From: Halostagnicola kamekurae
Lineage (GTDB): Archaea > Halobacteriota > Halobacteria > Halobacteriales > Natrialbaceae
Length of the DNA: 64,000 nucleotides
Assembly (NCBI RefSeq): GCF_900116205.1
Contig: NZ_FOZS01000002.1
Location: forward strand, 558,001 to 622,000
Reading direction: 5' to 3'
Shown piece by piece: positions 1 through 64,000 of the stretch. The notes under the pieces were generated by a model, which saw nothing but the letters and a program-made list of their open reading frames with translations, made no database searches and was not told the origin of the DNA. The position numbers and the translations under genes were made by a program. Numbering within the stretch: the first letter of the stretch is position 1; the number at the start of each line of letters is the position of its first letter.

Positions 1-33
1 ATCGTTTAGTTGACTCCCGCCGCAGGCTGTGCC

Positions 34-891
34 ATGACAATCGGCGTCATCGGCGGCAGCGGAATCTACGAGGCATTGCCTCTCGAGAACACGCGAACCG
101 AATCGATCTCGACCCCCTACGGCGAACCGACCGACGACGTCACGCTGGGCGAACTCGGCGGGCGTGAGGTCGCCTTCCTGCCGCGACACGGGAGCGACCA
201 CCAGCACACGCCGACCGACGTGTCCTACCGGGCGAACATCTACGCGCTCAAGGCGGCCGGCGTCGATCGAGTCATCGCCACCAACGCCGTCGGCAGCCTC
301 CGCGAGGACCTGCCGCCCCAGACGCTGGTCGTCCCCGACCAGATTTTCGATCGCACCAAACACCGTTCGCCGACGTTCTTCGGGGACGGCATGGTCGTCC
401 ACATGGGTTTCGCCAAGCCCTATTGCCCCGAAATGGTCGCCCACCTCGCCGAGTCCGCGCGGGAGGCGACGGATGCCCAGGTCGCCGAGAACGGCACGTA
501 CGTCTGTATCGAGGGCCCGCAGTTTTCGACGAAAGCCGAGAGCGAGTTCTACCGCGAGCAGGGCTGGGACGTCGTCGGGATGACGGCGATCCCCGAAGCC
601 AAACTCGCTCGAGAAGCTGAACTGAGCTACGCCACCGTCGCCGGCGTCACCGACTACGACGTCTGGAAGGAAGACAGCGAGGTCACCCTCGAGGAAGTCC
701 TCGAGAACGCCGAGGCCAATCAGGAGTCAATCAACGCGGTCATCGAGCGCGCGATCCGAACGATGCCCGACGACTTCGAGAGTCACGCCTGGTCGGCGCT
801 CGAGGGCACGATCAACACGCCGCCGGAAGCGATTCCAGCAGAGACTCGCGAACGCGTCGAGCTGTTAGCCGGTGAGTACCTCGAGGAATAA
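34..891 (+). CDS. mtnP: S-methyl-5'-thioadenosine phosphorylase (MTAP family)
   Basis: Cytosolic phosphorolysis of methylthioadenosine to adenine and 5-methylthioribose-1-phosphate (methionine and purine salvage). Seen: N-terminal MTIGVIGGSGIY (the GGSG phosphate loop), PRHG near residue 52, the NAVGSL stretch, EGPQFSTKAES, the substrate-pocket GMTAIPEA and TDYDVW with the paired aspartates typical of MTAP rather than guanosine/inosine phosphorylases. At 285 aa the length is normal for the family. I chose the ATG at 34 because homologous proteins start at this MTIGVIGG; an upstream in-frame TTG at 10 adds eight unlikely residues. It stands alone, convergent with the DUF35/thiolase pair. A purine nucleoside phosphorylase with broader specificity is the main alternative. 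Confidence 0.92.
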   Translation: MTIGVIGGSGIYEALPLENTRTESISTPYGEPTDDVTLGELGGREVAFLPRHGSDHQHTPTDVSYRANIYALKAAGVDRVIATNAVGSLREDLPPQTLVVPDQIFDRTKHRSPTFFGDGMVVHMGFAKPYCPEMVAHLAESAREATDAQVAENGTYVCIEGPQFSTKAESEFYREQGWDVVGMTAIPEAKLAREAELSYATVAGVTDYDVWKEDSEVTLEEVLENAEANQESINAVIERAIRTMPDDFESHAWSALEGTINTPPEAIPAETRERVELLAGEYLEE

Positions 892-934
892 GTCCGGTTG
901 ATCTGCGTCGGTCTCCAACGGCCGGCCGCCCGTT

Positions 935-1318
935 CTATCTCGGTTCGAACGTCAGCACTCGCTCACCGGTCGTCTCGGAGACGGCGACCGAAATCTCGAC
1001 CTTGAGGCCGTTTTCGATCGACTCGAGATCGATCCCGGCGACCTGCCCGGTTAGTCGAACCGGGCCGAAATCCGCGATCGCGGTCGCGTAGGGAGCGTCG
1101 TCCTCGAACGACGGCGTCGGGACGTGGGTGACGGTGAACGTCTCAATCGTCCCCGTTTGGGGCAACTGCTGGCGCGCGAGTTCAGTCGACCCACACTCCG
1201 GACACACTTGCCGCGGCGGAAGCGATCCGTGTCCGGTGGCACACTCGAGGAAGTACGCTTCGCCCTCCTCGGCGGCGTCGAGCCAGTCGTCGAATCCGGC
1301 GTCTCTAATCTCGCTCAT
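935..1318 (-). CDS. DUF35 OB-fold/zinc-ribbon protein, thiolase partner
   Basis: 127 aa. A rubredoxin-like zinc ribbon (C26, C39, C42, possibly H30; CPECGS motif) is followed by an OB-fold beta domain, the DUF35 arrangement. Members of this family are encoded beside thiolases. In the archaeal acetoacetyl-CoA thiolase/HMG-CoA synthase complex the DUF35 protein bridges the two enzymes and contributes to a shared CoA site (established for methanogen homologues). Here the start codon overlaps the thiolase stop by 4 bases (ATGA, 1315-1318), so translation is probably coupled. No HMG-CoA synthase gene is adjacent, so the partnership with thiolase is supported but the three-way complex is only inferred. 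Confidence 0.9.
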   Translation of the reverse strand: MSEIRDAGFDDWLDAAEEGEAYFLECATGHGSLPPRQVCPECGSTELARQQLPQTGTIETFTVTHVPTPSFEDDAPYATAIADFGPVRLTGQVAGIDLESIENGLKVEISVAVSETTGERVLTFEPR

Positions 1319-2481
1319 TCGACCACCTCCAGTACGTGAACCGTCGCAGACGCCACGGTTCCGCCCGCGTTGTGCGCGAGCGCGGTCGTCGCGTCGGGGA
1401 CGGCGTCGCTGTTTGCGTGTTCGTCCGCGAGCAGCGACGTGACTTCGGCGATCTGGGACGCCCCGGTCGCGCCGACGGGGTGGCCCTTCGCCTTCAGACC
1501 GCCCGAGAGGTTGATCGGCGTCTCGCCGTCCGCGGTCGTGCGTCCGTCTCGAGCGGCGGTGATCCCCTCGCCGATCGACTCTATGTCGAGGGCTTCGATG
1601 GCGAGCACCTCCGCGATCGTAAAGCAGTCGTGGACCTCGGCGAAGTCGATGTCGTTCGCGTCGATTCCGGCGTCTGAGTACGCCTCTTCGCCCGCCTCGC
1701 GAGCGGCGGGCGAGCGCGCGAGGTAGTCCCGATCGTGCAGGGCCATCCGATCGCCGCCCTGTCCGGTGCCCGTGATCGCGACCGGAGCGTCTATGTCGTG
1801 TTCCTCGGCGTATGATTCGCTGGTGAGCACGAGCGCCGCCGCGCCGTCGGAGATCGGACAGGAGTCGTACAACCCCAGCGGCGAGGAGACCTGCGGGGCC
1901 TCGAGTACGTCCTCGACCTCGATCGCGCGCTGGTACTGGGCCTTCTCGTTCTCGAGGGCGTTGTCGTGGTTCTTCACGGCGATGTGTGCGAGGTCCGCGT
2001 GCTCGCCGCCGTAGGTTTCGAAGTACGCCTGGGCCATCAGGGCGTAGGCGCCGGGGAAGGTCGTCCCGGCGCGGACCTCCCAGAGGTCGTCGGCGGCGAT
2101 GGCGAGCGCTTCGGTCGCGCCTGCGGTTCCGAGGTTCGTCATCCGCTCTGCACCGCCGACGAGGAGCACGTCGTCCTCGCCGTTTCGAATGCGCTTTACC
2201 GCGTCGGCGACCGCGACGCCGCTCGAGGCGCAGGCGGATTCGTACCGGGTCGCCGGTGCCTGTACCCCCGCGGCCTCGGCCATCAGCGGCCCCTGATGGC
2301 CCTGATGCTCGGACAGTTCACCCATGAAATTTCCATAGAGCACACCGTCGACGTCGGACCGGGCCACCCCACTTTTGTCGAACGCTTCGATGCTCGCCTG
2401 CCCGAAGAGATCCCGACTCGTCCGCTCGGGCACGTTTCCGAACGGCGTCAGGCCGACACCCGCAACTCGTACCTCGCTCAT
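1315..2481 (-). CDS. Thiolase family protein (acetyl-CoA C-acyltransferase, SCP-x type)
   Basis: 388 aa cytosolic thiolase. The nucleophile sits in ESACASSG (C84). An EVHDCF motif (the H-D-x-F signature of SCP-x/archaeal thiolases) and GGLKAKGHPVGATG with the catalytic His are present. The C-terminal HNAGGTVASA lacks the second catalytic Cys of classical bacterial thiolases, as is usual in this subgroup. It is the first gene of a two-gene operon with the DUF35 protein. Likely reactions are acetoacetyl-CoA formation for isoprenoid synthesis or beta-ketothiolysis in fatty-acid degradation; sequence alone does not separate these. A possible promoter (GTTAATAT on the transcribed strand) lies about 25 bases upstream of the ATG. 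Confidence 0.9.
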   Translation of the reverse strand: MSEVRVAGVGLTPFGNVPERTSRDLFGQASIEAFDKSGVARSDVDGVLYGNFMGELSEHQGHQGPLMAEAAGVQAPATRYESACASSGVAVADAVKRIRNGEDDVLLVGGAERMTNLGTAGATEALAIAADDLWEVRAGTTFPGAYALMAQAYFETYGGEHADLAHIAVKNHDNALENEKAQYQRAIEVEDVLEAPQVSSPLGLYDSCPISDGAAALVLTSESYAEEHDIDAPVAITGTGQGGDRMALHDRDYLARSPAAREAGEEAYSDAGIDANDIDFAEVHDCFTIAEVLAIEALDIESIGEGITAARDGRTTADGETPINLSGGLKAKGHPVGATGASQIAEVTSLLADEHANSDAVPDATTALAHNAGGTVASATVHVLEVVE

Positions 2482-2647
2482 GACACACTCTACCGCACCG
2501 ACGGGTTAATATCCCGCGGTTACTCCACCGTTCGGGTTCACGGTATGTCTCGAGATCGGAACTAATCGACGAATAGAGCCGATCCAGAAGGAGACGAGCC
2601 GACCCCGCCTACCCCAGAAAGAATCCTGTGGCCCGCGAGTCGCGGGC

Positions 2648-3985
2648 TCAGAGCGCGTCGGAGACCTCGCCGAGTACGTCCGTCTCGACGAAGACGACGA
2701 CGTGGTCGCCCGCCTCCACGGTCGTCTCGCCGCGCGGGGTGATCAGTTCGCCGTCTCGAGCGATCGCCCCGATCACCACGCCGTTCGGGAGATCCGCGAT
2801 CACGTCGCGGATTCGGTTGTCGTGGAGGAGACTGTCCTGACCGACTTCGATCTCGAGGACCTCTGCCCGGTCGGACTCGAGCATCGCGATGTTTTCGGTG
2901 CGGTGTGCGTGGGTGAACCGGGTGATCTCCTCGGAGGTGACCAGCCGCGGGTTGACCGCGACGTCGATGCCGACGGTCTCGAAGAGGTCGACGTACTCGC
3001 CGTACTCGACGATGCCGATGGTTCGCTCGACGCCGATGCGCTTTGCGAGCAACGAGACGAGCAGGTTCTTCTCGTCGCTGTCGAGCGCCGCGACGACGAT
3101 GTCCGACTCGTCGATGTGCTCGCGGACGAGAAAGTCGATGTCTGTCGCGTCGCTCTCTAACACCAGCGTGTCCGGCAGACACTCTGCGAGTTCGCGGGCG
3201 CGGTCGTGGTCTTGCTCGATCAGCCGCGGAGAGAGTCCCTCTTCCTCGAACAGTCGGGCGGTTTGATAGCCGATCTCGCTGCCGCCGACGATGACGATCT
3301 CGCTCGCGTCCTCGAGCGTCGGCGTTGGGGTCAACGACCCGGCGAAGCGACGCACGCTCTCGGTGGAGCCGATGACGACGACGGCGTCGCCGGCTTCGAT
3401 GACCGTCTCGCCGGTCGGGATAACGACGTCGCCGTTTCGAAAGAGCGCCGCGAACGTCAGCGATTCGTATCGATCGGCCTTCGCGACCGTGTCGCCGGCG
3501 ATCGGGCTGTCCGGCTCGATTTCGAACTCCGCCATCTGGACGAGTCCGTCCCCGAAGGTATCGACGTCGTGTGCGTTCGGGAGGCCGGCGATCTTCACGA
3601 TCGTCTCTGCGGTGTGGAGGTTCGTACAGACCATGAAGTCGACGCCGAACGCGCCCTCGGCGTGCTCCCAGGTCTCTAACAGCGTCGTGTCCTTCACGCG
3701 AGCGATCGTGAACGGGTCGTCGAGGGTTTTGGCCGCGCCGCAGACGACGATGTTCGTCTCGTCGATGTCGGTGCTCGCGATGACCATATCCGCTGCCTCG
3801 ACGTCCGCCTCCACGAGAGTTCCCCGCGTCGTTCCGTCGCCCTCGATGGCGAGTACGTCGAGCGAGTACGTGAGCGATTCGATGCGCTCTTCGTCGGTGT
3901 CGACGACGACGACCTCGTGGTCGTCAGCGAGCCCCGCCGCGATGTTCGAACCGACTTCGCCCGCTCCGACGATGATTACGCGCAC
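2648..3985 (-). CDS. trkA: Trk potassium uptake regulator TrkA (two RCK_N/RCK_C modules)
   Basis: 445 aa peripheral membrane protein that gates a TrkH-type K+ channel in response to NAD(H)/nucleotides. It has two tandem modules. Module 1 starts at residue 1 with MRVIIVGAGEVGSNIA (intact GxGxxG Rossmann loop) and has an RCK_C domain at about 130-215. Module 2 starts near 225 with the glycine loop IVIVGGSEIG and has a second RCK_C domain to the C-terminus. The start codon is GTG (3985-3983). No trkH lies in the window, so its partner is encoded elsewhere; haloarchaea often carry several trkA paralogues. Monocistronic here, with a 166-base gap before the thiolase gene. Confidence 0.93.
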   Translation of the reverse strand: MRVIIVGAGEVGSNIAAGLADDHEVVVVDTDEERIESLTYSLDVLAIEGDGTTRGTLVEADVEAADMVIASTDIDETNIVVCGAAKTLDDPFTIARVKDTTLLETWEHAEGAFGVDFMVCTNLHTAETIVKIAGLPNAHDVDTFGDGLVQMAEFEIEPDSPIAGDTVAKADRYESLTFAALFRNGDVVIPTGETVIEAGDAVVVIGSTESVRRFAGSLTPTPTLEDASEIVIVGGSEIGYQTARLFEEEGLSPRLIEQDHDRARELAECLPDTLVLESDATDIDFLVREHIDESDIVVAALDSDEKNLLVSLLAKRIGVERTIGIVEYGEYVDLFETVGIDVAVNPRLVTSEEITRFTHAHRTENIAMLESDRAEVLEIEVGQDSLLHDNRIRDVIADLPNGVVIGAIARDGELITPRGETTVEAGDHVVVFVETDVLGEVSDAL

Positions 3986-4168
3986 GCGAGCGCCACCTGC
4001 AACATACGAACGGCTATTCGACGGAGGTGTAAGTCCGTTTCCATCGTCGAGGTCGCATTTTGTCGGCTCGACAAGAGTTGGATTTCGTCGACTTGACGAG
4101 AGCCGCGAGGTCCCGGTTCGTCGGTTCCGAGCGGTACTGAACGGTACCGATCGGTCGAATCCGGTCGG

Positions 4169-4699
4169 TCAGGGCATCTCGTGAACCGTCAGTTCGACGT
4201 CTCGTTGCTCCCCTTCGATATCGGCGACCAGCCGCCTGACGACGCCGCGTGCTTCCTCGAGAAGTCGCGGCTGTACCTTCCCGACGACCCAATCGAGCGA
4301 GACGAACGGCGGCAGCGAGATCGCGTTTCCGTCAGCCGAGTGAGGGTCGTAGACCGCCTCGAAGTAGATCCGGCTGGCCGTTTCGACCCCGTCCGGGGCC
4401 GCCTCGGGCTCGGCCTCGACCCGCCACGTGCCGCGGGCGTCGAGGTCCTTGCGAAGCTCCCACTCGAGCGTGTGGGGATCGTCGACGGCGACGACCTCCG
4501 AGCGGGCGGTGTACCCGAGTTTCCACCAGGTGAGCCGAAGGTCGTAGACCGAGCCAACGCCGTTCTCGTCGCCCTCGCGGCGCTTGCGAACGGACTCGAG
4601 GTGCTCCGTGTATCGGTGATAGTCGGTAAAGGAGACGACGAACGGGAACACGTCCGCCGGCGGCCGGTGGGCGACGGTGCTGAGGAGGATCCTGTCCAC
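4169..4699 (-). CDS. SRPBCC-family (START/polyketide-cyclase-like) protein
   Basis: 176 aa. Helix-grip fold signature: an N-terminal beta strand, then RPPADVFPFVVSFTDYHRY, a middle GVGSVYDL strand and DPHTLEWEL, matching the polyketide cyclase/dehydrase group that binds hydrophobic ligands. The start is GTG at 4699; no nearer ATG restores the conserved N-terminus. It is divergent from the FAD protein at 4859, leaving a 159-base shared control region. The ligand and role are unknown. Many haloarchaeal genomes carry such single-domain proteins of unassigned function. Confidence 0.82.
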   Translation of the reverse strand: MDRILLSTVAHRPPADVFPFVVSFTDYHRYTEHLESVRKRREGDENGVGSVYDLRLTWWKLGYTARSEVVAVDDPHTLEWELRKDLDARGTWRVEAEPEAAPDGVETASRIYFEAVYDPHSADGNAISLPPFVSLDWVVGKVQPRLLEEARGVVRRLVADIEGEQRDVELTVHEMP

Positions 4700-4830
4700 G
4701 ATCCGGCTATGGCACCGCCGAACGTAAGGATTTTCGAATGGTCGCGACCGGTCGTTTGCGCCGTTAGTTGGCTATCCGCGCCCGTCAGTTCGAGCGATCC
4801 ATTCCGTCGATCAGCCCGTTTCACTACATT

Positions 4831-4838
4831 TCTATATG
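4831..4838 (+). promoter_or_regulatory. TATA box of the FAD oxidoreductase gene
   Basis: TCTATATG centred about 24 bases before the ATG at 4859. This is the spacing expected for a leaderless haloarchaeal transcript that starts at or next to the start codon. Confidence 0.45.
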
Positions 4839-4858
4839 CCGGCCGAGAACACCGGCGC

Positions 4859-5596
4859 ATGCGAGACATCTGTATCGTCGGCGGCGGCGTCGCCGGACTC
4901 GCCGCGTCGATCTTCACCGCTCGAGCGGGACTGGACACCATCGTAGTCGACGGCGGAGAATCGATCCTCGCGCGCAACGCCAGCCTCGAGAACTACCCGG
5001 GCTTTCCCGACGGGGTCGACGCCCGGCGGTACCTGCGTCTCGTCCACGAACAGGCACAGAGCGCGGGCGTCACCGTCGAACTCGGGCGCGTCTCGAGCGT
5101 CGAGCGGATCGAGGAGACGGATCCAGAATCGGGGTTCGTCCTCGAAACCGACGGCGGGGACCCGATCGAGGCCGAGCGGGTGATCGCGGCCTCGTGGTCG
5201 GACAGCGAGTACCTGGTTCCCCTCGATGTCGGCCGTATCCAGCGCGGGAGCAAACACTACGTGAGCGTCGACGATGACGGCCGAACCGCCGTCGAGGGCG
5301 TCTACGCGGCGGGACGGGTCGCCGGCGAGCCACACCAAACGATCGTCGCCGCCGGCCACGGCGCGAAGGTCGCGCTTTCGGCGATCCACGATTCGGACGT
5401 CAACTTCTATCACGACTGGGTCGTCCCCGAGGGCTATTTCACCGGCCGCGGTCGGGACGTGCCACCGGGCTGTGAGGAAATCGACGACGAGGAACGACGA
5501 GAACGTGACGCAGCGGCCCGAGAGACGATCCTCGAGGCCTTCGCGGAACCGCTCGCGGAGAAACCGACGATGCATCCCAGCGTCGACCGGGAGTAA
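4859..5596 (+). CDS. Small FAD-dependent NAD(P)-type oxidoreductase, thioredoxin-reductase-like
   Basis: 245 aa. The N-terminal MRDICIVGGGVAGLAAS is a classic GxGxxG dinucleotide site, followed by E/D-rich VVDGG and the NYPGFPDG segment seen in thioredoxin-reductase relatives. The C-terminal GVYAAGRVAG...IVAAGHG is the second FAD contact. At 245 aa it is well below the ~310 aa of thioredoxin reductase: the central NADPH-binding domain and its CxxC pair are absent, so it cannot be a normal TrxR. Haloarchaea commonly carry this compact form with unknown substrate. I chose the ATG at 4859 because the frame remains open upstream only as antisense to the SRPBCC gene. Confidence 0.85.
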   Translation: MRDICIVGGGVAGLAASIFTARAGLDTIVVDGGESILARNASLENYPGFPDGVDARRYLRLVHEQAQSAGVTVELGRVSSVERIEETDPESGFVLETDGGDPIEAERVIAASWSDSEYLVPLDVGRIQRGSKHYVSVDDDGRTAVEGVYAAGRVAGEPHQTIVAAGHGAKVALSAIHDSDVNFYHDWVVPEGYFTGRGRDVPPGCEEIDDEERRERDAAARETILEAFAEPLAEKPTMHPSVDRE

Positions 5597-5754
5597 TACG
5601 GAATCCTGTCTACGGACCAATTTCGCGGGATGACTGTCTGAATCCCTCACCGGTACGCTCGACGATCGTCGTGTTCTGTTTGCCCCCACTCGCGCTGTCG
5701 GAGCCGTTTCGGTGATCGCGTTCGGGACCGGCGACCTGTCTGCTCTGTCGACGT

Positions 5755-6813
5755 TCAGTCGGAACTCCGGTGGCTCCCCTTTCGCAGCTTTTTGTATCCC
5801 GCGTACGCCGCGATCCCGGCGAGGAGAGCCGCGCCCAGTATCGAGGTTCGATTTTTCTCTCGCTGTCGAATTCTGGTATAGAGGCTCGAGTCGGCGACAT
5901 AGCCGTCGTATCTCCCCCGTTGTTCGAGACCGTCCGCGGAGTCCGCGAGAGAGCCCGACGACTCCTCGAGCGTGTTGTGCTCTCGCGGTAGCGGTCGCTG
6001 ATCCGCTCGCTGCTGATCGGCGAACACCGCCTTCATGAGCGCGTCCATCAGCTTCGGGGCGTACTGGCCGAGAACGGACAGTTGTTTCCCGCCCGCGCCC
6101 ACGGTCACGTCGCGCTGTGGGTGTTCCGCGGCGTGGAGGATCGCTCGTGCAGGGACTTCCGGTGCGTAGACGGGCGGCGGAAGCGTCGCCGCGTCGTCCA
6201 TGTAGTTTTTCGCGTGCTCGGGGTACGGCGTGTCGATCGAACCCGGTTTAACGAGCGTCACCGAGATGGGTGTGCCCGCGTCCTCGAGTTCCATCCGTAA
6301 CGCGTCGGTGAAGGCTTTGACGGCGTGTTTGGACGCCGAGTAACTACCCTGAAACAACAGGGAGCGGTCGGAGACGACGCTGCCGATGTTGATGATCGTT
6401 CCGTCGCGGTCTTTCAGTCGATCGACGGCCTCGAGCGAGCCATAGACGACTCCCCAGAGGTTGGTCTCGAACTGTTCGTGCATCTCCTCGACGGGGATGT
6501 CCTCGAGTCTACCGTAGATAGGGACCGCAGCACCGTTGATCCAGGTGTGAAAGCCGCCGTAGACGTCCTCGGCGACGCGTGCGATCTCGCGTACGTCGTC
6601 GCGGTCACTCACGTCGGCGACGACGTACTCGGCGTCGCCGCCGTCCTCGATAATTTCCTCGCACAACGCCTCGAGCGCGTCCTCACTGCGCGCGGCGAGT
6701 ACCACGCGCGCCCCTCGATCCGCTGCCATCCGCGCGGTCGTCAGTCCGATCCCCGACGACGCGCCGGTGATCACGATCACTTGCTCCTCGAGGGGCGTTT
6801 TGGCGCTGTTCAT
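5755..6813 (-). CDS. SDR-family oxidoreductase with C-terminal membrane anchor
   Basis: 352 aa. Classical SDR core: TGASSGIG (cofactor loop) near residue 15, an INGAA motif in place of the usual NNAG, an IGSV strand with the catalytic Ser, YSASK (Tyr-x3-Lys), then KPGSIDTP. The core ends near residue 265. A polar, Gln/Arg-rich linker follows, then a single hydrophobic segment (ILGAALLAGIAAYAGY) with a basic tail, so the protein is probably tail-anchored with the enzyme in the cytosol. I chose the ATG at 6813; an alternative ATG at 6840 adds nine residues. It is divergent from coaBC. The substrate is unknown; the SDR type fits sugars, steroids/retinoids or ketones. Confidence 0.88.
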   Translation of the reverse strand: MNSAKTPLEEQVIVITGASSGIGLTTARMAADRGARVVLAARSEDALEALCEEIIEDGGDAEYVVADVSDRDDVREIARVAEDVYGGFHTWINGAAVPIYGRLEDIPVEEMHEQFETNLWGVVYGSLEAVDRLKDRDGTIINIGSVVSDRSLLFQGSYSASKHAVKAFTDALRMELEDAGTPISVTLVKPGSIDTPYPEHAKNYMDDAATLPPPVYAPEVPARAILHAAEHPQRDVTVGAGGKQLSVLGQYAPKLMDALMKAVFADQQRADQRPLPREHNTLEESSGSLADSADGLEQRGRYDGYVADSSLYTRIRQREKNRTSILGAALLAGIAAYAGYKKLRKGSHRSSD

Positions 6814-6984
6814 CGTTGGACTCGGTTGAATAGAATTCATCACTCGGACGCAGGCTCCAACGCGCTTGCCATCGACGCCTGTATTCGCATGCCGAGTGAA
6901 TCGGCGGCTGTGACGAGCAATCGAGGGGTACCATCTGCGGAGCCTCGCTACGCTTAACATACCTCCCCCGAGAAAGGCAAACGA

Positions 6985-8217
6985 ATGCTCGAGGGAGTCA
7001 ACGTCGCGCTCGGAGTGTCCGGATCGATCGCCGCCGTCAAAACGGTCGAACTCGCCCACGAGTTGCGACGCCGGGGCGCGAGCGTTCGCGCCGTGATGAC
7101 CGACAGCGCTCGCGGCATCGTCCACCCGTGGGCGCTCGAGTTCGCCACCGATCGCGACGTCGTCACCGAGATCACGGGCGGCGTCGAGCACGTCGACCTC
7201 TGCGGCTACGACGGCTGGGCCGACGTCCTGCTGATCGCGCCGGCGACCGCGAACACGGTCGGAAAGATCGCCGGGGCGGTCGACGACACGCCGGTGACGA
7301 CCTGCGCAACCACCGCCCTGGGCGCGGACACGCCGGTCGTGATCGCCCCCGCGATGCACGAACCGATGTACGACCACCCGGGGGTTCTTGAGGCGATCGA
7401 CACCGTCGAAGACTGGGGCGTCTCGTTCGTCGATCCGCGGATCGAAGAGGGGAAAGCGAAGATCGCCAGTGAGGCGGCCATCGTCTGCGAGACCGCTCGA
7501 GCCACGGGCGAGCGGCCGCTCGAGGGCGAACGCGTCGTCGTCACCAGCGGCGCGACGAGCGAGCCGATCGATCCCGTCCGCGTGCTGACGAACCGATCGT
7601 CGGGACGGATGGGGCGGGCCGTCGCGCGGGCCTGTTACGTCCATGGTGCGGACGTGACGCTCGTCCACGGCCACGTCGGACCACACTCGCTCGAGGGGTC
7701 GTCGCCGGTCGCCGGTCTCTCGGCGGGCGAGGACGGGGTGGCGCTTCCGTATGCGAACGTCGAGCAGGTCGAAACCGCCGCGGAGTTGCTCGAGGCGACG
7801 CTCGAGGCGTGTTCGGCGGCCGACGCGCTCGTCTCGACGGCGGCGATCGGCGACTACACGCTCGAGCCAAGCGAGGAGAAGCTTCGTTCGGGGGCGGAAC
7901 GAACCCTCGACCTCGAGCCGACGGCGAAGGTTATCGACGAAGTGAGAAAGAGCCAGCCGACGCTGCCGATCGTCGGCTTCAAGACCGAAACGAGCGGCGA
8001 CGACGGGGCGATGATCGAAGCGGCTCGAGAGACGTTAGCGCGGGCGGGCCTGGCGTTCGTCGTCGCCAACGACGCGAGCGTGATGGGCTCCGACCGAACG
8101 CGGGCGCTGCTCGTCCACGAGGAGAACGCGGCCCGCTACGAGGGGACGAAAGCCGACCTCGGCGCGGAGATCGCCGACTCGCTCGCCGTCGTGCTCGGGG
8201 ACGACCCTTCGAGCTAA
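6985..8217 (+). CDS. coaBC: Bifunctional phosphopantothenoylcysteine decarboxylase/phosphopantothenate-cysteine ligase
   Basis: 410 aa enzyme joining cysteine to 4'-phosphopantothenate and decarboxylating the product in CoA synthesis. The N-terminal CoaC flavoprotein half (about 1-185) shows LGVSGSIAAVK, the ATANTVGKIA segment and PAMHEPMYDHP, the archaeal form of the PAMNxxM substrate motif. The CoaB half begins near 188 with VVTSGATSEPIDPVRVLTNRSSG (split here by eye at the NxSSG clamp) and retains AAIGDY and the KVIDEVRK lysine region. Fused CoaBC is normal for archaea. A CTTAACATA TATA-like element sits about 24 bases before the ATG, consistent with a leaderless transcript. Confidence 0.95.
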   Translation: MLEGVNVALGVSGSIAAVKTVELAHELRRRGASVRAVMTDSARGIVHPWALEFATDRDVVTEITGGVEHVDLCGYDGWADVLLIAPATANTVGKIAGAVDDTPVTTCATTALGADTPVVIAPAMHEPMYDHPGVLEAIDTVEDWGVSFVDPRIEEGKAKIASEAAIVCETARATGERPLEGERVVVTSGATSEPIDPVRVLTNRSSGRMGRAVARACYVHGADVTLVHGHVGPHSLEGSSPVAGLSAGEDGVALPYANVEQVETAAELLEATLEACSAADALVSTAAIGDYTLEPSEEKLRSGAERTLDLEPTAKVIDEVRKSQPTLPIVGFKTETSGDDGAMIEAARETLARAGLAFVVANDASVMGSDRTRALLVHEENAARYEGTKADLGAEIADSLAVVLGDDPSS

Positions 8218-8319
8218 CGGCGACCGGTTTCGACGGTCTCGAACTATCGGATCGGCAACGAATCCGCCCGACGATCCGTGGATCGTCAACTTTTACTCCC
8301 CAACCGACCCATCCACGAC

Positions 8320-8886
8320 ATGGATAAGTTACAGCGGTCGTTACTCGAGGCCCCGATCATCGAGAAAGACGGCTACCACTACTTCGTCCATCCGATCAGC
8401 GACGGGGTGCCGAAACTCGATCCGGGCCTGTTACGTGAGATCGTCATCCGGATCATCCGAAAGGCGAAACTCGAGGAGGTCGACCGCATCGTCACGCCGG
8501 CGGCCATGGGGATTCACATCTCCACCGCCGTCTCGCTGATGACTGATATCCCGCTTACGGTGATTCGAAAGCGAGAGTACGGACTCGAAGACGAAGTCGC
8601 GATCTCCCAGCAGACCGGCTACTCGGAAAACGAGATGTACATCAACGACGTTCGCGAGGGCGAACGCGTCCTCGTCCTCGACGACGTGCTCTCGACCGGC
8701 GGCACGCTGGCCGCGGTCCTCGAGGCGCTCGACGAGATCGGCGCGGAGGTCGTCGACACGGTCGCGGTCATCAAGAAGGTCGGCGGCGAGAACAAGGTCG
8801 AAGACGTCGATCACCACGTCAAAACCCTCGTCAACGTCGACGTCGTCGACGGGGAGGTCGTGATCGTCGACGAAGACGGCGACTGA
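8320..8886 (+). CDS. hpt: Hypoxanthine/guanine phosphoribosyltransferase (archaeal HGPRTase)
   Basis: 188 aa cytosolic purine-salvage enzyme that transfers ribose-5-phosphate from PRPP to hypoxanthine/guanine (some haloarchaeal members prefer adenine). Start [16 protein letters not shown], then the AAMGIH segment, a flexible-loop region with REYGLEDE, the PRPP motif [14 protein letters not shown] and a typical VAVIKKVGG. Length is normal. I chose the ATG at 8320 over an in-frame GTG at 8278 because the protein family begins exactly here and a TATA-like ACTTTTACT lies about 28 bases upstream. Confidence 0.93.
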
Positions 8887-8972
8887 TCGCACCGCTCGAG
8901 CGGCGACCGACGCAATCTTTAATTCGGCCTGAGATAACACCTTGATGTGTACGCGAGTCACGCGGTTGGTTC

Positions 8973-10937
8973 GTGAACTCAGAAAACGATCGGTCAGGGG
9001 ACCGTCCGACCCGTCGGCAGCTGCTCGGTGCCACTGGTTCGGTGCTTCTCTCGAGTGCGGCGGGCTGTCTCGACGACGATAGCGACGCGATTTCGTTTCC
9101 GCTCTCGGTCCGGCTCGAAGTCGACGCGGACAACACCGATCGCATCGCCTGGACCGCCGCGATCGCCCAGGTGATGGAGCAGACGGGCTACTTCGACGTC
9201 GAGATCGAAGAGTACGAACTCGACGATTTCCTCGAGCGCATCTTCCAGCCGAAATACGCGGCCAAGGGTAACGTTCCGTTTCTCAGCATCTCGGGGACGT
9301 TCAACCCGGAGAGTTACTGCGATCCGCTTCACGGAACCGAAAATCAGGGGCAGTGTTGCAACCTGAACGGGCTGGGGTACGACGAACTCGACGCGATGAT
9401 CGACCAGGCCCGCTTCGGCACCGAGGTCGTCGACAATCCGGCGCTTCGCGCGCGCCGGTACGACGAGATCTGGCACGAACTGGCCGAGTTCCGCGGCAGT
9501 TCCGTTATCACCTACATCACCGAAGAGTACGTCAGGAACACCGACGTCCGTGGTTTTTCGCCGTACCCGTTCGTAGAGGGGACGCTCGACTACGCGCTTT
9601 ACTCGCCGTCAGATCGCGTCCTCACCTGGATCGATCGAGACGCCGCCGGCGCAACCGGAGACGAGTGGTCGGCCCACCGAACGGGCGGCACGCTCCGATA
9701 CGGAATGGACGCGAACATCGAGTCCTTCGACCCGCCCTACAGCACGGATATTTACTCCACGTCTGCACAGTCGCTGCTGTTCGAGGGCCTGACCACCCTC
9801 GACGCCGAGGGAAACGTCTTCCCCTGGCTCGCCAAGGGATACGAGTTAGTCGACGTTCAGGACATCGACCGGCGCGCGTACGAACCGTACATGCGCCCCG
9901 TCCCGACCGACGACGAGGGCGTCCTCGAGTTCGACGGCGATGGCGACGTTCAGGCCATCGTCGTCCACCCTGACGACGACCGGATCGCGGACGATGAGGT
10001 TAGCGTGCTCACGCCCGCGGACGCGGCCGAAGCAGTCGAAGCGGGCGTCTACGGGATGCAGTATCGCTACGAGTTACACGAGGGCGTCACGTTCCACAAC
10101 GGCGAGGAACTGACCGCCGATCACGTCGTCGCGACCGCAAAGCGCTACGAGAACTCCGACGTCGCCGCACAGACGTTCGACTCGGTCCTCCACGTCGAGG
10201 CGGTCGACGAGTACGTCGTCGACATCTACGCGCAGGTGCCGGACGCCGAAGCCGAGCGGGAGCTCCCGACCTTTCGGATTCACACCCTCGAGCAGGCGGA
10301 GTTGCCCCCCAACGGGATCGATCCGCTTCAGGACACGCCGCCGATCGGGACCGGCCCATACGAGTTCGAGACCTTCGAGGACGAACGGTATTTCCGGGCC
10401 CGCAAAACCGACGACTACTGGCTCGAGCGGAAGGGTATCGACGCCCTCGAGTGGTACGACGGCCCCGAGTCGTTTCCGGCGGGCCCCGTCGTCGACGCGG
10501 TCGACGTCGAAATCATCTCGGGCGATTCGACTCGCTCCGTCGCGCTCCAGAACGACGAAATCGACCTCACGTTCGGGCTCGTCTCCTCGACGCTCGAAGC
10601 CTACGAGGACGACGACGGCTACGTCGTCGACTCGATCCAGGGCGGGGGCTATCAGTTTTTCCAGTACCCCGTCACCGTCGAGCCGTGGGACGACGCGCGA
10701 CTTCGCCGGGCCGTCAATCACCTCGTTCCGCGAAAGCGGATCGTCGAGGAGCTCCTGGACGGCTGGGGCGAGCCCGCGTGGACGATGCTGCCGAAAATAG
10801 CGCGCGAAACCGGGACGGCGGACTACGAGGCCCTCGAGGCGGATCTCCGGGAGAAAAACGCCTTCGATACGGAGGCCGCGATCGAGTTGATCGAAACGGT
10901 GATCGACGACCGGGGGTACGATTCGAACGTCCAATGA
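8973..10937 (+). CDS. ABC transporter substrate-binding lipoprotein, dipeptide family, circularly permuted
   Basis: 654 aa exported lipoprotein. It has a Tat signal (RPTRRQLLGATG) and lipobox SAAGC with the lipid-anchored C32. The fold is SBP_bac_5 (DppA/OppA type), but the order is permuted. Residues 42-222 match the C-terminal 180 or so residues of the canonical protein at 20864-22879 (shared landmarks: a CCN motif, a RYDE/AYDEFW helix, NTDV-GF, YALY-P-D). Residues 237-654 then start with TGGTLRYGMD, the normal mature N-terminus of this family, and end where the canonical protein would enter its PVDVVLET strand. Nothing is lost or duplicated. The start is GTG; the stop overlaps the next permease by 4 bases. 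Confidence 0.9.
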   Translation: MNSENDRSGDRPTRRQLLGATGSVLLSSAAGCLDDDSDAISFPLSVRLEVDADNTDRIAWTAAIAQVMEQTGYFDVEIEEYELDDFLERIFQPKYAAKGNVPFLSISGTFNPESYCDPLHGTENQGQCCNLNGLGYDELDAMIDQARFGTEVVDNPALRARRYDEIWHELAEFRGSSVITYITEEYVRNTDVRGFSPYPFVEGTLDYALYSPSDRVLTWIDRDAAGATGDEWSAHRTGGTLRYGMDANIESFDPPYSTDIYSTSAQSLLFEGLTTLDAEGNVFPWLAKGYELVDVQDIDRRAYEPYMRPVPTDDEGVLEFDGDGDVQAIVVHPDDDRIADDEVSVLTPADAAEAVEAGVYGMQYRYELHEGVTFHNGEELTADHVVATAKRYENSDVAAQTFDSVLHVEAVDEYVVDIYAQVPDAEAERELPTFRIHTLEQAELPPNGIDPLQDTPPIGTGPYEFETFEDERYFRARKTDDYWLERKGIDALEWYDGPESFPAGPVVDAVDVEIISGDSTRSVALQNDEIDLTFGLVSSTLEAYEDDDGYVVDSIQGGGYQFFQYPVTVEPWDDARLRRAVNHLVPRKRIVEELLDGWGEPAWTMLPKIARETGTADYEALEADLREKNAFDTEAAIELIETVIDDRGYDSNVQ

Positions 10938-11887
10938 CGCTCCGACGGTTCGTCCTGCGGCGGATACTGCTGATCGTCCCAGTCCTGCTCGGCGTCTCGA
11001 TGCTCACGTTCGCGCTCGTCTCGCTGACGCCCGGCGATCCGGTGAGTCGAATGGTCGCGCAGAACCCGAGCGTGACCGCAGCCGAGGAGGCCCAGCTCCG
11101 TGCCCAGTACGGCCTCGACGGCCCTGTCTGGCGGCGGTACCTCACCTGGCTCGGGAACGTCGCGACCGGCGACTTCGGCGTGGTGTACGGGACGGATCGC
11201 CCGGTTTCCGCGGTCGTCGGGAGACGATTGCCCGAGACCGTCGCGCTGGGCGTCTTCGGCTGGCTGTTCGCGGTCGGAATCGCGATCCCTACGGGGATCT
11301 ACGCCGCGGTTCGAAAGGGGACGGTGGGCGATACGGTCAGCCGCGTGTTCGCGCTGTCGGGAGTGTCGATCCCGAACTTCTGGCTCGGTCTCCTGTTCGT
11401 CCTCGTGTTCGTCCTCTGGGCGGGGTGGTGGGACGTTCGGCCGCCGCGGGAACCACTCACCCACCCGGAAACGCTGTGGCACCTGGTGTTACCCGGCGTG
11501 ACAATCGGAACGGCGACGTGCGCGTCGATCATGCGCGTCCTCCGCACGTCGATGGCCGAGGAACTGAACGAGGAGTACGTAACCGCCGCGCGTGCAAAGG
11601 GCCTCCCCGAACGTCAGGTCGTCTGCAAGCACGCGCTCCGGAACGCGCTGAGCGCGGTCGTCACCGTCGTCGCGACGCTGACCGCGGGCATCGTCGCCGG
11701 GGCCGTCGTCGTCGAGGTCGTCTTCTCTTGGCCAGGGCTCGGCCGCGAACTCGTCGCGGCGATCCACGGCCACGAGATCAACCTCGTCGTCGCGATCACG
11801 CTGCTCACCGCCGTCGCCGTCGTCGTCTGTAACCTCCTCGCGGACATCATCTATGCCGTGCTCGATCCGAGGATCAGATATGACTGA
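10934..11887 (+). CDS. ABC transporter permease, DppB/OppB type
   Basis: 317 aa inner-membrane subunit. The N-terminal FVLRRILLIVPVLLGVSMLTF and LTPGDPV are the DppB hallmarks. About six membrane segments follow, with the cytoplasmic EAA loop EYVTAARAKGLPER that docks on the ATPase. It overlaps the binding-protein stop by 4 bases (ATGA), so it is translationally coupled. It resembles the permease at 19877-20833. No ATPase gene follows in this set, so energy must come from ATPases elsewhere, possibly those at 16145-18854 (inference). Confidence 0.93.
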   Translation: MTLRRFVLRRILLIVPVLLGVSMLTFALVSLTPGDPVSRMVAQNPSVTAAEEAQLRAQYGLDGPVWRRYLTWLGNVATGDFGVVYGTDRPVSAVVGRRLPETVALGVFGWLFAVGIAIPTGIYAAVRKGTVGDTVSRVFALSGVSIPNFWLGLLFVLVFVLWAGWWDVRPPREPLTHPETLWHLVLPGVTIGTATCASIMRVLRTSMAEELNEEYVTAARAKGLPERQVVCKHALRNALSAVVTVVATLTAGIVAGAVVVEVVFSWPGLGRELVAAIHGHEINLVVAITLLTAVAVVVCNLLADIIYAVLDPRIRYD

Positions 11888-12956
11888 GGGGCGCGCCGAC
11901 CGCGGTCGGATTCGAATCCGCGGCTTCGAGTCAGAGCGAGACGAGACTCGAGGCGATTCGGCCGATGGGACGGGGAGCGCTCGAGACACCTCACTCGAGC
12001 GGCACTCGAACGCCCGGTCCGAACACGCCTCGCGCTGGCGGCGCGGCCTTTCGCGGTTCGCTCGAAACCGCGAGGCCCTCGTGGGGCTCCTGATCGTCTG
12101 CTCGATGTCGCTCGCATCGATCCTCGCCCGCCCGATCGAACTCTGGGGCGTGCCCGTCCAGCCCGTCTCGCTGGCACCGTATCCCCCCTCGGATATGCTG
12201 TGGCTCACGCAGGACGTCTCGGCGTACGACCCGCCGTCGGCGGCCCATCCGATGGGTCTCGACGGCAACGGACGCGACGTGTTCTCGCGGGTCCTCGTTG
12301 GCGGGCGGTACAGCATCTCGATCGGGCTCGTCGTCGTGACGATCACGAGCGCCATCGGGATCGCGTACGGCTCCGTCGCGGGGTATTACGGCGACTGGGT
12401 CGACGAAGCCCTGATGCGCGTCGTCGACATGATCCTCGCGTTTCCCGGCCTCGTGCTGGCGCTGGTCGTCGTCGCGCTATTCGGCAACGGCTACTGGCAA
12501 CTGGTCCTCGCGTTCTCGCTTTTCGGCTGGGCGAGCTACGCTCGAGTCATCCGCGGGGAAGTGCTCGAGGTAAAGGAGACGGAGTACGTCGTCGCGGCCA
12601 AGGCCCTGGGCGCCAGCGACCGGTCGGTCCTGTTCAGACACATCGTTCCCAACGCCGTCCCGCCGGTCGTCGTCCTCGCGACGCTCAACATCGGGACGGT
12701 CGTCATCGGCGTGGCGTCGCTCGGCTTTCTCGGGCTCGGCCTCCCGCCTGCGACCGCCGAGTGGGGGACGATGCTCGAGGGCGCTCGCGACGCGATCGTG
12801 CAGGGCCCCGGCGGCGGGATTCACTGGTGGGTGACGGTCTTCCCGGGCGGCGCGATCTTCGCGTTCGTCCTGTCGATAAACCTGATCGGCGACGCGATCA
12901 CCGACGCCCTCGACGCCCGCGAGACCGACTCGAGAGCGCGGTTCGAGCGGCGGTGA
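11880..12956 (+). CDS. ABC transporter permease, DppC/OppC type
   Basis: 358 aa. A long polar N-terminal arm (about 60 residues, RGRIRIRGFESE at its start) precedes the first membrane segment. HPMGLDGNGRDVFSRVLVGGRYSISIG is the conserved DppC region (quoted here as family signature HPMG...GRDVFSR), with the EAA loop ETEYVVAAKALGASDRSV later. I chose the ATG at 11880, overlapping the upstream stop by 8 bases; an ATG at 11853 would deepen the overlap. The N-terminal RGRIRI(R/S)GFE motif is shared with the DppC at 18854-19870, confirming that the two transporter sets are related. It is the last gene of the left set. Confidence 0.92.
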   Translation: MTEGRADRGRIRIRGFESERDETRGDSADGTGSARDTSLERHSNARSEHASRWRRGLSRFARNREALVGLLIVCSMSLASILARPIELWGVPVQPVSLAPYPPSDMLWLTQDVSAYDPPSAAHPMGLDGNGRDVFSRVLVGGRYSISIGLVVVTITSAIGIAYGSVAGYYGDWVDEALMRVVDMILAFPGLVLALVVVALFGNGYWQLVLAFSLFGWASYARVIRGEVLEVKETEYVVAAKALGASDRSVLFRHIVPNAVPPVVVLATLNIGTVVIGVASLGFLGLGLPPATAEWGTMLEGARDAIVQGPGGGIHWWVTVFPGGAIFAFVLSINLIGDAITDALDARETDSRARFERR

Positions 12957-13001
12957 GCCGGTCGGCGAATGATTTTTTGTGCTCGCCTCGGTCGTCAACG
13001 T

Positions 13002-13568
13002 ATGGCACGCGACGAATCGGCGGCGGACCGAATCGCCTATCGCAGAGCAAACGCCGTCGACCCCGAGGCCTTCCTCCGCGAACTCGCGGTCGTCGAGCCG
13101 ACCGAGGACGGCGAGAACCTCCAGTTCACTCCTGCGTTCGTCTCGAGAGTCGACCGACAGCTCGAGAAAGTCCGCTCGACGGGCGTCGAGACGGGCGACA
13201 TCGCGGACATGTTCGGCGTGACAGAAGAAAACGTGACGGTGGCGGATCGGCCGTACACGGCCTACAAGACGCGAACGACGGTTCGCAACTGGCCGTCGGA
13301 AGCCGCCCTCGAGCTAGACGTCGCGGTGGACAGGGAACTGCGCTCGGAGACCGACCGGTGGGACGAGGTCCCGCCCAGACAGCGCCACCGGCTGTTGCAG
13401 TCGCTGCGATCCTTTCGAGACGACTGCCCGTTCTGTGGGGGACCGGTGGCGATCGGCGACGAGACGGTCGAGTCCTGCTGTGGCGACACCGAGGTCGTGA
13501 CGGTCGGCTGCGGCGAGTGCGATCGCCGATTCCTCGAGTTCTCCGCCGATTCCATCCCGGGGAGATGA
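13002..13568 (+). CDS. Conserved haloarchaeal protein with C-terminal zinc ribbon
   Basis: 188 aa, function unknown. Residues 1-130 are helical and acidic and include a short GVETGDIADMFGV segment. The C-terminus has CPFCGG and, about 25 residues on, CCGDTE and GCGECDRRF, giving paired CxxC knuckles for zinc. It starts at the ATG at 13002, with an AT-rich stretch (ATGATTTTTTG) about 30 bases upstream as possible promoter. Its stop overlaps the next ORF by 4 bases, so the two are an operon. The role could be nucleic-acid or protein binding. Confidence 0.72.
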   Translation: MARDESAADRIAYRRANAVDPEAFLRELAVVEPTEDGENLQFTPAFVSRVDRQLEKVRSTGVETGDIADMFGVTEENVTVADRPYTAYKTRTTVRNWPSEAALELDVAVDRELRSETDRWDEVPPRQRHRLLQSLRSFRDDCPFCGGPVAIGDETVESCCGDTEVVTVGCGECDRRFLEFSADSIPGR

Positions 13569-14107
13569 CGGTCCGAGATTCGATCGATCGGCTCCGCCAG
13601 CCCGACTACACCGGAGAGAATCGGTGCACTCCCTGTACGCTCCTGAACGTCGCGATCGCGGCCGTCCTCGTCGCCGCGGCCACGACGGTCGCGCTCTCGA
13701 GGACCGACCGCGTCGGCGCGGCGGTCCTCGGAACCGCGCTGGCGGCCGTCTCGGGGGCGGCGATCTACCTCCGCGGGTATCTCGTTCCGGGGACGCCGCG
13801 GCTGACCGAGACCGTGCTGCCGGATCGCGTCCACCGGCGGCTCGAGACCCGCCCGTCCGGCGTCGACGACGATGCGTCAGTCGATCTCGCGTTGAAAGGC
13901 ATCGGAGCGACTCGGAGCGCGGACGACGAGCGCCCGCCTGCGGAGGATGATCGGCGGACAGTACCGCCTGACGAGAATATAGGTGAAAGCCCCGACTCGA
14001 GTGACGGCAGTTACACGAGTGATGACAGGGTCGCCAGCGAAGACGGTAGTTCTAGCGAAGACAGAGATATCGAGACTGATACGGACCAGGGACCGGTCGA
14101 GAACTAG
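13565..14107 (+). CDS. Small membrane protein with acidic C-terminal tail
   Basis: 180 aa, not assigned. After an N-terminal stretch with CTPC (CxxC) there are two closely spaced hydrophobic segments (about 28-45 and 52-70), then a basic/amphipathic linker and, from about residue 115, a long Asp/Glu/Ser-rich low-complexity tail. Its start overlaps the zinc-ribbon gene's stop (ATGA). The tail runs into the AT-rich island that begins near 13970 and base composition shifts inside the last 45 codons, so the original C-terminus may have been replaced when that DNA arrived (inference). Confidence 0.65.
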   Translation: MTVRDSIDRLRQPDYTGENRCTPCTLLNVAIAAVLVAAATTVALSRTDRVGAAVLGTALAAVSGAAIYLRGYLVPGTPRLTETVLPDRVHRRLETRPSGVDDDASVDLALKGIGATRSADDERPPAEDDRRTVPPDENIGESPDSSDGSYTSDDRVASEDGSSSEDRDIETDTDQGPVEN

Positions 14108-14413
14108 GTCAGTCGGAGAGTACCAGTAGTTGGGAGCACGATTTCTTTCTTTAGAGTTGGCATGAAACACACGGTAAGTACAGGGGAAGCAGTTACCGAA
14201 GAGGCTATCGACCTACACGAAATATACCAAAAACCGCCTGCAGAATATAGTGCGTGAGTTTAGCACGATAGGTTTGTTTATCGCCACAGCGTCGTTTTCG
14301 TTCCGAAAAAGAGTTGATGTCGATGTACTTTCCGACCACGTGAACAAGATGATTCTGATGTCTCGTTGCCCTTTGACGGCTAAGAGACAATCGATCAATA
14401 GCATCACCTGATT
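14108..14413. other. AT-rich intergenic stretch without a supported gene
   Basis: Markedly more AT-rich than the flanks. Short open frames on the minus strand (about 14205-14407) have no recognisable motif and neither haloarchaeal codon usage nor acidic composition. I read this as decayed mobile-element DNA ahead of the transposase remnant. Confidence 0.4.
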
Positions 14414-14795
14414 ATGTTCCCAGTTGAAGTCTTTTGCTCAGAGACGAGCGCCGCGAACCTGCTCCAGCAGGTTCGTTTGCACGAGGGCTTTCAGGGCCCG
14501 CGCTGCCGGTCTGAATCAGTGATCAAGTATGGTAGCTATCGAGAGTAAGCAGTATCGCTGTGAAAATTGTGGACGCACGTTCAACGATAAGACCGGCACG
14601 ATCTTCGCGAACGCAAGGATCGGCCTCGAGCAACTGATGTTCGCGTTCTATTCGTTGCTCCAGTTCAACGTGAGTATCCGCTAGTTAGAACCTGAACTTG
14701 TTGTCTCGTATCGGTCGCTACATAAGCATGTCGAGCGTTTCGCCAGAACGCTCGACAGAAAGACGCTGATCGAGGAGGTGCAGAACTGGACAGGG
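14414..14795 (+). pseudogene. Decayed IS1595-family (ISH4-like) transposase
   Basis: Translating from the ATG at 14414 gives MFPVEVFCSE, then a damaged zinc-knuckle region (GPRCRSESVIKYGSYRE), an in-frame TAA at about 14546 and a frameshift. In the shifted frame it continues with YRCENCGRTFNDKTGTIF, the zinc ribbon of IS1595 transposases, until a TAG at about 14681. A further piece (VSYRSLHKHVERFARTLD) matches the helix after the ribbon. The DDE catalytic domain is missing. No intact terminal inverted repeats were found. A dead remnant. Confidence 0.72.
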
Positions 14796-14840
14796 TCGAT
14801 CTCCCTTATTCATTCTCACACCAATAATAATTTGCAGATA

Positions 14841-15200
14841 TCATATAACAACCCGCTCTACAATTAACTTGAGTGCATACCCAAAAACGGTCCCAAGGAT
14901 TACCGTATAGAGAAGCTCAGACTGAGACCTAAGAGATAATTCAACGCTAAGTACGACCGCGACAAAGAATACAACGACCAATGAAATAACTCGAAGATAA
15001 TATTGATGTTCGGAAGAAATCTGATCACGTACGAACCATACAAATGGCCCTGTAAGAAGGAAAGTGGCTATTAATAACATTCCAATAAAGGCCCACATAT
15101 TTAAACTCAAATTCCTTTCTATAAGACGTACTATACTCACACCACCTACAAGGGCGAATGATAAAAGGATTATAATGAATTGTTTTCTGTCTGATCCCAT
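14841..15200 (-). CDS. Small four-helix membrane protein, AT-rich gene
   Basis: 119 aa: four clear hydrophobic segments separated by short charged loops, with a single basic cluster (MGSDRKQF) at the start. It is unlike its neighbours in base and codon use (many ATA, TTA, AAT codons), which suggests recent transfer with the adjacent element DNA. No family recognised. The regular spacing of membrane helices and absence of stops argue that it is a real gene, but it stands alone and expression is unproven. Confidence 0.55.
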   Translation of the reverse strand: MGSDRKQFIIILLSFALVGGVSIVRLIERNLSLNMWAFIGMLLIATFLLTGPFVWFVRDQISSEHQYYLRVISLVVVFFVAVVLSVELSLRSQSELLYTVILGTVFGYALKLIVERVVI

Positions 15201-15472
15201 GCTTATAGTAGATGGTCATGTTTGGAATCTAATATACTTTATTGGTTCTAATGGATAGTGATAAATCGCTACACACGTAGAATTGCTTAGCTCACAGTCC
15301 GATTCTGCTGTATGTGACTTACGTCACTGCTAGTCATCGTAATTACCGAATCACTCAAGTATTTTTAAGTACCAATCTGAATGAATTGATCGAACACTAT
15401 CTACTGCTAAGCGAGTTGAACCTCAAGCGAGTGGAAAACGACACACGGTGCCATCGGTCGAGGACGGTACTC

Positions 15473-16009
15473 TCACGATTCGATCCGAACCGTCGTCTCG
15501 TCGGATAAGCCCCATCGGTCCGGATCGTCGACGTTGATGACCGCGCCGATCGTGTACTCGCCCGGCTCGGCGGGCGCCCACTCCCGATCGGAGACTTTGA
15601 ACCGCTGGGGCCACCGTCTGCGAAACTGCCGCCGCTCGCCGCGGTCGAAGTGGAGTTCACCCGGCCTGTCCGGCGGCTCCCGCCGCGTCGTTCTCGAGGC
15701 CTCCGGCGCGTCGTCGATAGACCACGTCCAGCGGATCGGAGAGCGCGTTCTGATCGTGATCGGGATCGGCAACGCGTTTTTCATCGTCACCGTGAACGGA
15801 ATCGGCGTCTCGGGAGCAACTGTCGTCACCGGCGTCGAAACGTCCACCGAAACGGCACGGCGGCGGAGCCGATGGGGAACGAGGCGCTTGCTCCAGGCCG
15901 ATCCGTTGATCGTTCGTGCGGCCTGCGGATCCGACGCGGACGAGCGTTCGGACGGCGTGAACTGATCGTCGTCCCGGGAGATCGCGTTCGACTCGTAAAT
16001 CCGACGCAT
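15473..16009 (-). CDS. Conserved haloarchaeal protein with BsuPI-like beta domain
   Basis: 178 aa, function unknown. The first 50 residues are polar. Residues 55-175 look like one beta sandwich: PIPFTVTMKNALPIPITI, WTWSID, then ERRQFRRRWPQ and EPGEYTIGAVI. The order (a strand with N-x-x-P, an aromatic strand, and a final PG-E-Y-T strand) resembles BsuPI/intracellular proteinase inhibitor domains; this is my inference. I chose the ATG at 16009 (MRRIYESNAIS); the open frame upstream has no family-like sequence. It lies just downstream of the transporter ATPase gene on the same strand with a 135-base gap. Confidence 0.65.
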   Translation of the reverse strand: MRRIYESNAISRDDDQFTPSERSSASDPQAARTINGSAWSKRLVPHRLRRRAVSVDVSTPVTTVAPETPIPFTVTMKNALPIPITIRTRSPIRWTWSIDDAPEASRTTRREPPDRPGELHFDRGERRQFRRRWPQRFKVSDREWAPAEPGEYTIGAVINVDDPDRWGLSDETTVRIES

Positions 16010-16144
16010 TACCAGTGAGAGGGAGCTCCGGAGGCAAAATCCTTCCGAGGGTTCAACCGTTTCCGGCGGCGAGGGACCGACGTGATCGCAGTTCGATCGC
16101 GGTTCGACGGGCGAGACTGGCAAGCAGGCCGTCTCGATCCTGTC

Positions 16145-17518
16145 TCAATCGTCGGCGAGTGTTTCGTCTTGTCTGGCTCCGGCGGTTCCCGCCTGTCGGT
16201 GCGCGTCCCCGTCCTCGTAGCGAAGACAGTCGATCGCGTGGGTCCGCGAGAGGTCGACGGACGACGGCTCGGTCGTCTCACACGGCGAGACGAACCGCTC
16301 CTCGAGCGTCGCCGCCGCGGCGGCGCTGTCGACCGAGTGCAACTCGTCGATCGAACTCGCGAGGAGTTCCTCGGCGGCGGGGTCCGATAGCGGGTCCGGG
16401 ATCCCGAACTCCGAGCGAACGAGTTCGTCGATGTCCGCCCTCGAGAGCGCAGTCACGTCCTCTCGGGCCGACTCGTCGGTTATCGTCACGAGCTCGTCGA
16501 CGGCGTCTGCGTCCTCGGCGCGGAGCTTGAAGCTTAGCACCGACCGCCACGCCGACTGCTCGAGGTCGAACTCCTCGGGCGGGATGACCCGGGGACACCG
16601 CGTGTGGAACCGACAGCCCGAGGGCGGATCGATCGGTGACGGGACCTGTCCCTCGAGGAGGATCTTCTCGCCGTCCCAGAGCGGGTCCGGTTCGGGGATC
16701 GCAGAGAGCAGCGCCTCGGTGTAGGGGTGGTACGGCTCCGAGAACACCTCCTCGGTGGTCCCGACTTCGGCGAACTCGCCGAGGTACATGACCGCGATCC
16801 GGTCCGCGATGTGTTCGACGACGCTCAGGTCGTGGGCGATGAAGATATAGGAGAGGTCGAACTCCTCCTGGAGGTCTTCGAGCAGGTTCAGGATCTGGGC
16901 CTGGACGCTCACGTCGAGGGCGCTCACTGGTTCGTCACAGACGATGATCTCGGGATCGACCGCCAGCGCTCGGGCGATGCCGATCCGCTGGCGCTGTCCG
17001 CCGGAGAACTCGTGGGGATACCGGTGGACGTGGCTCGGATTGAGGCCGACGGTCTCGAGCAGTTCCTGAACGCGCTCGTTGCGCGCCTCGCCGTCGGCGA
17101 TGTCATGGATGTCGAGCGGTTCGCCGATGATGTCCCCGACCGTGAGACGCGGGTTCAGACTCGAGAACGGGTCCTGAAAGATGTACTGGAGGTCCGTCCG
17201 GAGGTCGCGCAGTTCGGAACTCGAGAGATCCGTGAGTTCGACCTCCCGCGGCTCGCCGGTTTCCGTCCGTCTGGTGTACGTGATCGATCCCTCGGTCGGT
17301 TCGATGAGTCGCAGGAGCGATCGGCCGAGCGTCGTCTTCCCGCAACCGCTCTCGCCGACGACTCCCAGCGTTTCGCCGGGGTACAACTCGAGGTCGACGC
17401 CGTCGACCGCCTTGACGAGTTCCGACCGGCCGAGTAGCGTGTCGACGAAGCCGTTGGTGTTCTCGTAGTGTTTCGTCAGTCCGGTCGACCGCAGGATCGG
17501 CCGCTGCTCGTTAGTCAT
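16145..17518 (-). CDS. Oligopeptide/dipeptide ABC transporter ATP-binding protein, OppF/DppF type
   Basis: 457 aa. Walker A GESGCGKT at 55-62, Q-loop [13 protein letters not shown], signature [15 protein letters not shown], Walker [13 protein letters not shown], and the H-loop IAHDLSVV. The C-terminal oligo_HPY region begins normally ([10 protein letters not shown]), but about 100 acidic residues separate its second Cys from the third (SPCE), where the family normally has only a short spacer before the last two Cys (these cysteines hold a 4Fe-4S cluster in bacterial DppD/DppF). ATG 17518 overlaps the upstream stop by 8 bases; a GTG at 17527 is the alternative start. Last gene of the transporter operon. 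Confidence 0.93.
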
Positions 17519-18854
17519 TGTGTTCACCCGGAATCCGTTCGTTCGGGACGTGTTCGCTCTCGACGGTGACGCTGTACTCGAGGCCCTCCTCTAAGTCGCC
17601 CGTGTACTCGAGACACTTCGCCGACCGTCCCCGCCCGTCGGCGTCGTCGAACTCGACCAGTCGGGGCTCGGTCTGCTGGCAACTTCGCTCCGCGTATGGA
17701 CAGCGCGGGTGGAAGCGACAGCCCGACGGCGTCTCGATCAGGTCTGGCATCGTCCCGGGAATCGTCTGGAGTCGGTCGCGGTCGTCGCCGATGCGCGGAA
17801 TCGAACTCATCAGGCCGACGGTGTAGGGATGCTTCGGGTCGTAGTACAGCTCCTCGACCGGCGACTTCTCGACCGGTTGGCCCGCGTACATCACCATCAC
17901 CCGATCACAGAGCTCGGCGACGACGCCGAGGTCGTGCGTGATGAGCTGGACCGCGGTATCGAACTCGTCGGTCAACTCCTCGAGCAGGTCGAGGATCTTC
18001 GCTTCGGTCGTCACGTCCAGCGCCGTCGTCGGCTCGTCGGCGATGATCACGTCGGGATCACAGGAGAGCGCCATGGCGATGACCGCCCGCTGTTGCATGC
18101 CGCCGGAAAACTCGTGCGGGTAGTCGCTGTAGCGGTTTTCGGCGTCCGGAATGCCGACCGTGTCGAGTAACTCGATCCCCCGCGTCTTCGCCGCTTCGTC
18201 GTCGTAGTCGAGGTGGTGTCTGATCGCCTCGGCGATCTGCTCGCCGACGGTGTAGACAGGGTTGAGCGCGGTCTGGGCGTCCTGGAATATCATCGCAACG
18301 TTGTTTCCACGGAGTCGCCGAACCGCCGCCTCCGGCGCGCGGAGCAACTCCACGTAGTGGGTCTCCCCGTCGTGTACGATGAAGTCCTCCTCGCCGATCA
18401 GCCCGAGGTCGACCGCGTACCCCCGGTCGACGACGTTTCGCATGTCGAGTTCGCCGTCGGCGTGGAGTCGGTGCAAGTCGGCTCCCTCGTGCTCGAGATT
18501 ACCGGTCAGGTCCGCCCCCGAAACGCCGCGCTGCTCGAGTCGGTCGATGACATCGTCGAACGACGACTCGCGTCGAAGGCGTTCGACGTCGACGACGCTG
18601 TCCGGGTAGGACTCCTCGAGCGATTCGACGGTGTCCCCATCGCAGAACCTGATCGAGCCGCTCTCGATCTCGCCGGGGCTCTCGATGAGACGCAATAGCG
18701 ACAGTGCGGTCACGCTCTTTCCCGCGCCGCTCTCGCCGACGACGCCGAACTTCTCGCCGGCTTCGATCTCGTAGGAGAGGTCGTCGACGGCCGTCACGAC
18801 GCCTTCCGAGGTGTAAAACGACACCGTTAGACTCTCGACCTCGAGCAGCGCCAT
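17511..18854 (-). CDS. Oligopeptide/dipeptide ABC transporter ATP-binding protein, OppD/DppD type
   Basis: 447 aa. Walker A GESGAGKS at 40-47, signature [15 protein letters not shown], Walker [14 protein letters not shown]-loop ITHDLGVV, and the C-terminal [13 protein letters not shown] with later Cys residues of the cluster motif. Odd feature: the Q-loop ([12 protein letters not shown]) comes about 145 residues after the Walker A Lys instead of the usual 50 or so, because an acidic insertion of about 95 residues (about 75-175) lies between them. The start ATG at 18854 shares one base with the permease stop (TGATG), so the longer open frame upstream is only a shadow of the permease. Confidence 0.93.
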
Positions 18855-19870
18855 CAGCCGCCACCTCCGCGGCCGACGTCGCCGACTTGCGTGTCGAGCG
18901 CGTCGTTGATCGCGTCGCCGATGACGTTCATGGCCATGACGAACAGGAAGATCATCAGGCCGGGAAAGACCGTCGCCCACCAGTACCAGGTCCCGCCCGC
19001 GCCCGTCGCGAGGGTGTCGCGCTCGCCGTCGAGCATCGTTCCCCACTCGGGCGTCCCGGGGTCGAACCCGAGGCCGAGAAAGCCGAGAGCGGCGACGCCG
19101 ATGACGACGGTGCCGACGCTGAGGGTCGCCTGGACGACCACCGGTGCGATCGCGTTCGGAATGATGTGGCGCAACACCACCGATCGGTCTCGCGCCCCGA
19201 GTGCTTTCGCAGCCATCACGTACTCGTTCTGTTTGACCTTGAGGATCTCCCCTCTGATAATACGTGCGTACGACGCCCAGCCGACCACTACGAACGCGCC
19301 GACGAGCGGCCAGAACCCGCCGCCGAACAGGGCGACGAGAACCAGCGCGAGCACGAGCGCGGGGAACGCGAACACCAGATCGAGCACCCGCATCAACACG
19401 GTATCGACGCGGCCGCCGAAGTATCCAGCGGCGCTTCCGTAGAGCACGCCGACGACCGAGGCGATCACGGTCACGACGAGTCCGATCGAGATGCTGTACC
19501 GGCCGCCGACCATCACTCGAGAGAAGATGTCTCGGCCCAGCCGATCGGTCCCCATCAGGTGGGTCGCAGACGGCATTTCGTGGGGACCGGCGACCGCCGA
19601 TTCCGTCGGGTCGAACGGCGCGAGCGAGAGCGGTTGCACGGTGACTCCGAAGACGGTCCACGGGCGAGCGACCAGCGCGGCGACCGCCATCAGCACGACG
19701 ATCACGATGCTCGCGAGCGCGAGTCGGTCCCGCAGGAGTCGGCCGACGATCCGGTGGAGTATCCCTTCCGGTTCGGTGTACTCGTCCTCGCGAACGCCCG
19801 TCGATTCGTGTTCTTCGATGCGTTCGGTCTCGAATCCCGAGATCCGTATTCGTCCTCGTTTTGTTGACAT
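18854..19870 (-). CDS. ABC transporter permease, DppC/OppC type
   Basis: 338 aa with a polar N-terminal arm (RGRIRISGFETE) and about six membrane segments. MGTDRLGRDIFSRVMVGGRY (20 residues) is the DppC signature. The EAA loop reads NEYVMAAKALGARDRSV. It follows the DppB gene with a 6-base gap and overlaps the ATPase start by one base. Closely related in sequence and arm motif to 11880-12956. Confidence 0.93.
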   Translation of the reverse strand: MSTKRGRIRISGFETERIEEHESTGVREDEYTEPEGILHRIVGRLLRDRLALASIVIVVLMAVAALVARPWTVFGVTVQPLSLAPFDPTESAVAGPHEMPSATHLMGTDRLGRDIFSRVMVGGRYSISIGLVVTVIASVVGVLYGSAAGYFGGRVDTVLMRVLDLVFAFPALVLALVLVALFGGGFWPLVGAFVVVGWASYARIIRGEILKVKQNEYVMAAKALGARDRSVVLRHIIPNAIAPVVVQATLSVGTVVIGVAALGFLGLGFDPGTPEWGTMLDGERDTLATGAGGTWYWWATVFPGLMIFLFVMAMNVIGDAINDALDTQVGDVGRGGGG

Positions 19871-19876
19871 AGGTTG

Positions 19877-20833
19877 TTAATATTCGTCCCTGATTCGCGG
19901 ATCGAGCACCGCGTATACGATGTCTGCAAGCAAGTTAGCGAGTACGATGACGACCCCGGTCAGGAGGGTGATCCCCATAATCAGGTTCATCTCTCTGAGC
20001 TGGATCGCCGACACGAGTTCCTGGCCGAGACCCGGCCAGGAGAACACGTTTTCGACCACGACCGACCCGGAGACGAGCCCCGCGGTCAGGAACGCTGCAA
20101 CGGTCGTGACGGAAATCAGCGAGTTTCGAAGCACGTGTTTGAGGATAACGGTCCGTTCGGGGAGGCCCTTCGCACGCGCGGCGGTCACGTACTCTTTGTT
20201 CAGTTCCTCGGCCATCGACGTGCGCATGATCCGCATCACGTTCGCCGCTGCAGCCGTCCCGATCGTCACGCCCGGCAGGATCAACCACCAGAGCATCTGT
20301 GGGGAGAGCAACCCGGTCTGTGGGTCCAGCGTGGGAAACAGGTTGAACTGGACGGCGAAAACAGCCATCAGCATGAGCCCCAGCCAGAAGTTCGGAATGG
20401 AGATCCCCGAGAGCGCGACGAATCTGCTGGCGGCGTCGCCGAGTTGGTCCTTGTTGACCGCCGCGTAGATCCCGCTCGGGATCGCGATCGCGATCGCGAA
20501 TATCCAGCCGAACGCCCCGAGAACGAGCGTTTCGGGCAGTCGAGCCCAGATGACCGCTCCGGCATCCCGACCTGAGGAGTAGACCTCGCCGAAGTCGCCG
20601 GTCAAGACGCCTCGCATCCAATCTATGTACTGCACCCAGATCGGGTCGTTCAGGCCGAACTCCTCGCGGAGACGGACGGCTTCCGCGGCCGATACGTTGG
20701 GGTTAGAGGCGACGAGTTGGCTCACGACGTCGCCCGGTGCGGCGTGCATGAGCCCAAACGTCACCACCGAAACCCCGATGAGGACCGGGATGGAGGTTAC
20801 GATTCGCCGTGCGATGTACCGTTGCATACTCAT
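19877..20833 (-). CDS. ABC transporter permease, DppB/OppB type
   Basis: 318 aa. An N-terminal RRIVTSIPVLIGVSVVTFGL and the APGDVVSQLVASNP segment identify DppB. The EAA loop is EYVTAARAKGLPERTV. Two possible ATGs (20833 MSMQRY and 20827 MQRYIARR) differ by two residues. It lies about 30 bases after the binding protein in the same operon and is a clear paralogue of 10934-11887. Confidence 0.93.
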   Translation of the reverse strand: MSMQRYIARRIVTSIPVLIGVSVVTFGLMHAAPGDVVSQLVASNPNVSAAEAVRLREEFGLNDPIWVQYIDWMRGVLTGDFGEVYSSGRDAGAVIWARLPETLVLGAFGWIFAIAIAIPSGIYAAVNKDQLGDAASRFVALSGISIPNFWLGLMLMAVFAVQFNLFPTLDPQTGLLSPQMLWWLILPGVTIGTAAAANVMRIMRTSMAEELNKEYVTAARAKGLPERTVILKHVLRNSLISVTTVAAFLTAGLVSGSVVVENVFSWPGLGQELVSAIQLREMNLIMGITLLTGVVIVLANLLADIVYAVLDPRIRDEY

Positions 20834-20863
20834 ACGTCTCCCCTCTGATCGGTCGCCAGCATC

Positions 20864-22879
20864 TTATCGATCGAGGTAGATGAGCTGTTCATCTGCGGGG
20901 TTGTACAGCGCGTAACTCAGCAGCATCTGCGTCTGCGGGTGGGCGTTGAATCCGACGACGTCCGTGTTCGTCGTGCCGGTGTTCAACGAGTAGTCGATGA
21001 TCGTGTTCGCCATCATGTCGGCGTACTCCGGCCAGAACTCGTCGTAGGCCTGTCGGCGAGCATCCTGATCCTCGGCGACTTCGACCCCGTATCGACACCC
21101 GCGCATCTGATCGACGAAGTCCTCGGGCAGGACTCCCTCCGCGAAGAAGAAGTTACAGCAGCCGTTGTAGTTGTCGGGGTCGGTGATCGCTTCGACGAAC
21201 CCGTGTGGATCCGGCGTCCCCGCGAGGCCGATTATGGCAGGAGCGTTGCGCTCGGAACTGTCCGTCCGGGCGTCCTCCTGGTAGAGGTCGACGGTCCAGT
21301 CGCCGAGCGGCGCCGGCGTTTCGAGTTCGGCGTTGAACAGGTCGGTCTCGTCCAGTTGATCGACGATGAGTTGCACCTTGTCGATCCGCGCTTCGTCGTC
21401 GGCGTTCGTCTCGAGAACCACGTCGACGGGCGTCTCGACGTCGGCGTCATCGAGAAGCGACTGGGCGGCATCGACGTTCGGTTCGACGTTGTACGCCCAG
21501 TCCGAATCCACGATTTCGTTGTACGGCTGGGAGGTCCCCAGATCGGCCGCGGGCTCCGGAAACGGGACCTGTGCGGGGTCGCCCCACCCCTGCGCGACGA
21601 TATCGACGATCTGCTGGCGTGGGATAAGGGCGCTCACCGCCTGTCGAACCGCCCGTTCGGAAAACGCGCCACCGGGGTCGGTGTCGTCCATGGGGAACTG
21701 CATGAACTGGAAGCCGAGGGCCTCGGTCGCGGAGACGACGTACTCGTCCGACGTCTGGAAATTGTTGCGGGCTTCGGAGGGGAGTTCGTAGGCGACGTCG
21801 ATGCTGCCGTCCTCGAGCGCGTTGGATCGACCGGATCCCTGCTCGACGAAACGGATGTTGATCTCGTCGATGACTGGCCCCGCCGGGAAATCGCTCGGAC
21901 CGTCGTACCACGGGATGTTCTCGAGGCCGACCGACTCGACCCAGTAGTTGTCCGTCCGCTCGAGGCGCAGTTCTTGACCGCCCTCGAACTCGGCGACCTC
22001 GTAGGGGCCGGTGCCGATCGGCACCCGGTCTTCGTTGATTCGCGGGTCGAGTTCGCCGGGCGGGACGTCGAAGTGCTCCGAGGGGAACACCACGGGTGGT
22101 AACTCGAGGAACGCTGCGGCGTCGGCTTCCTGGGCGTAGAGTTCGAACTGATAGCCGTCGGCCCCGTCGGGCGCTTCGGCGTGCAGGAAACTATCGTAAT
22201 ACTGCCCCTGATTGTTCGAACCGACGTACCTGTCGTAGGACCGAACCACGTTCTCGGCGGTGAGTTCCTCGCCATTGTGGAACTCGATTCCTTCGTGGAG
22301 TCGTCCCTCGACTCGGACGCCGAAGACACCGTCCGCGACGGCGGCGGCGGCCTCGTTGCGTGTCAACACGCGAATCGATTCCCCCGATTCTGCGGGAAGA
22401 TCGTCCGGATGTTGCATCAAGACGAGGTTGGTGTCGTCCTCGAGTTCGAACACTGGGACACCGTCTTCGACTTCGGCGGGTTCGATCTCGATCATATAGT
22501 CCTGATAGTCGACGACGCTGACGTCGTTGGCCTCGCTGGCTTCGTACTCCGCGGCCAGCCACGGCTGGGCCTCGGCGTCGGCGTTGATCTTCAACAACCC
22601 GTCGTAGACGGCGTTTAGCACGACCGTGTCTTCGGCCTGGGTGCTCTGTGCCTGGTCGTAGTCCGAAATACCGTTTCGCGGGATCGCGAACTCGAGGGTG
22701 CCCCCCTCGACGATCTCGTCGATATCGATTTCGTTGCGCTCTAGGGCCTCGTCGATGTCGGCTTCCTCGCCGTCGCCGCCCAGACAGCCTGCGACACTGG
22801 CGATTCCTGTCGCCGCAATCCCACTGAGAACGCGGCGTCGGTCGAGTACTGGTTCGCGTGAGTCGATTTGTGAGGTCAT
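20864..22879 (-). CDS. ABC transporter substrate-binding lipoprotein, dipeptide family (canonical order)
   Basis: 671 aa. Tat signal DRRRVLSGIAATG and lipobox SVAGC, so it is exported folded and lipid-anchored. Canonical SBP_bac_5 order: GGTLEFAIPRN after the linker, LHEGIEFHNGEELTAENV in the middle, GTGPYEV, and a C-terminal lobe ending NTDVVGF and YALYNPADEQLIYLDR. It is the first gene of the complete operon SBP-DppB-DppC-DppD-DppF. Its existence beside the permuted relative at 8973 makes the permutation readable within this window. The ligand (peptide, sugar or other) cannot be told from sequence. Confidence 0.94.
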   Translation of the reverse strand: MTSQIDSREPVLDRRRVLSGIAATGIASVAGCLGGDGEEADIDEALERNEIDIDEIVEGGTLEFAIPRNGISDYDQAQSTQAEDTVVLNAVYDGLLKINADAEAQPWLAAEYEASEANDVSVVDYQDYMIEIEPAEVEDGVPVFELEDDTNLVLMQHPDDLPAESGESIRVLTRNEAAAAVADGVFGVRVEGRLHEGIEFHNGEELTAENVVRSYDRYVGSNNQGQYYDSFLHAEAPDGADGYQFELYAQEADAAAFLELPPVVFPSEHFDVPPGELDPRINEDRVPIGTGPYEVAEFEGGQELRLERTDNYWVESVGLENIPWYDGPSDFPAGPVIDEINIRFVEQGSGRSNALEDGSIDVAYELPSEARNNFQTSDEYVVSATEALGFQFMQFPMDDTDPGGAFSERAVRQAVSALIPRQQIVDIVAQGWGDPAQVPFPEPAADLGTSQPYNEIVDSDWAYNVEPNVDAAQSLLDDADVETPVDVVLETNADDEARIDKVQLIVDQLDETDLFNAELETPAPLGDWTVDLYQEDARTDSSERNAPAIIGLAGTPDPHGFVEAITDPDNYNGCCNFFFAEGVLPEDFVDQMRGCRYGVEVAEDQDARRQAYDEFWPEYADMMANTIIDYSLNTGTTNTDVVGFNAHPQTQMLLSYALYNPADEQLIYLDR

Positions 22880-23460
22880 CTGTTATTTCTCCAGTTAAGT
22901 TTGCACTTTGATGCTCTATCTGAATTCCATCGTGTTATTGGCTAATTCGATCAGCATAACTCCGTCATTCATACAGAGCATAATCGTTCATGTTATACTA
23001 CAACACACGTACCTCTGTGGGAGTATAAATAAGTACCGATTACCGATCGTTTCTTCCGATTCTATTGTGTCGATCTTCGCATTCGAGCCCAATAGTTACT
23101 GATTCTGTCCATGGTGTCTACGTAAAACTCGAGAGAATTCGACCGAAGTTTCTTGTGTATTGATGTTCAAATCAGCCCATATCGGCCCATATATATGCAC
23201 ATTCGAGAGCGACCGGATGGCCTCGGTCATTGACTGTCGGTCCCACGCGCAGTTCGGTCACGACGTTCATACAGAAGTTCATTTCCCCTCTATCATCGGA
23301 AAATAACTCGCGTGAGTGTGATCGGAGCAAGTAATTTGAGACGGCCTATCTCGCTATTACTGACCGGCGCGAGACGTGAAACGGCGCGAGATCTCGTCGG
23401 TCCCTCGATACGTAACGGCCTGAGAACTGCCTCCGGGTCAATCTCGAGGCGATTTACGTC
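22880..23460. other. Long AT-rich intergenic region upstream of the transporter operon
   Basis: No gene with haloarchaeal character in about 580 bases. It presumably holds the promoter of the binding-protein operon. A short direct repeat of CGGCCCATAT-like sequence is visible near 23175-23200, followed by an alternating AT run. Together with the tRNA-end repeats that follow, the composition suggests leftover integrated DNA. Confidence 0.4.
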
Positions 23461-23490
23461 GAAAAGTAGCGGGAGGTAGATTTGAACTAC
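23461..23490 (-). repeat. Stray copy A of the initiator tRNA-Met 3' end (att-like)
   Basis: Bases 23467-23490 are identical to the last 24 bases of the tRNA gene at 23732-23755, in the same orientation. They include the T-loop TTCAAAT and the acceptor 3' strand TCCCGCTA. The six bases just downstream on the tRNA strand (CTTTTC) are shared with copy B but not with the real tRNA. The rest of the tRNA is absent, so this is not a functional gene. Confidence 0.75.
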
Positions 23491-23549
23491 GTCAACTTCG
23501 ATCGCTTCGCTCTCTCGTTGTCTACTTCATATCTACTCTATACTATCTT

Positions 23550-23602
23550 CAGGGATTCCATCTCACGCCTCGCTACGCTCGGCGTTCAATATTGAATCCC
23601 TG
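23550..23602. repeat. 9-bp inverted repeat beside att-like copy B
   Basis: CAGGGATTC at 23550-23558 and GAATCCCTG at 23594-23602 are separated by 35 bases. A perfect 12-base palindrome (TTCAATATTGAA, 23585-23596) overlaps the right arm. It abuts copy B directly, as core-flanking arms or remnants of element ends might. Confidence 0.45.
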
Positions 23603-23628
23603 AAAAGTAGCGGGAGGTAGATTTGAAC
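23602..23628 (-). repeat. Stray copy B of the initiator tRNA-Met 3' end (att-like)
   Basis: Bases 23608-23628 repeat the last 21 bases of the tRNA gene. Counting the shared flank, copies A and B are identical over 27 bases (23461-23487 and 23602-23628). The T-stem partner is not preserved (CTC instead of CTAC follows), so only the integrase-type core was duplicated. Confidence 0.75.
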
Positions 23629-23700
23629 CTCAAGGAGACGGTCATCCTCGCTTCGCTCGGACGCTGCGACTCCTCTGGCTCAAACTACTCATGCAATGGA

Positions 23701-23726
23701 TAGCGCTCACGAATTTGTTCGCGCTA
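23701..23726 (-). terminator. Hairpin just downstream of the initiator tRNA
   Basis: TAGCGC and GCGCTA form a stem with a 14-base loop. On the tRNA strand it follows the tRNA 3' end after a TGTTTT run at 23727-23732, so the T4 tract plus hairpin probably ends tRNA transcription. Confidence 0.4.
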
Positions 23727-23731
23727 AAACA

Positions 23732-23806
23732 TAGCGGGAGGTAGATTTGAACTACCGGTCTGCGGGTTATGAGCCCGCCGGAATCTCCTGGCTATCCCAT
23801 CCCGCT
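23732..23806 (-). tRNA. Initiator tRNA-Met (CAT)
   Basis: 75 nt, CCA not encoded. The acceptor stem AGCGGG pairs with CCCGCT and discriminator A. The anticodon loop CTCATAA is closed by the three G-C pairs (GGG/CCC) that mark initiators. The first acceptor pair is A-U, as in archaeal initiators. T arm GGTAG-TTCAAAT-CTACC. No intron. A possible TATA (CTTAACTAG on this strand) sits about 25 bases upstream. Confidence 0.93.
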
Positions 23807-23871
23807 ATCACATCATATCCGGGTCGGCTAGTTAAGGGTTGTGATTCGGTTACCGTCTGTGGGTTTTTCGC

Positions 23872-24318
23872 TTAGTTCTGGTGGACCCGCCACGTGTAGA
23901 TGCTCTCACAGATGTAGTTGACGAAAAAGCCGACGCCGATTCCGATCAGGTTCGCGATGACGAACCAGACGTCGAACCACCGTACCAGCACGGCCAGCAC
24001 CGCAAGCGTCACGAGAAATCCCGCGGATCGGACCAGATACGACGTGAGTAGTCGACGCAAGAACGCTCGAGAGCCGGTCTTTCCGTACGCGGCGAACGTC
24101 CACCACTCGTTTATCGCGAAGATGGCCCCGATCGCGAGCGTCCAGGCGACGGCCTTACTGGCGACCAGTCCGAGCGCTGTTTGCGATACGAGCCCGTAGA
24201 AGACAGCACTATCGACTGCTGTTCCGACCAAGCCGACGCCAGCGAACTGTACAAACAGCGCTCGAGAGCGCAGGGCAGCCAGACGCATTCGAAGAATCTC
24301 GGTAACCGATTTACTCAT
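23872..24318 (-). CDS. GtrA family membrane protein
   Basis: 148 aa with four membrane helices. FVQFAGVGLVGTAVDSAVFYGL is the first-helix signature of GtrA-like proteins (given here as the GVxGTxxD core), INEWWTF follows helix 2, and a final helix pair has NLIGIGVGFFVNY. The family is linked to moving polyprenyl-linked sugars or to cell-surface polysaccharide synthesis. No glycosyltransferase is adjacent here, so its pathway is not shown by context. Good match in length. Confidence 0.88.
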   Translation of the reverse strand: MSKSVTEILRMRLAALRSRALFVQFAGVGLVGTAVDSAVFYGLVSQTALGLVASKAVAWTLAIGAIFAINEWWTFAAYGKTGSRAFLRRLLTSYLVRSAGFLVTLAVLAVLVRWFDVWFVIANLIGIGVGFFVNYICESIYTWRVHQN

Positions 24319-24445
24319 CGTTTCGGTCGCACTCGACCGTCTCGGGTACTGGGCCCAGCGAGAATAACTGCCTTTCGGTCAGCCGACGGCTGTGTCATCT
24401 GTTTTCGGACCCGATAGCACCGATCGATGGCCAGTCGGTCTGGCG

Positions 24446-24712
24446 TTATACGGCGAGATCGCCCTGTGGACGAATCACGTCGACGGTCTCGGCGTCGACG
24501 CGATCGACCTCCAAGAAATGGGGAAGGAACTCTCGTCGCTCGAACTCACCGTACTCCGATTCGTCGCCGATCGTACACCACAGCTGGACCGTCTCCGGGC
24601 CATTCCACTCGCCGTTGCGATTGATTCCGAAGCAGACGACTTCCTCCCCGTCGTAATCGATGATAGCCCCCTTTCGGATTCCGGGGTCGCCGTGGATGAT
24701 CAGCCGCTTCAT
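24446..24712 (-). CDS. HAH_0734 family protein (conserved haloarchaeal)
   Basis: 88 aa, start MKRLIIHGDPGIRKGAIIDY. I recognise this as the small haloarchaeal family named HAH_0734, of unknown function. It is acidic, probably all beta (short alternating strands), with one Cys in each of EVVCFGI and LWCTIGD. No operon partner is visible; GtrA is on the same strand downstream with a gap of about 130 bases. Confidence 0.8.
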   Translation of the reverse strand: MKRLIIHGDPGIRKGAIIDYDGEEVVCFGINRNGEWNGPETVQLWCTIGDESEYGEFERREFLPHFLEVDRVDAETVDVIRPQGDLAV

Positions 24713-25030
24713 ACCCGGCGATTCGGCGGGTGGTGGATTAAACGCTTCGAAGCGGTCGGTCCGTAGGGGCGGCGTCTTCCGGACGATCGGGCCAGTGAGG
24801 GCTCGAGGTCGGCTCGAGACTCATGGACGGCTCGAGGTCGATTGGTGGCCACGCGCGTATGAACAATATGAATCAGAGGCCATCACATGAATCGAAAAGG
24901 TAGGGTGCCGGCGTCAGCTACCGGTTCGCCTTCGACACCTACCCGATCTCCTCCCGCGATCGGGTTCGCAGTCGGAACTGCGAGTCGTTGGCGTCCCGTC
25001 GTCCGATCTCGCGCCGACGAACCAAACGGG
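24713..25030. other. Intergenic region before the ribosomal cluster
   Basis: About 320 bases without a supportable gene. It contains a short repeated GGCTCGAGGTCG (near 24801 and 24831) and two weak GC hairpins around 24950-24990. Otherwise it appears to be promoter-proximal spacer for the L44e operon. Confidence 0.35.
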
Positions 25031-25037
25031 TTTTAAG
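25031..25037 (+). promoter_or_regulatory. TATA box of the L44e operon
   Basis: TTTTAAG 36 bases before the ATG of rpl44e, in an otherwise GC-rich stretch. It predicts a transcript with a leader of roughly 10 bases. Confidence 0.5.
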
Positions 25038-25072
25038 CGGCGCAATCGTAGCCCGTTCCAAGTGAACTAACC

Positions 25073-25357
25073 ATGCAGATGCCACGCCGATTCAATACGT
25101 ACTGTCCGCACTGTAACGAACACCATCAACACGAAGTCGAGAAGGTCCGAACCGGCCGACAGACCGGAATGAAAAAGGTTGCCGACCGACAGCGACGACG
25201 ACGGACGTCCACGATCGGTAACTCCGGGAAGTTCTCGAAGGTTCCCAGTGGGAACAAACCGACGAACAAGACCGACCTCAAGTACCGCTGTGGCGAGTGC
25301 GGCAAGGCCCACCTCCGAGAGGGATGGCGAGCCGGCAGAATCGAGTTCCAGGAGTGA
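25073..25357 (+). CDS. rpl44e: 50S ribosomal protein L44e
   Basis: 94 aa large-subunit protein that lies near the E site. It has a C4 zinc ribbon: CPHC near the start (residues 11-14) and CGECGKAH near residue 75. The basic centre has [13 protein letters not shown] and the conserved [17 protein letters not shown] runs towards the C-terminus. First gene of the archaeal cluster rpl44e-rps27e-eif2a-nop10. An internal ATG at 25079 would give MPRRF; MQMPRRF is the usual haloarchaeal form. Confidence 0.97.
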
Positions 25358-25362
25358 TTACG

Positions 25363-25536
25363 ATGGCAGGATCATACTACACCGTCCGCTGTGGAGACTG
25401 CGAGAACGAACAGATCGTCTTCGGCAAAGCCGCCACGGAAGTCGCGTGTGCCGTCTGCGGAACGACGCTCGCTCGACCGACCGGTGGTAAGGCCGATATC
25501 GACCACGAGATCGTCGAGACAGTCGAATCACGATGA
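25363..25536 (+). CDS. rps27e: 30S ribosomal protein S27e
   Basis: 57 aa zinc-ribbon protein: [10 protein letters not shown] and [10 protein letters not shown] supply four Cys ligands. The ATG at 25363 ([10 protein letters not shown]) is 5 bases after the L44e stop, and the stop overlaps the aIF2-alpha start by 4 bases. Length and motif spacing match archaeal S27e. Confidence 0.96.
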
Positions 25537-26333
25537 AATACAGTGGCTGGCCGGACACCGGCGAGCTCGTCGTCGGCAAGATCGACGAGATAGAGGACTT
25601 CGGCGTCTTCGTCGATCTCGAGGAGTATCAGGACAAACGTGGCCTGATCCACATCTCCGAGGTCGCAAGCGGCTGGATCAAGAACGTCCGCGATCACGTC
25701 CGCGAAGGCCAGATCGTCGTCTGTAAGGTCCTCGACGTCGACGAGTCCCACGAACAGATCGATCTCTCGTTGAAAGACGTCAACGACCACCAGCGCTCGG
25801 ACAAGATCCAGGACTGGAAAAACGAGCAGAAGGCCGACAACTGGATGGGCCTGGCGCTGGCAGAAGACAGCGACGACGAGACCTACACCGCGATCGCGAA
25901 CGAACTGATCGGCGTCCACGGAAGCCTCTACAACGGATTCAAGCAGGCCGCGATTCACGGCGCCGAGGCGCTCGAGGACACCGATCTCTCCGAAGACGAG
26001 GTCGACGCGATCGTCGAGACCGCCCGCGAAAACGTCTCGGTCCCGTACGTCAACGTCACCGGCTACGTCGATCTCGAGAATCCCTCCCAGTCGGGCGTCG
26101 ACGGCATCCGCGACGCGCTCGAGGCCGCCGAGGGGAACGGCGGCGTCCCGGACGAGGTCGAACTCGAGGTCGTCTACGTCGGCGCGCCCGAGTACCGCAT
26201 CAAGGTCCGCGCGCCGAACTACAAAACCGCCGAGTCACAGCTCGAGGCGAGCGCGGACCGCGCCGTGGCGGCGATCGAAGACCACGGCGGCAGCGGCGAG
26301 TACCACCGCGAACGCAAGAGCGACGACGAGTAA
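25533..26333 (+). CDS. eif2a: Translation initiation factor aIF2 subunit alpha
   Basis: 266 aa. The N-terminal S1 OB domain (about 10-85) contains [23 protein letters not shown] and DLSLKDV. A helical middle domain and a C-terminal alpha-beta domain that binds the gamma subunit follow. With aIF2-beta and gamma (not in the window) it delivers Met-tRNAi to the 30S subunit. It overlaps rps27e by 4 bases (ATGA). The phosphorylated Ser loop of eukaryotic eIF2-alpha is not evident. Confidence 0.96.
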
Positions 26334-26363
26334 TCGACCGGCACACGAGCGACGGACACAACG

Positions 26364-26543
26364 ATGAAATCAGATATTCGGGTCTGTTCGGTGTGGGAAG
26401 AGACACACGAACGCCCGATCTACACCCTTTCTACGACCTGTCCCGAGTGTGGCGCAGACGCCGTCAACAGCGCGCCGGCTCCCTTCGATCCGACCGATCA
26501 GTACGGCGAGTACCGACGCGCTCTTAAGCGTCGCAGTCGCTGA
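26364..26543 (+). CDS. nop10: H/ACA ribonucleoprotein subunit Nop10
   Basis: 59 aa, easily missed because it is short. It starts MKSDIRVCSVWEETHERP, then YTLSTTCPECGADAVNSAP and the conserved PFDPTDQYGEYRR, followed by a basic tail. Nop10 binds the Cbf5 pseudouridine synthase in H/ACA guide RNPs. Zinc-type Cys: C8 and CPEC. It lies between eif2a (30-base gap) and the PAC2 gene (6-base gap), the conserved archaeal order. Confidence 0.96.
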   Translation: MKSDIRVCSVWEETHERPIYTLSTTCPECGADAVNSAPAPFDPTDQYGEYRRALKRRSR

Positions 26544-26549
26544 TACGGT

Positions 26550-27326
26550 ATGGACGAACTCGAGGTCGACGTCGTTGCCGAGGCCGAAGTCGACGACCCC
26601 GTTCTCGTCGAAGGGCTACCTGGCGTCGGACACGTCGGAACGCTCGCAGCGGAACACCTTCTCGAGGAACTCGACGAAGAGAGCACGCTGATTCGACGCG
26701 TCTACTCGCGCGAGTTCCCGCCGCAGGTGACGATCGAGGACGGCATCGCCGAACTGACCTGCGCGTCGATCCACGCGGTGTCGAACCCCGACGGACGAGA
26801 TCTGCTCGTCCTCACTGGCGATCACCAGGCACAGACCAACGCCGGCCACTACGGGCTCACCAGCGCGTTTCTCGACATCGCAGCCGAGTTCGAGACGACG
26901 GACATTTACTCGCTGGGCGGCGTTCCGACGGGCGAGCTCATCGAGGAGTACGCGGTCATCGGCGCGGTCACCGACGAGGCCCGCCGCGACTCGCTCGAGG
27001 AGGCCGGCGTCGAGTTCCGCGAGGACGAACCCGCGGGCGGCATCGTCGGCGTCAGCGGACTCCTGCTCGGGCTGGGCGCGCGCCGCGGATTCGACGCGGC
27101 GTGTCTGATGGGCGAAACGAGCGGCTACCTCGTCGACCCGAAAAGCGCCCGGGCGGTGCTCGAGGTGCTCGAGGAGGCAGTCGGGCTCGACCTCGCGTAC
27201 GATTCGCTCGACGAGCGCGCCGACGAGATGGAAGACGTGATCGGCAAGATTCAGGAGATGGAACAACAGCAACAACAGCAGTCGATGGAGCTGCCGACCG
27301 ACGACGATCTGCGGTACATCGGCTAG
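26550..27326 (+). CDS. PAC2 family proteasome assembly chaperone-like protein
   Basis: 258 aa. The PAC2 fold is recognised from the start VLVEGLPGVGHVG, then LLVLTGDHQAQT, YSLGGVPTGEL and GIVGVSGLLLGLGARRG. The C-terminal coil carries a poly-Gln tract (about 240-246) and ends RYIG. Archaeal PAC2 proteins near nop10/eif2a are proteasome-assembly or proteasome-binding chaperones; the ending is not a clean HbYX tail. Last gene of the translation cluster. Confidence 0.9.
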   Translation: MDELEVDVVAEAEVDDPVLVEGLPGVGHVGTLAAEHLLEELDEESTLIRRVYSREFPPQVTIEDGIAELTCASIHAVSNPDGRDLLVLTGDHQAQTNAGHYGLTSAFLDIAAEFETTDIYSLGGVPTGELIEEYAVIGAVTDEARRDSLEEAGVEFREDEPAGGIVGVSGLLLGLGARRGFDAACLMGETSGYLVDPKSARAVLEVLEEAVGLDLAYDSLDERADEMEDVIGKIQEMEQQQQQQSMELPTDDDLRYIG

Positions 27327-27465
27327 GGAGAGCCGATCGCTTTCTCGAGCGCGTCCCAGCCGAGAGTCGCTCGAAGGGGTACGCACGTTCGCGCGAGGGA
27401 GCACTCACATTTCGAGTCGCGTGTAGTCAGATACCGCCAGCACCGCCACCGCTTCTCGGCCGATC

Positions 27466-28146
27466 TCAGACGATCGCGCCAGCGCCCGCTGCGAGGAAGA
27501 TAGCACCGAACGCGACGAGTACCACCCCGCTCAGCAGCGAGACGGTCGGTGCGAACGCGTCGACGCGTCGTCCGATCGAGACCAGCGCCGCGGGATAGCT
27601 CACGATCCAGCAAACGATCCCGACGAAGAACCCGACCAGCAGGCCGACCGACCCCGTCTGGACGACCAGCGCGCCCGCAAGCATCGAGCCGATCCCCGGG
27701 ACGTGAGCGAAGACGTCGAGCGTGCCGGGTCGAAGGAGGCCGACGCCGACGGTGAGCCAGAACCCGATCTGGTAGGGGTTGGTCAGCGACAGCGCGAACG
27801 CCTTCCGGAATCCCCTCGAGGGTTCGCCCGCGTCTTCGACGAAGCCGGTGGCAGATCTCGCATCCCGAAACGCGCCGACGGCGAAGTAGACCATGAGCAC
27901 GCCGCCGACGAGGTAGAGCGCGGGTCTGACGATCGGGTACTGGTCGATGATTGCGACCACGCCCGCGAGCGTCCCGACGAAAAAGACGAGGTCCGCGAGC
28001 ATCGCGCCGAGCCCAGCCTTGAACCCGGCCGTCCAGCCGCGAAGCACGCTCTCCTCGGCGATGATCGCGTTCATCGGCCCCGGCGGGGCGGCAAGCGCAA
28101 TTCCAAAGACGGCTCCAACGAGCGGAGTGAGAACGGTCGTCACCAC
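27466..28146 (-). CDS. LysE family amino-acid exporter
   Basis: 226 aa with about six membrane segments. The start region APPGPMNAIIAEE is the LysE/RhtB signature, NPYQIGFWLTVG is the second conserved loop, and a hydrophobic C-terminal helix ends the protein. It is likely an exporter of amino acids or related solutes; the substrate is not predictable. It is convergent with the PAC2 gene across a gap of about 140 bases. Confidence 0.87.
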   Translation of the reverse strand: MVTTVLTPLVGAVFGIALAAPPGPMNAIIAEESVLRGWTAGFKAGLGAMLADLVFFVGTLAGVVAIIDQYPIVRPALYLVGGVLMVYFAVGAFRDARSATGFVEDAGEPSRGFRKAFALSLTNPYQIGFWLTVGVGLLRPGTLDVFAHVPGIGSMLAGALVVQTGSVGLLVGFFVGIVCWIVSYPAALVSIGRRVDAFAPTVSLLSGVVLVAFGAIFLAAGAGAIV

Positions 28147-28222
28147 GTGTTCGTTTCGAGGGGTACCGACGGCTAAAACGTGTCGAAGCGCTCGGTTGAC
28201 CGGGTCCTCGGTCGCGGTCGTG

Positions 28223-28486
28223 TCAACGTTGTGTCTTTCGAGTCAGGGTTTCGATATCCTCGTAGGGGATGCTTCCCTCGCCGACCGGTTGGCCGTCGAG
28301 TTCGAGGTACGCCGGCCCAGAGTCGGGTGTGTGACTCCCCGTGACTTCGCCGCTCAATCGCTTTCGCTTGCTGTCGGTCATCGAGTAGCTCTCGACTTCG
28401 ACGACGTCGCCGATATCGACCAGATCGTCCACCAACTCCATCGCCTCTCGCTCGTCGGCGTCCGCTGGAATCTCGAGTTCTGTCAT
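28223..28486 (-). CDS. Small conserved haloarchaeal protein
   Basis: 87 aa, acidic, function unknown. It begins MTELEIPADADEREAMELV and has a likely SH3-like beta core: VVEVESYSMTDSKRKRLSGE, then ELDGQPV and an IPYEDIETL ending. The ATG at 28486 comes two bases after the stop of the zinc-finger gene upstream, so both belong to one operon. Confidence 0.7.
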   Translation of the reverse strand: MTELEIPADADEREAMELVDDLVDIGDVVEVESYSMTDSKRKRLSGEVTGSHTPDSGPAYLELDGQPVGEGSIPYEDIETLTRKTQR

Positions 28487-28487
28487 G

Positions 28488-28646
28488 TTACCACAGTTGC
28501 GCCCGAGGCGTCTCGCACGTATCGCAGACGACCGCCTCGTTTCCCTTGTACCGGCCACGCTCGAGCCGTCCGTCGGCGCAGGACGGACACGTCCGGCCTT
28601 CGAGCTGGGCAATTAACTGATTGCCATCGAATTGCGTCGTTGCCAT
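28488..28646 (-). CDS. Small CPxCG-type zinc finger protein
   Basis: 52 aa: MATTQFDGNQLIAQLEG, then two zinc knuckles, CPSCADG and CDTCETP. Haloarchaea encode many such one-domain zinc-finger microproteins; several in Haloferax have been linked to biofilm, swarming and stress phenotypes, but this one is not assigned. It is directly upstream (1-base gap) of the 87-aa gene. Confidence 0.75.
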   Translation of the reverse strand: MATTQFDGNQLIAQLEGRTCPSCADGRLERGRYKGNEAVVCDTCETPRAQLW

Positions 28647-28801
28647 ATCGGGAGACTCCGCCCGTCGATAGGGAAGGCGTTGGCCATGCACCTGCAGGTG
28701 GTCGCCGGGAACCGGCCAACGACTCGAGTATCGGGAGTCGGCGCGGCGGAACACGAGTCGACACGGCTATTTCCGTGCCTCGAGAACGTGGAGAGAGACT
28801 C

Positions 28802-29365
28802 ATGTGGCCCTGGGGACACCTCGGCGTCGCGTACCTGCTGTACAGTCTCTTCGCGCACCGCCGGTTCGACCGCCCGCCGCGTGCCGCGCCCGCGATCGCA
28901 CTCGCGATCGGCTCGCAGTTTCCCGACCTCATAGACAAACCGCTGGCCTGGAACTTCGACGTGCTCCCGGGCGGGCGAACGCTGAGTCACTCCGTGGTGT
29001 TCGCGATCGTGCTCACCGTTGTCGTCTACGCGATCGCGAATCGATTCGGGGGCCTCGAGGCGGCGATAGCGTTCCTCGTCGGACACGTCGTCCACCTGCT
29101 GACGGACGTCCCGCCGGCCGTCTTCGGTGGGGAGGTCTCGGGGCTGGCGTACCTCCTCTGGCCGTTCGTCGAACCGCCTCCGGAAGAGCCCGTCGCCGGC
29201 CTGCTCGATGCGATCCTCACGTACTACACCCTCGGCCCGTACGAACTGTTCCAGTTCGGACTGTTCGCGTTCGCGGCGGTCGTCTGGTACTCCGACGGCA
29301 AACCCGGCTTCGTGTACGTGCGGTCGATTCTCGCCCGGTTTCGAGTATCGGAATCCCACACGTAA
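28802..29365 (+). CDS. YdjM-like membrane-bound metal-dependent hydrolase family protein
   Basis: 187 aa membrane protein. It begins MWPWGHLGVAYLLYSL; the GSQFPDLIDKPLAW, RTLSHSV and FLVGHVVHLLTDV motifs supply the His/Asp residues of the YdjM/LexA-regulated membrane hydrolase family. About four hydrophobic segments. The biochemical activity of this family is not established. It starts at the ATG at 28802; the longer open frame upstream is antisense to other genes. Confidence 0.82.
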   Translation: MWPWGHLGVAYLLYSLFAHRRFDRPPRAAPAIALAIGSQFPDLIDKPLAWNFDVLPGGRTLSHSVVFAIVLTVVVYAIANRFGGLEAAIAFLVGHVVHLLTDVPPAVFGGEVSGLAYLLWPFVEPPPEEPVAGLLDAILTYYTLGPYELFQFGLFAFAAVVWYSDGKPGFVYVRSILARFRVSESHT

Positions 29366-29438
29366 CGATCCCGTCTCCTCACAGCGATTGCGGTTCCGAA
29401 CCGCCGGGGCTTTGCACCCGGCAGTCCACCCCTTCGGT

Positions 29439-30035
29439 ATGCGCCAGTTCGTCCTCCTCGGACACGACGTGCCGACGACCCCGGACTTCTCGCTCGACGA
29501 CCTCGCCGGCGGAGCCGGGCGACTCGACGCACTGTGTCGCTCGATCACCGCCTCGTTCGTGACCTCCCACGGCATCCGCGAGGACGTCCGCGTCCACCTC
29601 GTGATCCGAGACCAGTTGACGATCACGTTCGACGGGAGCGAACTCCGAAACCTCCACCCCGACGAACGATCGACCGCCGCGCTCGTCCGCACGGCCCTCG
29701 AGCACCGCGAGGAGGCGATCGGCTCGCTCCCCGCGGAACCGAGCCCCGGCGTCGAACTCTACCGACGTGGGTTCGAAGCCACGCTCGAGGCAGTCTCGAG
29801 CGACAGCACGGTCGTTCAGTTACACGAGGACGGCGAGGCCGTCGTCGACGCGTCCGTGCCGACCGACCCCGTATTCGTCCTCTCGGATCACCACGATTTC
29901 ACGGCGGCCGAACAGCGACTCCTCGAGGCACACGCGGACCGGCGGCTCCGACTCGGGCCGACGCGGCTCCACGCCGATCAGGCGATCACCGTGGCCCACC
30001 ACTGTCTCGACACCGACGGCTACACGCGCTTTTGA
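29439..30035 (+). CDS. trmY: tRNA (pseudouridine(54)-N1)-methyltransferase
   Basis: 198 aa SPOUT-class enzyme making N1-methylpseudouridine at position 54 of archaeal tRNAs. Start MRQFVLLGHDVPTT; FSLDDLAGGAGRLD, VHLVIRD, ELRNLHPDERSTAAL and PVFVLSDHHDFT are the DUF358/TrmY motifs, the last with the SAM-knot LSDH. It starts at the ATG at 29439. It is 73 bases after the YdjM-like gene and about 195 before tRNA-Pro. Confidence 0.95.
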   Translation: MRQFVLLGHDVPTTPDFSLDDLAGGAGRLDALCRSITASFVTSHGIREDVRVHLVIRDQLTITFDGSELRNLHPDERSTAALVRTALEHREEAIGSLPAEPSPGVELYRRGFEATLEAVSSDSTVVQLHEDGEAVVDASVPTDPVFVLSDHHDFTAAEQRLLEAHADRRLRLGPTRLHADQAITVAHHCLDTDGYTRF

Positions 30036-30230
30036 AGGAGTACGCTCGATCGGACAGCGGCTCGAGTCCGGCGGAGTCTCGAGCGGTCGGAGCGATAGTC
30101 GAACCGAAAAACGAAACGCTGTGCTGTATCGCGGCCGTCGGTATTCCGGGGGCTGTATCGTGTCCGCCGGTAGTCCGTGCCGTCACCCATTCAGAAAGGT
30201 TAAACGCGTGGACGAACTTCCACCGAATGC

Positions 30231-30303
30231 GGGCCGGTGGGGTAGCTTGGTATCCTTCGGCCTTCGGGTGGCCGTAACCGCGATTCGAATTCGCGCCGGC
30301 CCA
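30231..30303 (+). tRNA. tRNA-Pro (CGG)
   Basis: 73 nt without encoded CCA. Acceptor GGGCCGG pairs with CCGGCCC, discriminator A. Anticodon stem CGGCC/GGCCG encloses TTCGGGT, which puts CGG at 34-36. T arm CGCGA-TTCGAAT-TCGCG. No intron. The upstream GGTTAAACG (about 30199-30207) is a plausible TATA element. Confidence 0.93.
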
Positions 30304-30546
30304 CTACCTTTCCCGCACTCAACGAACGCCGAGCGACAGCGAGGCGTTTCGACTCTCATTTCGTCATCGTTGAGCGGCAGCCGTCGGATTGGCCGTACCC
30401 GCGTTCTCGAGGTCGTACCGCTCGAGCGCGGCTTGGGAAACGCCGGCGAACCGTGGGCGTCCTCGAGAAGCGATTGGCCGGCGAACGACGGCCGATTCCA
30501 CGACGAACGCAACCGTTACCGGCGCTGGCCACCTCTCTCGAGACGA

Positions 30547-31278
30547 ATGACTGATGGGACTGAGAAAGACGTCGATACGACCGAGGGGGTCACGGAGCGA
30601 CGCGACGAGGTGGTCGCTCGAGTCCGCTCGCATGCGGGACAGATCGCTCGGGAACTCGCGCTGTTACAGGGCGGCGACTACGGTCAGGAGTCCTTCGAGA
30701 CTGCGGCCGCGACGTGGACGGTCAAGTACGAGGCGGGCGATATCCAGTATCTCCGATTCGATCCGAACTCGGGCGAGGAGACGTACGTCATCTCGACCAA
30801 ACAGCCGCCGGCGCCCGACGCGCTCGAGCGGGCGATGGACGATTACGGGACGTTCATCGAAGCCTACAACGAGTACGTCGCGTCGTTCGACGACGTGCTC
30901 GCGGACGTTCCAGACGAGTTTCCGGCGATCGAGTCGGCTGCCGACCTCGTCGCGGAACGGGATCGGATCGTCCGGCAGATCCGCGACGTTGGGACCGAGA
31001 TGGCCGGCCAATTACAGCGTTACGACGGCGAGTACGGCACCTATTCGACGACGATCTCGGGAACCCGCTGGGAACTCAAGTGGGACGGGAGCGAAGTGTC
31101 CTACCTTCGGGTCGGCGGGTCGGACGGGACGTATCTCCTCTCGCAGTATGGTCCGCCTTCGGCGTCCGAACTCCGTCGACTCGCGCCCGACGTCGAGGCG
31201 TTCGTCGAATCGTTCAACGACGAGATAGCCGATCTCGAGGCGGATCTCGATCGCGTCTCGATACGGAAAGACGAGTAG
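30547..31278 (+). CDS. Conserved haloarchaeal protein made of two tandem repeats
   Basis: 243 aa, no named family recognised. Residues 19-115 and 138-231 are full-length repeats of each other: RDEVVARVRSHAGQIARELA corresponds to RDRIVRQIRDVGTEMAGQLQ. The strand pair TWTVKY...IQYLRFD matches RWELKW...VSYLRVG, and TYVISTKQPPAP matches TYLLSQYGPPSA. Each unit is a helix, a beta sheet and a helix (FIEAYNEYVASFD/FVESFNDEIADLE). No signal or membrane segment. It starts at the ATG at 30547. Confidence 0.75.
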   Translation: MTDGTEKDVDTTEGVTERRDEVVARVRSHAGQIARELALLQGGDYGQESFETAAATWTVKYEAGDIQYLRFDPNSGEETYVISTKQPPAPDALERAMDDYGTFIEAYNEYVASFDDVLADVPDEFPAIESAADLVAERDRIVRQIRDVGTEMAGQLQRYDGEYGTYSTTISGTRWELKWDGSEVSYLRVGGSDGTYLLSQYGPPSASELRRLAPDVEAFVESFNDEIADLEADLDRVSIRKDE

Positions 31279-31427
31279 GGAGTGACTTTCTGATTTACGG
31301 GTCGCTTACGGCGAATCCGGCGCTCGTCAGTCTCGGCCTACGCGAGATTCACCGGGGAAAGGCCGGGACAATTTCGGCAACCGTCTGGCTCCCTTTTGGA
31401 CCGGTCGTTCCCACTATCCGGTGCATT

Positions 31428-32591
31428 ATGACGACAACACGACGCGCGACGATGGCGGCTATTGGCGCACTGGGAGCGGGAGCGACACTGACTGGATCGG
31501 CGCTTGCGGTGGGCGAACACGAAGACGACGAGCGAGCGCAGGACGAGGGAAGCGACGAGGTTCCGGACGCGGTCGCGGCGGTCCGGATCGCTCACTTCTC
31601 GCCGGACGCACCGGCCGTCGACGTCTACGTCGACGGGGAGCGAGTCCTCCAGTCGATCTCGTACGACGAGGTGTCGCCGTATCTCGAGATCGAACCCGGA
31701 GCGGCGGAGCTAACGATCACTGCGGCCGGCGACTCGGAGACCGTCGTCTTCGAGGACAGCGTCTACTTCGGACGCGCGTTCTACACGGTCGCGGCGGTCG
31801 GCGAACTCGAGGACGAGTCGTTCAGTCCGCTGATTCTCACCGACGCCGGGTCGTCCCTCGTTCGACTCGTCCACGCGTCGCCGGACGCGCCAGCCGTCGA
31901 CGTCGTCGGGAACGACGGCGCGATGGAGCTCTTCGAGAACGTTTCGTTCGGCACCGCGACGAACTACGTCGCGCTTCCCGCGGGCAGTTACGCGCTCGAC
32001 GTTCTCCCCGCGGCGGACGGGAACGGCGAACCGGACGCCGGTGGGGAGGCACCCGATTACGACTCCGTTGAGGGAGTCGAGACGGGTGGCGGGACCGCTG
32101 TGGGCGGAAACGAATCCGAAACGGATGGTAACGAGTCGGTGGCTGCTGGCAACGAAACGGCAATCGATGGGAACGAGACCGCGACTGCTGGCAACGAGAC
32201 TGCAACAGGAACGAACGACGGTGAGACCGGCGTCGACGATACCGCGGCGGAAACAGGCGACGACTCCGGCCGGACCGACGAGGCGGTCGCCAGTCTCGAG
32301 GTCACGCTCGAGCAGGGCGGCGCCTACACCGTGGCTGCGATCGGCTACCTCGAGGCCACAGACGACGAGACAGCGTTCGACGTGACGGTTCTTGAGGACG
32401 GGCCGATGGCAGTCCTCTCCGAGGCCGAAGAAAGCGGCTCTTCGGGCGACGCTGGTTCGAGCGACGAGACCGGCGGTGACGATTCGGACGGCCGAGCAGA
32501 CGCCGCGGATGGGACGACATCTGCCGAGAACGAGACGGGTGACGGCGAGACGAGTGGCAACGAAACGACGGCCGCTGAGTCAGGTTACTAA
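31428..32591 (+). CDS. Secreted DUF4397 protein with sequon-rich insert and tail
   Basis: 387 aa. A Tat-type signal (TRRATMAAIGALGAG, cleavage near ALA) leads to DUF4397: RIAHFSPDAPAVDVYVDG and RLVHASPDAPAVDVVG are the two half-repeats. Between the second half (ending near DVLPAADG) and a last beta hairpin is an insert of Gly/Asn/Glu/Thr repeats (GNES, GNET units), and the C-terminus is similar. Seven NES/NET sequons plus one NVS imply heavy N-glycosylation outside the cell. No C-terminal membrane anchor is seen, so it is probably released or loosely surface-bound. Confidence 0.85.
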   Translation: MTTTRRATMAAIGALGAGATLTGSALAVGEHEDDERAQDEGSDEVPDAVAAVRIAHFSPDAPAVDVYVDGERVLQSISYDEVSPYLEIEPGAAELTITAAGDSETVVFEDSVYFGRAFYTVAAVGELEDESFSPLILTDAGSSLVRLVHASPDAPAVDVVGNDGAMELFENVSFGTATNYVALPAGSYALDVLPAADGNGEPDAGGEAPDYDSVEGVETGGGTAVGGNESETDGNESVAAGNETAIDGNETATAGNETATGTNDGETGVDDTAAETGDDSGRTDEAVASLEVTLEQGGAYTVAAIGYLEATDDETAFDVTVLEDGPMAVLSEAEESGSSGDAGSSDETGGDDSDGRADAADGTTSAENETGDGETSGNETTAAESGY

Positions 32592-32683
32592 CGATCTCCA
32601 TCAGCGGGCGGCAGTGCCACTGGATCCGTACCGACCTACGTTGGTCGTGTCCGGATGAATGGGGAGTGGCGACACGCTGGCGA

Positions 32684-32959
32684 TCAGGCGTCGACGTACC
32701 GTTCTATCCACTCCTGGCGCTGCTCGAGAATGCGTCGCCCCTTCGGGGTCAACGCGTAGTAGTTCGTCCGGCGGTCGATTTCCCCCTTCTCGACGAGTTC
32801 GAACTCGACGAGCGTATCGAGATTCGGGTACAGCCGACCGTGTGTCACTGGCTGGTCGATGTACCTGTTGATGTCGTCGAGAATCTCCTGGCCGGACGGC
32901 CGGTCCATTCCCGCGATGACGTACAACAGGTCGCGTTGGAATCCTGTAAGCTGGTCCAT
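32684..32959 (-). CDS. PadR family transcriptional regulator
   Basis: 91 aa winged-helix protein: MDQLTGFQRDLLYVIAGM, the recognition region SGQEILDDINRYIDQPVTHG, RLYPNLDTLVEFELVEKGE and the wing RRTNYYALTPKGRR are PadR features. It is shorter than bacterial PadR because the C-terminal dimer helix is reduced, which is common in haloarchaea. The target is unknown; it stands between convergent and divergent genes. Confidence 0.9.
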   Translation of the reverse strand: MDQLTGFQRDLLYVIAGMDRPSGQEILDDINRYIDQPVTHGRLYPNLDTLVEFELVEKGEIDRRTNYYALTPKGRRILEQRQEWIERYVDA

Positions 32960-33136
32960 GGATCACCCTCTGAATATCGACAGTGACTCGTCTACGGCTT
33001 TGTTATAGAGCGTGTACGCCCTGCACAGGGTGTTTCGTTCGATTGGCACCGCTGTCTGCCCGGCTGCGCTGCGATCGAGAACCGTCCCTGAGTCGCCGTC
33101 GCTGTCTTTTTCCAGTCGACCAGCCTATCGGCCGAT

Positions 33137-33697
33137 ATGACGGACGATTCGCTCTCGTGGGAGACCAAAGACAGCGCGGTAGCCTACTCCTGTCCGGGGT
33201 TCGATATCGTTAACGAGACCGTTCAGCTCCCCGACGGGACCGAAACCGAGTTCGATTACCTCACCGAGCCGCCGAGCGTCTGCATCCTCCCGCTGACGCC
33301 CGACGGCGAGGTCGTCTGCATCGAAGAGTGGCGACAGGCGGTCTCGCGAGTCAACTACGGACTCCCCGCCGGCGGGATCGAACCCGGCGACGACGACCTG
33401 AAGGCGGCCGCTCGACGGGAACTCCGCGAGGAGACCGGCTACGAAGCCGATCGCCTCGAGTCGCTCGTCAGCGTCGAGCCGGCGAACGGCTTCACCGACG
33501 CGGTCGTCAACTTCTTCGTCGCTCGCGGCTGTCAGCCGACGGCGGCCCAGCGACTCGACCGCGACGAGAGCATCCGCGTCGCGACGACCTCGCTCGAGGA
33601 ACTGACCGACGCCGTCGCCGACGGTGCGATTCGCGACGGTCGCGTCGTGCTCGCACTCTCGTACTACCGGCTCTTCGCGGACGACCGCGGGGACTGA
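33137..33697 (+). CDS. NUDIX hydrolase, ADP-ribose pyrophosphatase-like
   Basis: 186 aa. N-terminal region typical of ADP-ribose/NDP-sugar hydrolases (VCILPLTPDGEVVCIEEWRQ). The Nudix box is GGIEPGDDDLKAAARREL then REETGY; the Glu normally found in G-x5-E is Asp here, while the catalytic REx2EE core is intact. It probably cleaves a nucleoside-diphosphate-linked substrate. It starts at the ATG at 33137. Confidence 0.88.
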   Translation: MTDDSLSWETKDSAVAYSCPGFDIVNETVQLPDGTETEFDYLTEPPSVCILPLTPDGEVVCIEEWRQAVSRVNYGLPAGGIEPGDDDLKAAARRELREETGYEADRLESLVSVEPANGFTDAVVNFFVARGCQPTAAQRLDRDESIRVATTSLEELTDAVADGAIRDGRVVLALSYYRLFADDRGD

Positions 33698-33807
33698 GCC
33701 GGTTCGATCGACCGCACCCGGCGGATGCCGGTCGAGCCGGATTCGTGCTCGGGACTTTCTGGGGCTAGAACGGAACGTTTACCGCTTCGCTCGCAAAGAG
33801 ACGGTAG

Positions 33808-35292
33808 ATGCGCGAGTGCTTCGAACTCCGGAACAGCGATGCGGGGGGACGTATCGGCGAACTCACGGTTCCTCGAGCCGGCGTCACCGTCGAAACGCCA
33901 GCGCTGCTCCCGGTTATCAACCCGAATCTCGATACGATCTCCCCTCGTCGACTCGCCGAGGAGTTCGGCGCGGAGATACTCATCACGAACTCCTACATCA
34001 TCTACAACACCGACGACGTTCGAGAGCGAGCGCTCTCGGAGGGCCTCCACGACATGTTCGAGTTCCCGGGCGCGATCATGACCGACTCGGGCTCGTTTCA
34101 GCTCTCGGAGTACGGCGAGATTACGGTCACGACCGAGGAGATCCTCGAGTTTCAGGCAGACATCGGCTCCGATATCGGGACGCCCGTCGACATTCCGACC
34201 CCGCCGGACGTCTCCCGCGAGCGCGCAGCCGAAGACCTCGAGACGACCAAGGAGCGACTCGAGGTCGCAGACGCCGTCGACGTCGGCGACATGCTGATCA
34301 ACGCGCCCGTCCAGGGGTCGACGCATCCGGACCTCCGCGAGGCGGCCGCCCGGCACGCCAACTCGACTGACCTCGACGTCTTCCCCGTCGGCGCGGTCGT
34401 CCCGCTCATGAACGAGTACCGCTACGACGACATGATCGACGTCGTCGCCGCCGCCAAACGCGGTCTAGGCGCCGACGCGCCGGTTCACCTCTTCGGGGCT
34501 GGCCACCCGATGATGTTCGCGCTCGCGGTCGCGATGGGCTGTGACCTGTTCGATTCGGCGGCCTACGCGCTGTACGCCCGCGACGACCGCTATCTCACCG
34601 TCCGCGGGACCCAGCACCTCGAGGAGATCGAGTACTTCCCGTGTTCGTGTCCGGTCTGTTCGTCCCACGATCCGGCGGACGTGCGCGAGCTTCCGGACCG
34701 AGAGCGAGAGGAGACGCTGGCCGCTCACAACCTCCACGTGACCTTCGGGGAGATCCGCCGGATCAAACAGGCCATCCGAGCGGGGAACCTCCTCGAGCTC
34801 GTCGAACAGCGCGCTCGCGCCCACCCGACGATGCTCGACGGCTACCGGACGCTTCTGGACCACGCCGACCAGCTCGAGGCGACCGACCCCGTCTCGAAGG
34901 GGGCCTTTTTCTACGCCTCTCACGAGAGCGCTCGGCGGCCGGAAGTGCTGCGCCACCGGCGGCGACTCGAGCGCCTCCCGGTTCCCGACTCGGTGTTTCT
35001 CACAGAAGGCGACGGTGACGGCCCCGAAAAATACGAGGCTGCCTGGCGCGTCAAACCGCCGTTCGGCCCGTTCCCGCGGGCGCTTTCGAAGAGCTATCCG
35101 CTCACCGCGGAGGTACCGACGCGCGTCGACCGGGGCGCGCTCGAGGCCGCCGCGGCGGGCGTCGCTCGACTGGTCGAGTCCAACCCGGACAGCGAGTTCG
35201 GATTGGGACATCTGGACTGGCCAGCGAGGGTGCTCGAGGCGCTCCCCGAGTCAGTCGAGACGATCGATCTGACGAAGTCTCATCGGTCCTGA
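33808..35292 (+). CDS. tgtA: tRNA-guanine(15) transglycosylase (archaeosine biosynthesis)
   Basis: 494 aa. Inserts preQ0 at position 15 of tRNA, the first committed tRNA step to archaeosine. Starts [33 protein letters not shown] holds the active-site Asp, and PVQGS and [19 protein letters not shown] are the barrel signatures. [11 protein letters not shown] gives the zinc site. The downstream part continues as the shorter haloarchaeal form without the PUA-bearing ArcS half, which is a separate gene in this group. ATG 33808. Confidence 0.95.
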
Positions 35293-35397
35293 TCGTCGCT
35301 TTGTCAGACTCCCACCGGTTTGCTCTCGTCGTCGACTTCCTGGACGAGCCACGCCCGATCAGAACAGCAAAGAGGTGCTAGCCCACTTCGTTGTGGT

Positions 35398-35754
35398 ATG
35401 ATCGTCCTAGCATCGCTCGCGCTCGGCGTCATCGCCGTTCTCGTCGTCGGATCGTGGCTGATCAAGCGGTTCCGGGGTCCCTCGAGCGATCGACGGGACT
35501 CGCTCGAGAGCCATCGCGAAGCTCAGGAGCGAGAGCCGCCGGTCGCTATCGGCGACGAACGGACGGTGGGGGTCGAGGAATTCACCGAGCACCATTCGGG
35601 GGAGCGTCAGGCGGTAACCAAAGTCGAGGGGTTCGTCGTCTTCGTCGAAGACCTCCCGTCGGACGTCGACGTCGCGGACGCGATCGAGATCAAGATCACC
35701 TCGTTCAACCGCGGCCACACGTCGGCGACGGCAACGTGTCTGGGTCGGGCGTAG
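35398..35754 (+). CDS. TRAM domain protein with N-terminal membrane segment
   Basis: 118 aa. An N-terminal hydrophobic helix (IVLASLALGVIAVLVVGSWL) is followed by a charged linker and a TRAM domain at about 55-118: VGVEEFTEHHSGERQAVTK, then GFVVFVEDLP, and the terminal DAIEIKITSFNRGHTSATAT. TRAM proteins bind RNA; archaeal stand-alone TRAM proteins act as RNA chaperones. The membrane tether is a notable addition. Confidence 0.88.
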   Translation: MIVLASLALGVIAVLVVGSWLIKRFRGPSSDRRDSLESHREAQEREPPVAIGDERTVGVEEFTEHHSGERQAVTKVEGFVVFVEDLPSDVDVADAIEIKITSFNRGHTSATATCLGRA

Positions 35755-35949
35755 TCGGGTTCTCGAGGTGTCACCTAGCGCGACGCGTTCTTGTTACAGC
35801 CCCGTTCCGACGTTGACAGAACTCGATTCCGGGAGAGAGTTCTCACTCCCGAGAGAGGCTTCAACAGCCCCACAGCGGCCGCTCTCTCGAACTGGCGCGA
35901 AAAAGACGAATCGAGCGTCGAAAAACGGAAACGCGGGAAGAAGACGTCC

Positions 35950-36831
35950 TTAGAGCAGGCCGGTCTTCTGGAGTTTCATCAGGTCCTCGGTGTCGAGGGT
36001 CTCTCCTTCCTTGAACTTCTGGTAGATCTCCTCGGCTTCCTCCTTGGCCTCCTCCTTTTTCTTGTCCCGCTGGGACTTGCGCTCTTTTTCCTCTTTCTTG
36101 TCGAGTTCGCGCAGGCGCTTCTGGACGCGGACGAAGTCCTCGTGGTGCTGGTCGGCCGCTTCCTGGGCCTCGACGAAGGACTCGTGCATCTCGTCGGCTT
36201 CGTCGCGGATGTCGTCGGCCTCGCGATAGGCCTCGATCATCTCGTTGTGATGCTCTTGGGCCTTGTCCGCGAGTTCGGTGACCTTCTGGTGGTGCTGAGA
36301 GGCCTCCGATCGGACTTCTTCTGCTTCCTCGACGAGTTCTTCGAGGTCGTCGTTTTGATCGAGTTTGTCCTTGCGCTCTGCGTACTCCTCGCGCTTGGAC
36401 TCGATTTTCTCGATGAGCTCCTGTTCTTCCTCACTCGAGAGGACTTCGGTCTGCTGTTTGAACTCGAGTTGTTCGATCTCCTCTTCGAGCTCCTCGAGGT
36501 CCTTTCCTTCGTCGAGTTCCATGTCCGATTTGAGCTTCTCGACGCGGTCGAAGAGCTTGTTCGCTTCCGCGTTGAGCTCGTTGCGGCTCTCTTTGTGCTC
36601 TTGGACCTTCTCGTTGAGCTCGTCGCGTTTTTCGCGGTGTTCCTGTGCCTCGTCGACCTTCTCGCGTGTCTTCGCGTTCAGGTCGTCGCGGCTGGATGCC
36701 CGCTCGGAGGCCATCTGGTTGAGATCGTTTCGCCGATCTCGGAGCTGGCCGGCCATCTTGATGAGCTGGCCTTTCGATTTGTTTTCGAGGTCGTCTTCTG
36801 TGAGTTCGATGTTTTTGGATTCGTCTACCAT
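35950..36831 (-). CDS. Archaeal coiled-coil protein
   Basis: 293 aa, nearly all predicted coiled coil rich in Glu/Lys/Arg (heptads from about 15 to 270) with no membrane or catalytic motif. The C-terminal YQKFKEGETLDTEDLMKLQK is conserved in archaeal relatives of this protein family, which often sit next to a phosphoserine phosphatase gene. It is not next to one here. Function unknown; a scaffold or structural role is inferred. Confidence 0.82.
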   Translation of the reverse strand: MVDESKNIELTEDDLENKSKGQLIKMAGQLRDRRNDLNQMASERASSRDDLNAKTREKVDEAQEHREKRDELNEKVQEHKESRNELNAEANKLFDRVEKLKSDMELDEGKDLEELEEEIEQLEFKQQTEVLSSEEEQELIEKIESKREEYAERKDKLDQNDDLEELVEEAEEVRSEASQHHQKVTELADKAQEHHNEMIEAYREADDIRDEADEMHESFVEAQEAADQHHEDFVRVQKRLRELDKKEEKERKSQRDKKKEEAKEEAEEIYQKFKEGETLDTEDLMKLQKTGLL

Positions 36832-37291
36832 GTGTTTCTAAACCCTCTGTGCCATTCCCGCATCGGCGACAGCGTTCGCTCAGGACCTGCGAAATCTCGG
36901 TGAATAAGATTTCCTGTCATCGTTCGTCGAGCGATACGCGCCCCGATGGCGTTCTGGTACCCGTAACTACTGTCGCATGTAATTTAAATGTACCGGTGCA
37001 ACACCCCCTGAAAACCGTTAGCAGGAAGCCCATATCGTGTGTTGAGTATTACCACGGGGTGGGCAATTGTATATAAACGGACGCAGCTCGAGCGGGAGAT
37101 TTGTCGTTAAAGCCATACTTCGTAGGCCCTACATTAACTGTTCGTCAGGTCAGGCCGGCTCACGTGTGACAACCTTCGATAGCAGACGTTGGAAACACCG
37201 AACGCAACGCGGTTCGATCGGTATCCGTTCCACTTTCACTTTCACTCTCCTGTTAACGGGGATTAACGTACGCTCCAGCGAAGTATCTGGT
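36832..37291. other. 460-base intergenic region with two TATA-like elements
   Basis: No recognisable gene. A TTTAAAT element near 36980-36987 is placed for the coiled-coil gene on the minus strand. TATATAAAC at about 37069-37077 is a strong TATA box on the plus strand but lies 215 bases before the next ORF, implying a long leader or a separate RNA. A small GTAGG-C-CCTAC hairpin (near 37120) and a TTTCAC repeat (37230-37245) follow. Confidence 0.45.
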
Positions 37292-37471
37292 ATGCTGGAC
37301 GAGCTCACCTGCACGTGCGAACGCTGCGATCAGTCGCTCGAGGACGATCGACTGATGCTCTCGATGCGAACCGACGGGGGAACGCGTCGAGCCTACGAGT
37401 GTCGGTGCGGGGCGGTCACGATCACCGTCGTCGGCGACGAGGGGGTCGACGACCGTTCGACGATTCGATAA
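37292..37471 (+). CDS. Small zinc-ribbon protein
   Basis: 59 aa: MLDELTCTCERCDQSLEDD, then YECRCGAVTITVVG. Two CxC/CxxC pairs suggest a zinc ribbon. No family is assigned. The start is the ATG at 37292; the frame is open upstream but that part has no haloarchaeal protein character. It is convergent with cetZ. Confidence 0.6.
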   Translation: MLDELTCTCERCDQSLEDDRLMLSMRTDGGTRRAYECRCGAVTITVVGDEGVDDRSTIR

Positions 37472-37608
37472 GGCCACCACTGCGCTTGAACGAACCGCCG
37501 CCGGTAATCGGTTTCGCCACCGATTATCGGTCTCGTCGCCGACCCTCGGTCCCGCCCCGCTCGTACGACGGGTTCGGCAAACGGGACACCGAGACGGCCC
37601 GATTCGGT

Positions 37609-38691
37609 CTAGAACAGGTTCTCGAGTCGGTCGTCGGCAAACTGTTCGGCGGGGTCTTCGTTCGGCTCGTCCTGTTGTTTCTGTGCCTCGCGGGCGCGTT
37701 CCATGAACTCGTCGATGCGATCGGACCGTTCGACGCCACCCAGCAATACGAGCGCAGCGACTCGGTCGCTCTGCAAGGGGAAGTCGCCGCCCCGAACCTG
37801 CATGCTGCCCGTTTCGTCCTCGAGCCAGCGTCGGGACTTTTCGACGCCCTTTCGCGGAATCACGTCGGGATCGCCGGCGATGACGAGCAGCGCCGAATCG
37901 GCGGTCGTCGCGTCGGGAAGGCTCGTCCCCGTCAGCAGGGACTGCCTCGAGACGTTCATCACCGTTCGGATGTTCTCCTCGCTGTTGTCGGCCGCGAGCT
38001 CGCTCGCGTATCCGAGCGCAGCGACGCCGCCGCCCCGGAGCGTGTTGATGACCTCGCTCGAGTCGACGACGCTCTCGCCGACGCCGTCCATTCCCTCGCC
38101 CGAGGCGAACAGCAAGCCCACGCGCTGGGCGATGTTCTCGTTGATCGTCTCGAACGCGCCTTCGACGCTCTCGCCCTGTTCGTGCCACGCGTCGTTGTCG
38201 ACCAGCAGCGTCGAATCTGCTTCCCGGATGATCGTCTTCAGGGACCGTCCGGCGTTGGCCTGGTACAGCGAACCCTCGTTGCGCCCGGGGAGGATGCCGA
38301 GCGCGTAGACCGGAATGTCGTAGATCCGCTGGAGGTTGTTGACGAGCACTGGCGCGCCGCCGCTTCCGGTGCCGCCACCGAGCCCGGCGACGACGAATAT
38401 CGCGTCCGCGCTCGAGGTGATCCGTCCGTCGAGACCGCCGATCACCTGGTCGATGTCGCTTTGCATGATCTCTGCGCCGAGTTCGTTATCGCCGCCGACA
38501 CCGTGGCCGTTGACGCGGTCTGCACCGATCAGCTGCGTGTCGACGAACTCGAGGGACTGGAGATCTGCTTTCGCGGAGTTGACGACGAACCCACCTTGAA
38601 TCGCGTCGAACCCCATGTCAGCATCGAACCGGACGAGCCGTTCGGTGACCTTTCCACCAGCCTGGCCCACCCCGATCAGGGCAACTTTCAT
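37609..38691 (-). CDS. cetZ: Tubulin/FtsZ family GTPase, CetZ group
   Basis: 360 aa. N-terminal VALIGVGQAGGKVTERL is the nucleotide-binding start. GLGGGTGSGGAPVLVNNL is the tubulin GGGTGS signature. The T7 region reads DSSEVINTLRGGGVAALGY. CetZ proteins are the haloarchaeal tubulin relatives that shape cells and motile rods. Length is slightly under CetZ1 (about 395). Divergent from the coiled-coil protein at 38787 with a 95-base gap. FtsZ itself is less likely because the N-terminal MKVALIGVG and lack of a typical FtsZ tail fit CetZ. Confidence 0.93.
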   Translation of the reverse strand: MKVALIGVGQAGGKVTERLVRFDADMGFDAIQGGFVVNSAKADLQSLEFVDTQLIGADRVNGHGVGGDNELGAEIMQSDIDQVIGGLDGRITSSADAIFVVAGLGGGTGSGGAPVLVNNLQRIYDIPVYALGILPGRNEGSLYQANAGRSLKTIIREADSTLLVDNDAWHEQGESVEGAFETINENIAQRVGLLFASGEGMDGVGESVVDSSEVINTLRGGGVAALGYASELAADNSEENIRTVMNVSRQSLLTGTSLPDATTADSALLVIAGDPDVIPRKGVEKSRRWLEDETGSMQVRGGDFPLQSDRVAALVLLGGVERSDRIDEFMERAREAQKQQDEPNEDPAEQFADDRLENLF

Positions 38692-38786
38692 ACGACTATC
38701 ATGCGGGGGAGGGCTGTTGAACGTTGCGGGGTGACTCTGCGCCGATCGGGCGGACGTTTAAGTAACGTGACGCGGCCAGAGCGCCC

Positions 38787-39566
38787 ATGAGCGATTTTGA
38801 GCGGGTCGAGCGGCGACTCACGGCCGTCGAACGAACACTCGCGGACGCGGAGCGGCCGGTGAGCGACCTCCCGGAGCGGGCCGCGCTGGCCGACGAGGTC
38901 GAACGTCTGAACGATCGGATCGACGACCTCAGCGCCCGCGTCGCCGGCCTCGAGGGGAGCACGCAGGCGCTGTGCGGGTACGTGGGGAACGTCCGATCGG
39001 TCAACGAAGCCGTCGAACGGCGCGCCGACGCCGCCGTCGCGACCGTGGACCGACTCGAGGGTCGCGTCGACGCGCTCGAGGATACCCGAACCGACGCGGG
39101 GGCGACTCTCGTCGTCTCGAGAGCCTTGCTCCGCGATTCGCAAGCGGGCCGTTACCAGTCGAAACCCGAACGCGGAACCGGTCGCGATACCGATTCGGAT
39201 TCGGCGATCGAGCAGCGAGTGACGTCCGAACCCATCCCGCCGGCGTTCGATCCGGTCATCGACGACGACCAACGGTTCGTCGCCAGCAGCGACGATCAGA
39301 CTCGAGCGGACGCGAACCCCGGCCGCCGCTCCCTCGACGACTCGAGTACTACCGGTCACCGTCGAATCGAAGCGCAACTCGCCGAACTCACCGGGACCGG
39401 TGACGAACCAGGTCGGCGCGCCTCCGCAAAACGAACTGCTGGCGCGACTGAGCAGCCGTCGACCGGTTCCGATGGGCCGGCACGCACGTCGTCACGCGCG
39501 GACGACGATACGGATACATCGCGCGATAGAACGCTATTCGAGGCGGTTCGAGGGCTGTTTTCGTGA
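38787..39566 (+). CDS. Haloarchaeal coiled-coil protein with disordered tail
   Basis: 259 aa. The first 110 residues form an acidic coiled coil (ERVERRLTAVERTLADAERP, DRIDDLSARVAGLEG) punctuated by ALCGYVGNV. The rest is Asp/Arg/Thr-rich and apparently disordered, ending with a short hydrophobic LFEAVRGLFS. No enzyme motif. Haloarchaeal genomes carry this type of protein; the function is unknown. It shares its control region with cetZ, but a link to it is only inference. Confidence 0.72.
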   Translation: MSDFERVERRLTAVERTLADAERPVSDLPERAALADEVERLNDRIDDLSARVAGLEGSTQALCGYVGNVRSVNEAVERRADAAVATVDRLEGRVDALEDTRTDAGATLVVSRALLRDSQAGRYQSKPERGTGRDTDSDSAIEQRVTSEPIPPAFDPVIDDDQRFVASSDDQTRADANPGRRSLDDSSTTGHRRIEAQLAELTGTGDEPGRRASAKRTAGATEQPSTGSDGPARTSSRADDDTDTSRDRTLFEAVRGLFS

Positions 39567-39696
39567 TTGACGCGCGTTCCTCCAACGAATACGTCTCGCT
39601 CGCGACCGGTTTCGCCCAGACGAGACGCGGCCGCGTGGTGCTCGCCGGTCGGCCTCGATGGCAACCCATATTGGTGCGTTTCCCGTTCGACCCGGT

Positions 39697-40122
39697 ATGT
39701 TCTACGAGCAGCGGATGTCCGTTCCGGCTTCGCCGGCGGAACTTCGCGCGGAGTACGACGAGGAGTTCGTCCAGATACTCGAGACCGCGGGCCTCGAGCA
39801 CGTCTCGATGCTCACGGGTATCGACGAGGAGCGCCTCGAGGCAATCGGGACGGACGAGCAGCCGTCGCTGTCGCTCGAGGAGGCGGCCCAGATACAGTCT
39901 CAGGGCGCGGACGAGCCCGATCCGGAGACGATCGAAACGATGGCCTGCGAACACCTCCTTCTCGGGATGTCGACCGCCGTCCTCGACGTGGACGCGGTCG
40001 AAAGCGAACTGGCGATCGACCTCGATCCCAAAGAGATCCAACAGAAGGTCGAACGTCGGGCCCCGATGTCGTTCGCGGAGTACGTCCACTTACAGCACGT
40101 GATCGTGGGCAACACCCCGTAG
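39697..40122 (+). CDS. DUF5791 family protein
   Basis: 141 aa, acidic, helical: MFYEQRMSVPASPAELRAEY, VSMLTGIDEERLEAI, LLLGMSTAVLDVDAVES and a last helix APMSFAEYVHLQHVI. I recognise it as the small haloarchaeal DUF5791 type; function unknown. It starts at the ATG at 39697. It lies about 130 bases after the coiled-coil gene and is convergent with the HTH gene. Confidence 0.75.
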   Translation: MFYEQRMSVPASPAELRAEYDEEFVQILETAGLEHVSMLTGIDEERLEAIGTDEQPSLSLEEAAQIQSQGADEPDPETIETMACEHLLLGMSTAVLDVDAVESELAIDLDPKEIQQKVERRAPMSFAEYVHLQHVIVGNTP

Positions 40123-40145
40123 CTCAGACGACGCGAGGAAGCGAG

Positions 40146-40925
40146 TTACCCCTCGAGCACTTCGTACGCCACACCGGCGTCTCGAAGCGCGTCCGTGACC
40201 CGACCGACCGAGTCGATCGTCACGACGGCGACCACCTCGAGGCCGCGTTCCGCGGCGTCCGCGGCGACCTCGCCGCCGGCGAAGTTCACGGCCGGATCGG
40301 TGCCGGCCTGTCGGCAGGCGACGACGGCTTCGACACCGGTTGCGACCACGAGGTCGGCGCCATCACAGGTTTCGGAGACGAACTCGTCCGCGATGGCGCG
40401 GCTCCCGCCGGCGCGGACCGCGGGTACCTGCAACACGGTGACGGAGCCGGGCTCGAGTTCCATGACGCCCTCGAAGCTGGTGACGCCGACGTCGGTTCCC
40501 GCCTCGGCGTCGGTCGTCGCGACACCAGTTGCCGGCCCCTCCTCGCCCGCCTTCGCGTGCAAGAGGCCATCCCGAACGAATAGGGTGACGGTCTCGCCTT
40601 CCTCGATATCGTCGGTCGCGATGTAGGCGGCTTCGCTCATCGCGTCGAGGACGTCGCCGGTGACGTGATCCGCGAACCGTCGAACGTCGTCGGCGGTGGT
40701 AAAGAGCCAGTCGACGCCCTCGTTGGTGACGCGATAGCGAGAGCGCCCCTCCTTCTCGACGAGGCCGTCGTCGACGAGGTCGCGGATATACTCGCTGACC
40801 GCCTGGCTCGTCACCCCGACGTCGGCTGCGATCTCTCCCTGGCTGACCGCGGGCTGGCGCTCGGCGATCTGGACGAGGATCCGAAACCGCGTCGCAGCCC
40901 GCTTGTTGTCGAGGACATCGACCAT
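40146..40925 (-). CDS. Winged-helix transcriptional regulator, haloarchaeal type
   Basis: 259 aa. N-terminal HTH at about 10-75: RILVQIAERQPAVSQGEIAA, VTSQAVSEYIRDLVDDGLV and a wing with RYRVTNEG. The C-terminal two-thirds is a single domain (TDDIEEGETVTLFVRDGLLH, GSVTVLQVPAV, GADLVVATGVEAV) that probably binds a ligand. The ATG at 40925 (MVDVLDNKR) is the family start. It is divergent from the nucleoside hydrolase gene at 41050, which might be its target. Confidence 0.85.
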   Translation of the reverse strand: MVDVLDNKRAATRFRILVQIAERQPAVSQGEIAADVGVTSQAVSEYIRDLVDDGLVEKEGRSRYRVTNEGVDWLFTTADDVRRFADHVTGDVLDAMSEAAYIATDDIEEGETVTLFVRDGLLHAKAGEEGPATGVATTDAEAGTDVGVTSFEGVMELEPGSVTVLQVPAVRAGGSRAIADEFVSETCDGADLVVATGVEAVVACRQAGTDPAVNFAGGEVAADAAERGLEVVAVVTIDSVGRVTDALRDAGVAYEVLEG

Positions 40926-41049
40926 ACACTGGCCTGTTGGAGGAGGGCACCAAAAAGGGGCGTGGTCGCGCGATTGGCGCTCCTCGCCGTCGGAGGGTAC
41001 GAATCCCCGGTCCAGTTCCTTTAACTCTCGTCGATTCGACGGTACGGGC

Positions 41050-42006
41050 ATGCCTCGGCCGCTCCTGATCGATACCGATCCCGGGTGCGACGACGCGCTG
41101 GCGCTCTTGCTCGCCCTCGAGCGCGACGAACTCGACGTCGTCGGTCTGAGTACCGTCCACGGCAACGCGTCGCTCGCCGATACGACGCGAAACGCGCGGT
41201 CGCTCCTCGAGTGCTTCGACCGGACCGACGTCCCGCTCGCGAAGGGGGCGACGCTGCCGCTCACGGCCGAACTCGAGACGGCCGAGCACATCCACGGCGC
41301 GGGCGGGATCCGCGGCGAACTGCCCGAGCCGACGAGCGCGACGGAGCCGCTCGAGCGACACAGTGCGCAGTTCATCGTCGAGAAGGCGCGGGAGTATGAT
41401 GGCGAACTGACGCTCGCGGCGATCGGCCCGCTGACGAACGTCGCGCTCGCGCTCGCGATCGAACCCGACCTCCCGGACCTGCTCGACGAACTGATCGTCA
41501 TGGGCGGCGCGGCGTTCGTCCCCGGCAACGTCACGCCGCTCGCGGAGGCGAACTTCCGGTCCGATCCGGAGGCGGCCGCGCGAGTCGTTCGAGACGCGCA
41601 GCCGACGATCGTGGGCCTGGACGTGACCAATGGCGCGAACGTCCCCGGCGAGTGGATCGACTCGCTGCCGGAATCGACCGCCCTCGGTCGCTCGGTCGTC
41701 GAGTGGTTCACCTACTACTCGGGCGACCAGCTCGAGCAGTACGAGTACGAGACGACGGCGATCCACGACGCGCTGGCGATCGCGGGGCTCGTCGACGAGA
41801 GTGTTCTCGAGACTGAGCGCTACCACATGCAGGTCGGCACCGACTCGGATCTCGATCGCGGCGCGCTCGTCTGTGACGCGACCGACGTCACGGACGGAGA
41901 ACCGAACGGCTCCGTCGCCCTCGAGGCCGACTTCGAACGCTATCGAGAACTCCTCACGGGGGCGGTCGAGCGAACGCTCGAAACTCGCGCCGACCGCAGA
42001 GCTTAG
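41050..42006 (+). CDS. Nucleoside hydrolase (inosine/uridine-preferring type)
   Basis: 318 aa. LLIDTDPGCDDALALLLAL contains the DxDPGxDDA calcium-binding signature. VHGNASL, ALGPLTNVALAL (here AIGPLTNVALALAI), VMGGAAFVPGNVTPLAEANF and IHDALAIA (the late Asp) complete the active site. Cleaves ribonucleosides to base and ribose. A CTTTAACT TATA element is about 24 bases before the ATG (leaderless). Its stop codon overlaps the convergent enolase-family gene by 3 bases (42003-42006). Confidence 0.93.
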   Translation: MPRPLLIDTDPGCDDALALLLALERDELDVVGLSTVHGNASLADTTRNARSLLECFDRTDVPLAKGATLPLTAELETAEHIHGAGGIRGELPEPTSATEPLERHSAQFIVEKAREYDGELTLAAIGPLTNVALALAIEPDLPDLLDELIVMGGAAFVPGNVTPLAEANFRSDPEAAARVVRDAQPTIVGLDVTNGANVPGEWIDSLPESTALGRSVVEWFTYYSGDQLEQYEYETTAIHDALAIAGLVDESVLETERYHMQVGTDSDLDRGALVCDATDVTDGEPNGSVALEADFERYRELLTGAVERTLETRADRRA

Positions 42007-43202
42007 TTGTACACTCGGCGTCCGATCGCGTTCTCCTCGATGAACTCCCAGTCGTACTCGACGCCGAGCCCGGGACCGTCAGGTACCGGCACGGTTCCGT
42101 CGTCGTCGATCGACTCGAGGGCTTCGGAGTACTCGCCGCGGTAGACCGGCGGCTGGGTGTTCGCACAGTCGGGGTGGACCAGCGCGCGTTCGTAGTAGTT
42201 CGCGTTTCGAATCGCGGCGAGACACTGGCGTTGGGCGGGTCCAGGCGCGTGAAACTCGACGTCCAGCCCGAACCCTTCGGCGATCCGGGCGCGCTTTATC
42301 GCGCCGGTGATCCCGCCGTCGTATTCGGGGTCCGCACGGACGAAGTCCGTCGCGTCGGTGGCGATGAAGTCGGTGAAAGGCTCGAGCCCGCGAACGTGTT
42401 CGGTCTGGAGGATCGGCGTCTCGAGCGATTCCCGGAGCTTTCGGTGGGCGTGTTGGGAGATGCCGCCGTCACGGTAGGGATCCTCGTACCAGAAGAAGTC
42501 CTGTTCGTCGCAAGCCCGCCCGACTTTGAGCGCGTCGCCGTAGGTCTGGTACTCGCAGGCAGGGTCGATCATCAGGTCCATCTCGTCGCCGACGCGCTCG
42601 CCGACGGCGCGGACCGTCTCTACCTCCCGGTCGATGTCCCTGGCTGCGTCGCTGCCGCCCCAGCCGTGTATTTTGAAGCCGGGATAGCCGAGCTCGAGAC
42701 ACTCCTCGGCGAAGTCGGCGTAGGCTTCCGGCGAGTCCAGCCCGCCGTTGTCGTCGGCGTGATAGGTCGAGGCGTAGGCCGGGAGCCGGGTGGTGTAGGT
42801 GCCGAGCAGTTCGTGGATCGGCGCGTCGTAGTACTTCCCGGCGAAGTCCCAGAGCGCGATGTCGACCGGTCCGATCCCCATCCGGTCGTACTTTCGCAGG
42901 CCGCGTTTGATCTCGCTCCAGTGGCGTTCGCGCTCGAGCGGGTTCTCGCCCACGAGGTAGTCCGCGAACGTGTTGATCTGTGCGGCCGCCGGCGAGTTGC
43001 CGCCGACGTACTCGCCGGTGATCCCGGCGTCGGTTTCGATGCTGAGTGCGAACAGTTTCCGCGTCGTCGTCGAACCGGGCTCGTAGACCAGGTTGAACCC
43101 GTTGCCGTCAGTTCCGACGTCCGACAGTTCGTAGGAAAATTCGACTGACTCGATTTCGGTTATCTGTGGTGGCACGCCAAAACGAGGAACGGCCAGCCAC
43201 AT
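42003..43202 (-). CDS. Enolase superfamily enzyme (mandelate racemase/muconate lactonizing type)
   Basis: 399 aa. N-terminal capping domain (ITEIESVEFSYEL) and a TIM-barrel: YPGFKIHGWGG at the end of strand 2 (Lys-x-His, where mandelate racemase has Lys-x-Lys), then MIDPACEY, WYEDP and ILQTEHVRG as the three metal-binding carboxylates, and EFHAPG with a late His. Likely a sugar-acid dehydratase or racemase; substrate unknown. ATG 43202 is used; an in-frame GTG at 43214 would add four residues. Confidence 0.87.
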   Translation of the reverse strand: MWLAVPRFGVPPQITEIESVEFSYELSDVGTDGNGFNLVYEPGSTTTRKLFALSIETDAGITGEYVGGNSPAAAQINTFADYLVGENPLERERHWSEIKRGLRKYDRMGIGPVDIALWDFAGKYYDAPIHELLGTYTTRLPAYASTYHADDNGGLDSPEAYADFAEECLELGYPGFKIHGWGGSDAARDIDREVETVRAVGERVGDEMDLMIDPACEYQTYGDALKVGRACDEQDFFWYEDPYRDGGISQHAHRKLRESLETPILQTEHVRGLEPFTDFIATDATDFVRADPEYDGGITGAIKRARIAEGFGLDVEFHAPGPAQRQCLAAIRNANYYERALVHPDCANTQPPVYRGEYSEALESIDDDGTVPVPDGPGLGVEYDWEFIEENAIGRRVYN

Positions 43203-43339
43203 AATATCTGTCACGAGATGGGATTGTAACGCGACCCGGCCGGTCCGCTCGTGACGATTCGGTCTCGAGCGACGGGTCTCACGAGCGCGCCAGTTCCGAC
43301 CCGAGGAGCACGCCAGTTCCGGCCCAAGAACCTAGTACG

Positions 43340-43987
43340 ATGGCGTCGTATGCCCATCCGATGTTCGCGGATCGAACCGACGCCGGCGACCGACTCGCAG
43401 CGGAACTCGAGCGCCGGGGGATCGACGCCGACATCGTCCTCGGCATTCCCCGCGGCGCGCTGCCGGTCGCGAGACCGGTCGCAGACGCGCTCGAGGCGGA
43501 CCTCGACGTGGTCGTCGCTCGAAAGCTCGGCGCGCCGAACAACCCGGAACTGGCTGTGGGAGCGGTCGCGAGCGAGGGGAGCGTCTGGCTCAACGACCCG
43601 CTCGTGGAGCGACTCGGCGTCTCCGACTCGTACCTCGAGTCGATCCGCAGCGAGGAGGCGACGAACGCGCGCGAGAAAGCCGACCGCTACCGCGAGACGC
43701 CCGGACTACCGGATCTCGAGGGCAAACACGTGGTGGTCGTCGACGACGGCGTGGCGACCGGCGCGACCGCGATCGCCTGTCTTCGACAGGTCCGAGAAGC
43801 GGACGCGGCCCGCGTTACCCTCGCCGTTCCGGTCGGCCCGCCCGACTCACTCGCCAACCTCGAGGACGAAGCCGATGAGGTCGTCGCGCTGAAAACTCCC
43901 GCCGACTTCCGCGCCGTCGGCCAGTACTATCGAACGTTCGGGCAGGTGACCGACGAGGAGGCGATCGAGTACCTGAATCGCGGGTGA
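43340..43987 (+). CDS. Phosphoribosyltransferase family protein
   Basis: 215 aa type I PRTase fold: VVVVDDGVATGATA is the PRPP loop and VLGIPRGALPVA and KLGAPNNPELAVGA are typical of COG1926-like proteins. A variable middle (RSEEATNAREKADRYRE) follows. Substrate unknown; members are often annotated as predicted phosphoribosyltransferases of unclear specificity. ATG 43340. Confidence 0.88.
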   Translation: MASYAHPMFADRTDAGDRLAAELERRGIDADIVLGIPRGALPVARPVADALEADLDVVVARKLGAPNNPELAVGAVASEGSVWLNDPLVERLGVSDSYLESIRSEEATNAREKADRYRETPGLPDLEGKHVVVVDDGVATGATAIACLRQVREADAARVTLAVPVGPPDSLANLEDEADEVVALKTPADFRAVGQYYRTFGQVTDEEAIEYLNRG

Positions 43988-44028
43988 GTCTCTCGGGTTC
44001 CGAACCAGCGCGTGGACCTCGCGAGCCG

Positions 44029-44259
44029 TCAAGACGAGGCGTCGCTCATCACGAACGTGAACACGAACAGTCCGGCGGCGACCAGCCCGACGGTCGCGAG
44101 TCCGTACTCGAGAACGCCGACGACGCTCCCGCCCCAGACGAGGAGCCAGGCGAACGTTATCGACAGAATCGCGTTCAGGACGGCGACGACCCGCGGGTCT
44201 CCCGGGGAGGACTCGAGGCCCTCCCGAAAGCCGGCTCGGTCGTCGTCCGCGTCGCTCAT
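44029..44259 (-). CDS. Small two-helix membrane protein
   Basis: 76 aa. A polar start is followed by two hydrophobic segments, VVAVLNAILSITFAWLLVWG and VGLVAAGLFVFTFVM. Conserved-looking haloarchaeal microprotein; no motif. It sits between the PRTase and the COG0523 gene. Confidence 0.65.
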   Translation of the reverse strand: MSDADDDRAGFREGLESSPGDPRVVAVLNAILSITFAWLLVWGGSVVGVLEYGLATVGLVAAGLFVFTFVMSDASS

Positions 44260-44316
44260 GGCACAACTGGCGGCCGTCGATCACTTAGTCGTTACTGTGT
44301 CGGGGTTCGATGGGGG

Positions 44317-45567
44317 CTACGGCTCGCGAAGCACGTACTCGTCGTCCGAATCGTTCGGGAAGGGATTTTCGAGTCCCGTCGCTCGTTCCAGTTCCTTGTC
44401 GGTGGCGAGTGCCGACTCGAGATCCGCTCGAAGGCTCGAGGACTCTATATCCGTGCCGATGAAGACGAGCTCCGTCCGCCGATCGCCGTGCTCGTCGTCC
44501 CACTCGAGGTCCGGACGGTTCGAACGGTACAGTTCCCGGTCGACCTCGGAGAGGGAGGCGATCCACGGCCCGCTGACGCTCGAGCGAATCGAGGGTCCCG
44601 CCTGACTGATGTCGACTTTCACGTCGTGGCCCGCGATCCACGCGGTCCCCTTCGATCGGACGACGTTCGACGGCAACGACCGAAGGAACTCGCGAAACCG
44701 TCCGGGGTGGAACGGCCGTCGCTCGCGGAAGACGAACGACTCGACGCCGTAGACGTCGTCCGGGTGGTGATGATCGTGGTCGATTTCACCGTTGCCGTGG
44801 TTGGCAGCGTCGTGATCGTGTTCGCTGCGATCCTCGTCGGCGAGCGCGCGCCGCCAGCCGGCCCGCTCGCCGAAGTCGGCGGGATCGAACCGATCACCGC
44901 CGAAGAGTCGGTCCGGATCGACCGCACTGAACTCGGTTCGGATCCGGTCCGCCGCCGGTTGGAGCGCGTTCACGAGTCGCTCCGCGCGCTCGAGTTCGGC
45001 TCGATCGCACAGGTCCGTTTTGTTGAGAAGCACCGTCGAGGCGGCTTCGATCTGTTCGATGAAGAGATCGGAGAGCGGGCGAACCGCGTCGTCTCCGTCC
45101 GCCTCGGAATCGGGTCCGCGGCGCTCGGGCGTCGATTCGCCCTCGAACGCGTCGAGAAATCGCCGCGTGTCGAGGACGGTCACCAGCCCGTCGATCTCGT
45201 AGCGGGCCGCGACGCGCGAGGCCGTCGTGAAGAGTCGCGCGACCGAATCGGGCTCGGAGATGCCCGAGGGTTCGACGATCAGTCGGTCGAACTCCCGGTT
45301 TTGAGCCAGTCTGACGACCGCGGACTCGAGGTCGTCTCGAAGCTCACAGCAGATACAGCCGTTCGATAGCTCGGCGACGCCCCCGCCGACCTCGAGCCCC
45401 GAGTCCGCCGCGACGCGTTCGGCGTCGACGTTGACCGCCCCCATGTCGTTTACCACCACGGCGAGGTCCCTCTCGCCGGCGTTGCGAAGGAGGTGGTTGA
45501 GCAGCGTCGTTTTTCCGGCCCCGAGAGTTCCCGACAGGACCGTGACGGGGATCGATTCCTGTTGCAT
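44317..45567 (-). CDS. COG0523 (CobW/YeiR/ZNG1) GTP-dependent metallochaperone-like protein
   Basis: 416 aa. G1 GTLGAGKTTLL, NGCICCEL (the CxCC metal motif), EPSGI and LNKTDL (the GTPase motifs). Between the GTPase core and the C-terminal CobW-C domain lies a His-rich linker (DHDAANHGNG, IDHDHHHPDD), a typical metal-binding tract. The family inserts Zn, Co or other metals into target proteins. No B12 or zinc-uptake gene is adjacent. Confidence 0.93.
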   Translation of the reverse strand: MQQESIPVTVLSGTLGAGKTTLLNHLLRNAGERDLAVVVNDMGAVNVDAERVAADSGLEVGGGVAELSNGCICCELRDDLESAVVRLAQNREFDRLIVEPSGISEPDSVARLFTTASRVAARYEIDGLVTVLDTRRFLDAFEGESTPERRGPDSEADGDDAVRPLSDLFIEQIEAASTVLLNKTDLCDRAELERAERLVNALQPAADRIRTEFSAVDPDRLFGGDRFDPADFGERAGWRRALADEDRSEHDHDAANHGNGEIDHDHHHPDDVYGVESFVFRERRPFHPGRFREFLRSLPSNVVRSKGTAWIAGHDVKVDISQAGPSIRSSVSGPWIASLSEVDRELYRSNRPDLEWDDEHGDRRTELVFIGTDIESSSLRADLESALATDKELERATGLENPFPNDSDDEYVLREP

Positions 45568-45657
45568 CGACTCGGGGTAGGAACCGCGTCCCTACAAAGG
45601 TTGTACTCGCTTGCAGAAGATTCTCGAGCGCGCTGTGAATGCGTCGTCGGTCCGTTC

Positions 45658-46248
45658 TCAGTTCGTGACGACCGAATCGTCGGACACGGCCACCGCGGGC
45701 TCGTCTTCGGCGTCCTCGAGTGCGTCGACCGGACTCGCAGTCCCCTCGACTGCATCGCTCGAGGCGCTTCGCTCGTCGGAATCGGCCGCCTCGACCGTGT
45801 GTCCCGTCTCGACGTGGTGGGAGATGGCGAGCCCCGACCGCTCGCTCGTCGAATACCCCTCGTCGTCGAGCTTCCAGTCGCAGTCCAGACAGTAGTGGCT
45901 CGCGTTCGGCGCCGAATCGCCGCCCGATCGATCGGGGCTCCCGTTCGCAGAGCCCGGCGACGCGCCGGAGTCCTCGAGCGTGATCGTCAGACCGCCGTCG
46001 TCGTCGCCGTGTTCGACGACGATATCGTAACCGTGGTAGGTGAACGTGACGGCACCGAAGCGCGGTTCGCCGTTCCGCCTCGGCTCGAAGAGTTCGTCGA
46101 GCGCTTCGGGGTTGATGACGTCGTACAGCGGGGCGTCGAGTTCCGTTGGATCGACTCCTTCCTTTTGAGCAACCTCTCGAACCACTTTGACACTGAGCGG
46201 CTCCGAGTCGGACCGCGTCTCGAGTGTGCCGGTGAGTGTTGTTTCCAT
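45658..46248 (-). CDS. HalOD1 output-domain protein with zinc-knuckle tail
   Basis: 196 aa. Residues about 15-90 form the halobacterial output domain 1: LSVKVVREVAQKEGVDPTEL, PLYDVINPEALDELF and VTFTYHGYDIVVE. Then a disordered linker, a CLDCDW knuckle with SHHVETGHTV, and an acidic tail. HalOD1 proteins are response-type output modules of haloarchaeal signalling. I chose the ATG at 46248 (METTLTGTL) because earlier codons are not family-like. Confidence 0.8.
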   Translation of the reverse strand: METTLTGTLETRSDSEPLSVKVVREVAQKEGVDPTELDAPLYDVINPEALDELFEPRRNGEPRFGAVTFTYHGYDIVVEHGDDDGGLTITLEDSGASPGSANGSPDRSGGDSAPNASHYCLDCDWKLDDEGYSTSERSGLAISHHVETGHTVEAADSDERSASSDAVEGTASPVDALEDAEDEPAVAVSDDSVVTN

Positions 46249-46393
46249 CGCTACGGTTCCAGGGCTCGATTCGTCATAAAGACTCGGGAATACTCGAGCA
46301 CGAAACCTTCGTAAACAAGGCGAATACGACCGATTCCGGATTTCAGCCGCGATCGATCGAAACGATCCGTTCACTGAACGGTTTAAAACAAGA

Positions 46394-46888
46394 TTATCTT
46401 TCGTGTTCGATACTGTGCTCCTCGCCGGACGACTCGAGAAAGACCGAGGCCGGCGAGTCGCGTTCGTTCCGCAGCAGAATCTCGTCAGTGATCTCGTATC
46501 CGAGTTCGTCGAGCCTCGCCGCGATCTGCGTGATGTCGTCGTTAGACGCACCCACGACGTGGATGTGGACGTTCTTCGTTCCGGTCATGATCTCGCGGAC
46601 GTTGACGACGCCGTCGATCTCGTGGGCCGCCTCGACGAGCGCCTCGCGTTCGGCGATCTGTGCCGTACAGATGAACAGCACCTCGAGGAGGAGGCCGGCT
46701 TTCTCGTAGTCGATTTCCGGGCTGTACCCCTGGATGATCCCTCGCTCCTCGAGACTCGTGATCCGTTTTCCGACCGTACTCGGAGAGACGCCGACCTGGT
46801 CGCTGATATCGGCGTTGGAATTGTTTCGCGCGTCCTGCTGGAGAGCGTACAGAATCGCTCGATCGACGTCGTCGAGGTCCGCGCACAT
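46394..46888 (-). CDS. Lrp/AsnC family transcriptional regulator
   Basis: 164 aa. The N-terminal HTH DVDRAILYALQQDARNN, ISDQVGVSPSTVGKRI and LEERGIIQGY is followed by the RAM-type ligand domain with VNVREIMTGTKNVHIHVVG. Such regulators respond to amino acids. It is divergent from no gene; rqcH follows on the same strand upstream with a 90-base gap. An AT-rich box (TTATACGTG on this strand) lies upstream of its ATG. Confidence 0.92.
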   Translation of the reverse strand: MCADLDDVDRAILYALQQDARNNSNADISDQVGVSPSTVGKRITSLEERGIIQGYSPEIDYEKAGLLLEVLFICTAQIAEREALVEAAHEIDGVVNVREIMTGTKNVHIHVVGASNDDITQIAARLDELGYEITDEILLRNERDSPASVFLESSGEEHSIEHER

Positions 46889-46977
46889 TCTATCACGAAG
46901 TGGGCCGCGAGCACGTATAAACGGTGAGCATGAACCGGTTCGGTCCCATCCGGTATCGCCGCCCGTCTCCGAAACGG

Positions 46978-49146
46978 CTACTCCTCGGCGATCCGACTCC
47001 CGCCGGGGGGCATGAAGTGTTGGATCTTGTCCGGACTGGCGATCTTTCGGACGAACGATTCGTCCTCGAACCGCTCTCGGAGCCGCCGGTAGAGCCGCTT
47101 TGCCGCGTCGGCTTGCGCGTACCTGCCGGGTTCGATATCGATGGTCGTCACCGCCCGCTGTTCGATTGCTGCGGGCGGGCCGCCGATGACGCGGGTGTAC
47201 GGTTCACACTGGATCCCGACCGTGACGCCAACGGGCGTGCTCTCGTGATAGGTCCGGTCGCCCCGGACGGCGAAGCCACCCTTCTCGAGGTACTCGCCGC
47301 TCTCGGGGGTCTTGGTCACCTGATCGAAGTCGACGACGTAAACGTCGCCAGCGTAGCGACCGTCCTTCCAGACCGACGAATAGGAGACCGCGAACTGCGC
47401 GGCTTCTTCGATGCTCGAGTCGGGGATCTCGATGTCGCCCGAGGAGGCCTCGCTCGGATCGGTCGCCTTGAGTACCGTGACGGGGCCGCCGTGGGCTTGC
47501 GTGTGCAACACCTTGTCGCCGCGCTCTATGTACTTCTTGACCAGTTCCTCGTTCTGATCGGCGTTGCGCCCGCCGATGACGAGGAAGTCGTCGCTCGTGT
47601 GGAACCACCGGAACCGATCGAACCACGGCTCGTTCTCACGGATCGGAATCGACGGCTCCGCGAGCCAGTCGCGGTCCTTCCCCTCGTCGTCCTCGTCGCT
47701 GTCCTCGTCGCCGTCGTCGGCCTCCCACTCGTCGCGCCGCCGTTTCGCGTCCGCCAGGTCCTCGCGGGTGTCTTCGATGGCGGCGAGCGCTCCTTCTTTC
47801 TTCTCCGCGATCTCTTTGGCCTCCGTGTAGAGTCGATCGGCGTTCTGCTCGAGGCCGTCTCGAGCCACCAGGTCGATCCGTTCGCCGTCGATATCGACGG
47901 TGATCGTCCCCTCGCTGCCGTCGACGTCGACGACCGCTTCGGCGGCGTCGATGCCGCGTTCTTTCCCCTCTTCGAATCGCTCCTCGATCTCCTCCCACGG
48001 ACGGTCTTGCTCTCTTTGCGTCTGCACCGTCGAGAGGATGTCGTCGACGAGGTCGTAGTTTGCGTACAGCAACTCCGCGCGCTCGCGCTGGGCCTCGGCC
48101 TGCTGTTCGAACCCCTCGATGGCCCCCTCCTGCTGTTCGATGATCCGCTCGTGCTTTGCGATCTCCTCCTCGAAGTCCGGCCGCTGGGTGGTCGGGTCCG
48201 GCTCTTCGTCGTCAAGTTCGAGTCGGAAGAAGTAGTCGTCCAGCGCCGTCAGAAAGCTGTCGTAGGACTCGCCGGCGAGGGCCGCGTGCTCCTCGAGCGC
48301 GAATGGGGTGACGTCGACGACGCCGTTTGCGGACTGGTCGCCCGCCCCGTTGTCGCCCTCGTCTTCGGTGGCGTCGCCTCCCCCCGCGCTCTCTTCGGCG
48401 TCGAGGTACACTCGCGGATCGAAGTTCCCGTTCCGGACGTCGAGCGCGAGCCGCTCGATGGCCTCGTAAATCGCGTCGTACTCGTCGTCGGTCGCGTCGT
48501 CGATATCGAGTGCCTTCTCGACGCCCGCGCGGGTACAGATTTCCTCGGCGTAGAGGCCGCCGAAGTTCAACTGCGTCGCGAGCGTCCGGACGACGTCCGT
48601 GTCTGAGTCTTCCATCTCGAGGTCGAACGCCTCCCGGGAGACCGTAAGCGGGTTCGTCCGCGAGTCGGGGAACTCGTAGCGCGAGCCGGGGACGACGGTC
48701 CGGGACTTGAGACGGACCGTCTCGAGGCAGTCGATCACCTCGTACTCGCCGTCGGTCACCGCGATATTGCCCTGGCCGAACAGTTCGACGATGATCCGCG
48801 TCGTGCCGTCATCGCGCTCGAAGACGAACTCGAGAATGCGGTCGAACTCGAACTGTTCGACGCCCGCGAAGTCGGCACCGGAGAGCCGGTTTCGGAGCAT
48901 CATCGCGAACTGCGGCGGTCGTCCGGGGGCGTCCGGAACCCGCGTCGGATCGACCGTGTGGGCGCGCTTCGTCTCTCCGACCTCGCAGACGAGTTCCACG
49001 CGACCGCGGTCGAAATCCCGCATCTTCAGTCGGAGGAGGTCGTCGCCGTAGAGATAGGCCTTGTCGACTTTCGCACCCTCGTAGGCGCCCAGTTCGCGCA
49101 CGAGAGCGGCGAGGTCGACGCTGGTGAGTTCCCGCTTCGGATCCAT
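46978..49146 (-). CDS. rqcH: Ribosome quality-control protein RqcH (NEMF/Tae2/FbpA family)
   Basis: 722 aa. NFACT-N domain from MDPKRELTSVDLAALVREL through PPQFAMMLRNRLSG (the conserved Asn/Arg-rich tRNA-binding region). A helix-hairpin-helix middle follows, then a long coiled coil (about 300-440) and the NFACT-R domain with WFDRFRWFHTSDDFLVIGG. It binds stalled 50S subunits and adds C-terminal Ala tails in bacteria and archaea. The stop is just 12 bases into the 46.98 kb region; ATG 49146. Confidence 0.94.
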   Translation of the reverse strand: MDPKRELTSVDLAALVRELGAYEGAKVDKAYLYGDDLLRLKMRDFDRGRVELVCEVGETKRAHTVDPTRVPDAPGRPPQFAMMLRNRLSGADFAGVEQFEFDRILEFVFERDDGTTRIIVELFGQGNIAVTDGEYEVIDCLETVRLKSRTVVPGSRYEFPDSRTNPLTVSREAFDLEMEDSDTDVVRTLATQLNFGGLYAEEICTRAGVEKALDIDDATDDEYDAIYEAIERLALDVRNGNFDPRVYLDAEESAGGGDATEDEGDNGAGDQSANGVVDVTPFALEEHAALAGESYDSFLTALDDYFFRLELDDEEPDPTTQRPDFEEEIAKHERIIEQQEGAIEGFEQQAEAQRERAELLYANYDLVDDILSTVQTQREQDRPWEEIEERFEEGKERGIDAAEAVVDVDGSEGTITVDIDGERIDLVARDGLEQNADRLYTEAKEIAEKKEGALAAIEDTREDLADAKRRRDEWEADDGDEDSDEDDEGKDRDWLAEPSIPIRENEPWFDRFRWFHTSDDFLVIGGRNADQNEELVKKYIERGDKVLHTQAHGGPVTVLKATDPSEASSGDIEIPDSSIEEAAQFAVSYSSVWKDGRYAGDVYVVDFDQVTKTPESGEYLEKGGFAVRGDRTYHESTPVGVTVGIQCEPYTRVIGGPPAAIEQRAVTTIDIEPGRYAQADAAKRLYRRLRERFEDESFVRKIASPDKIQHFMPPGGSRIAEE

Positions 49147-49261
49147 ACACGAACCTGCTTGGTGCGGCCCAAAAGGCGTGTCGTTCCGTACGACGATGCC
49201 TCGAGCGGGACAGTGCTGGTCCGGTGGCGGTCGAACAGTGGGGATGTGGCCCCCGAACCCG

Positions 49262-49735
49262 TTACCAGAGGTCGAACTCTAACTCCGAGAGCGCGGCTAA
49301 TTCGTCGGAGGCGAAACTCGAGGTATCTGCCGGGTCGGTCGATACGTTTTCGGTCACTGCCGTTTCGTCGTCCGACGTAACGTCGGAGATCTCTACCGAC
49401 TCGTTCGACGTTTGGACCGATTCGTTCGTGACCGTTTGTGAGAGTTCTTTTGAATCGTATTCCGTCGCCCCGTCGTCCGAGAAGCCGTCTGTCGGATTGT
49501 CCGGTTGATCCGGTGGGTCGAAATCGTATTCGTCGGCGGCGGTTTCCGCCGCCTCCGCCTGTTCGAGTGTGTCCTCGTAGCTCTCTGTCGTCGAATCTGG
49601 AACGTCGTCGGATACCTGTGCCGTCGCGGATCCGGTAACCAGCGCGCCGCTCACCGCGGCGATTCCTGTCGCCCGTAACACGGATCGTCGGTTATACCGG
49701 GACTGTTCTCGCTCGCTTGTCTTCGTTTCGTCCAT
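49262..49735 (-). CDS. Secreted acidic protein with Tat signal
   Basis: 157 aa. YNRRSVLRATGIAAVSGALV is a Tat signal with an SATA-Q-like cleavage site. The mature chain is Asp/Ser/Thr-rich (TNESVQTSNESVEISDVTSD), has several NES/NVS-type sequons and no folded-domain motif. I chose the ATG at 49735; a longer upstream start adds non-signal residues. Confidence 0.72.
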   Translation of the reverse strand: MDETKTSEREQSRYNRRSVLRATGIAAVSGALVTGSATAQVSDDVPDSTTESYEDTLEQAEAAETAADEYDFDPPDQPDNPTDGFSDDGATEYDSKELSQTVTNESVQTSNESVEISDVTSDDETAVTENVSTDPADTSSFASDELAALSELEFDLW

Positions 49736-50098
49736 TCGTATCACTGCTCGCGGGGAGCACCTGATTCCCACCGAACGCGGGAGTAAAACCCCGGTATTGT
49801 CATTACGAACACTCTCGAGTAGCCAAACGATTGGTTCTCACGCTTCTACCGTTGGCCGACGCTACGAACGCATGGGCGCGATTAGCGTTCAGTAGCCGTT
49901 CCCTTCGGACCCAGCGCTGTGAGCCGAGTCGGCTACCGATACACTGACGCGACCCAAACACGGCCGTGCTCGCGGGGTCCTTCGTCTCGCATTCAGAAAG
50001 CTAATCAGTCGCAGTCTCCGTTGGGAACACATGAACGGAGCGCTCTGCGCACTCGCAAACCACCCGCTCGAGCGAAGTCACGGAGGCTCTCGCGACAG
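49736..50098. other. Divergent intergenic region
   Basis: About 360 bases without a supported gene, containing the promoters of the Tat-secreted protein (minus) and the 50099 gene (plus). Nothing else is evident. Confidence 0.35.
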
Positions 50099-50761
50099 AT
50101 GACGGGAAATCGAGACGGCTGGTCGGACATCTACCGACTCCCGCAGTTTTTCGACCGGATCGACGACCAGCAGGCGGTTTCGGTCCGAGAGGCGATCGAC
50201 GAACTCGAGGTCGACCTCGGGATGGATATCGACGGCGTCGTCTATCACGACCGGGGGATTCGGGTCCCCGGCTACGATGCGACTTTCATCCGCGAACCGG
50301 ACACAGAGCGGGACGATCCCGCCTTCAGCGTCCAACTCGACGCGGTCGGTCCCCGGAGCACCTGGGCCGTCTTCGACGCGTCGAAGGAGTGGGACGCCTA
50401 CCTCCTCACCGCGGACGACGTCGCGGCCATCGCGTGGGTGAGCGACGAGGAGTTCGCCTTCGAGGAGTCCAAAAACTTCTCCTCGAAGGACACGGCGGTC
50501 GGCGCCGGTCGATTCTCTTTCGGCATCTTCTTCTACGAGTCACTCGAGTGGGACTCGTTCGCCAGCGACCTCGAGGAGACCGACTCGCCGGCGCTGTTAC
50601 ATCACGACGATGGCTCGACGTACTACCCACAGACCCAGTCGGAGTTCTACCGATACGTCGACTCATCACCGGAGGAATTTCGCGAGAGTGGCGGCGGCGC
50701 ACCGTCCTACCTCGGCGTGCTCGAACTCGAGGTAACGATCGACGACGAGCGACGTCAGTGA
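50099..50761 (+). CDS. Conserved haloarchaeal protein of unknown function
   Basis: 220 aa, acidic, soluble. Aromatic-rich features: GWSDIYRLPQFFDRID, DRGIRVPGYDATFI, KEWDAYLLTADDVAAIAWV, AGRFSFGIFFYESLEWDSF and a terminal YLGVLELEV. No motif of a known enzyme. The ATG at 50099 is preferred over upstream frames, which lack acidic haloarchaeal composition. It faces the candidate RNA at 50785-50942. Confidence 0.65.
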   Translation: MTGNRDGWSDIYRLPQFFDRIDDQQAVSVREAIDELEVDLGMDIDGVVYHDRGIRVPGYDATFIREPDTERDDPAFSVQLDAVGPRSTWAVFDASKEWDAYLLTADDVAAIAWVSDEEFAFEESKNFSSKDTAVGAGRFSFGIFFYESLEWDSFASDLEETDSPALLHHDDGSTYYPQTQSEFYRYVDSSPEEFRESGGGAPSYLGVLELEVTIDDERRQ

Positions 50762-50784
50762 CGACGCTTCGCGTATGGACGGGA

Positions 50785-50942
50785 AAACGGTCGGTTCACT
50801 CGGGTCAGGGGGAGACCCGAGCGAGTCGGTGAACACTTCTCAGGCGGGACACGGGGCGTGTCCCACCCAGACCGTGAACGGGATGTGCGATCACATTGTC
50901 GTTGTGGGGGGATGACAATGCTTCCCGACGATCGTCGGCAGT
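50785..50942 (-). ncRNA. Candidate structured RNA of four hairpins
   Basis: On the minus strand, in order of transcription: a CCGAC-GATC-GTCGG hairpin (50925-50938); CATTGTC/GACAATG with a 13-base loop (50894-50920); GGGACACG/CGTGTCCC with a 3-base loop (50846-50864); and a two-part stem made of CTCGGGTC/GACCCGAG inside GTTCAC/GTGAAC (50794-50834). A TTTATAA box at 50963-50969 fits a start near 50940. Beyond the last hairpin the RNA strand reads GTTTTCC (about 50783-50789), a possible T-tract terminator. No ORF explains it. Confidence 0.55.
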
Positions 50943-50962
50943 TGCTAATACTCCACCACCGG

Positions 50963-50969
50963 TTATAAA
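50963..50969 (-). promoter_or_regulatory. TATA box of the candidate RNA
   Basis: TTTATAA on the minus strand, about 26 bases before the predicted transcript start. It sits inside the AT-rich stretch AAAATTTATAACC, which stands out from GC-rich flanks. Confidence 0.5.
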
Positions 50970-51091
50970 TTTTATGCCAATCGGTGTGCGAATTTCGTCC
51001 GGAAGTCGCGGTTCTCGACGATGTTTGACGGACTACAACCGTCGACGAATCGAGTGAAGTCAAAAACGAGCGGGCGGGCCGTCGTCGCGGG

Positions 51092-52753
51092 TTAGAGCCG
51101 TTTGCTCACGTACGGCCCGTCCTGATGGTAGCCGAGCTTGTTCCGGTAGTACTCTCGAGCGCCGATCCCGGAGATGACGCTCACTTTGTCGTAGCCGGCG
51201 TCCGCGGCCAGCGATTCGGCCCGGTTCATCAGCTTGCGGCCGTAGCCCCGATGTTGGTGCTGGTCCGTCTCGCCGTCCTCGCCCATCGTTACCTCCGAGC
51301 CGTAGACGTGCAGTTCCCGGACCAGCGCCGCGTTCTTGAGTTCGTCCCGCACGGGTTCGTTCGGGAATCGAAGCCGGCAGAAGCCGATCAGCAGGTCCTG
51401 ATCGAAGTCCTCGAAGCTGATGAAGTGTTCGGTCCCGCCGCTCGCTTCGTAAGTCATCACGTCGAGTTCGACGCGGTCGGGTTCCGCCTCGTTCATCCCG
51501 GCCTCGCGACAGCGGATACAGTCACACTCCCAGCCGTGTTCGTCCATGCGCTTGCGTGCGAGCTGTCTGAGATTCGACTTCCAGACGCCGGCGTCGATGT
51601 AGTCCGCCGGAATGTCGCGCTGGACCCGCTGGAGTCGCGTATATCGCGGGATCATGTCCTTGATTTCGGCGACGAGTTCCGCGGCTTCCTCGTTGTCTAA
51701 GGGGTCGTACTCGCCTTTGTGCCACCAGTCGTAAGTCGCCGTCCCGCGGACGATCAGCGTCGGATAGATCTTCAGGTAATCCGGCTTCCACTGCTCCTGT
51801 TCGAAGATGCGCCGGAAGTCCTCGAGACACATCTCCCTGCTCATGCCCGGCTGACCCGGCATCATGTGGAAACCGACCTTGAAGGCCGCGTCTCGCAGGC
51901 GCTGGTTCGCCTCGATCGACGCCTGAACGCCGTGGCCGCGGTGCATCTCGCGGTTGATCCGCTCGTAGGTCGTCTGGACGCCGACCTCGACTTTCGTGCC
52001 GCCGAGGTCCAACATTCGGTCGATCTGCTCGGGATCGCACCAGTCGGGTTTCGTCTCGAAGGTCGTCCCGATGTTCCGGACGTCGCCCGTCTCGTTCTCC
52101 GCGATGACGTCCTCGAGATACTTCCACTCGTACTCCTCGGGATCTTCTGCAAAGCTCACGCCCTGGGCGGGTTCGGGTTCTTTGTCCACGTCGTAGTCGT
52201 TCATCGCCTCGAGCGCTCGCTTGACGAACCACTCTTGGTAGTCGTGACTTCGGGCAGTCATCGTCCCGCCCATGAGGATCAGTTCGACCTTGTCGATCGG
52301 ATGACCGATCTCGCGTAACTGCTCGAGTCGGAGGGTCACCTGCCCGTAGGGGTCGTAGTCGTTTTGCACGCCGCGAGCGGCTGCCGGCTCTTCACCCGTG
52401 TAGCTCTGGGAACTCGAGAACTCCGAGTCCGGGCCGCCGGGACAGTATAGACACTTCCCGTGCGGGCACCGCTCGGGCGAGGTCATGATCGCCACCGGCG
52501 AGACGCCGGAGGCGGTTCGAACCGGTTTGCGCTGGAGGACGGATTCTAAATCCTCGCGGTACTCCTGGGGGGCGTAATCCAGCAGTTCGGAGTTTTTGGG
52601 CACTTTCGGTGCCGAGTGCTCCGAGCAGGCCTCGAGTTTGGCCTTCTCGACCTCATCGCGCTCGACCTCGCCGTTGATGATCCGCTCGACGAGCGTTTCA
52701 CAGACCCGCTCGAACGCTTCGGTTTCGGTCGGGTCGGGCGTGTCGGTACTCAC
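51092..52753 (-). CDS. elp3: tRNA uridine(34) 5-carboxymethylaminomethyl modification enzyme Elp3
   Basis: 553 aa. The radical SAM domain carries CPHGKCLYCPGG, a C-x4-C-x2-C cluster motif typical of Elp3, and the C-terminal GNAT acetyltransferase domain has QHRGYGRKLMNRAE and YDKVSVISGIGAREYYRN. Acts on wobble uridine of tRNA. The archaeal enzyme functions without the rest of the Elongator complex. GTG start at 52753; no ATG is nearer. Confidence 0.95.
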   Translation of the reverse strand: MSTDTPDPTETEAFERVCETLVERIINGEVERDEVEKAKLEACSEHSAPKVPKNSELLDYAPQEYREDLESVLQRKPVRTASGVSPVAIMTSPERCPHGKCLYCPGGPDSEFSSSQSYTGEEPAAARGVQNDYDPYGQVTLRLEQLREIGHPIDKVELILMGGTMTARSHDYQEWFVKRALEAMNDYDVDKEPEPAQGVSFAEDPEEYEWKYLEDVIAENETGDVRNIGTTFETKPDWCDPEQIDRMLDLGGTKVEVGVQTTYERINREMHRGHGVQASIEANQRLRDAAFKVGFHMMPGQPGMSREMCLEDFRRIFEQEQWKPDYLKIYPTLIVRGTATYDWWHKGEYDPLDNEEAAELVAEIKDMIPRYTRLQRVQRDIPADYIDAGVWKSNLRQLARKRMDEHGWECDCIRCREAGMNEAEPDRVELDVMTYEASGGTEHFISFEDFDQDLLIGFCRLRFPNEPVRDELKNAALVRELHVYGSEVTMGEDGETDQHQHRGYGRKLMNRAESLAADAGYDKVSVISGIGAREYYRNKLGYHQDGPYVSKRL

Positions 52754-52905
52754 TACACCGTTTTCGGTGGCCTCGGCGAATAAGCGTGTCGGACTCGCCC
52801 GTCGTCGATAGACCGGTTCCTCACGGACCTCCGGACGGGTTCGAAACGGTCACCGCCCGCCGGTCTTCGAAACGTTGACCACGACTCGAGCGAAAGCCAC
52901 CGGCG

Positions 52906-53331
52906 ATGGACGCGACACGCCGAATCACCGCACTCGAGGCGGTTCCCGAGGAATCGACGTTCGTGTTTCGCGTGGTCGAGACCGACGGCGACGCGAACGA
53001 GGTCGAGGAGGCGATTCTCGTTCGCCAGGCGGGCGAACTCGAGTGCTGGCTGAACTACTGCCAGCACTTCACGCACATCAAACTCGACAAGGGGACCGGC
53101 GCGGCGATGCGAAACGGCGAAATAATCTGCGAGAACCACGGCGCGTACTTCGAGGCCGATTCGGGCGTCTGCACGTTCGGTCCCTGCGAGGGCGCGTATC
53201 TCACGGCCCTCGAGGTGGCCGTCGAGGACGGCGACGTCTACCTCACCGACGAGGGGTACGACCTCCTCGGTCCCGGACCGATTCCGACCGACGAGGCCGA
53301 CCGAGCGTCGACCTCGAACGTCGAGTTCTGA
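52906..53331 (+). CDS. Rieske [2Fe-2S] domain protein
   Basis: 141 aa soluble Rieske-type protein: C52-x-H54 (YCQHF) and C75-x2-H78 (CENHGAYF) ligate the cluster. No membrane helix, so it is a ferredoxin-like electron carrier, not a bc1 subunit. The second motif has EADSGVCTFGPCEGAYL following it. ATG 52906. Divergent from elp3 (152-base gap). The partner enzyme is unknown. Confidence 0.9.
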   Translation: MDATRRITALEAVPEESTFVFRVVETDGDANEVEEAILVRQAGELECWLNYCQHFTHIKLDKGTGAAMRNGEIICENHGAYFEADSGVCTFGPCEGAYLTALEVAVEDGDVYLTDEGYDLLGPGPIPTDEADRASTSNVEF

Positions 53332-53363
53332 CCGAACGGTCGTACATTCGAGACGGCAGTCGG

Positions 53364-53735
53364 TTACTCGACGTTTCGAAGCGGGCCCGGCGAGACGAGA
53401 TCTCGATCCTGATTGTACTCGACTAAGTCCGCGCCGACGAGTCGCGGGAGGTGGTCGTGATACAGCGAGATGTAGACGTTGGCAACCTCCTCGGCCGAGA
53501 GCGCCGCGACCGGCCGGCCCGCCTCCCGCTTTGCGACCTCCTCTGCGGCGTCCGGGAGCGTGATGGACTCGCCGTACTCGTCCATCACCTCGAGCAGGAG
53601 TCGGCGTCGCTGATCGGCGAGCACCGCGAGCGTCTCGTCGACCGTCTCCGGTAGTTCGTCCCGGGACTCGAGCCACTCGAGCGCTGCCAGTGCTAACTCG
53701 GCGTAATCGGACGACGGGTGAGCAGGCGTAGTCAT
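53364..53735 (-). CDS. DUF7344-type winged-helix regulator
   Basis: 123 aa: TVDETLAVLADQRRRLLLEVMDEYGESI is the first helix-turn segment of the haloarchaeal winged-helix (DUF7344) regulators, with EEVANVYISLYHDHLPRLVGADLVEYNQD as the recognition and wing part (pieces quoted as motifs). Acidic, no Cys. ArsR-like regulators of this type are common in haloarchaea; the target is not known. ATG 53735. Confidence 0.82.
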   Translation of the reverse strand: MTTPAHPSSDYAELALAALEWLESRDELPETVDETLAVLADQRRRLLLEVMDEYGESITLPDAAEEVAKREAGRPVAALSAEEVANVYISLYHDHLPRLVGADLVEYNQDRDLVSPGPLRNVE

Positions 53736-53926
53736 GGATTCCTCGAACCGCGGCGGTTCACGTCTCTGGACCTAGCCTGCATACTAAATATGAGTGTCGA
53801 AACGACGGCAATTCGTTCCGCTTCTTGGTACTGTCACGGGCTGGCGACGGTTCCGCCGCGCGAACGTTCGCGCGTGGACTGAGACGTGTACGCGTGGATC
53901 CGGACGTGTCGAGCGGGTGGCGGCGA

Positions 53927-54217
53927 TCACTCGACGGTCAGTACCGGTTCGTCGACCGCCTCACTCTTGCAGGAGGGACACCTCGAGGGGAGGTTGAGCA
54001 GGTCGTCGAAGCCGTCGAACCCGCAGTCTCGACACGTCGGCGGCGCGACGAGGAACTCCTCGTCGGTGCTATCGACGGATCGAGCGACGTGTTCGGCGTG
54101 TCGAACGACCGCGTGGGGCGTCAGATCGAGGGCGACCGCCAGTTCGCTCGGAGTCGCGGCCTCGCCTCGCAGTTCGTCTGCAAGCCGCTGTCGCGTCGTT
54201 TCGTCGGCTTCTCGCAT
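53927..54217 (-). CDS. HTH/zinc-ribbon transcriptional regulator
   Basis: 96 aa. READETTRQRLADELRGEAA, TPSELAVALDLTPHAVVRHA (helix-turn-helix) and a C-terminal CRDCGF...CPSCKS zinc ribbon. The architecture is that of small archaeal transcription regulators. ATG 54217 (MREADETTR). Divergent from the nucleotidyltransferase gene at 54324, a possible target. Confidence 0.85.
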   Translation of the reverse strand: MREADETTRQRLADELRGEAATPSELAVALDLTPHAVVRHAEHVARSVDSTDEEFLVAPPTCRDCGFDGFDDLLNLPSRCPSCKSEAVDEPVLTVE

Positions 54218-54323
54218 ACCCGTCAAAAGCGCCCGATGAGGGATAGCTGTTCGGTCTCTGGGTCGCCAATCGACCGCCGAAGAAAGGGTAAGTGACTTAC
54301 ATACTGCCACTGAATTCCGGGGC

Positions 54324-55298
54324 ATGAAGGCCGTCGTTTTGGCAGGTGGGTACGCGACCCGGATGTGGCCGATCACGAAACATCGACCCAAGATGTTTCT
54401 CCCCATCGGCGACTCGACCGTCATCGATCGGATCTTCCGATCGCTCGAGGACGACGATCGGATCGACGAGGTGTACGTGAGCACGAACGAGCGATTCGCG
54501 CCGGACTTCGAGACGCATCTCGCCGAATCCGAGTTCGAAAAGCCGCGACTCTCGATCGAGGACACCAGCGAGGAAGCCGACAAGTTCGGTGTCGTCGGCG
54601 CGCTCGCCCAACTCGTCGAGCGCGAAGGGGTCGACGACGATCTGCTGGTGATCGCCGGCGACAACCTCATCAGCTTCGAAATTCCGGAGTTTCTCGATTA
54701 CTTCGAACGGCGCGAGACGCCGACGCTCGCCGCCTACGATGTCGGCTCCCGCGAGAAGGCGTCCTCGTACGGACTCGTCGAACTCGAGGGGGACCGCGTC
54801 GTCGACTTTCAGGAAAAGCCCGACGATCCCAAGAGCACCCTCGTTTCGATTGCCTGTTACGCGTTCCCACGCGATTCTCTCTCCCTGCTCGGGACCTACC
54901 TCGAGGACGGGAACAACCCGGACGAACCCGGCTGGTTCGTCCAGTGGCTGCAGAACCGAGAGCCGACCCACGCCTTTACGTTCGAAGACGCGTGGTTCGA
55001 CATCGGCACGCCGGAAAGTTACCTCGACGCCGTCGCCTGGCATCTCGACGGCGAGTCGATGGTCGCCGAGACGGCGACCCTCGAGAACGTCTCGGTCGGC
55101 GACAACGTCCACGTGATGGACGGTGCGAACCTCGAGGACTCCGAGCTCGATCACGCGGTCATCTTCCCCGACGCGACGGTTCGAAACGGCGATATTCGGC
55201 GCTCGATCATCGACGAGGGAACCCACCTCGAAAACCTCGACCTGGCGGGCGCGCTCATCGGCGCACACACGACGATCACGAACCACGTCGGCGAGTGA
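54324..55298 (+). CDS. Sugar nucleotidyltransferase (NDP-sugar pyrophosphorylase)
   Basis: 324 aa. VVLAGGYATRMWPITKHRPK is the nucleotide-binding signature (GGxxTR and the PK), LPIGDSTVIDRI, VIAGDNLISF and FDIGTPESYLDAVAW continue the fold. The last third has short left-handed beta-helix-like repeats (ATLENVSVGDNV, ATVRNGDIRRSIIDEG). Likely activates a hexose-1-phosphate for protein glycosylation or polysaccharides; the specific nucleotide is not determinable. ATG 54324. Confidence 0.9.
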   Translation: MKAVVLAGGYATRMWPITKHRPKMFLPIGDSTVIDRIFRSLEDDDRIDEVYVSTNERFAPDFETHLAESEFEKPRLSIEDTSEEADKFGVVGALAQLVEREGVDDDLLVIAGDNLISFEIPEFLDYFERRETPTLAAYDVGSREKASSYGLVELEGDRVVDFQEKPDDPKSTLVSIACYAFPRDSLSLLGTYLEDGNNPDEPGWFVQWLQNREPTHAFTFEDAWFDIGTPESYLDAVAWHLDGESMVAETATLENVSVGDNVHVMDGANLEDSELDHAVIFPDATVRNGDIRRSIIDEGTHLENLDLAGALIGAHTTITNHVGE

Positions 55299-55416
55299 CC
55301 GAACGCAAAACGGCGCGTCTGGAACCGGTCGCGTCCGACCCGGTAACGCCCACGACTTTTCGCGATCGATTCCCGACAGGGAAACCCTGATACCGTCACC
55401 CGTTCAACCGGTCCAC

Positions 55417-55881
55417 ATGAGCGACAACGCGTGGACCGACCGAATCGTCGGCGAACGGATGTCCCTCGATCAGGAGTTCTCCAGTCGAGTCCAGAACTCT
55501 CGGTTCTCGAGCCAGGAGTGGAACCTGATCATGACCGCGACCGAGTTCGAGATCGAACGGCCCGAGACACCCGACGACGCCCGGATCGTCGCCGACACGG
55601 AAAACGTCGAGAGCATCCTCCCCGAACTCGAGAACGTCCGCTCGCAGATGGGCGCGATGGGCGCCGGCGGACAGGGCGGCGCTGACGGCTCGAGCGGCGG
55701 CGGCGTGGTCGATTCGATCAAGAGCGCACTCGGCGTGGGCGGCGGATCGTCGGGCGGGTCCTACGACGCGGAACGCGAGGCCGCGGAGACGCTCACCCAG
55801 GAGTACGCCGACCAGTTACAGTCTCGCCTCGAGTCGAACAACCGCTGGCAGTCCGTCTGCGAAGCCGCGGCCGAAAACTGA
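55417..55881 (+). CDS. DUF5799 family protein
   Basis: 154 aa haloarchaeal protein: MSDNAWTDRIVGERMSLDQE, VQNSRFSSQEWNLIMTATEF and a late YDAEREAAETLTQEYADQL are conserved. A Gly/Ser-rich linker (about 88-120) splits the two parts. No catalytic motif; function unknown. ATG 55417, about 120 bases after the nucleotidyltransferase. Confidence 0.75.
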   Translation: MSDNAWTDRIVGERMSLDQEFSSRVQNSRFSSQEWNLIMTATEFEIERPETPDDARIVADTENVESILPELENVRSQMGAMGAGGQGGADGSSGGGVVDSIKSALGVGGGSSGGSYDAEREAAETLTQEYADQLQSRLESNNRWQSVCEAAAEN

Positions 55882-55957
55882 ACTTGAACGGAGCGGTTCG
55901 GCGAGGGTCGAACGAGCTGAGCCCGCAAGGAGAACCTCGTCAGACTGGAGTCAGACC

Positions 55958-56101
55958 TCAATCGCCCGAATGGAACAGCGTCAGTTCGCTCGTCTCGTAG
56001 ATGTTCATGAGTTCGGTGATCAGTTCGTCGTAGGACTCGTCGTCGACGCGGAGGTCGTCGAGTCGCTGGACCGTCTCTTCCTCGAGTTCGACTGAGGGCA
56101 T
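55958..56101 (-). CDS. DUF7557-type antitoxin-like microprotein
   Basis: 47 aa: MPSVELEEETVQRLDDLRVD followed by YDELITELMNIYE. The N-terminal strand-helix layout is that of VapB/ribbon-helix-helix-like DUF7557 proteins of haloarchaea. No VapC-type toxin gene is next to it, so a toxin-antitoxin function is not supported here. ATG 56101. Confidence 0.7.
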   Translation of the reverse strand: MPSVELEEETVQRLDDLRVDDESYDELITELMNIYETSELTLFHSGD

Positions 56102-56239
56102 ACCTAACGGTACGGCGTCGACGGGCAAAAACACCGAGGCGACATTCTGGGTCGCTGAAACGTCGCCGGTCACTCGCCATCGGTCGGTCGGGAGACACGA
56201 GTCACAGCACCTTTAGGCAGGCTCCGTGAGAGTAGACGT

Positions 56240-56530
56240 ATGACAGACGAAGTTGAGACGATAACCTTCTCGATAGACGCGGACGGCGAGGAAACGGAGA
56301 CCGTGACGGTGCCGACGGGACTCCTCGACCTCGTCGCCGAAGGCGACCAGACCCCGACCGAAACCATCGGCGACGTCGCGCTGCTCTCGTTCGCGAGTCG
56401 CGCCCACCACGTCGTCCACCACGGCGAGGGGACGGACGAGGAACTCGAGGCCCAGGAGTCCCGCGTGATGGATCTCTTCGAGGAGCGGTTCGGCGTCACG
56501 TTCGGCGAAGCGACCGGCCACCAGCACTGA
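56240..56530 (+). CDS. Conserved haloarchaeal protein (DUF7545-type)
   Basis: 96 aa, acidic. A short beta strand set (VETITFSIDADGEETETVTV) and then helices with LLSFASRAHHVVHHGEGTDE and a VMDLFEERFGVTFGEA end. The closely spaced His residues (HHVVHH) are notable. Function unknown. ATG 56240. Confidence 0.72.
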   Translation: MTDEVETITFSIDADGEETETVTVPTGLLDLVAEGDQTPTETIGDVALLSFASRAHHVVHHGEGTDEELEAQESRVMDLFEERFGVTFGEATGHQH

Positions 56531-56674
56531 TCGGACGACCGACTCGTTTTTCGGCGGATGTGATCGAACCGGTACCGCTGTGTTTCTCGCGGAGTGACCA
56601 ATGTAGCATCGAACTGATGGGGTTCCAATACGCTCTCCGAAAAATTTAGGGCCGGTTGACTGGATTCTCCTACC

Positions 56675-57025
56675 ATGGGTTCGTTCTGGCGTCTCGCTCG
56701 AGAGCGGTTCAGTCCCCGCGATACCGTCGTACTCCTCGCGATTCTCGGCGTCGTTGCCGTCATCTTCGACAGCTCCGTCGGTACCTATCTCGCCATCGTC
56801 GGAATGATCGGGATTATCAATCTCGGTTACGTGTTCGTCGATGCACGCGGATTCGACCGCAGTATCGTTTCGTTCGCCGCCATACTGTCGGCGACCGTCG
56901 TCACCGGCGCCATCATCGTCCTCGAGCCAGTCGGACTCGAGTATTATGCCCTGCTTTCCATCGGCCTTCTCGCCTCTATCTGGTCGGCTGACGACGTCTT
57001 TGCGGGCAATCGCCTTCCGTTTTGA
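56675..57025 (+). CDS. Four-helix membrane protein
   Basis: 116 aa. After a short basic start (FWRLARERF) come four hydrophobic segments: VVLLAILGVVAVIF, YLAIVGMIGIINLGYVFV, IVSFAAILSATVVTGAIIV and YYALLSIGLLASIW. No family recognised. Normal GC and codon use for the window, so probably native. ATG 56675. Confidence 0.72.
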   Translation: MGSFWRLARERFSPRDTVVLLAILGVVAVIFDSSVGTYLAIVGMIGIINLGYVFVDARGFDRSIVSFAAILSATVVTGAIIVLEPVGLEYYALLSIGLLASIWSADDVFAGNRLPF

Positions 57026-57129
57026 AGCGGTTTCACCCGCGACCCCTCGTGGCACGAAACCACGGTAGGAGCGACTGATTGGAATTGAGACGGCGTCAAA
57101 ACTTCGCCGCTGGGACTCCTCGAGACGGC

Positions 57130-60100
57130 TTAGTTACTCGCCTCGGTCACTCGAGCGCTTTCGTTTGCGTCGTCCGTGGGATCGTCATCCTCACTTTCGT
57201 CGGCCCCACCGATATCCTGCGGCGAGTTCGCCGGTGGCTCGTCTCCCTCGAGCGGCTCATCACCTTCGAAATTCCCGTCACCGCTTCCCGGATTTCCGGG
57301 TTCGGCCGCTTCGGCTCCGTCGCCTTCCGTCTCACCGTCGACAGGACCGCCGTCTTCAATCGTCCCATCGTCCTCGGTCGGCTCGTCGCCTTCAGCAGCC
57401 CCGCCGTCCGCGGTCGACTCGCCCGCGTCCGGCGTGCCCTCCGCTCCGGTCGCGTTCTCGCCATCATCGGCCCCCTGATCGACTGCGCCCGTTTCCTCCG
57501 ATGGCGGTTCCTCGATCGTCACCGTCGCCGCGTCGCTGTCGTTCTCGCTCGAGACCGTCGCCTCGTACTCGCCGGGCTCGAGGGCGGACGTGTCGACGGC
57601 GAACGAAACCGTTTCGCTCTCGTCCGCTGCGAGCGCGACCGAGGCGGATCCCGTCACGCCGTCGAGTTCGAAATCGACCGACTGCTCGCCTTCTTCCCCG
57701 CCGATGTTCTCGACGTCGACCTCGAGCGCGAGGTCCTCGCCCCGTTCGACCGGCTCGATCGGCTCGAGAATGTCGACCGCGAACTCGGCCGGTTCGGTCG
57801 GATCGATCTCGCCCGCCGGGTCCGTTTCGACGACGATCGGCTCCTCGTAGTCGTAAAAGCCCATGTCGACGATCCAGGCCAGTCGCTCGTCGTCGTCCTC
57901 GGGCGTCCAGTCGACGGTGAAGGTACCCGATCCGGGTTCGAGTTCTGTCGGGGGCTGATCGTCGGTGGTCCCCTCGAGTTCGCTTTCGACGATCAGATCC
58001 GCGTCGTTCGGATTGTCGTAGCCGAAGGTCACCTCGATGCCGTCGTCGGTCGGCGTCGCGTCCTCGACGGTGAGTTCGGGGAGCTCCGGGCGCACCTCTT
58101 CGACGCACTCACTCGCGTTCGGGTTCACGTAATCGACGCTCCCGGGAGTCGCATCGGGCGAGCTAAAGCCGACGATGGCCGACCCGAACTCGCCGCCGGG
58201 GATCTCGACGACCGGCCCTTCGTCGGTCTCGCTCACCGCGAAGTCCTCGCCGACCTCGAAGGTGATCGGCTCCTCGAGCGGCGCGTCGATATCGTCGCCG
58301 ACCGTCACCGAGTACTCGCCGAGGCTGTTCCCGATCCCGCCGCTCGTGTAGAAGGTGGTCGCCACGATGATCCGGTCGCCGTCCTCGAGTGATCCCGTCA
58401 CTTCCGCCCGCGAACAGGTCGGGAACTCGGCCGCGAACGCCTCGGACGCGTCGTCCGGTTCGATCGTGTACTCGAGGGATTCGTTCTCGAGGACCTCGCC
58501 GTCGTCGAGCCCGTTCTCGCCCGTCGAAACCACCGCCACGTCGAGCGTCGCGTTCTCCTCGACCAGCGGCTCGAGGTCGATCGTCTCGTTGGCGATCGTT
58601 TCGTTCGCGTCGTACGGGCCACTCGACCCGATCTGGTCTCCCTCCTCGTCGGTTACAGTCAGCCCGTACTCGACGGAGGCGTTCGCCTCGTCGACGACGA
58701 GCGTCGAGCCGTTCCCGGTCTGGTCGGCCACTTCGAGCGTCGCTTCGGGCTCGTCCGGCGGGTCAGGCTCGTCGTCCTCGAGCGTGTACTCGATCGAGTC
58801 GGTGGTCAGTTCCGTCCCGTTCTCCGCGTCCCGGACCGAGACGTCTATCGTCGCGTTCGCCTCGAGCGGCGGCTCGAGGTCGAGCGTCTCGTTCGTCACC
58901 GACTCGTTCGCCTCGAAGGCGTCGCTTTCGACTGCCTCGCCGTCGTATTCGGCAGCGATCGCGTACTCGACTGAGGCGTTCGCCTCGTCGACGAGGAGCG
59001 TCGAACCGTTCCCGGTCTGGTCGCTCACCGAGAGGGACGCCTCGGGTTCGTTCGGTGGCTCCGGCTCGTCGTCCTCGAGCGTGATGAACGCGCTGTCGAG
59101 CACCGGCAGACCACCCTGCGTGACGTAGGGCTCGTCGTCCGCGCCGTCGCTCTCGACGTACTCGAAGCTCTCGTCGTCAGTCGTGTCGTGGTGGACCGCC
59201 GCGACGATCGGCCCGTCCTCGGAGAGCGGTTCGTCGAGTTCGATTTCGACATCCTCGTGATCGCCCGACTCGAGGTATCCTGAGTTCCCGATAACCGCAT
59301 CCGGGTCGAGCCCGACGTCGACGCCGTCGTATATCGCGACGAACCCGCCCTCCGAGAGCGAGACGGAGTCGACGGTGACGTTTTCGCCGGTGCTGTTCTG
59401 GTCGTCGACGGAAATCGACGCGTCGCCCTCGAGTTCGTCGATCGTCTCGATTCGCTGGACGATTTCGACCTCGACGTACTGGACGATTTGAGATTCGTCG
59501 TCGGTCCCCTCCGAAACCGCGTAATCGACAGCGTCGCTGGCGGTCTCCTGGGTCAGCAGTTGCACCTGCGAGACGCTGATCCGCTGGGACTGGATCGCGC
59601 TCGCCGTTTCCTGACAGGCGCTCGAGGCCGCGATCTGGACCTGTTCGATCGACGCCCCCTGGGACTGGAGTAACGCGCCGCTTCCCGCGCCCTCGGCCAG
59701 CGCCTGTACTTGCACGATGTCGACGACCTGGCTCTGGCTGACCGCGCCCGATCCGGCACCGAACGCGGCGGCCTGAACCTGTTCGATCTCGACGGTCTGT
59801 CGTTGGATCGCCGAATCGACGGCTCCCGTCGCCGCTCCGGTCGCCGCCGCCTGAATCTGGGTGATCGAGACCGCCTGCTGCTGGACGACCGCGCCCTGTG
59901 CGCTGCCGTCGGCCGCGGCCTGGATCTGCTCGACCGACGCTTCTTGGCTCTGGCTGATCGCACCCGTCGCCGCGCCGAAGGAGGCTTCCTGCACCTGCGT
60001 GATCGAAATCCGCTGTACCTGCTCGATCGAGACCGTCTGGAGCTGTTTCAGCGGTCCCATGGCTGCGCCGTGGGCCGCCGCCTGGGTCTGCTCGAGGCTC

Positions 60101-61125
60101 ACCGCCTGTCGCTGGACGAGCGCTCCCTTCGCGGCTCCCGTCGCGGCTTTCTGGATCTGCTTTACCGTCACCTCCTGTCGCTGTTCGACCTCGAGTCGCT
60201 GCTCTCCCTCGAGGGCCGCCTCGGTGCTCCCCTCGAGCGCGCCGCCTGCTGCGCCCGCCGCGGCGGACTGGACGTGCGCTATCGTGACCCGCTGGCGCTG
60301 CTCGGCGGTGATCATCTGGTACTGCGCTAAGACCCCGTAGGCCGATCCCTGCGCGGCTTCCTGAATCTTCGGCGCGCGATCGACCCCGGTTTCCCCCGCA
60401 CTGGCTGTCGCGCCCGTGGCCGCGCCGAAACTCGCCACCTGTAGCTGTTCGACCGTCACGCGCTGGTGGTGGGCTATCGAACCGTGGGCCGCGCCCCAGG
60501 TCGCGCTCTGTAGTTGACTCGCGTTGGCCGTCTGGGACTGGGAGAGCGCGCCCTCCGTCGCACCGCCGACCACGACCTGAACCTGCGTCGCGTTGGCCAC
60601 CTGAGATTGCATCAGCGAGCCGTGGACCGCCCCCGCGGTCGCGGCCTGGATCTGCTCGGCATCCGCCTCCTGATACTGGTCAGCGGACGCGTTGGCCGCC
60701 TCGAGGGCCGCTGCCCGCTGTTCCTGGCTGATCTCGACGCCCTGTGCCTGGGCGAGGTCGACGCCCTCCTCGACACCGGCTTCGATGGCGTCTTGGCCCT
60801 CCTGCGTGAGCGACGCGGATGCGGTCGCCGTCTGTACGGGATCGGATACGGACTGTGCCGGACCGGATGCCGATTGCGTGGGACCGGAGGCTAACTGTAC
60901 CGGACCGGACGCCGCCGAAGCCGTCTCGAGGTCGCTCCCCTCCGTCGCGACAAACCCGGTTGCGTCACCTCGATCGTTCGCGCTCCCGACGCCGGCGTTC
61001 TCGAGAGCGGCGTCGTCCATCGATTCCCGGTCGGACAGCCCGCCACCGAGAAACGGCAGGGCGACGACGCTCACGACCATCGAGACGGCGACCAGCGCCG
61101 ATACGACGAGTGCCCGGCGGGTCAT
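57130..61125 (-). CDS. Large exported protein: Gln-rich GxxxG repeats plus DUF7282/CARDB-type beta domains
   Basis: 1331 aa. N-terminal hydrophobic segment (ALVVSALVAVSMVVSVVAL) suggests a Sec signal or anchor. Residues 154-540 are about 14 imperfect 23-residue repeats. Residues 570-690 look like DUF7282 (VDSVSLSEGGFVAIYDG, GYLESGDHEDVEIELD, AAVHHDTTDDE). Two near-identical modules follow (SVSDQTGNGSTLLVDEANAS and EVADQTGNGSTLVVDEANAS). A CARDB-like module (VDVENIGGEEGEQSVDFELD) sits before an Asp/Glu/Gly-rich C-terminal tail. Many NxS/T sequons. No PGF-type C-terminal sorting motif. ATG 61125. Confidence 0.85.
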   Translation of the reverse strand: MTRRALVVSALVAVSMVVSVVALPFLGGGLSDRESMDDAALENAGVGSANDRGDATGFVATEGSDLETASAASGPVQLASGPTQSASGPAQSVSDPVQTATASASLTQEGQDAIEAGVEEGVDLAQAQGVEISQEQRAAALEAANASADQYQEADAEQIQAATAGAVHGSLMQSQVANATQVQVVVGGATEGALSQSQTANASQLQSATWGAAHGSIAHHQRVTVEQLQVASFGAATGATASAGETGVDRAPKIQEAAQGSAYGVLAQYQMITAEQRQRVTIAHVQSAAAGAAGGALEGSTEAALEGEQRLEVEQRQEVTVKQIQKAATGAAKGALVQRQAVSLEQTQAAAHGAAMGPLKQLQTVSIEQVQRISITQVQEASFGAATGAISQSQEASVEQIQAAADGSAQGAVVQQQAVSITQIQAAATGAATGAVDSAIQRQTVEIEQVQAAAFGAGSGAVSQSQVVDIVQVQALAEGAGSGALLQSQGASIEQVQIAASSACQETASAIQSQRISVSQVQLLTQETASDAVDYAVSEGTDDESQIVQYVEVEIVQRIETIDELEGDASISVDDQNSTGENVTVDSVSLSEGGFVAIYDGVDVGLDPDAVIGNSGYLESGDHEDVEIELDEPLSEDGPIVAAVHHDTTDDESFEYVESDGADDEPYVTQGGLPVLDSAFITLEDDEPEPPNEPEASLSVSDQTGNGSTLLVDEANASVEYAIAAEYDGEAVESDAFEANESVTNETLDLEPPLEANATIDVSVRDAENGTELTTDSIEYTLEDDEPDPPDEPEATLEVADQTGNGSTLVVDEANASVEYGLTVTDEEGDQIGSSGPYDANETIANETIDLEPLVEENATLDVAVVSTGENGLDDGEVLENESLEYTIEPDDASEAFAAEFPTCSRAEVTGSLEDGDRIIVATTFYTSGGIGNSLGEYSVTVGDDIDAPLEEPITFEVGEDFAVSETDEGPVVEIPGGEFGSAIVGFSSPDATPGSVDYVNPNASECVEEVRPELPELTVEDATPTDDGIEVTFGYDNPNDADLIVESELEGTTDDQPPTELEPGSGTFTVDWTPEDDDERLAWIVDMGFYDYEEPIVVETDPAGEIDPTEPAEFAVDILEPIEPVERGEDLALEVDVENIGGEEGEQSVDFELDGVTGSASVALAADESETVSFAVDTSALEPGEYEATVSSENDSDAATVTIEEPPSEETGAVDQGADDGENATGAEGTPDAGESTADGGAAEGDEPTEDDGTIEDGGPVDGETEGDGAEAAEPGNPGSGDGNFEGDEPLEGDEPPANSPQDIGGADESEDDDPTDDANESARVTEASN
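59506..60666 (-). repeat. Array of about 14 copies of a 23-residue protein repeat
   Basis: Coding repeat inside the 1331-aa protein (residues 154-540). Each unit is roughly [V/A]-S-[I/V]-E-Q-[V/I]-Q, then x-A-A-x-G-A-A-x-G-A-[L/V], then x-Q-x-Q-x. Two neighbouring insertions (at about residue 240-255 and 296-315) break the register. The G-A-A-x-G step is a GxxxG helix-packing motif. Confidence 0.85.
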
Positions 61126-61497
61126 CGGCTCTCTCGCCCCCCGCCGGCAGTCGGTTCCCGATCAGCCGTCGCCGACGATGCGTCCGTTCGGCCGCTCTCA
61201 CCGGATCTGCTTTCCCGGTTCCCCATCCTCGAATGAGATGTGCTATCTATCCTCATACAACCGACCACCGGGACGAATCGGGGCTTAAGCACCCCGTTCG
61301 TTCCAGTTAGGGAGACGATACAACCTCGGATTGTCGCGCCTGCCGCGCGTGAGGGGATCCAGCGCATCGAGCGAACCGCCCAGAAACCGCCGCTCGAGAC
61401 TCGAGCGAGCGACCGATCGGTGTATCGTGGCATCAGACAGGTAAGATTCGATTAGGGTCGTCGCAGCGGGGCGGTGCAGGCCGCGGAGCGAAACTCG
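61126..61497. other. Intergenic region between the repeat protein and bioY
   Basis: About 370 bases. It holds the promoter of the large minus-strand protein; a GGGGCTTAAGCACCCC near-palindrome lies at about 61281-61296. A short minus-strand frame (61122-61253) reaches the ATG of the large gene but has no protein-like character. Confidence 0.4.
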
Positions 61498-61525
61498 GTA
61501 AACCGAAGTTTTGATGGCGGTTTAC
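61498..61525 (+). promoter_or_regulatory. BirA-type biotin operator upstream of bioY
   Basis: GTAAACC (61498-61504) and GGTTTAC (61519-61525) form a perfect inverted repeat with exactly 14 bases between. This is the core of the BirA signal (GTAAACC, N14 or N15, GGTTTAC) described for bacterial and archaeal biotin regulons. It ends 14 bases before the bioY ATG, so a bound repressor would cover the transcription start region. Confidence 0.75.
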
Positions 61526-61539
61526 GAACGAGAGGGGGT

Positions 61540-62115
61540 ATGCAAACCGAACAGGGGTCGGTCGACCTCGTCGAGGGGGACGTGGTCCGGTCGTTCGCTC
61601 GAGCGGCGTTGCTCGCCGCGTTGATGGGGGCGGCCGCGTTCGTCGCGATTCCGATCGCAGGAGTGCCGGGGACGCTTCAGATGCTCGTCGTCTTTCTCGC
61701 CGGATTGTATCTCGGGCCGGTGTGGGGACCGTTCGCTATCGTCCTGTACTTGTTCGCGGGGACGCTGGGCGCGCCGATCTTTGCCGGCGGCAACAGCGGA
61801 CTCGGCGTCGTGCTGGGACAGCACGGCGGATTCCTCTTGACGTTCCCGATCGGAGCAGCGCTCACCGGTGCAATCGTCCACCGCGGACGCGATCTCCGCG
61901 ATCCGGCCTCGGTCTTCTTGCCGATCGTCGTCCTCGCGCTCGTCGTCGCGACGGCGGTCGTCTACCTCGCCGGATTCTTGTGGTTCGCATGGGTGACCGA
62001 AACTGCCCTTCTCGATGCGTTTATCGTCTCCGCACTCCCGTTGATCCCGGGTGACCTGCTCAAGATAGCCGCCGCGGTCGCGATCGTTCGATCCGGCCTC
62101 ATCGAGGCGACGTGA
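61540..62115 (+). CDS. bioY: Biotin transporter substrate-binding subunit BioY
   Basis: 191 aa S component of a biotin ECF transporter. Hydrophobic, about six helices: GAAAFVAIPIAGVPGTLQML is the BioY start motif, then GLYLGPVWGPFAIVLYLFAG, APIFAGGNSG and FLLTFPIGAA. ATG 61540 (MQTEQGSVD). It is first in an operon bioY-bioM-tiny ORF-bioN, under a BirA-type operator, which supports the biotin assignment. Confidence 0.93.
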   Translation: MQTEQGSVDLVEGDVVRSFARAALLAALMGAAAFVAIPIAGVPGTLQMLVVFLAGLYLGPVWGPFAIVLYLFAGTLGAPIFAGGNSGLGVVLGQHGGFLLTFPIGAALTGAIVHRGRDLRDPASVFLPIVVLALVVATAVVYLAGFLWFAWVTETALLDAFIVSALPLIPGDLLKIAAAVAIVRSGLIEAT

Positions 62116-62137
62116 GGACACAGACCCACCAACACAC

Positions 62138-62839
62138 ATGATCGAATTCCAATCGGTCACCTACGGCTTCGAGGGCCCCCCGGTGCTCGAGGACTGTTCG
62201 CTCGAGATCGACGACGGCGAGTTCGTCCTGCTGGCGGGCGCGAACGGGAGCGGCAAGACGACGCTGCTTCGCCACTGCAACGGGCTCCTCTCGCCCGACT
62301 CCGGCGAGGTGCTCGTCGACGGCGTCTCGGTCGCGGACGATCCCGTGGCGGCCCGGACGGCCACCGGCATGGTGTTTCAACACCCACGGGATCAGTTCGT
62401 CGCGGCGACCGTCGGCAGCGACGTCGCCTTCGGCCCCGAAAACCTCGGCCTCTCGCACGCGGAGATCGATCGCCGCGTCGAGGACTCGCTCGCGACGGTG
62501 AACCTCGAGGGGCGAGGCGACGAACGTATCGATACGCTCTCGGGCGGCGAGCAGTCGCGAGTCGCCATCGCCGGCGCGCTGGCGATGGACCCGACGCACC
62601 TGCTGTTGGACGAGCCGTTTACCGGCCTCGACGAACCGTCGCGCGAGGCGGTGCTCGAGCGACTCGAAGCCCTCTCGAGGGACGGAACGGGCGTCGTACT
62701 CGCGACCCACGACCTGCGAGACGTCACCCGTCTCGCGGACCGGATCGTCGTGATGCGAGGTGGGGAGATACTCGAGGATGGCCCGCCGTCGCGGGTCGTA
62801 GAGCGACTGGACGGCCTCGACGTGCGAGCACCGTCATGA
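62138..62839 (+). CDS. bioM: Energy-coupling factor ABC ATPase (biotin transporter, BioM-like)
   Basis: 233 aa. Walker A GANGSGKTTLLRH, Q-loop VFQHPRDQFVA, signature LSGGEQSRVAIAGAL, Walker B HLLLDEPFTGLD and H-loop THDLRDV. Typical ECF A component. 22 bases after bioY. It shares 4 bases (ATGA) with the next small ORF. Confidence 0.92.
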   Translation: MIEFQSVTYGFEGPPVLEDCSLEIDDGEFVLLAGANGSGKTTLLRHCNGLLSPDSGEVLVDGVSVADDPVAARTATGMVFQHPRDQFVAATVGSDVAFGPENLGLSHAEIDRRVEDSLATVNLEGRGDERIDTLSGGEQSRVAIAGALAMDPTHLLLDEPFTGLDEPSREAVLERLEALSRDGTGVVLATHDLRDVTRLADRIVVMRGGEILEDGPPSRVVERLDGLDVRAPS

Positions 62840-62988
62840 TCGCCAGTACCACCGTGACCCTCAGTCCCGGCGCGACCGCCACCACACAGCGGGCGGGAAC
62901 CCTCGAACGCCACCTCGGACGGGGCCTCGAGACATCCCGTCGCACCGTCGAACGAACCGTCTCTGGGGGTGCTCGAGACGGATGCTGA
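62836..62988 (+). CDS. Tiny ORF linking bioM and bioN
   Basis: 50 aa, MIASTTVTLSPGATATTQRA then a basic, amphipathic rest (GLETSRRTVERTVSGGAR) ending CGC-like DGC. It starts within the bioM stop (ATGA) and ends 7 bases inside the ATG of bioN, so it could couple their translation. The composition is not clearly protein-like, so this may be only spacer. Confidence 0.4.
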   Translation: MIASTTVTLSPGATATTQRAGTLERHLGRGLETSRRTVERTVSGGARDGC

Positions 62989-63686
62989 CCTACGAACCCG
63001 ACGATACCCTCGCACATCGTCTCGATCCGCGCTCGAAGCTGGCGGTAACGGTCGGATTCGCCGCGACGGCGCTCGCACACACCGACGTCGTCCCGCTGAT
63101 CGCGTTTACCGGCTTCGTGCTGGTCGGGCTCGCCGTCGCGGGTGTGGGGCTCTGGCAAGCCCTGTACGGGTATCGCTTCGCGCTCGTGATCCTGGCGGCC
63201 GCGCCGGCCGTTTCGATGCTCACGCTCGGCGCTCCCTGGATCGTCGTTTCGGACGCAGTCTCACCCGCACTGGCCAGTTACCGCGTCCTCTTGCTCCTCC
63301 TGTTCAGTGCCGCCTACGTGAGATCCACCCCCGCGCGCGACTCTCGAGCGGCGGTGCAACGAACGGTTCCCGGTAAACTCGGCCAACTGCTCGGCATGGG
63401 GGTCGGGCTGGTCTTTCGGTTCGTTCCGGTGGTTCTGGCCGATCTGCGACAGATTCGTCGCGCGATGGCCGTCCGACTCGGAACCGAACGCGGCGTCGTC
63501 GACCGCGTCCGGAGAATCGGCGTCCTCGGCCTCTCGCGAGCGTTCGCTCGAGCCGATCGGTTGTCGCTCGCGATGCAGGCGCGGTGTTTCTCGTGGAATC
63601 CGACGCTCCCCGCCCTTTCGTTCTCGCGGACCGACTGGGCCGCGTGCGCGCTCGGGGCCGCGCTCGCGCTCTCGGCGCTGCTGTAG
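62982..63686 (+). CDS. bioN: Energy-coupling factor transmembrane subunit EcfT (BioN-like)
   Basis: 234 aa, about five membrane segments. AHRLDPRSKL is the N-terminal EcfT signature, LGMGVGLVFRFVPVVLADL and the two coupling-helix Arg motifs AMAVRLG and AMQARCF (A-R-G-type) contact the ATPase. ATG 62982. Third component of the biotin uptake operon. Confidence 0.91.
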   Translation: MLTYEPDDTLAHRLDPRSKLAVTVGFAATALAHTDVVPLIAFTGFVLVGLAVAGVGLWQALYGYRFALVILAAAPAVSMLTLGAPWIVVSDAVSPALASYRVLLLLLFSAAYVRSTPARDSRAAVQRTVPGKLGQLLGMGVGLVFRFVPVVLADLRQIRRAMAVRLGTERGVVDRVRRIGVLGLSRAFARADRLSLAMQARCFSWNPTLPALSFSRTDWAACALGAALALSALL

Positions 63687-63721
63687 CCCGTTCTTCCGTT
63701 CGCCCTTTGACTTACAGCCTC

Positions 63722-64000
63722 TCAACCCTCACTGACGGGCGTCGGAACGTCGGACTCGTCGGCGAGCCGTCGCTCGAAAAAGCCCCGATTTCGCCTGATC
63801 CGCGCTTCGTCCCAGGTCCACCACTCGAGCTCGAGCAGTTCCTCTCTTACCGCTTTCGGGAACCGCCACTTGATGTGTTCCGCCGGAACGCCACCGACGA
63901 CCGAGTAAGGTTCGACATCGTCTGTGACGACCGAACCGGCCCCGATGACCGCACCGTCGCCGACGGTAACGCCCGAGAGGATCGTCGCGTCGACGCCGAC
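63722..64000 (-). CDS. Hexapeptide acetyltransferase, CatB/VatD-like (C-terminal part; gene runs past the window)
   Basis: Partial: 92 residues to the stop. Left-handed beta-helix hexads [20 protein letters not shown], the [14 protein letters not shown] turn and a C-terminal helix ending [16 protein letters not shown] are typical of xenobiotic/sugar O-acetyltransferases of the VatD/CatB kind. The N-terminus and any start lie beyond base 64000. Confidence 0.85.

Follow-up and report, generated by a model that had tools for sequence, protein, structure and literature searches.

A SBP_bac_5 substrate-binding protein with an apparently circularly permuted chain at the haloarchaeal hpt-dpp locus

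The gene P0001 at positions 8973..10937 (+) of the analysed stretch of Halostagnicola kamekurae DNA (64,000 nucleotides, hereafter the window) very probably encodes a functional, membrane-anchored substrate-binding protein (SBP) of a Dpp/Opp-type ABC importer, the chain of which is circularly permuted. Few binding proteins are documented to have been circularly permuted as a whole in nature, and most of these lack a closely related unpermuted form. In the present case, related species carry canonical and permuted forms of about 55% identity at one and the same locus, and at least three changes of order, with differing cuts, are well supported. Owing to these close pairs and repeated changes, the origin of the permutation, its folding cost and the anchor-bearing lobe become testable. 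Found in dozens of species and arisen several times independently, the permutation represents a natural experiment on how far re-wiring of a chain is tolerated.

Chain order and conservation of the permuted protein

P0001 is a single open frame of 654 amino acids that runs from a GTG at 8973 to a TGA at 10935-10937. Residues 1-39 (8973..9089, +) carry a Tat-type signal (RRQLLGATG) and a lipobox (AAGC, Cys32), and R14, R15, G31 and C32 are invariant in seven permuted orthologues. The C segment, which corresponds to the canonical C-terminal part, follows directly (residues 40-222, 9090..9638, +; assigned by segment matches) and contains the lobe-II strand PLSVRL, the CCN patch, the R-Y-D-E helix, NTDV.GF and YALY.P. 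In alignments with relatives, a 15-residue linker (residues 223-237, 9639..9683, +) bridges the former C- and N-termini. The N segment, matching the canonical N-terminal and middle part (residues 238-654, 9684..10934, +), includes the motifs GGTL, FHNGEELT, IGTGPY and AVNHLVPR and ends after the AAIELIETV helix. The new termini lie in the loop between an A-x-E-L-L-x-E helix and a P-x-x-V-x-L strand.

The PF00496 (SBP_bac_5) profile matched P0001 with 157.8 bits (curated cut-off 32.4, E 5e-46). This was the only Pfam match and spanned just residues 361-640, an example of how family profiles built on the collinear order can report only a part of permuted proteins. Profiles of three segments (N1, N2 and C) each matched once, in the order C-N1-N2. 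Solved SBP_bac_5 members show a collinear N-to-C order that P0001 does not have, and it was therefore filed as a permuted variant. AlphaFold2 runs on P0001 with shallow alignments of 7 and 9 rows gave pLDDT values of 38 and 36, respectively. A search of viral contigs gave no relatives.

A preliminary description of the sequence had proposed that the C-terminal lobe stands ahead of the N-terminal part, with the cut directly before a P-x-D-V-x-L strand, the signal placed in front of the new N-terminus and the named motifs distributed accordingly. All of these features were recovered when the segments were aligned separately with canonical proteins, the cut preceding a strand of the pattern F/P-L-x-V-x-L. 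As comparison it had used the SBP_bac_5 paralogue P0002 of the same window (20864..22879, -, 671 amino acids, identified as an ORF and by segment matches). Residues 238-653 of P0001 match 60-486 of P0002 (36% identity, E 5e-87), and residues 40-222 match 482-672 (29% identity, E 9e-25), in swapped order relative to the N segment. P0002 is canonical in order, as described. However, it lies on the minus strand and is a distant paralogue, with 34% identity to rotated P0001, and nearer canonical forms exist. In the canonical protein L021, residues 238-650 of P0001 align with 89-497 (57% identity) and residues 40-223 with 496-679 (46%). The cut leaves neither a gap nor a repeat, and the C segment of L021 runs to the stop codon. 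After rotation, P0001 aligns end to end with the canonical proteins L081 and L088 over 595-596 residues at 54-55% identity. These alignments support the reading of P0001 as an entire SBP_bac_5 protein that has undergone a clean circular permutation in nature.

An alternative would be a two-domain protein, in which an unrelated C-lobe-like domain precedes a truncated SBP and no true permutation has occurred. A similar acquisition from another gene was raised by the authors who described TpMglB-2 (PMC4990184). For P0001 we regard it as highly improbable: taken together, the C and N segments span the canonical chain exactly once, the genomes with the nearest canonical relatives are the same for both, trees of the two segments give the same canonical neighbours, and the rotated protein keeps the 54-55% identity noted above.

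The preliminary description had also named a search of haloarchaeal proteomes for the same order as a check. Full-length collinear matches to P0001, each in one open frame, were found in 36 of the 391 sampled Halobacteria genomes (our count of match rows), and another search yielded further ones. The permuted order occurs in independent genomes at 50-95% identity, among them Natronorubrum bangense JCM 10635 (NZ_CP031305, titled as a complete genome), Halobiforma and Natronolimnohabitans. In close permuted pairs, dN/dS was 0.13-0.20 for the N segment and 0.12-0.14 for the C segment, which indicates that both halves are kept by selection. The linker evolves fast, with values of 0.22-0.94. An assembly error, a frameshift or fused gene pieces could mimic a permutation, and the preliminary description had listed such an artefact as its refutation. 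This explanation has next to no probability. The gene is one open frame with a signal peptide, hpt upstream and an ATGA-coupled dppB downstream, the same order recurs in many independent genomes including that of N. bangense, and the dN/dS values of 0.12-0.20 speak against an artefact. An assembly error or a pseudogene can thus be ruled out.

The hpt-SBP-dpp locus and the proposed function

Upstream of P0001, synteny identifies a dfp/coaBC homologue (6985..8217, +) and an hpt-like phosphoribosyltransferase gene (8320..8886, +), the latter conserved as upstream neighbour in most loci of the permuted families A and B (see below) that reach that far. Downstream, ORFs and synteny place a DppB-type permease (10934..11887, +), the ATG of which overlaps the SBP stop codon (ATGA), and a DppC-type permease (11853..12956, +). 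The canonical system of the window occupies 16145..20833 on the minus strand, with DppB at 19877-20833, DppC at 18854-19870, DppD at 17511-18854 and DppF at 16145-17527. In the window, the permuted operon contains dppB and dppC and has no adjoining ATPase genes. The only ATPase pair (D/F) near it is that of the convergent canonical operon (16145-18854). The permuted importer therefore probably shares this D/F pair.

The missing ATPase genes directly downstream in loci of the Halostagnicola type could also be taken as a sign that transport has been given up and the permuted protein now serves as a receptor or scavenger. We consider this very unlikely, as dppBC directly follow and overlap the SBP gene, and in the Natronorubrum and Halobiforma loci (L036-L039) D and F come after B and C as well.

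Flanking genes were surveyed by tblastn, and some loci show no hpt in the stretch covered. The order dfp(coaBC)-hpt-SBP-dppB-dppC(-dppD-dppF) surrounds the long permuted proteins of family A (for example L006-L015 and L035-L040). The same order is seen around long canonical proteins (for example L021-L023, L025-L027 and L081) and around the short permuted proteins of family B (for example L041-L043, L046-L054 and L056). Within the genus of the window itself, the protein at the hpt-dpp locus is permuted in four genomes (G000 and G002-G004) and canonical in another (G001; L026, G001:C3). The hpt-SBP-dppB-C(-D-F) arrangement is hence one conserved locus, at which the SBP is canonical or permuted depending on the species, even in one genus, and it offers the best comparison of the two orders. 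The constant hpt neighbour gives a weak hint at purine-related uptake.

In the reading of P0001 as a permuted, transport-competent SBP, the old N- and C-termini would be joined by the short linker, and new termini would have opened in the helix-strand loop. Judged from its sequence, the protein should fold as the usual two-lobe Venus flytrap, bind its ligand in the cleft and hand it to DppBC. The lipid anchor would now sit on the lobe in which the cut was made and not on the lobe with the old N-terminus, with the core unchanged; in haloarchaea, it has thereby passed to the other portion of the chain. The permutation may have arisen when the SBP gene was duplicated in tandem and the copies fused in frame, after which the first copy lost its N segment but not the signal peptide, and the second copy its C segment. 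The one piece of support for such a duplication and fusion is that the linker retains a part resembling the canonical N-terminal spacer (DLSDLQEGGTL). In relatives of P0001 the linker reads ...TDLSDLQEGGTL, similar to the canonical spacer VDFADLQEGGTL. A tandem-fusion intermediate was not seen among the proteins profiled.

Other permuted families and the number of origins

When the three segment profiles were applied to all ORFs, 83 distinct proteins showed the order C-N1-N2, 50 the order N1-N2-C and one the order N2-C-N1; as these proteins were collected through their similarity to the queries, the proportions are no census. The permuted proteins fall into family A (long, P0001-like), family B (~560 amino acids, P0003-like) and family C (~580 amino acids, P0005-like). 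The cut in A and C follows an A-x-x-L-L-x-x-A helix, whereas in B it lies one helix earlier, so that this helix forms the new N-terminus. Compared with the solved canonical chain 5U4O, P0003 aligns as two swapped pieces (253-544 with 41-332, and 71-213 with 354-490).

A second permuted SBP_bac_5 paralogue is present in the genome of the window, outside the window itself (L004, G000:C4:424639-425967); it is family C-like and lies in a 647-amino-acid frame. In another genome, a family B SBP is encoded in two adjoining frames of 276 and 343 amino acids, split approximately at the junction of the old termini (L115, G210:C5:155017-156583). Either the gene is broken, or the protein naturally consists of two chains.

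The N2-C-N1 order is found in L044 (complement 2905-4909, G074:C138), which is cut in a variable insertion. An hpt-like gene (a homologue of only 48% identity) lies upstream, and dppB, C and D lie downstream. It constitutes a further topology resting on one incomplete metagenome-assembled genome (G074), and no further N2-C-N1 protein was found among the ORFs profiled. The new termini lie in the helix-strand loop in A and C, one helix earlier in B and in a variable insertion in G074.

Alphaproteobacteria likewise have proteins of the family C order, namely those of Nitratireductor (WP_113156578.1) and Maritalea (WP_117397031.1). The permuted alphaproteobacterial SBP_bac_5 genes L176 (3902-5500) and L177 (3713-5323) are similar to haloarchaeal family C. 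L176 aligns with the canonical chain 5ISU as two swapped pieces (211-523 with 27-337, and 50-173 with 359-477). With the Nitratireductor protein as query, a single place in each of 51 plasmid records covered 80% or more of the query. Among the matches listed (40 of the 51 records), all were single pieces, including those from Neorhizobium, Microvirga, Roseomonas, Ketogulonicigenium and many haloarchaea. The likeness to family C suggests exchange between the domains or an old permutation. By our reading of the sequences, the two alphaproteobacterial permuted proteins have signal peptides without a lipobox, and anchoring alone therefore does not explain the permuted order. The preliminary description had treated the permutation as a single case; its scope proved too narrow, since the order recurs in many genomes, with at least three cut sites, and also outside the haloarchaea.

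A, B and C came out separately in a carefully built tree (41 rotated sequences). AU tests rejected A+B as one clade (p 3.9e-39) and B+C as one clade (p 2.8e-11), and weakly split two subgroups of family B (p 0.033). Because all solved relatives that were matched are canonical, the canonical order was counted as ancestral. On this basis, there is good support for the C-N order having originated at least three times among the families. A single ancient permutation for all families, with the canonical order restored repeatedly, would agree with the cut loop common to A and C. It carries very little likelihood, as the AU tests reject both A+B and B+C as single clades, the cut of family B lies one helix earlier, reversions would be required in many canonical lineages and all matched solved family-5 chains are canonical. 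The idea that every permuted family goes back to one event was rejected.

Within family A, five canonical proteins (L021, L023, L081, L086 and L088) fall among the permuted ones, and a single permuted clade is disfavoured (AU p 0.025). The resolution of a DppB tree was too weak to settle the number of origins in this family. One origin is favoured by the similarity of the family A linkers to each other (..TDLSDLQEGGTL). A reversal is disfavoured by the canonical-looking spacer (VDFADLQEGGTL) that most canonical proteins within the family retain, L081 less so. It seems unlikely, with a small but real chance, that the haloarchaeal hpt-dpp locus has seen repeated changes of order, among them a reversion of permuted proteins to the canonical order (canonical forms of G073, G287, G241, G097 and G364, nested in family A) and the N2-C-N1 form of G074. 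If true, the SBP_bac_5 fold would be topologically labile through a recurring duplication-deletion route.

Comparison with known binding proteins

P0001 resembles the SBP_bac_5 or Cluster C proteins (DppA, OppA, NikA, AppA) in its PF00496 match, its lipoprotein signal, its dppBC neighbours and the presence of all segments. It differs in the order of the chain, which is N-C in these proteins and C-N in P0001. No solved or named SBP_bac_5 member with the C-N order was found among solved structures and in the open-access literature searched. Engineered circularly permuted binding proteins are used in biosensors, so SBPs can tolerate permutation; those proteins are man-made, whereas P0001 has evolved. 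TpMglB-2 was the one natural precedent found in the open-access literature, and no permuted SBP_bac_5, OppA or haloarchaeal case was found beyond it.

TpMglB-2 (Tp0684) of Treponema pallidum, designated 'Type Ic / Cluster Bc', is a natural circular permutation of the tethered binding protein of an ABC importer that retains ligand binding and closure (PMC4990184). Its first three N-lobe strands have moved to the C-terminus, and the permuted parts are poorly conserved (PMC4990184). Both TpMglB-2 and P0001 are thus naturally permuted ABC binding proteins. However, TpMglB-2 belongs to Cluster B (sugar), whereas P0001 matches only SBP_bac_5 in Pfam. Instead of three N-lobe strands moved back, P0001 has the C-terminal third in front, and in contrast to the poorly conserved permuted parts of TpMglB-2, it has canonical homologues of 54-57% identity at the same locus.

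Follow-up and report, generated by a model that had tools for sequence, protein, structure and literature searches.

A putative structured RNA gene with C-rich loops and its own archaeal promoter in the Natrialbaceae

The window analyzed here, a 64-kb stretch of the Halostagnicola kamekurae genome, very probably carries a real gene that stands by itself and encodes a structured non-coding RNA of ~150 nt, a putative transcript of the minus strand with its own BRE/TATA promoter. We propose that this RNA would act in trans as a regulator: rigid GC-rich stems would keep at least two C-rich, G-poor loops (UCCCC type) exposed, which may base-pair with G-rich sequences in target mRNAs, altering their translation or stability. 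For this explanation as a whole, gene and trans-acting pairing together, we consider the balance to be even; the loop-pairing mechanism by itself is put forward tentatively, at slightly less than even confidence.

Table 1. Features of the putative RNA gene and its neighbors (window coordinates).
Feature	Position	Strand	Basis or remark
elp3 (radical SAM + GNAT)	51092..52753	minus	Pfam matches ELP3_N, Radical_SAM, Radical_SAM_C, GNAT; upstream same-strand neighbor of the RNA
BRE/TATA promoter element CATAAAATTTATA	50964..50976	minus	sequence and conservation over 58 homologues
Predicted RNA body	50790..50946	minus	both ends inferred
Hairpin P1, CCGAC-GATC-GTCGG	50925..50938	minus	GCCGAC-NNNN-GTCGGC in most relatives
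Hairpin P2, CATTGTC/GACAATG, C-rich loop AUCCCCCCACAAC	50894..50920	minus	loop 50901-50913
P2-P3 linker, here UGAUCGCACAUCCCGUUCAC...	50868..50893	minus	CACACCG-like in relatives (alignments A2, A5)
Hairpin P3, GGTGGGACACG-CCC-CGTGTCCCGCC	50843..50867	minus	fold and sequence
Hairpin P4, CTCGCTCGGGTC/GACCCGAGTGAAC, apical loop UCCCCCU (50807-50813)	50794..50825	minus	fold, covariation and sequence
Short T-tract TTTT, possible 3′ end or terminator	50784..50787	minus	sequence only
Convergent neighbor, unnamed protein	50101..50761	plus	no Pfam match; a protein similar by eye flanks displaced genus-g3 copies of the RNA

Read on the minus strand, the locus begins with a gap of ~115 bases between the end of elp3 and the CATAAAATTTATA promoter, in which TTTATA (50969-50964) is directly preceded by CATAAAA. 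The TATA box, four stems and T-tract that a preceding sequence-only reading had described are all found where it placed them. In P2, CATTGTC (50920-50914) pairs with GACAATG (50900-50894) to give 7 bp around a 13-nt loop; the core of P3, GGGACACG-CCC-CGTGTCCC at 50864-50846, can be extended to 11 bp (50867-50843); and in P4, CTCGGGTC (50821-50814) pairs with GACCCGAG (50806-50799), with the stem continuing outward. We infer an RNA start near 50943-50946 from the TATA spacing and a 3′ end from the last hairpin and the T-tract. The next gene in the window is convergent, which rules out a leader of a downstream gene; rqcH lies at 46978-49146. The claim that the stretch holds no ORF fails if taken literally, because a mechanical 102-aa TTG frame (50755-51063, minus strand) and the 3′ part of a 147-aa GTG frame (plus strand) overlap it, although the rest of that observation stands. 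Across the 58 homologues described below there is no conserved open reading frame: 56 of the RNA bodies lack any ATG-to-stop frame longer than 1 aa, and the other two have frames of 18 and 30 aa.

The same 58 homologues define the promoter. Taking the first T of TTTATA as position 0, the BRE/TATA bases from -4 to -1 and from 0 to +4 carry 1.2-2.0 bits each, and no spacer base from +6 to +17 exceeds 0.33 bits. In 53 homologues position +20 is an A, and P1 starts at +30, at a fixed spacing from the TATA box. A conserved BRE/TATA, an unconserved spacer and a hairpin at +30 is the arrangement expected where an RNA starts behind an archaeal promoter, the exact position of that start being an estimate. 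The idea that the RNA has its own TATA box is strengthened accordingly, in that the promoter is conserved apart from the RNA body.

A DNA search of 61 genomes returned one congener with an 80% match of nearly full length and four others with fragments. Among 30 family loci, 16 contain a recurring unit downstream of elp3 (a regular expression found 14, and L010 and L030 were recognized by eye), consisting of a TATA box, 30 nt, a GCCGAC/GTCGGC hairpin and a C-loop hairpin. A covariance model of the first part of the RNA, built from 15 sequences (R1), matches 58 of 125 Natrialbaceae genomes at E <= 0.1 and, in a sample of 392 genomes from the order, 44; two weak matches among these 44 are outside the family (L098 in G192 and L097 in G249), lie in stretches that look coding and lack the TATA part, and we judged them false. 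A second model, R2, built from 58 homologues, matches 59 of the 125 family genomes at E <= 0.05. Two of these matches were dropped as false, one lacking the later parts of the RNA (L095 in G098) and the other lying in a coding frame (L241 in G034). The covariance search that had been suggested as a check therefore finds the RNA in 57 of 125 Natrialbaceae genomes, with 58 copies in 10 of 29 genera; the genera inferred to carry it include Natrinema, Haloterrigena, Natronococcus, Natronorubrum, Natronolimnohabitans, Natronoglomus, Natronobiforma and Natronosalvus.

In a class sample of 391 genomes, R2 matched 45 family genomes and gave 14 weak matches outside the family, the best with an E value of 0.0013. 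Eleven of the 14 were inspected (G270, G059 and G385 were left out), and only those in G232 and G430 resemble RNA genes. Of nine read in addition to those inspected earlier, seven (L233, L234, L235, L238, L239, L240 and L242) are coding-like or lack a promoter or a C-loop hairpin, and L236 and L237 resemble a second structured RNA, described below. With R1 and R2, over the order and class samples and the 11 inspected weak R2 matches out of 14, no family other than Natrialbaceae gave a full match that was convincing, and the RNA family appears to be confined to Natrialbaceae. At E <= 0.05, R2 finds nothing in 66 of the 125 family genomes, two of the five from the window’s own genus among them (G001 and G004), which makes the RNA dispensable. 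One of these two, G004 (L008/L099), keeps the TATA box and ~14 further bases downstream of elp3, with other DNA in place of the RNA body; this apparent loss suggests that the gene can be lost. Viral contigs gave 0 hits to one exact pattern, a pattern unlike the window’s own copy, and a plasmid search returned one record, Haloterrigena turkmenica pHTUR01.

The second structured RNA (L243-L253; L237:1913-2075) occurs in other Halobacteriales families: a TTTAT-type box is followed after ~30 nt by GCCGAC, an inner hairpin with a CUUUUCUC loop and GTCGGCAC, and then by GC-rich hairpins. Of 372 order genomes, 11 contain its pattern, none of them from Natrialbaceae. It resembles the Natrialbaceae RNA in the TTTAT-type box ~30 nt before a GCCGAC...GTCGGCAC hairpin, followed in several cases by a CCGCACACCG-like stretch, but differs in that its P1 contains the inner CUUUUCUC-loop hairpin and that it lacks the C-rich P2 loop. 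R2 scores 13.3-24.5 bits in 11 of the 12 loci searched; since the loci were picked by their P1 sequence, a kinship of the two RNAs is no more than possible.

Covariation was counted in alignment A5, made from sequence alone, with four helices named under the guidance of single-member and alignment folds. It covers 39 of the 58 homologues and leaves out the window’s genus (the window itself, L009 and L010), the near-duplicates L016 and L022, the remote L091, L092 and L096, and eleven with another P2, P3 or P4 layout (L011, L074, L077, L078, L080, L081, L082, L083, L085, L086 and L090), so that the window’s own sequence is absent from this count and its genus enters only a separate 15-sequence count. 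The four helices comprise 1141 cells, 96.2% of them paired versus a shuffled mean of 93.6%. Compensatory changes in homologous regions, on which the sequence-only reading had staked its proposal, are present: double-sided changes occur in 13 of 30 pairs versus 6.4 expected from shuffling, the double-changed cells number 40 versus 12.4, and the covariation score is 0.201 versus 0.147, values that 0 of 500 shuffles reach in each case, although sequences related by descent can exceed such shuffles. For further pair types, 1 of 500 shuffles reached the observed value. When helix partners were slid out of register, the paired cells fell from 96.2% to 22.8-50.0%, and these controls together with the number of double-changed pairs argue for a real structural constraint on the predicted RNA.

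The helices contribute unequally. P1 is paired in 98.7% of its cells and has no double changes, so that its support comes from conservation more than from covariation, and in P2 half of the pairs are invariant and double changes affect one of eight; in the 15-sequence count, columns 53-81 of alignment A2, within P2, read GC in 12 sequences and AU in the 3 of the window’s genus. Double changes affect 8 of 10 pairs of P3, which is an outer stem in the relatives, and 4 of 6 pairs of P4. In the window’s genus P3 and P4 are two hairpins side by side, whereas in most relatives P3 encloses P4. In the Natronococcus-type copies the P2 region folds differently and the CUCCCC stretch is retained: in five displaced copies of genus g3 (L074, L077, L080, L081 and L085), the GATCAC of the P2 5′ arm can pair, by eye, with a GTGATC beyond P3, with CUCCCC kept.

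Among the 39 relatives, C makes up 60% of the P2 loop and 57% of the P4 loop, compared with 36% of the stems, and G makes up 5%, 15% and 38%, respectively; CCC is present in 37 P2 loops and 35 P4 loops, and 53 of all 58 RNA bodies have at least two runs of four or more C (the median number of such G runs is 0). Apical loops this rich in C and poor in G suggest pairing with G-rich mRNA sites or binding of a protein. We looked for target sites in 862 kb of the 4.1 Mb of the window’s genome, with 696 predicted genes whose starts were crudely chosen. Ahead of these starts, GGGGA, the complement of UCCCC, is not enriched (4 occurrences in the -15 bin), GGAGG and GGTGA peak with 27 and 19 in that bin, and predicted loop–mRNA duplexes in the 862 kb are no better in start regions than in mid-gene. 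A general block of Shine-Dalgarno sites is therefore unsupported (GGGGA 4 versus GGAGG 27, with no duplex excess). The loops may instead pair with specific targets or with sites inside coding regions, or may have a protein partner; sites inside coding regions have been reported for Haloferax s479 (PMC8155600).

The alternative to pairing that survives best, though we think it rather unlikely, is that the repeated C-rich, G-poor loops bind a putative C-specific protein, which the RNA would titrate or scaffold with no mRNA pairing at all. Several similar short motifs on separate loops, a conserved loop core between variable flanks, and the absence of an excess of pairing sites at gene starts all agree with such a role, but pairing, or the avoidance of misfolding, would lead one to expect C-rich loops just as much.

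By far the commonest neighbor is elp3, and the RNA could accordingly be a cis element of that gene, as a structured 3′ UTR, a terminator or a processed 3′-end RNA: 49 of the 58 copies follow elp3 on its own strand at a distance of 48-828 nt. The description of the RNA as lying next to elp3 is correct for this commonest setting (within 1 kb) and does not extend to all copies. Two more are on the same strand at 1.6 kb (G071, where a TnpB-like gene adjoins the RNA) and 3.7 kb (G136), and six copies from one genus (g3, Natronococcus-type) are away from elp3, on the opposite strand, on another contig or 87 kb off. A second copy in H. turkmenica (G031:C2; L087/L254) lies on pHTUR01 (NC_013744.1, about 287480-287631; record lineage Natrialbaceae), in a megaplasmid stretch without elp3; it is flanked by a gene for a hypothetical protein and one of the aldolase family, and the RNA itself bears no annotated feature. 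The six displaced copies and the plasmid copy argue that the RNA has a gene of its own rather than being an elp3 UTR, and rule out the 3′ UTR as the main reading; with the conserved BRE/TATA at fixed spacing, and the distances and TnpB-like gene in G071 and G136, they leave the cis element very improbable.

Five of the six g3 copies (L074, L077, L080, L081 and L085) adjoin a homologue, by eye, of the window’s convergent protein, and in L077 and L080 this homologue is followed by an rqcH-like start, matching the place of rqcH in the window; beside the sixth, L083, a different frame is displayed. Since the convergent-gene homologue is kept, it seems that a rearrangement in g3 parted the RNA from elp3 only, with the other neighbor retained. 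Three loci from genomes of genus g26 that lack the RNA (L018, L020 and L033) have another inverted-repeat-rich element with a TATA-like box after elp3, reading AGAACGGAAGCCAC...GTGGCTTCC and then AAACCC...GGGTTT.

As elp3 is a tRNA modification gene, we also considered, with PMC2584109 in mind, an H/ACA or C/D guide for rRNA or tRNA modification, an idea to which we now give hardly any weight. An ACA does follow P2 within 7 nt in 30 of 39 relatives, but it is missing in the other 9, the kink-turn signature (UGA..GA) appears in 1 of 39 P2 loops, and C and D boxes occur together in 0 of 58 homologues; the boxes and kink-turn of a guide were thus not found. Rfam 15 at the gathering score assigned no family to the RNA locus or to seven related loci, its sole hit in the window being a tRNA elsewhere, and the only two matches up to an E value of 10 were non-guide and at chance level.

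The minus strand of the locus (159 nt) folds at -67.6 kcal/mol versus a shuffle mean of -49.3 (z -4.68), with 0 of 200 dinucleotide shuffles as good, and the plus strand reaches z -1.42, with 17 of 200 as good. Five homologues fold at z -3.07 to -5.44. Among 142 sampled folds (70 random 160-nt places in the window and the RNA locus, each on both strands) the RNA locus ranks second. Chance inverted repeats in GC-rich intergenic DNA are a reading that can be set aside: such DNA does fold readily, and one of the 70 sampled places gives a better fold, but the homologues in 57 genomes and their compensatory changes argue strongly against it. The strongest of the random places, 23497-23656 on the minus strand (z -5.16; plus strand -4.46), lies near a tRNA-Met gene (23731-23807).

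By the databases searched, the RNA family is new. We found no published description of it in a literature search that did not extend to subscription journals and supplementary tables, so the RNA may figure in a published RNA-seq list. Three features expected of a haloarchaeal intergenic sRNA gene are present, namely a separately conserved promoter, a covarying structure and no conserved open reading frame. The proposal of a new haloarchaeal small RNA thus gains support from the covariation, the separately conserved promoter and the copies away from elp3, as far as genome comparison can carry it. To our knowledge, archaea have few conserved, structured families of non-coding RNA beyond the housekeeping RNAs. 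Functional work on haloarchaeal sRNAs, as far as we located it, is in Haloferax. Because the family described here offers an alignment, a covariance model, a promoter and named hosts that include complete genomes, the role of archaeal trans-acting RNAs can be tested through a single 150-base gene.

In layout, the RNA resembles the UCCC-loop sRNAs, Listeria LhrC and the Staphylococcus Rsa RNAs. The report on LhrC1-5 (PMC4132741) describes binding to a G-rich site ahead of a start codon through UCCC motifs located in two hairpin loops and a linker, and it is these G-poor loops with redundant C-rich motifs that the Natrialbaceae RNA shares. LhrC is bacterial, however, with a proven target and pairing site, whereas the Natrialbaceae RNA is archaeal and known from sequence; the latter also has GC-rich stems, longer C runs (CCCC-CCCCCC) and complementary sites that are not enriched at gene starts. 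Redundant C-rich motifs in exposed loops are thus present, and complementarity to G-rich ribosome-binding sites was not found over the 696 predicted genes (individual targets being possible), so we do not file the RNA as an LhrC/Rsa-type member. A bolder picture, which we consider improbable, is a haloarchaeal hub sRNA whose interchangeable C-rich loops on rigid stems would control many mRNAs as LhrC does, in a wider clan with the CUUUUCUC-loop RNA as a distant sister and a common TATA-30-GCCGAC/GUCGGC 5′ module.

Closer in phylogeny are the 22 haloarchaeal intergenic RNAs that PMC7002113 describes as conserved across species and without function, among which the Natrialbaceae RNA may itself figure, and the Haloferax volcanii regulators s479 (PMC8155600) and sRNA132 (PMC6560208). 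Like the predicted Natrialbaceae RNA, s479 and sRNA132 are independent intergenic RNA genes. As far as the available part of its report goes, s479 has one short pairing region near its 3′ end (GCCGAAGCG) rather than a multi-hairpin structure with C-rich loops.
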